Source: a virus. Taken from it: DNA of 22,372 nucleotides. The stretch covers positions 1-22,372 of IMG/VR virus record IMGVR_UViG_3300030060_000955. One strand, given 5' to 3'. The translations under genes were made by a program, and so were the position numbers. Below are positions 1 through 22,372 of this stretch, piece by piece (within the stretch, counting starts at the first letter, position 1; each line of letters begins with the position of its first letter). A model generated the notes under the pieces. That model was not told the origin of the DNA, ran no database searches, and was given only the letters and a program-made list of their open reading frames with translations.

Positions 1-604
1 TAGTATTAGTTGTACCTGTATTACATTCATCGTGAAACAAGTATTGATAGTAAGTATCTGAATCTTTTTGTTGACCTATTAATACATCATGTTGTATAAT
101 ATCTAATGCACCATACCTAAAATCAAATGTAGAGTTTGTCCAAAGTATAACTTCAAAACTGTTATCAGTATTACTACGATTATACTCTCGCATATTATAC
201 CAACCAAAGACTGTCTTATCACTAAAGTTCTTGGCTAACATCTTAGATTGATTATCTCTGATGAGGTCAGTCCAAAATGGAAACAGTGTGTAATTGTATT
301 GTGGAAGTGGGTCAGGTGTATAATCACCACAGTAATTATTATAATTGACGTTACCTGTACCTAACCCAAAATGCAGACAGCCATTCGTAGCCATACGAGC
401 AGATGTAAATTGTTGATCGTAAAAGTTAAAGGTAAAATCTAAATTAAAAGCAGACGAAAGCTGATCGTCTCCTGAGTTTAGACTGGTGGTGTTTGATTCG
501 TTTGTAAGGTCTATTAAAGGTTGATTACCTTCAGGTATGTATTGACTAAATACATTAAGACTTAATAGACACGCTACTGCGTAGCATAAAATTCTTTTTT
601 GCAT
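1..604 (-). CDS. Secreted protein with nidogen-like (NIDO) domain features, partial
   Basis: Open from the ATG at 604 to the window edge (201 codons, C-terminus missing). Residues 1-20 are a signal peptide (MQKRILCYAVACLLSLNVFS, cleavage before Gln21). The mature part begins YIPEGNQPLIDL, then beta-strand segments FNLDFTFNFYDQQFTSARMA and TNGCLHFG. Next come LFPFWTDL (107-114), VFGWYNMREY (132-141), SFEVILWTNSTFDFRYGAL (149-167) and HDVLIGQQ (172-179). The order 'FPFWTD ... W.N...Y ... FEV.L...F.F.YG' is that of the extracellular NIDO domain found in nidogen and in bacterial surface proteins. The start overlaps the previous gene by 31 bases; a weak AAGG lies upstream. Role inferred: adhesion or cell-surface interaction. 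The match is by eye, not by search. Confidence 0.75.
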   Translation of the reverse strand, partial: MQKRILCYAVACLLSLNVFSQYIPEGNQPLIDLTNESNTTSLNSGDDQLSSAFNLDFTFNFYDQQFTSARMATNGCLHFGLGTGNVNYNNYCGDYTPDPLPQYNYTLFPFWTDLIRDNQSKMLAKNFSDKTVFGWYNMREYNRSNTDNSFEVILWTNSTFDFRYGALDIIQHDVLIGQQKDSDTYYQYLFHDECNTGTTNT

Positions 605-1665
605 TGCCTTTTAGTTTTAGTTTTTCTTGTATATATAACTTTAACTGCCCCAACAACATCTTTGTTAATCTTATCTCTGTTAGGGTTTCTATCGTGTGTG
701 CATTGCTGTATAAAAAGTTTTTCTTGCTCTTTAGCATCGGGTCTTTTAGATTTGTTTTCTGCCCAAGCAACTGTAGCTTCTTTACCTATCTTACCTTGGT
801 AAGGGCAAGGAGTACCAGCCATTTCCATAGCTTTAAATACTCTTGGGTCTTGACAAAGTATAGATACTGAAGCTACTTTCATACCGGTATCATAGAGATA
901 CTTGGAAAGTTTTAAGCGTTCACAGTTCTCGTCAGTCACAGTTGCTCCTGTAGAGAACCCAAATACTTGCCCTTGAAACGCACCAGACCGACCTACCGTA
1001 CATAAGTCTTGTGAATAAGACATTATAGATGGGGCAATAGCAGAAGCAGGAGGTGCTTTGCTTTTGACATTCTGATTAATTGTTTGGGTAGAGTTAGACT
1101 CATTAATGTTTCTGTTAGTATTATCAGACTTAGTATTATTTATATTTGTATTTGTGTTATCAGTCGTAACATTAGAGTCTGATGTAGATTGATTAATGTT
1201 TGTATTAGTATTTGTATTAGTATTATTACTTGTAGAATTACTTGTATTATTTACATTTTGATTTACTGTAGAATTTACAGTAGAGTTTGATGTAGATGTT
1301 GAAGTATTTATATTAGTATTAGTATTATTATTAGTATTAGTATTTGTAGAGGTAGAGGTATTAATGTTATTATTAGTTGATGTATTAACATTAGTATTAT
1401 TATTGGTCGAAGTATTAGTATTTGTATTTACATTAGTATTACTATTCGTATTAGTATTTGTATTAGTATTATTATTTGTATTATTATTAGTATTCGTATT
1501 AGTGGTTACTGTAGTATTGATAGTAGTCAAACCATTATCCTCACAATACTGCGTTCCAGATGTACAGTTTCCTGTTGGTTCTGCACTTAATGCAAACGAA
1601 ATACCAAACAAACTAATTAATATTAATGGTAAAAAAAAGTCTTGGTTTAACGACCTTCTTGTCAT
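574..1665 (-). CDS. Secreted protein with Asn/Thr repeat stalk and Cys-containing C-terminal domain (363 aa)
   Basis: Residues 1-28 form a typical signal peptide: basic MTRR start, hydrophobic FFLPLILISLFGISFALSA, then EP. A long tract at about 50-200 is composed almost wholly of Asn, Thr and Ser, like a flexible stalk. After APPASAIAPSIMSYSQD comes a compact domain with LCTVGRSGAFQGQVFGFSTG, ENCERLKLSKYLYD, GMKVASVSILCQDPRVFKAM and AGTPCPYQGKIG. That domain has six Cys (222, 248, 271, 287, 322, 355), consistent with disulfides outside the cytoplasm. I recall this C-terminal domain from many marine phages, without a known function. No enzyme motif is seen. Its 3' end overlaps the next gene by 31 bases in another frame. 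A cell-surface or virion-exposed role is inferred. Confidence 0.8.
   Translation of the reverse strand: MTRRSLNQDFFLPLILISLFGISFALSAEPTGNCTSGTQYCEDNGLTTINTTVTTNTNTNNNTNNNTNTNTNTNSNTNVNTNTNTSTNNNTNVNTSTNNNINTSTSTNTNTNNNTNTNINTSTSTSNSTVNSTVNQNVNNTSNSTSNNTNTNTNTNINQSTSDSNVTTDNTNTNINNTKSDNTNRNINESNSTQTINQNVKSKAPPASAIAPSIMSYSQDLCTVGRSGAFQGQVFGFSTGATVTDENCERLKLSKYLYDTGMKVASVSILCQDPRVFKAMEMAGTPCPYQGKIGKEATVAWAENKSKRPDAKEQEKLFIQQCTHDRNPNRDKINKDVVGAVKVIYTRKTKTKRQCKKEFYATQ
1066..1518 (-). repeat. AATACN-type short tandem repeats coding Asn-Thr tract
   Basis: The tract is built from hexanucleotide units that read AAT-ACN in frame (for example AATACTAATACAAATACT), mixed with AAT and AGT codons. Because the unit is six bases, gain or loss of units leaves the frame intact and only changes stalk length. 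Confidence 0.85.
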
Positions 1666-2042
1666 TTCTTTTCTCCTCCGGGTTTTTTCGAACTGTTAGT
1701 ATATAATCCAAACCATGCAGCACCAGCACCAACTACCACTGATATAAGTCCTGATTGTTGCATTGTTGGGTCTTGTAAATCCATAAACCAAAATGTAACA
1801 TAGTATAAAAGATACATGTAGATACTTAAAAAAGCTCTAGGTATTATCCTCCAACTGTCTACAGCTTGAGCTATAAATATTAATTTTTGATAAGGGTTAT
1901 CATTTTTTTCATCTTCTAACTCTCTTATCCTATCTTTTAATTCTGACTTTTCTTGTAGCAAAGCCATGAATTTATTAAGGTCTATCTCAACCTCGTTTCT
2001 GTCCATGTCGCCACTAAATCCACCCATCATATTCTGTTGCAT
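1662..2042 (-). CDS. Holin-like protein with coiled coil and two membrane spans (126 aa)
   Basis: The N-terminal 50 residues are charged, with a predicted coiled coil at 18-46 (LNKFMALLQEKSELKDRI). Two membrane spans follow: residues 67-87 (IPRAFLSIYMYLLYYVTFWF) and 97-115 (SGLISVVVGAGAAWFGLYT), then a basic tail SSKKPGGEKK. The two-span layout with a basic C-terminus is typical of class II holins, and the motif GAGAAWFGLY recalls proteins annotated as holins in marine phages. An AGAGGAT ribosome site sits just before the ATG. Its TGA stop overlaps the start of the secreted protein (ATGA), so the secreted gene is translated together with it. Either this protein or the previous one could be the holin, or one could be an antiholin. 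Confidence 0.6.
   Translation of the reverse strand: MQQNMMGGFSGDMDRNEVEIDLNKFMALLQEKSELKDRIRELEDEKNDNPYQKLIFIAQAVDSWRIIPRAFLSIYMYLLYYVTFWFMDLQDPTMQQSGLISVVVGAGAAWFGLYTNSSKKPGGEKK
1673..1679 (-). promoter_or_regulatory. Strong ribosome binding site inside the upstream gene
   Basis: GGAGGAG on the minus strand lies 7 bases before the ATG at 1665, within the codons for the GGEK tail of the holin-like protein. It fixes the start of the secreted Asn/Thr-repeat protein and shows that gene is translated strongly despite the ATGA overlap. Confidence 0.8.
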
Positions 2043-2051
2043 AATATCCTC

Positions 2052-2483
2052 TTACTTTTTAACTAAGCTACCACCAAAATACATACCGATAATAGCTGAT
2101 ACAAGGTTTGTATCTAATTGTGTTATTACCAAACCTTGAAAAGTTATCCATTCAAATACTTCTCTATCGTCTGTAAAGAATAAAAAGCCCGGTTGAAATA
2201 ATGTATAGCCAACTGTCACATCTACATCAGGATAATATACTGCTACAAGTTTAGGAAGTATAACAATTGCAAAGATAGATGAGAGTGCAATGATACGTCT
2301 TGTCCATTGAAAGCCCACATTCTCTACATTTCTTGCAGACTCTACAGCTTTTAATTGGAACTCGCCACGAGTAATCAACATCTTTTGCTCATCTTGTTTA
2401 GCCTTCATACGTTGAGACCATAGACTTAACATACTACTAATTAAAGTAGAACCGAGCATTGTTATAATTTCAAAAGGGAACAT
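2052..2483 (-). CDS. Holin-like membrane protein (143 aa)
   Basis: Three hydrophobic segments are visible: residues 3-22 (FEIITMLGSTLISSMLSLW), 64-84 (IIALSSIFAIVILPKLVAVYY) and about 128-141 (SAIIGMYFGGSLV). They are joined by a charged region (WSQRMKAKQDEQ) and an aromatic stretch (YTLFQPGFLFFTDD). The short length, several membrane spans and position among late genes fit a holin, which opens the inner membrane at lysis. A match to a named holin family is not evident by eye. The start is set by the one-base gap after the 78-residue gene. Alternative: a virion membrane-interaction protein. Confidence 0.55.
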   Translation of the reverse strand: MFPFEIITMLGSTLISSMLSLWSQRMKAKQDEQKMLITRGEFQLKAVESARNVENVGFQWTRRIIALSSIFAIVILPKLVAVYYPDVDVTVGYTLFQPGFLFFTDDREVFEWITFQGLVITQLDTNLVSAIIGMYFGGSLVKK

Positions 2484-2484
2484 A

Positions 2485-2721
2485 TTATTTATCCAGTGTT
2501 AAAGTTGTTTCAAGTAAATCGTTTATAGAATCTAATAAATACTCTGGTACATCTTTACCAAGTATATCATCTTCGTTGTATGCAACCATGTAAGACTCTA
2601 TAAGGTCTTCATACAATGGTCTAAATTCTTCTCGTTTTATCCAAGGCTCGTTACAAATTGTACGAGCTTTGCAATCTATACGATAAGCTTTGTCTAATTG
2701 TTTCTCTGTGTAAAGTAGCAT
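2485..2721 (-). CDS. Small acidic hypothetical protein (78 aa)
   Basis: A 78-residue, acidic, helical protein. The first half reads YTEKQLDKAYRIDCKARTIC and is followed by EEFRPLYEDLIESYMVAYNEDD; the C-terminus is a Leu/Asp-rich helix (LLDSINDLLETTLTLD). Two Cys lie at positions 18 and 23. There is no membrane segment. Its ATG overlaps the stop of the lysozyme-bearing gene (TAATG), and the next gene follows after one base, so it is tightly co-expressed with the ejection and membrane genes. I recall similar proteins between lysis genes in marine phages but know of no function. A regulator or antiholin-like partner is conceivable; the sequence does not show it. Confidence 0.6.
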   Translation of the reverse strand: MLLYTEKQLDKAYRIDCKARTICNEPWIKREEFRPLYEDLIESYMVAYNEDDILGKDVPEYLLDSINDLLETTLTLDK

Positions 2722-5700
2722 TAGTCAATCATATTGAATAGTTTATTAGCCATATTTATTCTTCTATCTAAATGTGGAACTGAAGGTTTTTCCCAGATAT
2801 TACTAAAATCTACTGCAATGTCTTCTGCAGATTTTTCATTAAATGATTTTTGTAATGTGTTAGCATTACCTCCACCAATTTCTCTACCTGTTTGAATAGT
2901 ATCGTGCATATATTCTAATTGTGCAGCCATATTATTTATTTTATCTTCTTCAAATCCTCGTTCAGACAGCCAAGCATTATAATCATTCCTTTTATTATCT
3001 AATTGAAACAAACCAAAACCCTCTCCATTTATTTGTTTTTGTTTTGGGTCATACGTATAACCAGTTTCAACCCCAATGTTTGCAATAATACCAGCCCTAG
3101 CTTCTTTACTGTAACCCTTGCCTTTTAAATAAGTATTTATTTCTTGCATTCGTGCTTGAGATTCATCTCCACCATTACTAAAACCTAACCTACTCATCTG
3201 CTCTTGGTAAGGTTCACCAGTGTACGGATTAATTCTATCTGCTGGGTTTTCTTTAGTAAAAGGTACGTTGTCTTCTCCTTTTATTAGACCACCTTTAGCT
3301 TGTTGTTGCCTTATAAATTTTTTAGGATTTTTTAAAATATTTACAACTTCTCTGTCTTCTTCACTTAAATTATCTTCATATTGTAATAATGGTAATACAC
3401 TTAATTGATTATATAATTTTTTATAACTTCTTTTAAATTGTTGATAACTAACGCCCGTATAATCAGATGCATTATATAAAGCTCTTATTTGTCCATCGGT
3501 TAAACGAATAGGCTGAAAATTATTATCATAAGATGACAACCCTTTTCTTTCTATAGAACCTATACCTGTACCATTTACATTTTTAATAGACTTTTTAATG
3601 TCTTTGGTGGTTACTCCTAAAATTCTAGCTCCTTTTATAGCTCTGTTTAAAGTCACGTAATCCCTATAATATGCTCTATTAGCTCGTAAATAACTTTCTA
3701 ATACATCCTCAATTGTTTCTATTTTTGATATATCTAATAAGTCTTGAGTATTTTCGTAATTTTCATTAAATTCTTTTATTTTAAAAAATAAATTTCTTTT
3801 TATATTATCAGTATTAACAGAAGTATAATTTAAACCTGTTAATTTACCTACAAATTCGTCTTCTGCTTCTTCTATAGATAATTCTCCCTCTCTTAACTCT
3901 CTAGTATATTTAGCTCCCTCTTTTAAAAATCTTGGTATTAAAACTTCACCTATGTATTTACTATTTGCAAAAGTATTTTCTATTGCAGTGTTTTGAGGAT
4001 TAGTTCCGGGAATAGGATTACCATTTTCATCTTTACCTAAAAATGCTCTTGCTAATCTGTCTGTAAATAATGGTTGGTCAATAAAAGGTTGAACAAATGT
4101 TTTTAAAGATTCAGTAGTTGCATTAGCAATTTTATCTGAAACAGTATCTAAAGAAGATTCTGGATCAAATATTTCATCCATAAAAGAATTATATACATTT
4201 AAAATTGGAGCATTGGGATCAGAAAAACTTAAATCTACAAATGCTATATTTCCAAATTTATCTCTCTTATAACCTATAGTTCCATTTTTTGACCAATAAG
4301 GCAAAGCAACATCTTTTATTGCTTGTTCTTCTTCATCACTAACACCAAAAGCATATTTACTATATCTATTAATACCTTCACTACCTAAATAACCAACAGC
4401 CATTTGACTAGATAATCTTTGATATCCTCTTTCAATTAATTCTGGGTTATTTGATCTAATTTCTTGCATACCTCTTGTTAAAGTATGATAATTGTTTCTC
4501 CATCTTTCTGCAAAGAAAGAATAAAAATTACCAAATATAGGTATTTTTCTTAACTCTCTAGCACCTAAAGGAACTAAATTATAAGTAGGAAACGTATTTC
4601 TAATAATAGTAGCTGCTTCTTTTTCTAATTCGTCTATACTTCTATTAGGAAAAGCTTTTTTAAGAATATTTAATTCTTTTTGAAAAGCAGCTATCCTCCA
4701 TATATCATCTTCTGCAACATAAGTTTTATTAAAAGTATCTGTTACTTTATTAAATAATCTTTTAGAACTACCATATGCTTGACTAGCAAATGCTCTGTCT
4801 AAACTTTTTACCCAATTAGCATCTGTTACATTTTCATTTATTAATCTTTTAAATTCACCCACTCTAACATTTTGATTTACAATACCAAGATTTTGATATT
4901 TAATATATAAATCTTGTAAAGCTTTATCTTTATTTGGAGTTCTAGTGTATAGTTCATTAGTTAAAGTTTTAAAAGAATCTCTTGTTTCTTTACTAAAAGG
5001 ATTTAATCCATTTTGTGCCATAATAATACCACCGCCAATAGTATTACGAGCATGAGTTGTAAAACTATACACAGTTGCTACTGCTTGTCCTATACCTTTT
5101 AAAGCTAAAAGAGGAGATATAAGTTTTTCAAAAGACGATGTAGAAGTTTGTTCAAAAAATTTAGCTATTTCTTTAGTTGTTCTCATTCCATTCAAAGGAC
5201 CAAACTGCTGTCCATTTATGGTAGCAGCAACCCTTGTTCTAGTGGTTGGACTTACTCCTTCTTTAAAAAACCACTTACCGTCTCCTTTAGTGGCTAAATC
5301 ATCATACATTTTTAAATCAGATAAATATTTACCAAGAGTTTCTATAGTAGTAAAAACAGTTTTTCCTATATCTTCAGTTTTTCTTTCTCCAAAAAACTTT
5401 CTTAAAGGTTCATCTATTTCTTTTCTAGTTTGAAATAAAATATCTGCTTTTTTAAAACCATAAACCTTATCTAAATAAAAATCTATATTTTTTGTATTAT
5501 CTAATAAACCATCTACAATTTCTCTAGCTTCGATACGAGCATTATCTAAACTTAATTTTGCAGTATCATCAAATAAAGAGCCTTGAACAGATTTACTAGC
5601 TAGTTTTTCAGCTATACTTTCTACAGCTCCTTCTATAACATCTTCACTTGGTTTATAACTTGGATTTTCAAAGTATTCATAACTTTTTCTTAAATATTTA

Positions 5701-7235
5701 CCTATATTTTTTTGAATAACAAATTTTAAATCTTCAGGTATATTTTTTTGCTCTAATAATAATCTACTTAAATCATCAATAGTATCTCTAGTTCTTACAG
5801 CGACATCTTGCAAACCTTTAGGTAAGTTATTTAAAGATATTTCTTTAGATAAATAATCTTCTAACATTTTAGTAACTTGAGGAGCACTAAATTCACCCTC
5901 TTTGACAAGCTGTTTAGATTGGTATGTTAAATCATCTAATAAATTTTTTGCTTGTTTTTCAAATCCAACTTTAGCTAGTTCACCATCTAAAATAATATTA
6001 TGCATTTCTGAACTATAATATCCTCGAGTAGTAAAATATCTTCTTCTTAAATTTCTAATTGTATTTAAAATATCTGTAGTAGTTTTTTTAATTTTACCAC
6101 CTTCTCTTGGAATAGGAACAAACACATCATCGTCTAATCTATCTTCAATTTTACTAGGAGTAAAAGGTTTTATTTTTTCTTTAAATGGAGCTAGTGTTTT
6201 CTTAAAAGTTTCTTTTACTTCTGGATTATCTTTTATTCTTTTTAATACTTTACTCAAACCATCTTTAGTAAGTGATGCAGTTTTAAGAGCTCCTCCTACG
6301 ATTCCGGTAAAAACTCCACCATCTAACAATAATGTTAGTCTTCTTTGAGCAGCACTACTATCTTCATCAGCATCTAAATATTCAAAAAAATCTCCTATAA
6401 AATTATCATCAAGTTCATTTGTTTCTAATTTTTCATTTATAAAACTAGCAACAATAAACATTTCAGGATCATCTGCAAAAACAAGTTGTGAGGATAATTC
6501 AGCAGCAGTTAAATCTTTAGCTAATTTAATTTTTTTACTTCGTAAAACTTTTTTATTATCTATTTTTTTACCTGTTTGTTTTACTACATCATCAACATTT
6601 GAACCTAGTGCTTTTCTAAACTTACCCATTCCAATAGCAAAAGGAACAATATCTGTTGCAAGTTTGCCAACAATTCCTTCAGGTTCTTGAATAATATTAC
6701 CATCATAAATATCAGGACCTACTATTGGTTTTAATACAGTAGAAACACCTTTATCTATATTATCATTTCTTTTTTTATTAATTTGATTAACTAATTCATT
6801 ATATGATATATTTTTATCTTGAGCCATTTTTTCTAAAATTTCTTTTTGCTCAAATGTATTCAAACTAGAACTTATATCTCCTACTAATTTAGCACTGCCT
6901 GTAATTAGCTCATTAACAATTCCACCCATAGTCCTTCGATAATTTTTAAAAGGCATATTATTACCTATCCAATCTTTATAAGTTGGTTCAAATTGTTTTT
7001 TATAAAAATCAGGGTCTGATTCTAATGGATCAACTGGACGTTGAGGAGATGTAATATTTCTTATATCATCACTCAAAGGCTTTGCAGAATCTTTTGTAGC
7101 TATATCTACAAACTCTGCAAAACCAAATTGTTTTTTATAAGAAGGTGTAGTATTGTAAAGTTTTTTTAATTCTTCTAAATCGTTTACATTTTCTACGTTA
7201 TTTTCATACTTGTATTGTTCGTACAGTGAAGGCAT
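2721..7235 (-). CDS. Giant internal virion (ejection) protein with C-terminal lysozyme-like domain (1504 aa)
   Basis: A very large helical protein with several hydrophobic stretches, such as LISPLLALKGIGQAVATVYS and LLLDGGVFTGIVGGALKTA. Long charged regions lie between about 350 and 700. Near residue 1314 a Gly-Gly linker (KGGLIKGEDNVPFTKENPAD) leads into a C-terminal domain at about 1360-1504. The motif IIANIGVETGYTYDP, with probable catalytic Glu1390, followed by GEGFGLFQLD, matches the Phage_lysozyme2 (phage tail lysozyme, PF18013) type. In T7 the ejection protein gp16 carries its wall-cleaving domain at the N-terminus; here it is at the C-terminus. No Shine-Dalgarno sequence lies before the ATG; the upstream bases are only A and T. 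Its TAA stop overlaps the next ATG. Role: ejection and local wall digestion during DNA entry, inferred. Confidence 0.8.
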   Translation of the reverse strand: MPSLYEQYKYENNVENVNDLEELKKLYNTTPSYKKQFGFAEFVDIATKDSAKPLSDDIRNITSPQRPVDPLESDPDFYKKQFEPTYKDWIGNNMPFKNYRRTMGGIVNELITGSAKLVGDISSSLNTFEQKEILEKMAQDKNISYNELVNQINKKRNDNIDKGVSTVLKPIVGPDIYDGNIIQEPEGIVGKLATDIVPFAIGMGKFRKALGSNVDDVVKQTGKKIDNKKVLRSKKIKLAKDLTAAELSSQLVFADDPEMFIVASFINEKLETNELDDNFIGDFFEYLDADEDSSAAQRRLTLLLDGGVFTGIVGGALKTASLTKDGLSKVLKRIKDNPEVKETFKKTLAPFKEKIKPFTPSKIEDRLDDDVFVPIPREGGKIKKTTTDILNTIRNLRRRYFTTRGYYSSEMHNIILDGELAKVGFEKQAKNLLDDLTYQSKQLVKEGEFSAPQVTKMLEDYLSKEISLNNLPKGLQDVAVRTRDTIDDLSRLLLEQKNIPEDLKFVIQKNIGKYLRKSYEYFENPSYKPSEDVIEGAVESIAEKLASKSVQGSLFDDTAKLSLDNARIEAREIVDGLLDNTKNIDFYLDKVYGFKKADILFQTRKEIDEPLRKFFGERKTEDIGKTVFTTIETLGKYLSDLKMYDDLATKGDGKWFFKEGVSPTTRTRVAATINGQQFGPLNGMRTTKEIAKFFEQTSTSSFEKLISPLLALKGIGQAVATVYSFTTHARNTIGGGIIMAQNGLNPFSKETRDSFKTLTNELYTRTPNKDKALQDLYIKYQNLGIVNQNVRVGEFKRLINENVTDANWVKSLDRAFASQAYGSSKRLFNKVTDTFNKTYVAEDDIWRIAAFQKELNILKKAFPNRSIDELEKEAATIIRNTFPTYNLVPLGARELRKIPIFGNFYSFFAERWRNNYHTLTRGMQEIRSNNPELIERGYQRLSSQMAVGYLGSEGINRYSKYAFGVSDEEEQAIKDVALPYWSKNGTIGYKRDKFGNIAFVDLSFSDPNAPILNVYNSFMDEIFDPESSLDTVSDKIANATTESLKTFVQPFIDQPLFTDRLARAFLGKDENGNPIPGTNPQNTAIENTFANSKYIGEVLIPRFLKEGAKYTRELREGELSIEEAEDEFVGKLTGLNYTSVNTDNIKRNLFFKIKEFNENYENTQDLLDISKIETIEDVLESYLRANRAYYRDYVTLNRAIKGARILGVTTKDIKKSIKNVNGTGIGSIERKGLSSYDNNFQPIRLTDGQIRALYNASDYTGVSYQQFKRSYKKLYNQLSVLPLLQYEDNLSEEDREVVNILKNPKKFIRQQQAKGGLIKGEDNVPFTKENPADRINPYTGEPYQEQMSRLGFSNGGDESQARMQEINTYLKGKGYSKEARAGIIANIGVETGYTYDPKQKQINGEGFGLFQLDNKRNDYNAWLSERGFEEDKINNMAAQLEYMHDTIQTGREIGGGNANTLQKSFNEKSAEDIAVDFSNIWEKPSVPHLDRRINMANKLFNMID

Positions 7236-7248
7236 TTTAATTTAAAAT

Positions 7249-8766
7249 TTAATCAAATACGTTTAATGGATCATTTTTAGTAGCTTCTTCCGAAAATATT
7301 CTAGCTAGTTTAAATTGTTGTCTAATAAATTCTTCTAATTGTAAATCTCTAAATTTAGACAATGAATCTCCTAATAATGTTTCATTAGCGTTTATTTGTT
7401 GTAAAGTATTATTATTAATAACTTCTTGAATATTAGTAGGTAATTTATTCATATCTAATATGTTAATCTTAGTATCATTAGCATCTAATTCACCATCATC
7501 TAATTTTTCGTATACTCTTAGCATTCTACCTTTCATAATTTCAGCTTGAACTGTTGCCATGCTTACATCACCTACAGCTTTTCTTTTTACTTCTGTTACA
7601 TAGTCTTGTAAAAATTCTTCTCGTTGTTTTTCTAAATCTGCAACATTTATACCTTGATTTTTTCCATTATTAATAGCTATTTGTAAATCAAATATTTCGT
7701 TAGCTTTATCTATTGTGTCTTGAGTTAAATCGTCAATACCTAATATTTTTCTCTTAGCAGATTCTAATCCTCTTTTCCAAGATTTATATTCACTTGTATT
7801 TTGGTCTGGTGGCTCTGGCTTTAATTGTTTATAAGTCTCTTCAGCATCTTTAAGTTTTAATAAATTAAGTTTAGAATTAAATCCTTCTTGATATTCTGCT
7901 ATTGCTTCTACTGCAGCTTCATAGGTCATACCACCAGCAACCCATTCTTCTCTAATACCTCTTCTTAATCTTAAACTATCTTCTCCGGTTTCTGCTAAAC
8001 CACTTTGAGTTAATAAAGTAGTCAAGTCGGAATTACTAATTTTTAGATTTCCAACTGTACCTCTCTGTTTTTGAATACGAGTTATTTCATCTTTATTAAA
8101 TTCTTTTATTCTAGTTTTTTGTGCATCTCTTGTTAATTTTAATTTTGCAATTTCTTCGTTATACTTATCTTGATTGCTACCTATACCTATTTTACTAAAT
8201 GCTTTATGAACTACACTAACATTAGCCGGAGCATTTATTTTATTCTTTTGTGCTGTATAATAATCCATGTATGGTTTGGTAAACTCTTCTTTAGTAGTAA
8301 TAGTTTTATCTAATTTATTATACTTTTCTAAAAATTCATTGTTTTGTTTATCTGCAAATTCTGTCATCCACTTCAGTTTATATCTTGCAATATCTCCACC
8401 TTGTAAACTCATTAATTCTTTATCTTCAATATGTGCATCGTCAAAAGCTTTTTCAGCATCAGCCCTATAATAATTTAAAGCACCATTCTTTTGAATATTT
8501 TCATATTGATCTGATAATTCTACTCTTTTATTCCATTGATGATTTAATTTTGCAACTTCTAAAGTTTTTTCTTTTTCAAGTTCTTGTAAATTTTTTAAAA
8601 CATTATTTCTCATTTTAGCTTCTTTAGCATTTAAAAATATAGAAGCTAATAAAATATTTCTAGACCTATTACTTTTTTTATTATTCTGAGAAAAATATGA
8701 ACTGGCTAAATCACTAAAACTTTTCCCCGAACTTTGCCCTAATAAACTTTTAAAATCAGTTGCCAT
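7249..8766 (-). CDS. Helical internal virion protein candidate (505 aa)
   Basis: A Lys/Glu/Asn-rich, almost wholly helical protein. Residues 1-45 include a Ser-rich start (GQSSGKSFSDLASSYFSQNN); 55-130 and 280-400 have strong heptad-like patterns and look like coiled coils. No enzyme motif, signal peptide or membrane span is visible. It sits 13 bases before the large lysozyme-bearing ejection protein, the relative position of T7 gene 15 to gene 16, and is shorter than gp15. Codon and base use are much more AT-rich than in the tail genes, and match the body of the next gene, so the two look like one evolutionary unit. A good AAAGGAGAA ribosome site supports the start. The ejection role is inferred. 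Confidence 0.55.
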   Translation of the reverse strand: MATDFKSLLGQSSGKSFSDLASSYFSQNNKKSNRSRNILLASIFLNAKEAKMRNNVLKNLQELEKEKTLEVAKLNHQWNKRVELSDQYENIQKNGALNYYRADAEKAFDDAHIEDKELMSLQGGDIARYKLKWMTEFADKQNNEFLEKYNKLDKTITTKEEFTKPYMDYYTAQKNKINAPANVSVVHKAFSKIGIGSNQDKYNEEIAKLKLTRDAQKTRIKEFNKDEITRIQKQRGTVGNLKISNSDLTTLLTQSGLAETGEDSLRLRRGIREEWVAGGMTYEAAVEAIAEYQEGFNSKLNLLKLKDAEETYKQLKPEPPDQNTSEYKSWKRGLESAKRKILGIDDLTQDTIDKANEIFDLQIAINNGKNQGINVADLEKQREEFLQDYVTEVKRKAVGDVSMATVQAEIMKGRMLRVYEKLDDGELDANDTKINILDMNKLPTNIQEVINNNTLQQINANETLLGDSLSKFRDLQLEEFIRQQFKLARIFSEEATKNDPLNVFD

Positions 8767-8768
8767 AA

Positions 8769-9365
8769 TTATTCTCCTTTACTCAATAAACTTTTATTTG
8801 AAACAGTTTTTACTTTTTCTAATAAACTTGGACTTAGTTCTACCTCTTCAACCATTTCTCTAACATTTTCTGGTATTACTCTTGGATTAATATTTGATAC
8901 AGCTTTGTTTTTCATATTATCTAATTCATTTATTCCTTCTTTTAAAAGTCCTAATTGTTTATCAGAAGACATTTCTGTAGGTTGTTCTATGTCTCCAGCT
9001 TCCATTTGATATTCAATATCAGCCTTTTCAGCTAGTGCCATAATCATAAACATAGTTGGTTCCATTAACAATGTCATTAAATCTGGATTCCATTTACCTT
9101 CTAAAAATCCTGAATACAAAACAATAGACGCTAAATCTACGATACTAACACCATTTGAAACTGATAATAATAAATTAGTTGTTGTTTCAGGCTCAGTTAA
9201 TATACCAAATACGTAAGTAGTAGCTTCACTAGTATTAACAAACTCGGAAGGCTGCTCCCACTTGTAAGGTTGATCCGGACTATTTGTAAGAGATTGTCCG
9301 GGTATAGGTCTTCCTGTATCAAGACTATTTCCTAAAAATTCTACTGCTTTATCTGAAACTGCCAT
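8769..9365 (-). CDS. Conserved phage virion-type protein (198 aa)
   Basis: The N-terminal third contains IPGQSLTNSPDQPYKWEQP (residues 21-39), followed by a helical region with LTEPETTTNLLL and GVSIVDLASIVLYSGFLEGKW, then NPDLMTLLMEPTMFMIMALAEKA and an acidic tail. I recall this domain, with the same PGQSLT...WEQP start and EGKWNPDL...EPTM core, from several marine phages including T4-like cyanophages, where it is an uncharacterised protein. There is no membrane segment strong enough to claim. Its position among ejection proteins suggests it is packaged with them or aids their assembly. Function unknown; the family recollection needs a profile search. Confidence 0.6.
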   Translation of the reverse strand: MAVSDKAVEFLGNSLDTGRPIPGQSLTNSPDQPYKWEQPSEFVNTSEATTYVFGILTEPETTTNLLLSVSNGVSIVDLASIVLYSGFLEGKWNPDLMTLLMEPTMFMIMALAEKADIEYQMEAGDIEQPTEMSSDKQLGLLKEGINELDNMKNKAVSNINPRVIPENVREMVEEVELSPSLLEKVKTVSNKSLLSKGE

Positions 9366-9369
9366 ATCC

Positions 9370-10230
9370 TTATCCTATTAATTTTTGTGGTGTTAATAAT
9401 GGTTGATAAAATTGTGCCATCCATGATGGACTGCCTGTACCATATAGTGTTTGTTGTGATAGTTCTTGAAAACTTAATGGTCTTGTCATTCCTGTCGCAG
9501 TCATTGCTGAAGGAGATACTTCACGTATATAATTTCCTTGAGCTGCTTCCATTAGTGGCTGAGATGCAACTGGACCTTGTGCAAAAGATTGTTCTTCTTC
9601 TTCTCCAAACAATTCTGATCCTACAATATTTAATGCAGCATCAGGAATAAAATCTCCTTCTACGACATAATCTTTAATATCTGTTGCAGTATCTTTTGCA
9701 AACGTACCAATTCTTTCCGTTATAGATGGTGGAGTTGGTAAAGCTGTGTCGCTAATTCCCTCACCTATAAATGTAGGATCACTTGTAAAATCTATTTTAG
9801 GAGATGCAATATCTTGTTTTGTTAATAAATTACTAGCATCAATATCTACAGTTTCGGTAACCTTATCTATTGGTGAAACTCTTTTTGCAATAGTTCTTGT
9901 TTCTCCCATTACAGCATCAGCACCAGAAATTGTATCAACTTTTCCTGTAGCTCCACCTGTTACATCTGTTTGTTTTGCTTTAGCTATTACATCATCAGAT
10001 AATACTTCTTTTACCTCAGCAACAGCTTCTGTAGGTGTACCAAATACATTATTTTTTAAGTTTGTAACTTGTTGCGATATAGCACTTGTTAATCCGGGAA
10101 ATAAAACTTTAGCACCTCCCCACATAACCATTGACAATCCTATACCACCGATAAGACTACCAAGTTTTTTACCAAAAACTTTGCTGAGTGCTCGTGTAAC
10201 TTTTCTACCTATTTTTCTTAGTTTTCCCAT
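9370..10230 (-). CDS. Putative internal virion protein with glycine-rich hydrophobic segment (286 aa)
   Basis: Residues 1-22 are basic and amphipathic (KIGRKVTRALSKVFGKK), followed by a Gly-rich hydrophobic stretch at about 24-50 (LIGGIGLSMVMWGGAKVLFPG) that could span or insert into a membrane. The rest is Asp/Thr/Val-rich and probably flexible; the C-terminus is rich in Gln, Pro and Tyr. A small, partly hydrophobic, virion-packaged protein that inserts into the host membrane is what T7 gp14 does, and the position just before the large ejection proteins fits, but there is no clear sequence motif to prove homology. A GGAAGAT ribosome site precedes the ATG. Alternative: a virion structural protein of another kind. 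Confidence 0.5.
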   Translation of the reverse strand: MGKLRKIGRKVTRALSKVFGKKLGSLIGGIGLSMVMWGGAKVLFPGLTSAISQQVTNLKNNVFGTPTEAVAEVKEVLSDDVIAKAKQTDVTGGATGKVDTISGADAVMGETRTIAKRVSPIDKVTETVDIDASNLLTKQDIASPKIDFTSDPTFIGEGISDTALPTPPSITERIGTFAKDTATDIKDYVVEGDFIPDAALNIVGSELFGEEEEQSFAQGPVASQPLMEAAQGNYIREVSPSAMTATGMTRPLSFQELSQQTLYGTGSPSWMAQFYQPLLTPQKLIG

Positions 10231-10232
10231 GT

Positions 10233-12461
10233 TTATCTTCCCGGTCTAAATACTGGTTGTGTATATGCACTGTTATATGAAGTTGATAAGCCGGATAATA
10301 AACTTGTCAGATAATCATCATATTGTTCACCAGACTTACCTTCGTTAGCCATAGCTGTTGCTATTATTTGTGCTTTTCTATTTTCTTCATTTTCAAAAGC
10401 TCTAAAATCAAAGTCAGCTTGATCTCTTAATTCTTGCCATAAGAATGATTGCGACTGCATACTTAAACCATAAGCATTCTGTGCGTTCTGCATATTGATT
10501 TGATTTTGTGCAGCAGTGTTAATTGTATTAGCTTGTCTTCTCCACTGAACATTAGAAGCTTCAACAGCAGCAGCATTTTGTGCGTTCCATTGATTCCTTG
10601 CAAAGTCTTGTTGAGCATTAAATTGATCTACTTGTGTTATTAACTGAGCATTAAATTTATTTACATCTGCTTGTCTTTGTGCATCTCTAGCTGCAGCAGC
10701 GTTAGCTTGTGTAGCATTGAACTGGCTCATAGCATTCATTTGAGAAGCATTGTATTGATTCATCTGTGCTTGTAAGTTAGTCATAAACTGATTAGTTTGA
10801 TTCTCACTAGCAGCATTAAACTGAGCTGCAGCATTTTGAGCAGCTTGATTACTTAGTACACGTTGTTGATTTTGTTGAGCCTTTAACACATTTGCTTGTT
10901 GCTTATTGTTTAAGTTTTGCATATCCATTTGTAGGAATGCTTGAGCATTTTGTATCTGCGTTCTTTGATTAAAATCTGCTTCTGCTAAGTTAGCTTGAGA
11001 CATTAGTGCTGCATCTTGTATAATAGCTTGTTGATCCATTGTAGCATCTGTTATACCTACAGTTTGTAAGAACTTACTATTAGATAATGCAGTTTGTTGG
11101 TCAGCACTAAACTGAGCCATGTTAAGTTGAAAAACATTACTCGCATTTGCAAGTGCTGTTTGTTGTCCTCTTGCAGCATTAGCTTCAGCTTCTTGAGCTT
11201 CGATAGCTCTTTGCTGTCCTACACTAGCTTGTATAGCCTGTGCATTAGACTGTGCAAGTGGCATAGCGGATGTTATAATAGCATTGAACAAAGCATCTCT
11301 GCCTACTGTAGATGCTGACATACCACGTTGAGCTAATATAGATTCTACTGATGCAACAGCAGGTCTAGCCCATGTAGGAATCTCACCTTCTTCAATACCT
11401 TTTAATAAACTATCTAGCTGATTAGATACTAATGCATCTTCAGGTAATCCAGCAATAACTCCACGTTCAGCTTCACTGAAATCCATCAGTCTAGCTTCTA
11501 AAGCTTCTGGATCGTTACCAAGTTCTGTAATATCTGCATCACTGAGTCCAGCATTTGATAGTTGTCTTTTAGCTCTTGTTACTCGTGCTAAAGAACTTCC
11601 AACATTTTGTACTGCTGTAGATTGAGCTTCAGGACTTAATGTACCTATAACTCTCTCAGCTAATGCACCTTCTGGAATGTCAATTGTTGCAGCTTCAGTT
11701 GGGTCTATACGTTCAACACCTGCAGCTTCTGCAATAGCATCTTCTGATACTTGACCTTCTGCAGCTTCTACCTGTGCATCAGGAGCTACAGTAGTTGCTG
11801 TCATTTGTGCAGCTTGTATCTCTTGTGGAGTTTGTGCGGTTGTTACATCACCTGTAGTAACTGTCTCTGGTGCAACTTGTGCAGCTTGTGCAGCAGTAAC
11901 CTTTGTAGGTGCTGCCATTGTTGTAGTTGTTGTTGGTATATCTGTAGAAACTTGTTGAGCTTCTGGAATAACTGCAGATTCAGGTACAACACCTTGTGCA
12001 GATTGTTGTATCGTTTGTGCAGTATCAGAAATACGTTCAGTTCTTTCTTGACCGGCTGTAGTTGGTCTTCCCATTTGAGACGGGGTTATGTTCTCAGTTG
12101 TATTATTATTTAAACTATCTAAATAATTTTGATAGGCTGCTTGTTGAGATTCTAAAAATTTTTGATTTCCTTTTGCATCTCTTATAGCTCCACCCAAACC
12201 ACTACCTTGAGGTATATAATTTTGACCAGATGTAAAATCTTCAAAGGACACAGGAGTATTATTTTCTTGAGGTGTAGTGTTAATCTTTGCAGCTTCACCT
12301 ACCTGTTGGTTTTGTACACCCTTCCTATTATTAGCTATAGCTTCAGCTCTAGCTTTTCTTTCTTCTACTTCATCACCTTCACGATATCCAACTCTACCAC
12401 CTTGACGATAGTCTTCTCTAACTACAGAACCTCTAGCTCTTTTTTTTCTTTTATTTCCCAT
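10233..12461 (-). CDS. Gln/Asn/Ala-rich internal virion (ejection) protein candidate, 742 aa
   Basis: The N-terminus is basic (GNKRKKRARG) and carries GGRVGYREGD at residues 21-30. Residues about 70-260 are low-complexity Thr/Ala/Gln/Pro. A more ordered segment follows, including PTWARPAVASVESILAQRGM. From about 400 to 690 the chain is dominated by Gln, Asn and Ala with repeated QFNA-type units (for example SQFNATQANA, DQFNAQ and NQWNAQN), predicted as long helical repeats. No enzyme motif is seen. The composition and length recall internal core or ejection proteins, and comparable proteins occur in marine phages. Its neighbours downstream are likely ejection proteins as well. A tape-measure role is unlikely in a short-tailed phage. 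Function is inferred. Confidence 0.6.
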   Translation of the reverse strand: MGNKRKKRARGSVVREDYRQGGRVGYREGDEVEERKARAEAIANNRKGVQNQQVGEAAKINTTPQENNTPVSFEDFTSGQNYIPQGSGLGGAIRDAKGNQKFLESQQAAYQNYLDSLNNNTTENITPSQMGRPTTAGQERTERISDTAQTIQQSAQGVVPESAVIPEAQQVSTDIPTTTTTMAAPTKVTAAQAAQVAPETVTTGDVTTAQTPQEIQAAQMTATTVAPDAQVEAAEGQVSEDAIAEAAGVERIDPTEAATIDIPEGALAERVIGTLSPEAQSTAVQNVGSSLARVTRAKRQLSNAGLSDADITELGNDPEALEARLMDFSEAERGVIAGLPEDALVSNQLDSLLKGIEEGEIPTWARPAVASVESILAQRGMSASTVGRDALFNAIITSAMPLAQSNAQAIQASVGQQRAIEAQEAEANAARGQQTALANASNVFQLNMAQFSADQQTALSNSKFLQTVGITDATMDQQAIIQDAALMSQANLAEADFNQRTQIQNAQAFLQMDMQNLNNKQQANVLKAQQNQQRVLSNQAAQNAAAQFNAASENQTNQFMTNLQAQMNQYNASQMNAMSQFNATQANAAAARDAQRQADVNKFNAQLITQVDQFNAQQDFARNQWNAQNAAAVEASNVQWRRQANTINTAAQNQINMQNAQNAYGLSMQSQSFLWQELRDQADFDFRAFENEENRKAQIIATAMANEGKSGEQYDDYLTSLLSGLSTSYNSAYTQPVFRPGR

Positions 12462-12483
12462 TATTAAATCCTATATACCTATT

Positions 12484-12729
12484 TTACTTAACTTCAAACA
12501 ATTTGTCAAGTTTTTCACTGATTTTATCCATCCTATCCATGATGGCATTCATATCATCTCTTAATTCATTCTTAGTAACATACTCTTTCGCAATCTCTTC
12601 ACGTGTCTTATTTAAAAGTATGTCTTGTCTTTTTAACTCTGCTGCGTTTTGTCTAATCTGAAACCAGATAGGAGCAAGTACCAAAGTTATAAGAACATTC
12701 CAAACAATGTAAGGTGATACCATTTCCAT
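12484..12729 (-). CDS. Small membrane-anchored coiled-coil protein (81 aa)
   Basis: The N-terminal 24 residues form one hydrophobic segment (IVWNVLITLVLAPIWFQI), followed by a basic and then strongly charged helical region (about 27-79) with heptad spacing of Leu and Ile, typical of a coiled coil. No lipobox or signal cleavage site is evident, so it is likely an integral inner-membrane protein with its helix on one side of the membrane. Similar single-pass coiled-coil proteins are common in the late regions of marine phages as I recall them. An i-spanin or other lysis accessory is possible, but no outer-membrane partner is seen next to it. A virion-associated membrane protein is another option. 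Confidence 0.6.
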   Translation of the reverse strand: MEMVSPYIVWNVLITLVLAPIWFQIRQNAAELKRQDILLNKTREEIAKEYVTKNELRDDMNAIMDRMDKISEKLDKLFEVK

Positions 12730-12739
12730 GTTATGTTAT

Positions 12740-13036
12740 CTATTCAGGAGTCACAGGTACAAAGTTACCTGTAATGGTTAAGCCTTCTTTGTCTGCTGCT
12801 AGTTTAATTGCATAGTCACTTAAACTTGTGTAAGTGCTATCGTCATAATTTGGACCAGCACCAATACGACCTTCTTTAGCTTCTTCCCAAGTTCCGGGAT
12901 TTGTGCTTGATTCATTTACAAGTCTGCCACAAGTATACTTACCTGCCATAGTTCCACCTGCTTCTTCAGACTCTTTAATATAAATCATATTAACGGTTTT
13001 ACCATTAATTGTTGTTTCTGTTACTGTCTTTGCCAT
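12740..13036 (-). CDS. Hypothetical protein (98 aa)
   Basis: A 98-residue protein beginning MAKTVTETTINGKTVNMIYI, with an N-terminal pair of likely beta strands, an acidic middle, and a C-terminal portion reading SDYAIKLAADKEGLTITGNF. One Cys, no signal peptide, no membrane segment. The start is supported by an AGGAGAAA ribosome site. It is expressed together with the fibre-associated genes, 9 bases after paralogue C. I do not recognise a family. A small fibre or baseplate accessory protein, or a chaperone for fibre assembly, would suit the position but nothing in the sequence decides it. Confidence 0.6.
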   Translation of the reverse strand: MAKTVTETTINGKTVNMIYIKESEEAGGTMAGKYTCGRLVNESSTNPGTWEEAKEGRIGAGPNYDDSTYTSLSDYAIKLAADKEGLTITGNFVPVTPE

Positions 13037-13045
13037 ATTTTTCTC

Positions 13046-13612
13046 CTATTCACTCCATGCTTGAGTTAAATCATAATTATAAGTTGGGTGGTCTGCACCT
13101 ACTCCTATCATTGGTGTTTCTGCAGAACCTCCTAAGTAATAAACTTCTAGATTGTTACTATTCCAATAGTCTCCACCAATTCTACATCTAATTTGTAAAG
13201 TATCTGCATCTTGAACAGTCATTGTAGGGTAAGTTCCATCTCCTGAACCACCACCATTAAAACTTGGGTGTCCTCTGTGAATAACTTCTCGTATTTTTGT
13301 AACAGTTGCATGTATCCCACTACTACCATTATCGTATCTTCTTTGGATAACCCACTCTTTCCAGTTATTACCCCAATAGTAAGTACCCCAATTATGAGAA
13401 GCAATAAAGTGAGTTGTAAATCTAGTATCAAAACCACTTCTTACATCTGCTGTGCTAGTAGGTACAGTTACCGTATCTTGAACATCTACAGGTAGATAAA
13501 AATCAAACTGCATTGCTCCACCATTAGAACCATCATGTCCACCATTACTAGCATATGTGTTTGATTGAGCACATGCTATCATTATCCCACCATTTCCACC
13601 TATTAATGCCAT
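13046..13612 (-). CDS. Fibre-associated paralogue C (188 aa), putative receptor-binding protein
   Basis: Third member of the tandem set, starting MALIGGNGGI, identical to paralogue B in the first six residues. Shared landmarks are WGTYYWG (75-81), MTVQDADTLQIRCRI (131-145), DYWNSNNLEV (148-157) and YYLGG (158-162). A Gly/Asn-rich segment at 22-33 and another at 119-126 are unique to this copy. No clear Shine-Dalgarno sequence lies upstream of the ATG, unlike copies A and B, so translation may depend on ribosomes finishing copy B 6 bases away. The role is inferred from the fibre context as for its relatives. Confidence 0.7.
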   Translation of the reverse strand: MALIGGNGGIMIACAQSNTYASNGGHDGSNGGAMQFDFYLPVDVQDTVTVPTSTADVRSGFDTRFTTHFIASHNWGTYYWGNNWKEWVIQRRYDNGSSGIHATVTKIREVIHRGHPSFNGGGSGDGTYPTMTVQDADTLQIRCRIGGDYWNSNNLEVYYLGGSAETPMIGVGADHPTYNYDLTQAWSE

Positions 13613-13618
13613 ATTAAG

Positions 13619-14200
13619 TTACACCCAAAATGTTTGATAATATCTATCGTCATAATCTGCACCTCTACTACCAAGTCCTGAAGGTGCTCCTGAATTTCTA
13701 CCAACAAAAGTAACATCAGTACCACCACCTAAATAATATACTTTAACTTCGTTTGCTGTAAAATAATCTTTGTCTTGTCTGACTCTTAATTTACCTGCTG
13801 CATTATCTTGAACTGTTAAAGTAAAATCGCTTGATGAATCAAAACTACTATAGTTATCTCCAACCTGTTCACTTAACTGCATAATATATCCACTTGAACT
13901 AGCATTTGGATTTCTAAAATAAATATATTCTCTATAAACTTGTCCGTAATAATAAGAACCTACAGCATGTATTCCTAGTTTTATAGCACACCCAGAAGTT
14001 GTAGTTGGGTGTGTGGCTGCATGTAAATACACAGGGTCTTGAGTGTAGTTAGTTCCACTTGTAGGTTTGGATGTTTGTAATGAATCAATATTAGTTATTA
14101 TAGGAACTACAAAGTCCATTTGTTTTGCAACGTTATCAGTATTTTCTGCTGAACTAAAAGCTGCTATAATTGGTCCTTTAAATCCACCTATTAATGCCAT
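13619..14200 (-). CDS. Fibre-associated paralogue B (193 aa), putative receptor-binding protein
   Basis: Second member of the tandem set, starting MALIGGFKGP. It keeps the landmarks of its neighbours: GSYYYGQ (residues 81-87), LTVQDNAAGKLRVRQ (128-142), DYFTANEVKV (145-154) and YYLGG (155-159), then a variable C-terminal tail rich in Gly, Asp and Tyr. The middle region (40-75) is unlike the other two copies. A well placed AGGAG ribosome site supports the start. The conserved framework with divergent middle and tail fits proteins of one fold that bind different partners or ligands. Inferred role: fibre tip or receptor-binding protein; no catalytic motif seen. Confidence 0.7.
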   Translation of the reverse strand: MALIGGFKGPIIAAFSSAENTDNVAKQMDFVVPIITNIDSLQTSKPTSGTNYTQDPVYLHAATHPTTTSGCAIKLGIHAVGSYYYGQVYREYIYFRNPNASSSGYIMQLSEQVGDNYSSFDSSSDFTLTVQDNAAGKLRVRQDKDYFTANEVKVYYLGGGTDVTFVGRNSGAPSGLGSRGADYDDRYYQTFWV

Positions 14201-14209
14201 GCTATACTC

Positions 14210-14800
14210 CTATTTCCAATCATCGTCTTGTCCATATCTAGAATCATAAGTTAAGTTTCCAATGTATGGAACTCCACCACCACCATTAATAATATGCATT
14301 TCAAAGTGGTTACTGTTCCAATAATCAGGTTCTCCACCACCACCAACATTTAATCTAAATTCTCCTGTTGCAGTATCTGCAGAAGTAATTGCAGGATATG
14401 TATCTCCTGTGTTCCAGCCCGAATGTACTCTTGTATGTACAGACCAGACTGTTGTAATTTTTACTCTATTGGCTGGACTTGCTTCTCCGGTGTAATGACT
14501 TTGAATATTAAACATTCTAGCAGTTTTACCTTCGTAGTAAGTACCGTACTCAGCAACTAAAATTTGACATGCATTAGCTAAGTTACTTGAATTATAAATA
14601 GTATCATCAGCATCTTTACCTGATTGAGCTGCTGTTAGTGTAGCATTAGGCATTACTGAACTTGCATTAGAAAAACAAGGTATTTTAAAATTTACATAAA
14701 TTTCACCAGCATCATTTACAACAGTAACATCACTTGCAGCTTGATGAGTTTGACCATAGCCTACCATTTGCCCATTATTACCACCACCATAAAGAGACAT
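14210..14800 (-). CDS. Fibre-associated paralogue A (196 aa), putative receptor-binding protein
   Basis: First of three tandem related proteins. It starts MSLYGGGNNG, has a central YGTYYEG motif (residues 85-91), then DYWNSNHFEM (159-168) and a Gly-rich turn GGGGVPYIG (173-181), followed by a Tyr/Asp-rich tail. The composition (Gly, Asn, Thr, Tyr, Trp) is that of a beta-structured surface protein; no signal peptide is present. A GAGGAAG Shine-Dalgarno sequence overlaps the end of the fibre gene one base upstream. Gene position directly after the fibre gene suggests a fibre tip, adaptor or receptor-binding subunit. I do not recognise a named family, so this role is inferred. It is closest to paralogue C in its C-terminal half. 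Confidence 0.7.
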   Translation of the reverse strand: MSLYGGGNNGQMVGYGQTHQAASDVTVVNDAGEIYVNFKIPCFSNASSVMPNATLTAAQSGKDADDTIYNSSNLANACQILVAEYGTYYEGKTARMFNIQSHYTGEASPANRVKITTVWSVHTRVHSGWNTGDTYPAITSADTATGEFRLNVGGGGEPDYWNSNHFEMHIINGGGGVPYIGNLTYDSRYGQDDDWK

Positions 14801-14801
14801 A

Positions 14802-17800
14802 CTAAACTTCCTCTAATTTAAACTTGTATTGTTTGCCTGTTTTTCTATTTATAATAAATAAATCTTCAGCACCCTCTTGAATTGTCCAAGAGCCTTTAGT
14901 GTTGTCTACTTCGTTAGCATCGCCTTGTTCATTAGATAACTGTAAGTCATTGGTATAAATGTTTCTCCAACGAGTTGCTGTAGCTCCTAAGTCGTAAGTA
15001 TTGTTTGCACCCGGAAGTAAGTGTCCGTTGTTATCAAGAACAAGTCTTTCTGTTCCAGCAGTATCAAATCTAATTTTATCCTCATCACTGCTTTCTTCTA
15101 CTTGAATTTTTGTATCACCATCAGCATCAGATGTAGCTCCTCCACCTCCAGCATCCTCCCAAGCTACTCCACTTCCTGTTGAAGTAAGCACTTGTCCGTC
15201 TGAACCTTGAGCACCATTAACTTTAAAGTTTTCACCGTCTATAGTTGTTGCATCAACTAGCCCTGCTACAGTTACTGTGTTAGCAGTTAAAGTTATTAAG
15301 TCTGTATCAGATGTATGACCAATAGTAGTACCATTAATAATTACATTATCAACTGTAAGAGTTGTAAGTGTACCAAGACTTGTAATGTTTGATTGTGCTG
15401 CACCTGTTACTGTTGCTGCAGTTCCTGATACATTACCTGTTACATTTGCTATAAGTGTACCGACTGCGTATCCTGTTGCTCCTGTATTAACTGTAGTACT
15501 TGGTGCTGTTTGAGAATCTACAAATAATGCAAATGTATTATCAGTAGATGCATCAAAATACAAACCAGCATATTTAGTTGTGCTAGATTCTACATATTTA
15601 CCATAGAACCCAAAGTCTGTAGAGTTACCACTGTTATTTTGTGATAGAGCTTGGAAGTTAGAATTAGATAGTAACGAACCTGTTTGTGTTGTACTACCTG
15701 TGACTACTAAGTTTCCACTAACTGTTAAGTCGTTAGCAATGGTTACATCGTTAGATAGTTTATCACCTGTAACTTGGTCGTTTGCAATATGAGCTGTATC
15801 AATACTACCGTCTGCTATTTGAGCAGAATCAATCGCATCGTCTGCTATCATAGAATTTACAATAACATCACTACCAATTACAAAGTCTAATGTATTATCA
15901 CTATCATCATAAGTTACTGCTATTCCAGTTTCTGTGTTTGAACTAACCATAGCACCAACTGTATCTGAAATAGTTTCAGCAAGTGTTGTACCATTAACTG
16001 TTATAGCATCAGCTTCAAGTGTACCATCAATATCAACATTACCTGAAATATCTAAAGTAGCAGCAGTTAAAGAACCTCCAATAGTTAAATTACCTGAACT
16101 AGGATTATAAGTAAATCCTGTATCAGTTTCTAATCCTTGACTTCCAGTAGCACCATCAACAAACACAGGGAATATAGTTTCGTCTGTACTGTTATTAGCT
16201 GATACTGTTACAGAAGTTGCAACTGCTGCTGTACCTGTAATATCACTTGAAGTTAAAGCAATTGTACCTGTTGTCGCTGGTAAAGTTGCTGTAATATTAC
16301 CACTAAATGCTGAGTGAGCAGGTGCTTGTAATCTTGCATAGTGAGCATTAGATGATTCACAATAAAAATCTATATATGATTGTGTACCACCATTTTTAAT
16401 TGCTATAGCACCTTGAGATATAGAAACACCATTTGTAGAACCACCAGAAATATCTAATGTTCCTGCAACATCTCCGTTACCTGAAATATCTAATGTAGCA
16501 GCATCAAGTTCTCCAGAGATTGTGATGTTTCTACCACCAGTAATATCTTTATTAGAGTCTGTAATAATAGCTTTACTTGCTATAACTGTACCATTTGTGA
16601 TACCATCAATAAGATTTATATCTGCTGCACTTGCTGTTACACCATCAAGAATGTTTAACTCTGCAGCAGTACTTGTAACACCGTCAAGGATATTAAGTTC
16701 TGCAGCAGTAGACGTTACACCATCTAAAATATTTAGTTCGGCTGCTGTTGATGTAACTGCTGTACTGTTAATAGATAAAGCATCTGTTTCTAGTGTTCCG
16801 TCTATATCTACATTTCCAGATATATCTAAACTAGGAGCAACAATTTCATGTGAAAATACAAAGTTATCATTAGAAGCACTCCAAGCTATTGATGCATCGT
16901 TTGAAGCATCTACTGCATCTTGTATAGTAATACCAGCACCATCTGCTGAAGCTGATGTATCTCCTGAACCTTTGTTAAGTGTTATATTTTTGTCTTCAAC
17001 ATCTAACGTTGCTGTAGATAAAGTAGTTGTACTACCGTTTACTGTTAAGTTTCCTGTAACTGTAACATTACCACCAACTGCTAAGTTACTAGCCATGTCA
17101 ACAGCACCATCAATATCTACAACATCAAGGTTTGTAGTTCCGTCTACATCAATATCACCGCTTACATCTAAAGAACCTGCATCAAGTTCACCTGTAAGTG
17201 TAATGTTTCTAAAGCTTCCAATGTCTTTATTAGAATCTACTACAACTGCTTTAGAAGCTGCTACAGTTCCTGCAGTAACTCCATCAATTGTTTCTAATTC
17301 TGCTTCAGATATATCAGCACTACCAATAACAAAGCTTGTACCTGTAATAGCTGTACCTGTAATTGCAGCAGCACTAGAGCCACCAATTATAGCACCATCA
17401 ACTGTACCACCATTAATGTCTGCAGTATCAGCTACCAAGCTGTCAATGTTTGCAGTACCATCAATAAATAAGTTTCTCCATTGTTGAGTAGAGCTTCCTA
17501 AATCATAAGTATCATCATCGTCTGGTATAATATTAGAATCAACATCAGCACCAAATACAACATTGTCAGTAGCTGCATCACCCATTGTGATTGTACCACC
17601 ATTAAAAGTTGTTGTACCTGTAACTGTAAGATTACCGCCTATACCAACATTGCCAGTAGTAGTAATAGAATCTATGTATGCATCTTTAAAATATAAAGAA
17701 CTGGTACCTATATCAATATCACTATCTGTAACAGGTACAATAGCACCATCGGCTATGTATAACTGTTGTACTGGACTACTAGATACTTGTACATAAAACT

Positions 17801-18023
17801 CAATGTAGTTATTTGTTGTATCAATTAATACTTTGTTATTGGGAGCTGTTTCTCCTGCATCTCCAATCAATCCTATAACTGGACCTTCAGCAGTAGTACC
17901 GTCATGTTTATGACCACCTGTATTGCTAAATGCACTTAAAAGTTGATTGTATTCATCATTAAATAGTGCAGCAGTTATCGTGTCTCCATCTACGAATGAA
18001 CTCTGTCTTATGTAACCTGCCAT
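14802..18023 (-). CDS. Repeat-rich tail fibre protein
   Basis: A 1073-residue fibrous protein rich in Thr, Ser, Asp and Gly. Residues 1-60 look like a virion-anchoring head (DGDTITAALFNDEYNQLLSAF, then GGHKHDGT). The shaft contains many short beta-helix-like repeats: LDISGNVDIDGTLE units, NLTVTGTTTF-type units, three exact copies of a TSTAAELNILDGV unit at residues 424-462, and DSAQIADGSIDTAHIAND at about 730-750. YDLG...WRN modules occur at about 102-120, 172-190 and 1009-1024. The C-terminal 65 residues form a distinct domain ending TGKQYKFKLEEV. An AGGAGAT Shine-Dalgarno sequence at the end of the nozzle gene supports the start. It is expected to form trimeric fibres that reach the host surface. 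The genes downstream encode likely tip or adaptor partners. Confidence 0.85.
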   Translation of the reverse strand: MAGYIRQSSFVDGDTITAALFNDEYNQLLSAFSNTGGHKHDGTTAEGPVIGLIGDAGETAPNNKVLIDTTNNYIEFYVQVSSSPVQQLYIADGAIVPVTDSDIDIGTSSLYFKDAYIDSITTTGNVGIGGNLTVTGTTTFNGGTITMGDAATDNVVFGADVDSNIIPDDDDTYDLGSSTQQWRNLFIDGTANIDSLVADTADINGGTVDGAIIGGSSAAAITGTAITGTSFVIGSADISEAELETIDGVTAGTVAASKAVVVDSNKDIGSFRNITLTGELDAGSLDVSGDIDVDGTTNLDVVDIDGAVDMASNLAVGGNVTVTGNLTVNGSTTTLSTATLDVEDKNITLNKGSGDTSASADGAGITIQDAVDASNDASIAWSASNDNFVFSHEIVAPSLDISGNVDIDGTLETDALSINSTAVTSTAAELNILDGVTSTAAELNILDGVTSTAAELNILDGVTASAADINLIDGITNGTVIASKAIITDSNKDITGGRNITISGELDAATLDISGNGDVAGTLDISGGSTNGVSISQGAIAIKNGGTQSYIDFYCESSNAHYARLQAPAHSAFSGNITATLPATTGTIALTSSDITGTAAVATSVTVSANNSTDETIFPVFVDGATGSQGLETDTGFTYNPSSGNLTIGGSLTAATLDISGNVDIDGTLEADAITVNGTTLAETISDTVGAMVSSNTETGIAVTYDDSDNTLDFVIGSDVIVNSMIADDAIDSAQIADGSIDTAHIANDQVTGDKLSNDVTIANDLTVSGNLVVTGSTTQTGSLLSNSNFQALSQNNSGNSTDFGFYGKYVESSTTKYAGLYFDASTDNTFALFVDSQTAPSTTVNTGATGYAVGTLIANVTGNVSGTAATVTGAAQSNITSLGTLTTLTVDNVIINGTTIGHTSDTDLITLTANTVTVAGLVDATTIDGENFKVNGAQGSDGQVLTSTGSGVAWEDAGGGGATSDADGDTKIQVEESSDEDKIRFDTAGTERLVLDNNGHLLPGANNTYDLGATATRWRNIYTNDLQLSNEQGDANEVDNTKGSWTIQEGAEDLFIINRKTGKQYKFKLEEV
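16599..16754 (-). repeat. 39-base tandem repeat in the fibre gene (three exact at protein level plus one degenerate)
   Basis: Three consecutive 39-base units (16716-16754, 16677-16715, 16638-16676) each encode TSTAAELNILDGV, followed by a degenerate fourth unit (TASAADINLIDGI). The protein copies are identical but the DNA copies differ at most synonymous positions: between the first two, 10 of 13 codons differ. Confidence 0.9.
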
Positions 18024-18027
18024 TTGT

Positions 18028-19638
18028 TTATCTCCTACCTGAAGGTATAAAATCTATATATAAACCATTTATTATATATGGTGCTTTTGTATCGTCTGAA
18101 ATTACTGTAAAATTATTACTTGTTCCACTTCCTTGTAATGGTATTCTTATCATTGGGGCTGCTGTACCTCCAAATACCGTTGCATTAAAAACAGCTTCTG
18201 CAAATATTGCAGGTGGATTAACTGTTCCAAAAGAAAAGTCACTTGCTGGTTGTGGAATATCTTGACTATTAAAATCATATTTAACTTGAAGTGCTGGAGT
18301 TACAATTCCTTCTGCTCTAACAGATACTCTAACATAGTGTAAAGTTTTTAAAGTTCCTAAGTCTCCATAGTCATAGTCTGGTGTGGCATATCTAGCAAGT
18401 ATGTTAGACCCATTAAAGTCGTTACCTGAATCGTGTACAAGCACATAGCCATCAGTATCACCGTGAAAATATTTTTCAACACCATTGTTATCAAACCCAG
18501 CTCCTATACTGGTTACTTCTATTCCTCTTGTTTCTGACCACTCAAATCCGTTTGGTCTAAGTGTTCCTATAATTCCTTGTTGTTGTGCATTAATAACACT
18601 TGTATCAGTATAAAATAATCTGTACTGAGACTTTTCTCTAATAACGGTACTTGAAATTACATACTTATCAATGTTTTCTGCTAACTGTGTAATAATTGGT
18701 TGGATAGCTTTACTAACTGTACCCAACTCAACGTCTCCAATCCTTGCAGTACCAGCAACTGTTCTTAGTCCATCTGGTGCTAAAAAGATAAGGTCACCAC
18801 CTATTTCTTGGATGCTGTAGCCTGATAGACAACCAATGTTCTTTGCTACTGGAACTACCACCGGTGTACCGTTTATATCTTGTAGCTTAAATATACTGTT
18901 TCTACAAAATATAAAAAGTTCTTGACGGAAACTTCTAATACCTACTATCTGGTCTGATAAGGTTATTGAACCTGAACCACCACCACTAAAACTTGTCGGG
19001 TCTAATAAAGAACTATAGAATACTGTACTTAAATTATCTTCAACACCTGCTGCAACTAAACGCTTGTCATGTATTGTTACATGTTGAGCTTTCTTGGTAG
19101 ATGAATGTGTTGGGTCTATTGTTCCTGAAAAAAAAGTTCTAGTGTTAATGTTAGCACCAGTACCTTCCATTCTAAAATAATATATTAAATTATTTGCATC
19201 AGCAATCATTAACATACCATAATCGTATGTTGGTCCTTCAAACAACGCAAAACTTACTTGTCCTTGCGATGTTCTTGATAGTGTACTACGTCCTGTAAAA
19301 GTTGAGTAATTATCTCCACCAGAATCTACTGAACTTCTACTAACGTTTAACCAACTTGTACCATCTTGACTAAAAAATATTCCTGTCGATGCACAAGCTA
19401 TAACTCCATCACCGTAAGGTATAACTCCAAGAATAGTATCAGCACTACCACTTACTAACGCAGCACTACCAGCCCCTAATCTACTATAACCATTGACACG
19501 TCTATAACCACCTTTAACAGATACTTCAAAGTTTCTAAGTTCTGTAGCTACACCCGGAGTTTTAAGTAAGTCAATCTGATTAGAAGCTTTGACTAAACCA
19601 CCAGCAGATGCAACTGTATAAGGTTGTGATGCTGCCAT
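18028..19638 (-). CDS. Tail nozzle protein-like (T7 gp12 / tail tubular protein B type)
   Basis: A 536-residue beta-rich protein. Its N-terminus reads ASAGGLVKASNQIDLLKTP followed by ATELRNFEVSVKGGYRRVNG, a start typical of gp12-like nozzle or tail-hub proteins that present a beta-propeller body. The middle has repeated blade-like strands, for example VIPYGDGVIACASTGIFFS, YGMLMIADANNLIYYFR and KYFHGDTDGYVLVHDSG. The C-terminal region after about residue 430 is a separate beta domain. It is shorter than T7 gp12. It lies 3 bases after the adaptor gene and 4 bases before the fibre gene, so the three are surely co-expressed. The ring it forms would sit below the adaptor and hold the fibres. Assignment rests on context and recalled family resemblance; P22 gp10-like tail hub is the main alternative. 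Confidence 0.72.
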   Translation of the reverse strand: MAASQPYTVASAGGLVKASNQIDLLKTPGVATELRNFEVSVKGGYRRVNGYSRLGAGSAALVSGSADTILGVIPYGDGVIACASTGIFFSQDGTSWLNVSRSSVDSGGDNYSTFTGRSTLSRTSQGQVSFALFEGPTYDYGMLMIADANNLIYYFRMEGTGANINTRTFFSGTIDPTHSSTKKAQHVTIHDKRLVAAGVEDNLSTVFYSSLLDPTSFSGGGSGSITLSDQIVGIRSFRQELFIFCRNSIFKLQDINGTPVVVPVAKNIGCLSGYSIQEIGGDLIFLAPDGLRTVAGTARIGDVELGTVSKAIQPIITQLAENIDKYVISSTVIREKSQYRLFYTDTSVINAQQQGIIGTLRPNGFEWSETRGIEVTSIGAGFDNNGVEKYFHGDTDGYVLVHDSGNDFNGSNILARYATPDYDYGDLGTLKTLHYVRVSVRAEGIVTPALQVKYDFNSQDIPQPASDFSFGTVNPPAIFAEAVFNATVFGGTAAPMIRIPLQGSGTSNNFTVISDDTKAPYIINGLYIDFIPSGRR

Positions 19639-19641
19639 AAA

Positions 19642-20409
19642 TTAAAAGTACTTTCTATCGTCTGTCATAGTACGAGGAGTAGGATTAATCAAATTAGATT
19701 TCATGCTCCTCAATGCTTTCTTGTAATCGTCCATAGCAAACGCTGCTTGTTGTGGAGATTCTTTGAACTGCCATACATAATATCTTGTTCTAGCAGTTAT
19801 GACATTCGTGTATTGTTCGGGAAATACAACTGTATCTCCATGAGCTGAAAGCTTTGTAGGCTTTTCAAACGCATAGAAATGTACATTGTAAACTTTATCA
19901 GGGATTGGACTTAAACCAAACTTCCTGCCATCTGGTGATTTAATAACCCTACAAGGCTCACCATATGATTGTGACCCTGCATCATCTGCATTTTCACTGT
20001 CTCTATAATATCGTTTCCAATCAGCTAAGTTTAAAAACTGTAATCCTCTTGAGACAAAAGGAGCTGATTCACCACTCACGTTAATGGTGGTTAAATAAAA
20101 ATCATCCCAATCTATCGAAGCGTAATCATCTTTAACACTTGAGCTACTTGATTTTAACTCGTACCATCTAGTACCAGCTACTGTAGCTACGGTTACGTTT
20201 CCATAGAAGGGGTCAGTTTCACCACTTTGACCTACTGTAAAAAATGGTAACTGTGGTTCTTCATTTGCTATATCAAATATAGACTTGTTGATGGCATCCT
20301 TAGTAAACTGCTGAAGTCCTACAGCACTTGAAAAGTTTGCAGACGTAAGAGGTATCTCATTGAGTTCTCTTAGTACTTCGTTAGTTAAATCTAAATATGT
20401 TGTTGCCAT
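19642..20409 (-). CDS. Tail tubular protein A-like head-tail adaptor (T7 gp11 type)
   Basis: This 255-residue protein has the size and layout of the gp11-like tail tubular protein A family of podoviruses, which forms a ring between portal and nozzle. It begins TYLDLTNEVLRELNEIPLTS, continues with a helix containing LQQFTKDAINKSIFDI, and has a central beta region with a WYELKSSS segment. The C-terminal helix carries QQAAFAMDDYKKALRSMKSN and ends in MTDDRKYF; both ends are features I associate with this family in marine phages. It comes just before the nozzle-like gene, the same order as T7 genes 11 and 12. Translation appears coupled to the upstream 48-residue gene. No anomaly is seen, and the length is close to that of related adaptors. 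Confidence 0.8.
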   Translation of the reverse strand: MATTYLDLTNEVLRELNEIPLTSANFSSAVGLQQFTKDAINKSIFDIANEEPQLPFFTVGQSGETDPFYGNVTVATVAGTRWYELKSSSSSVKDDYASIDWDDFYLTTINVSGESAPFVSRGLQFLNLADWKRYYRDSENADDAGSQSYGEPCRVIKSPDGRKFGLSPIPDKVYNVHFYAFEKPTKLSAHGDTVVFPEQYTNVITARTRYYVWQFKESPQQAAFAMDDYKKALRSMKSNLINPTPRTMTDDRKYF

Positions 20410-20555
20410 TATTTTTTATGAACCTTTTGAATTGGAAAGTTTGCTTCTAAAGTAGCACCTTTATGCTTGACAAACTTGCCAGTGTGTTTCATTAATTTAT
20501 AACTACCATTTTTCTGTTTCATCCAATGGTGTCCTTTTGGAGCTTTAACTTTCAT
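20409..20555 (-). CDS. Small basic hypothetical protein (48 aa)
   Basis: A 48-residue, Lys/His-rich protein read directly from the sequence (start MKVKAPKGHHWMKQKNG). It follows the 110-residue gene after 3 bases, and its TAA stop overlaps the ATG of the tail adaptor gene (TAATG). It contains two similar short segments, one reading HHWMKQKNGSYKLMKH and one reading GKFVKHKGATLEANF, with six His in total. I have a recollection of similar short proteins next to tail adaptor genes in marine phages, which I cannot verify here. There is no membrane segment or signal peptide. Function unknown; the coupling to the adaptor gene suggests a role in tail or neck assembly, or simply a requirement for equal expression. 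Confidence 0.65.
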   Translation of the reverse strand: MKVKAPKGHHWMKQKNGSYKLMKHTGKFVKHKGATLEANFPIQKVHKK

Positions 20556-20558
20556 GTT

Positions 20559-20891
20559 TTAAAGTTCTTTTGCTGATGGCATTTCACCATTGCTATAATG
20601 AGGTTGTCCACCTTTGTTATACATTAAACGACCACCTGTATTTTTTTTAGTTCTTTGCATACCACCATATCTATTTGGTTTTCTGCCTATCATTGATTCA
20701 CCGTCAGCTATTTTTTTAGACATTTTAATTTCATTAATAATTTTTCTTCTAAGCTGTTTATCATTTAAACCTACAGCTTGTTCAGTACCGCTTAACTTTT
20801 TTACCATATTATTAACATATTCTTCAGAAATTTTTCCACTGGGCATTAAACCCTTCATTCCTTTATAACTTCTTTTTGGTTGAGTTTCCAT
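20559..20891 (-). CDS. Basic hypothetical protein with GG-rich C-terminus (110 aa)
   Basis: A strongly basic protein of 110 residues. Residues 20-62 look helical with many Lys and Ile (NDKQLRRKIINEIKMSKK), followed by a Gly/Asn/Arg-rich, probably disordered tail that contains GGRLMYNKGG at residues 86-95. A similar GG-x-x-x-Y-x-x-G motif occurs near the N-terminus of the 742-residue protein of this operon. Translation probably couples to the 54-residue protein upstream through a TAATG overlap; a separate Shine-Dalgarno sequence is weak. I do not recognise a characterised family. A DNA-binding or virion-packaged basic protein would suit the charge and position, but this is inference only. Confidence 0.7.
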   Translation of the reverse strand: METQPKRSYKGMKGLMPSGKISEEYVNNMVKKLSGTEQAVGLNDKQLRRKIINEIKMSKKIADGESMIGRKPNRYGGMQRTKKNTGGRLMYNKGGQPHYSNGEMPSAKEL

Positions 20892-21055
20892 TACTTCTTT
20901 TCCCCAATTGTTTTGATTTTATCTTGTTGATAATTCACTGTTAAACTTTCGTTGTATCCTGCCATGTCTTTACACATCTCTTCTTTCTCTTCGATAGAGT
21001 TATAATCAGATATGTTTCCACTTGGTTTTGGATTTCCTGTTAATCTTTCTTCCAT
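20891..21055 (-). CDS. Small hypothetical protein (54 aa)
   Basis: A short open frame found by reading the gap between the decoration gene and the next gene. It encodes 54 residues (MEERLTGNPKPSGNISD at the start), is charged, rich in Glu, Lys and Asn, and has no membrane segment. An AAAGGA Shine-Dalgarno sequence lies about 6 bases before the ATG. Its TAA stop overlaps the ATG of the next gene (TAATG), the typical arrangement of translationally coupled phage genes; this and the ribosome site are the main evidence that it is real. I do not recognise a family. Its location between head and tail genes suggests a small head or assembly protein, but nothing in the sequence shows a function. Confidence 0.65.
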   Translation of the reverse strand: MEERLTGNPKPSGNISDYNSIEEKEEMCKDMAGYNESLTVNYQQDKIKTIGEKK

Positions 21056-21067
21056 TTTTATTCCTTT

Positions 21068-21095
21068 AAAAGTGGAGGAGTCCGGAAACTCCCCC
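21068..21095 (-). terminator. Probable weaker terminator after the decoration gene
   Basis: On the minus strand a GGAGT/ACTCC stem with a TTCCGG loop, extended by two G-C pairs across a mismatch, is followed by CACTTTT. The stem sequence is nearly the same as in the hairpin at 21638-21668, but the T-run is only four bases long, so it is likely to be leaky. The Shine-Dalgarno sequence of the next gene (AAAGGA) follows at once. Confidence 0.6.
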
Positions 21096-21130
21096 GTTAG
21101 ACTGTTTCGTCAATACCTTAAAACTGTATA

Positions 21131-21607
21131 TTAACCCGCTTGAGTTGTTGTAATACCGTCTTGGACTTTACATTGTCCATCAAGATACCAGTTAGTGCCA
21201 TCAGACCATACATGAATAAAATCTCCATGTACTGCCTTGTTAGCTACAAATGAGACTGTATCTGCATCTGTAACAGTTGCTACACTTCCTGCTGCATCTT
21301 CCGGAGAAGATACGTTACCCACAATGATATTAGCACTAGATGCTGTAACTACGGTATGTGTACCAGTAGGTTCTGTTGCTCCAATGTAAAACCAGTACTC
21401 TAATCCTGCTGCTGGAGTAGGTAGAGTTTGAATTTTAGCTGCTGCTACATTTAAAACATAACGAGTGCCTGATTCTGCTGCGGTAATTGTATTTGCTGCG
21501 GTAATTGCTTCAGTGTCTGAAGGTTTCTGGACCTTAGTCGCTAACTCACGAACATCATTTGTTCTTGCTGAGTTTCGACCAGTGTCTCTTATATTTACTA
21601 TTGCCAT
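21131..21607 (-). CDS. Putative capsid decoration protein
   Basis: This 158-residue protein is rich in Ala, Thr and Val and looks all-beta. Residues 1-35 are polar; the remainder alternates hydrophobic residues and ends in a segment reading GDFIHVWSDGTNWYLDGQC, a beta-hairpin type sequence I associate with small structural proteins of marine phages. There is no signal peptide or membrane segment. The start is supported by a GAGGT Shine-Dalgarno sequence about 8 bases upstream. It sits directly downstream of the major capsid gene and is flanked by hairpins on both sides, so its dosage is probably set separately. Position and size suggest a head decoration or stabilisation protein; that role is inferred from context, not from a recognised motif. 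It could instead be a head fibre or another minor virion protein. Confidence 0.55.
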   Translation of the reverse strand: MAIVNIRDTGRNSARTNDVRELATKVQKPSDTEAITAANTITAAESGTRYVLNVAAAKIQTLPTPAAGLEYWFYIGATEPTGTHTVVTASSANIIVGNVSSPEDAAGSVATVTDADTVSFVANKAVHGDFIHVWSDGTNWYLDGQCKVQDGITTTQAG

Positions 21608-21637
21608 ATTATTTACCTCGTGTAAAATTTATGCGTT

Positions 21638-21668
21638 AAAAAAAGAGGAGGAGTCCGAAGACTCCCCC
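21638..21668 (-). terminator. Rho-independent terminator after the capsid gene
   Basis: On the minus strand a GC-rich stem GGAGTC-TTCG-GACTCC, extended by two more G-C pairs across one mismatch, is followed by CTC and a run of seven T. The TTCG tetraloop is an especially stable loop. It lies in the 70-base gap between the capsid gene and the next gene, where partial termination would give excess capsid transcript over downstream transcripts. Confidence 0.85.
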
Positions 21669-21677
21669 AAGTTGACA

Positions 21678-22372
21678 TTAGTCAATGCCGTAGAAAGCAC
21701 CTACAATTGCTTCGTCTCTGAGTACTTTCGCACCATAGACATGCAATCCTCTAACAATATCACCAAAAGAACTAGGGTCTCTAAGGACCTCAGTTGATGT
21801 TATTGCTTGAGCAGTAGCTGTAGATGAAATATGTCCAGCCAAACATTTACCAGCAGCATTAGATGTGTCAGCAATGTTGTTTGATTTATACATACTAAAT
21901 CCACGTAGTTTTCCACTTGATACTAAACCATTTCTGATTGAGCCTTGTCCACCATTGTAGTCTACTGACAACAATTTAGAACTAGATTGTCCTAGAACTT
22001 CATAGAAATCAGGACTTGCAACAAACCAACGACCTTCTTCAGGTACGTTTTGTTCGTCTAATAGTCTTGCCATTCTACCCATAAGGTCTAGAGGGTCATG
22101 TTCGTTAGAATCAAAACCTATGTCTAGATTACCTGTACCATCGAAAGTTCCAGCAGCTAAATCAGTAGCGTTGTCAGAACCTAAGACGTGGTTAGGTGAT
22201 GAAGCGGACAATCCTGCAAACATAACAGCTAAGACAGCAGCATCATATGAATCTTTCAATGCATATGCAGCAGAGCTTGAAGCTACTTCTTTAAAGTTAA
22301 CGTGTGACATTTTAGTCTCAATATCATCTACGATGAATTTGAAAGCTTTGGCACTATCAACAACTAAAGAAA
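21678..22372 (-). CDS. Major capsid protein, C-terminal part (cut by window edge)
   Basis: The reading frame stays open to the window edge, so the N-terminus is missing; about 230 residues are visible. The in-frame Met at 22310 is internal, because a good coding frame precedes it (reading LVVDSAKAFKFIVDDIETK). The visible part has the layout of T7-type capsid proteins of the HK97 fold: a helical stretch starting KMSHVNFKEV, a segment reading VPEEGRWFVASPDFYEVL, then GSIRNGLV leading into RGFSMYKSNNI, and a C-terminus reading HVYGAKVLRDEAIVGAFYG. The pattern 'proposed value, position in the shell, residual loop' is typical of phage coat proteins, but I assign it from recall and context. It is the first gene of the visible operon and is followed directly by a strong terminator-like hairpin, consistent with a highly expressed gene. 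The alternative, another head protein, is unlikely. Confidence 0.85.
   Translation of the reverse strand, partial: SLVVDSAKAFKFIVDDIETKMSHVNFKEVASSSAAYALKDSYDAAVLAVMFAGLSASSPNHVLGSDNATDLAAGTFDGTGNLDIGFDSNEHDPLDLMGRMARLLDEQNVPEEGRWFVASPDFYEVLGQSSSKLLSVDYNGGQGSIRNGLVSSGKLRGFSMYKSNNIADTSNAAGKCLAGHISSTATAQAITSTEVLRDPSSFGDIVRGLHVYGAKVLRDEAIVGAFYGID

Follow-up and report, generated by a model that had tools for sequence, protein, structure and literature searches.

An exported phage protein with a NIDO-homologous head beside the lysis genes of marine phages

The gene cut off at the start of the analysed DNA, here called gene B, encodes an exported phage protein whose head, as judged by comparison of sequence profiles, is a distant homologue of the nidogen-like (NIDO) domain, and this homology is secure. 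The protein carries an export signal, belongs to a cassette with an exported partner (A) and a small coiled-coil protein (C), bears in related phages an unrelated head in place of the NIDO domain, and is encoded next to lysis genes. We propose, with a probability of roughly 0.4, that B is the exported envelope-binding component of a marine-phage lysis module in which A and C take part.

Results

The window, by which we mean the whole stretch of DNA analysed, covers bases 1-22,372 of a 25,032-base IMG/VR viral record, and since its first base is also the first base of the record, gene B is cut at the contig end and cannot be lengthened from its own record. The minus-strand frame opens with an ATG at 604 and stays open for 201 codons, as far as base 2; this 5' part of the gene (2..604) gives the first 201 residues, over which relatives are from 100% to about 70% identical. 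The signal peptide (MQKRILCYAVACLLSLNVFS, approximately residues 1-20, 545..604, minus strand), with a hydrophobic segment at residues 5-23, is kept across the relatives though its sequence varies. The NIDO-homologous region follows at approximately residues 42-192 (29..481, minus strand), as delimited by columns 21-171 of A1 in hhalign and by the HMM tests, and holds FPFWTD (approximately 108-113), GWYN (134-137), FEVILW (150-155) and FRYGAL (162-167) in the order in which the initial annotation had read them. From the sequence only, the signal peptide and the invariant cysteines point to an extracytoplasmic location.

Relatives of B were found in at least 566 matching stretches of IMG/VR, whereas tblastn with the NIDO fragment and with the full protein found no relative in 50,697 deposited phage genomes, and no relative of the phage NIDO turned up in the bacterial and archaeal genomes scanned. 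The protein has 653-666 aa in the closest full-length relatives and 619-801 aa over the family, and is laid out as signal peptide, NIDO region, Cys-rich part, acidic stalk, S/T-rich part and conserved C-terminus. One relative, L002, differs from the window over the first 201 residues by 16 synonymous and 1 non-synonymous codons; its B has a signal peptide at 1-20, the NIDO and Cys-rich parts at 21-265 with 8 cysteines, and an acidic stretch at 266-435 containing 71 D/E and 2 K/R. The cysteine count of B after the signal peptide is even. Mean pairwise identity is 81% for the NIDO region vs 48-59% for the acidic, S/T-rich and C-terminal parts, a contrast that is partly selected, and so biased, because the relatives were retrieved via the NIDO region. 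No lipobox occurs in the NIDO-type B or in most other B proteins and B is without a C-terminal membrane anchor; it is therefore not a classical o-spanin or u-spanin.

A Pfam scan was a check proposed by the initial annotation for the full protein. The B fragment matched NIDO (PF06119) as the sole family (E 0.0039), but with 17.7 bits it stayed under the curated cut-off of 25 bits, and the matches found in 20 of 25 relatives were weak too, so we term B NIDO-homologous and not a member of the Pfam family. The scan of the full protein found no domain besides NIDO. The homology was then examined by two independent routes, bacterial-profile search and profile-profile comparison. Bacterial NIDO proteins were gathered with the Pfam model from about 600 bacterial genomes, and 29 of them were aligned into a profile that matched each of the 39 full-length, non-redundant relatives from phages with 48-60 bits (E of about 1e-12 when the database size is taken as 100,000), while not one of the 1,014 shuffled or reversed controls was matched. 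Phage and bacterial NIDO alignments compared by hhalign gave a probability of 98.5% and an E of 2.1e-15 over 142 columns, and in the reverse search the phage profile matched most bacterial NIDO loci, the best at 38 bits. Although the fragment by itself falls under the Pfam cut-off and its structural model, described below, is of moderate confidence and without a PDB match, a resemblance owed to chance or composition is hardly credible against such a separation of relatives from controls and such an hhalign value; the earlier reading of a phage-encoded exported protein resembling NIDO was thus borne out.

The AF2 model of the NIDO head, the other check that had been proposed, is beta-rich but of moderate confidence (pLDDT 64.5, pTM 0.70), and Foldseek found no match for it in the PDB. 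Given the moderate model and the absence of any solved NIDO structure from the results, this null speaks neither for nor against the NIDO fold. Against predicted viral proteins Foldseek returned one strong match, A0A6J5P7T5, and direct PDB sequence searches with the B fragment and with its profile gave noise only.

Gene A (574..1665, minus strand) encodes the exported partner, with a signal peptide of its own; it shares 31 bases with the start of B, and B lies directly downstream of it in 75 of 79 NIDO loci. Its product has a stretch rich in N, T and S (approximately 1021-1575, minus strand; 138 of 185 residues) and a conserved Cys domain (approximately 736-1020, minus strand) followed by a basic tail. 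The N/T/S-rich repeat is far longer in the NIDO phages than in the A proteins of cultured pelagiphages, and a hexamer-like DNA repeat is present within the gene in 33 copies at 1303-1503. Cultured phages that infect SAR11 and roseobacters carry the core of A; outside phages, the bacterial and archaeal scan matched only MAG contigs of scattered phyla, and these occurrences in MAGs of many phyla, even archaea (L317-L336), are most likely misbinned phage contigs. The succession of A, a B with signal peptide and acidic middle, and a small C protein recurs in HTVC115P, HTVC202P, Mosig (a T4-like myovirus), HTVC023P, HTVC033P and Baldr, the deposited start of the HTVC115P B having probably been annotated too late. 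The A-B-C cassette is thus shared by unrelated pelagiphages.

Protein C is small and forms a predicted coiled coil after an N-terminal hydrophobic segment, which is below the membrane-segment threshold used. Among loci with full flanks, a C-like gene lies nearby on the same strand in 26 of 30 NIDO loci and in 46 of the 47 remaining cassette loci; some NIDO loci have C encoded on the other strand. The two forms, C1 and C2, are homologous (hhalign 96.6%). A match to the Rz-like spanin family phrog_739 was weak (E 1.8e-5) and obtained with C1 only, and coiled coils attract false matches; tblastn of C1 against deposited phages found no relative. Near relatives have a gene for an IscU/NifU-like iron-sulfur scaffold between B and C (L002:8179-8580), just past what is the first base of the window, and iscU has been reported in genomes of HMO-2011-type phages (PMC9038755). 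Several NIDO phages (L030, L031, L054, L067) carry an Hsp20-like small heat-shock protein gene beside the cassette, downstream of C.

In the non-NIDO B proteins the head yields a confident jelly-roll model (pLDDT 85.7) whose nearest solved folds are the Fbs1 sugar-binding domain (E 1.5e-9), CBM61 (E 5e-8), CBM22 and CBM4, with phage tailspike modules also among them; the predicted fold thus resembles that of known sugar-binding domains, in a head that is not of the window's type. By profile the two heads are unrelated (0.25%), whereas the A cores of phages with a NIDO head and of phages with a jelly-roll head reach up to 68-72% identity, in a comparison that excluded the L081 A-domain pairing, whose apparent further swaps came from a wrongly picked gene; non-homologous heads beside so similar an A indicate that the head of B has been swapped. 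The C-termini of the NIDO-type and one jelly-roll-type B are probably homologous, as judged from hhalign (53%, E 1.4e-4, unrelated controls all <4%) and blastp (34% over 65 aa, E 8e-5), while the other jelly-roll type shows a weak link.

Upstream of A the minus strand encodes a 126-aa membrane protein (1662..2042; phrog_10198, function not assigned), a 143-aa membrane protein of the lysis neighbourhood (2052..2483; phrog_38283, putative holin-like), a 78-aa protein that is a conserved neighbour (2485..2721) and a Phage_lysozyme2 domain (2730..3152) at the C-terminus of a 1504-aa virion protein (2721-7235). The general order in the NIDO phages is large virion protein, lysozyme (separate or fused), 78-aa protein, membrane proteins, A, B and C, and the placing of B at the end of a structural and lysis operon by the initial annotation agrees with its position after endolysin and membrane-protein genes in the relatives. 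No family tie was found that would confirm the 143-aa and 126-aa proteins, or a 157-aa one, as members of a holin family. Many relatives have a separate GH24 lysozyme gene (PF00959, above cut-off) between the virion gene and the lysis-side genes, and the muralytic domain appears exchanged at one place, fused Phage_lysozyme2 in the window vs a separate GH24 lysozyme gene in L003 (3449-3898).

Among the loci with full flanks, a recognised endolysin lies near the cassette in 15 of 30 NIDO loci and 15 of 47 others. HTVC033P has the order lysozyme-gp49-gp48-gp47-A-B-C and HTVC023P the order A-B-x-C-peptidase M15, and both CRP-207 and CRP-810 have their lysozyme two genes after A. Mosig and HTVC202P are exceptions, their cassettes having primase or terminase genes as neighbours instead of lysis genes. 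A claim that the NIDO phages lack any o-spanin was dropped when a relaxed filter found a 68-aa lipoprotein that the first lipoprotein filter had missed. Of the four near-complete relatives, two have a gene for a small lipoprotein elsewhere in the genome, so that these phages may still have a classical o-spanin. Some jelly-roll-type phages carry a gene for a 52-55-aa lipoprotein, a possible o-spanin candidate, either where A and B meet or immediately ahead of A (L176:4756-4914, L189, L195, L198).

The host is likely SAR11. The tail protein encoded at 18028-19638 shares 43% identity with its counterparts in pelagiphages HTVC103P and HTVC115P, those of HMO-2011 and HTVC033P being more distant relatives, and the G+C content of the window, 33.7%, resembles that of pelagiphages (PMC9038755). 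Directly after a 1073-aa tail-fibre-like protein, the minus strand at 13046-14800 encodes three proteins in tandem, each 188-196 aa long and alike at the start (MALIGG.../MSLYGG...), which look like paralogous fibre-tip or receptor-binding proteins. Just past the window the major capsid frame and that of an upstream gene are gapped by short N runs (L001 approximately 2371-2396 and 3630-3640; record approximately 22,370-22,395 and 23,630).

Discussion

We infer that B would be an envelope protein with disulfides, produced late in infection and exported by the Sec route, and that it probably acts on the host envelope at progeny release. Its exchangeable head, NIDO here and a sugar-binding-type jelly roll elsewhere, would bind a component of the host envelope, the long acidic stalk would cross the periplasm, and the conserved C-terminus would join B to A and/or C, the latter a coiled-coil protein resembling the inner-membrane spanin Rz. 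Assembled at lysis, the three proteins might help to breach or reorganise the outer membrane. A further step, which we hold doubtful, is that A-B-C constitutes an undescribed envelope-breaching system replacing the lipoprotein spanin, with C as the inner-membrane coiled coil, A as the exported Cys protein and B as a stalked, exchangeable head gripping the outer envelope without a lipid anchor.

Outer-membrane disruption and receptor masking are the leading candidate functions of B, and masking is the main rival to a role in opening the envelope. A B head that is exported to the cell surface, or released by lysis, could cover the phage's own receptor and spare progeny from adsorbing to debris or to infected cells, in a form of superinfection exclusion. 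An exported head of ligand-binding type, the late position at the lysis genes and the swapping of heads between phages all agree with this, and the loss of progeny to debris would presumably be costly in dilute seawater. However, the NIDO region is the best conserved part of B, even if the retrieval favours it, which is unlike a head tracking varied receptors, and masking leaves the link of B to A and C unexplained; we regard it as possible but rather doubtful.

A remodelling of the envelope during infection that is unrelated to lysis, for example for nutrient capture or for export with phage-encoded outer-membrane pores, would fit the cassettes that sit outside lysis modules in Mosig and HTVC202P, and curli CsgGF pores have been described in pelagimyophages (PMC9004378). 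We consider it unlikely, given that several independent phages place the cassette beside lysozyme and holin-like genes.

The initial annotation had suggested adhesion, to the host surface or between virions. Binding of a ligand or surface by B is plausible, since its relatives have at the same position a jelly-roll head that comes closest, among solved folds, to sugar-binding domains, but adhesion between virions found no support: the signal peptide, the even cysteine numbers after it and the lysis-gene neighbours leave no pointer to the virion, and the lysis setting favours an envelope or lysis role over adhesion as such. An adhesive protein displayed on the virion or the cell would match the occurrence of NIDO domains in large surface proteins and of the bacterial matches in long open frames, but it seems quite improbable with Sec signal peptides on both B and A and with lysis, not tail, genes as neighbours, and the three tandem proteins together with the 1073-aa protein (13046-18023) are presumably likelier adhesion proteins.

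The NIDO family is already known, and isolates with a deposited CBM-like B exist; in the literature searched we found no account of a B with a NIDO head, of A, B and C as a set or of the exchange of heads, and nothing relevant that linked nidogen or NIDO to phages or viruses. Spanins are not recognised in every phage of a Gram-negative host: Kongari et al. (PMC6139136) had none for 91 of the 677 such phages examined, and 20 of these 91 infect Prochlorococcus or Synechococcus. Situated next to lysis genes in abundant pelagiphages, the A-B-C set offers concrete candidates for a part in breaching the outer membrane, and a NIDO-homologous domain, usually tied to extracellular matrix proteins, is now placed in a large, so far uncultured group of marine phages.

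Among known systems, the spanins (Rz/Rz1 and u-spanins) share with the set described here the lysis neighbourhood of B, a putatively Rz-like layout of C, with its weak phrog_739 match, and possibly the logic of spanning the periplasm; B differs in not being a lipoprotein and in having more than ten times the size of Rz1, the mature form of which has 40 aa (PMC6139136). With the NIDO family (PF06119) B shares homology at the profile level over about 140 columns, the order of the motifs and a secreted, disulfide-containing setting, but single B sequences fall under the curated cut-off and are carried by contigs of lytic phages. The Llp protein of phage T5 is a small lipoprotein that masks the receptor; like proteins of this type B is an exported phage protein that could bind envelope components, but it is large and modular and has A and C as partners. 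The B proteins of cultured pelagiphages (HTVC033P gp45, deposited as a putative carbohydrate binding domain containing protein, HTVC115P gp53, HTVC202P gp25, Mosig_00201, HTVC023P gp46 and Baldr 003) have in common with the window's B the position after A, the signal peptide, the acidic middle and, in part of them, a related C-terminus, but their head is a CBM-like jelly roll and not NIDO.
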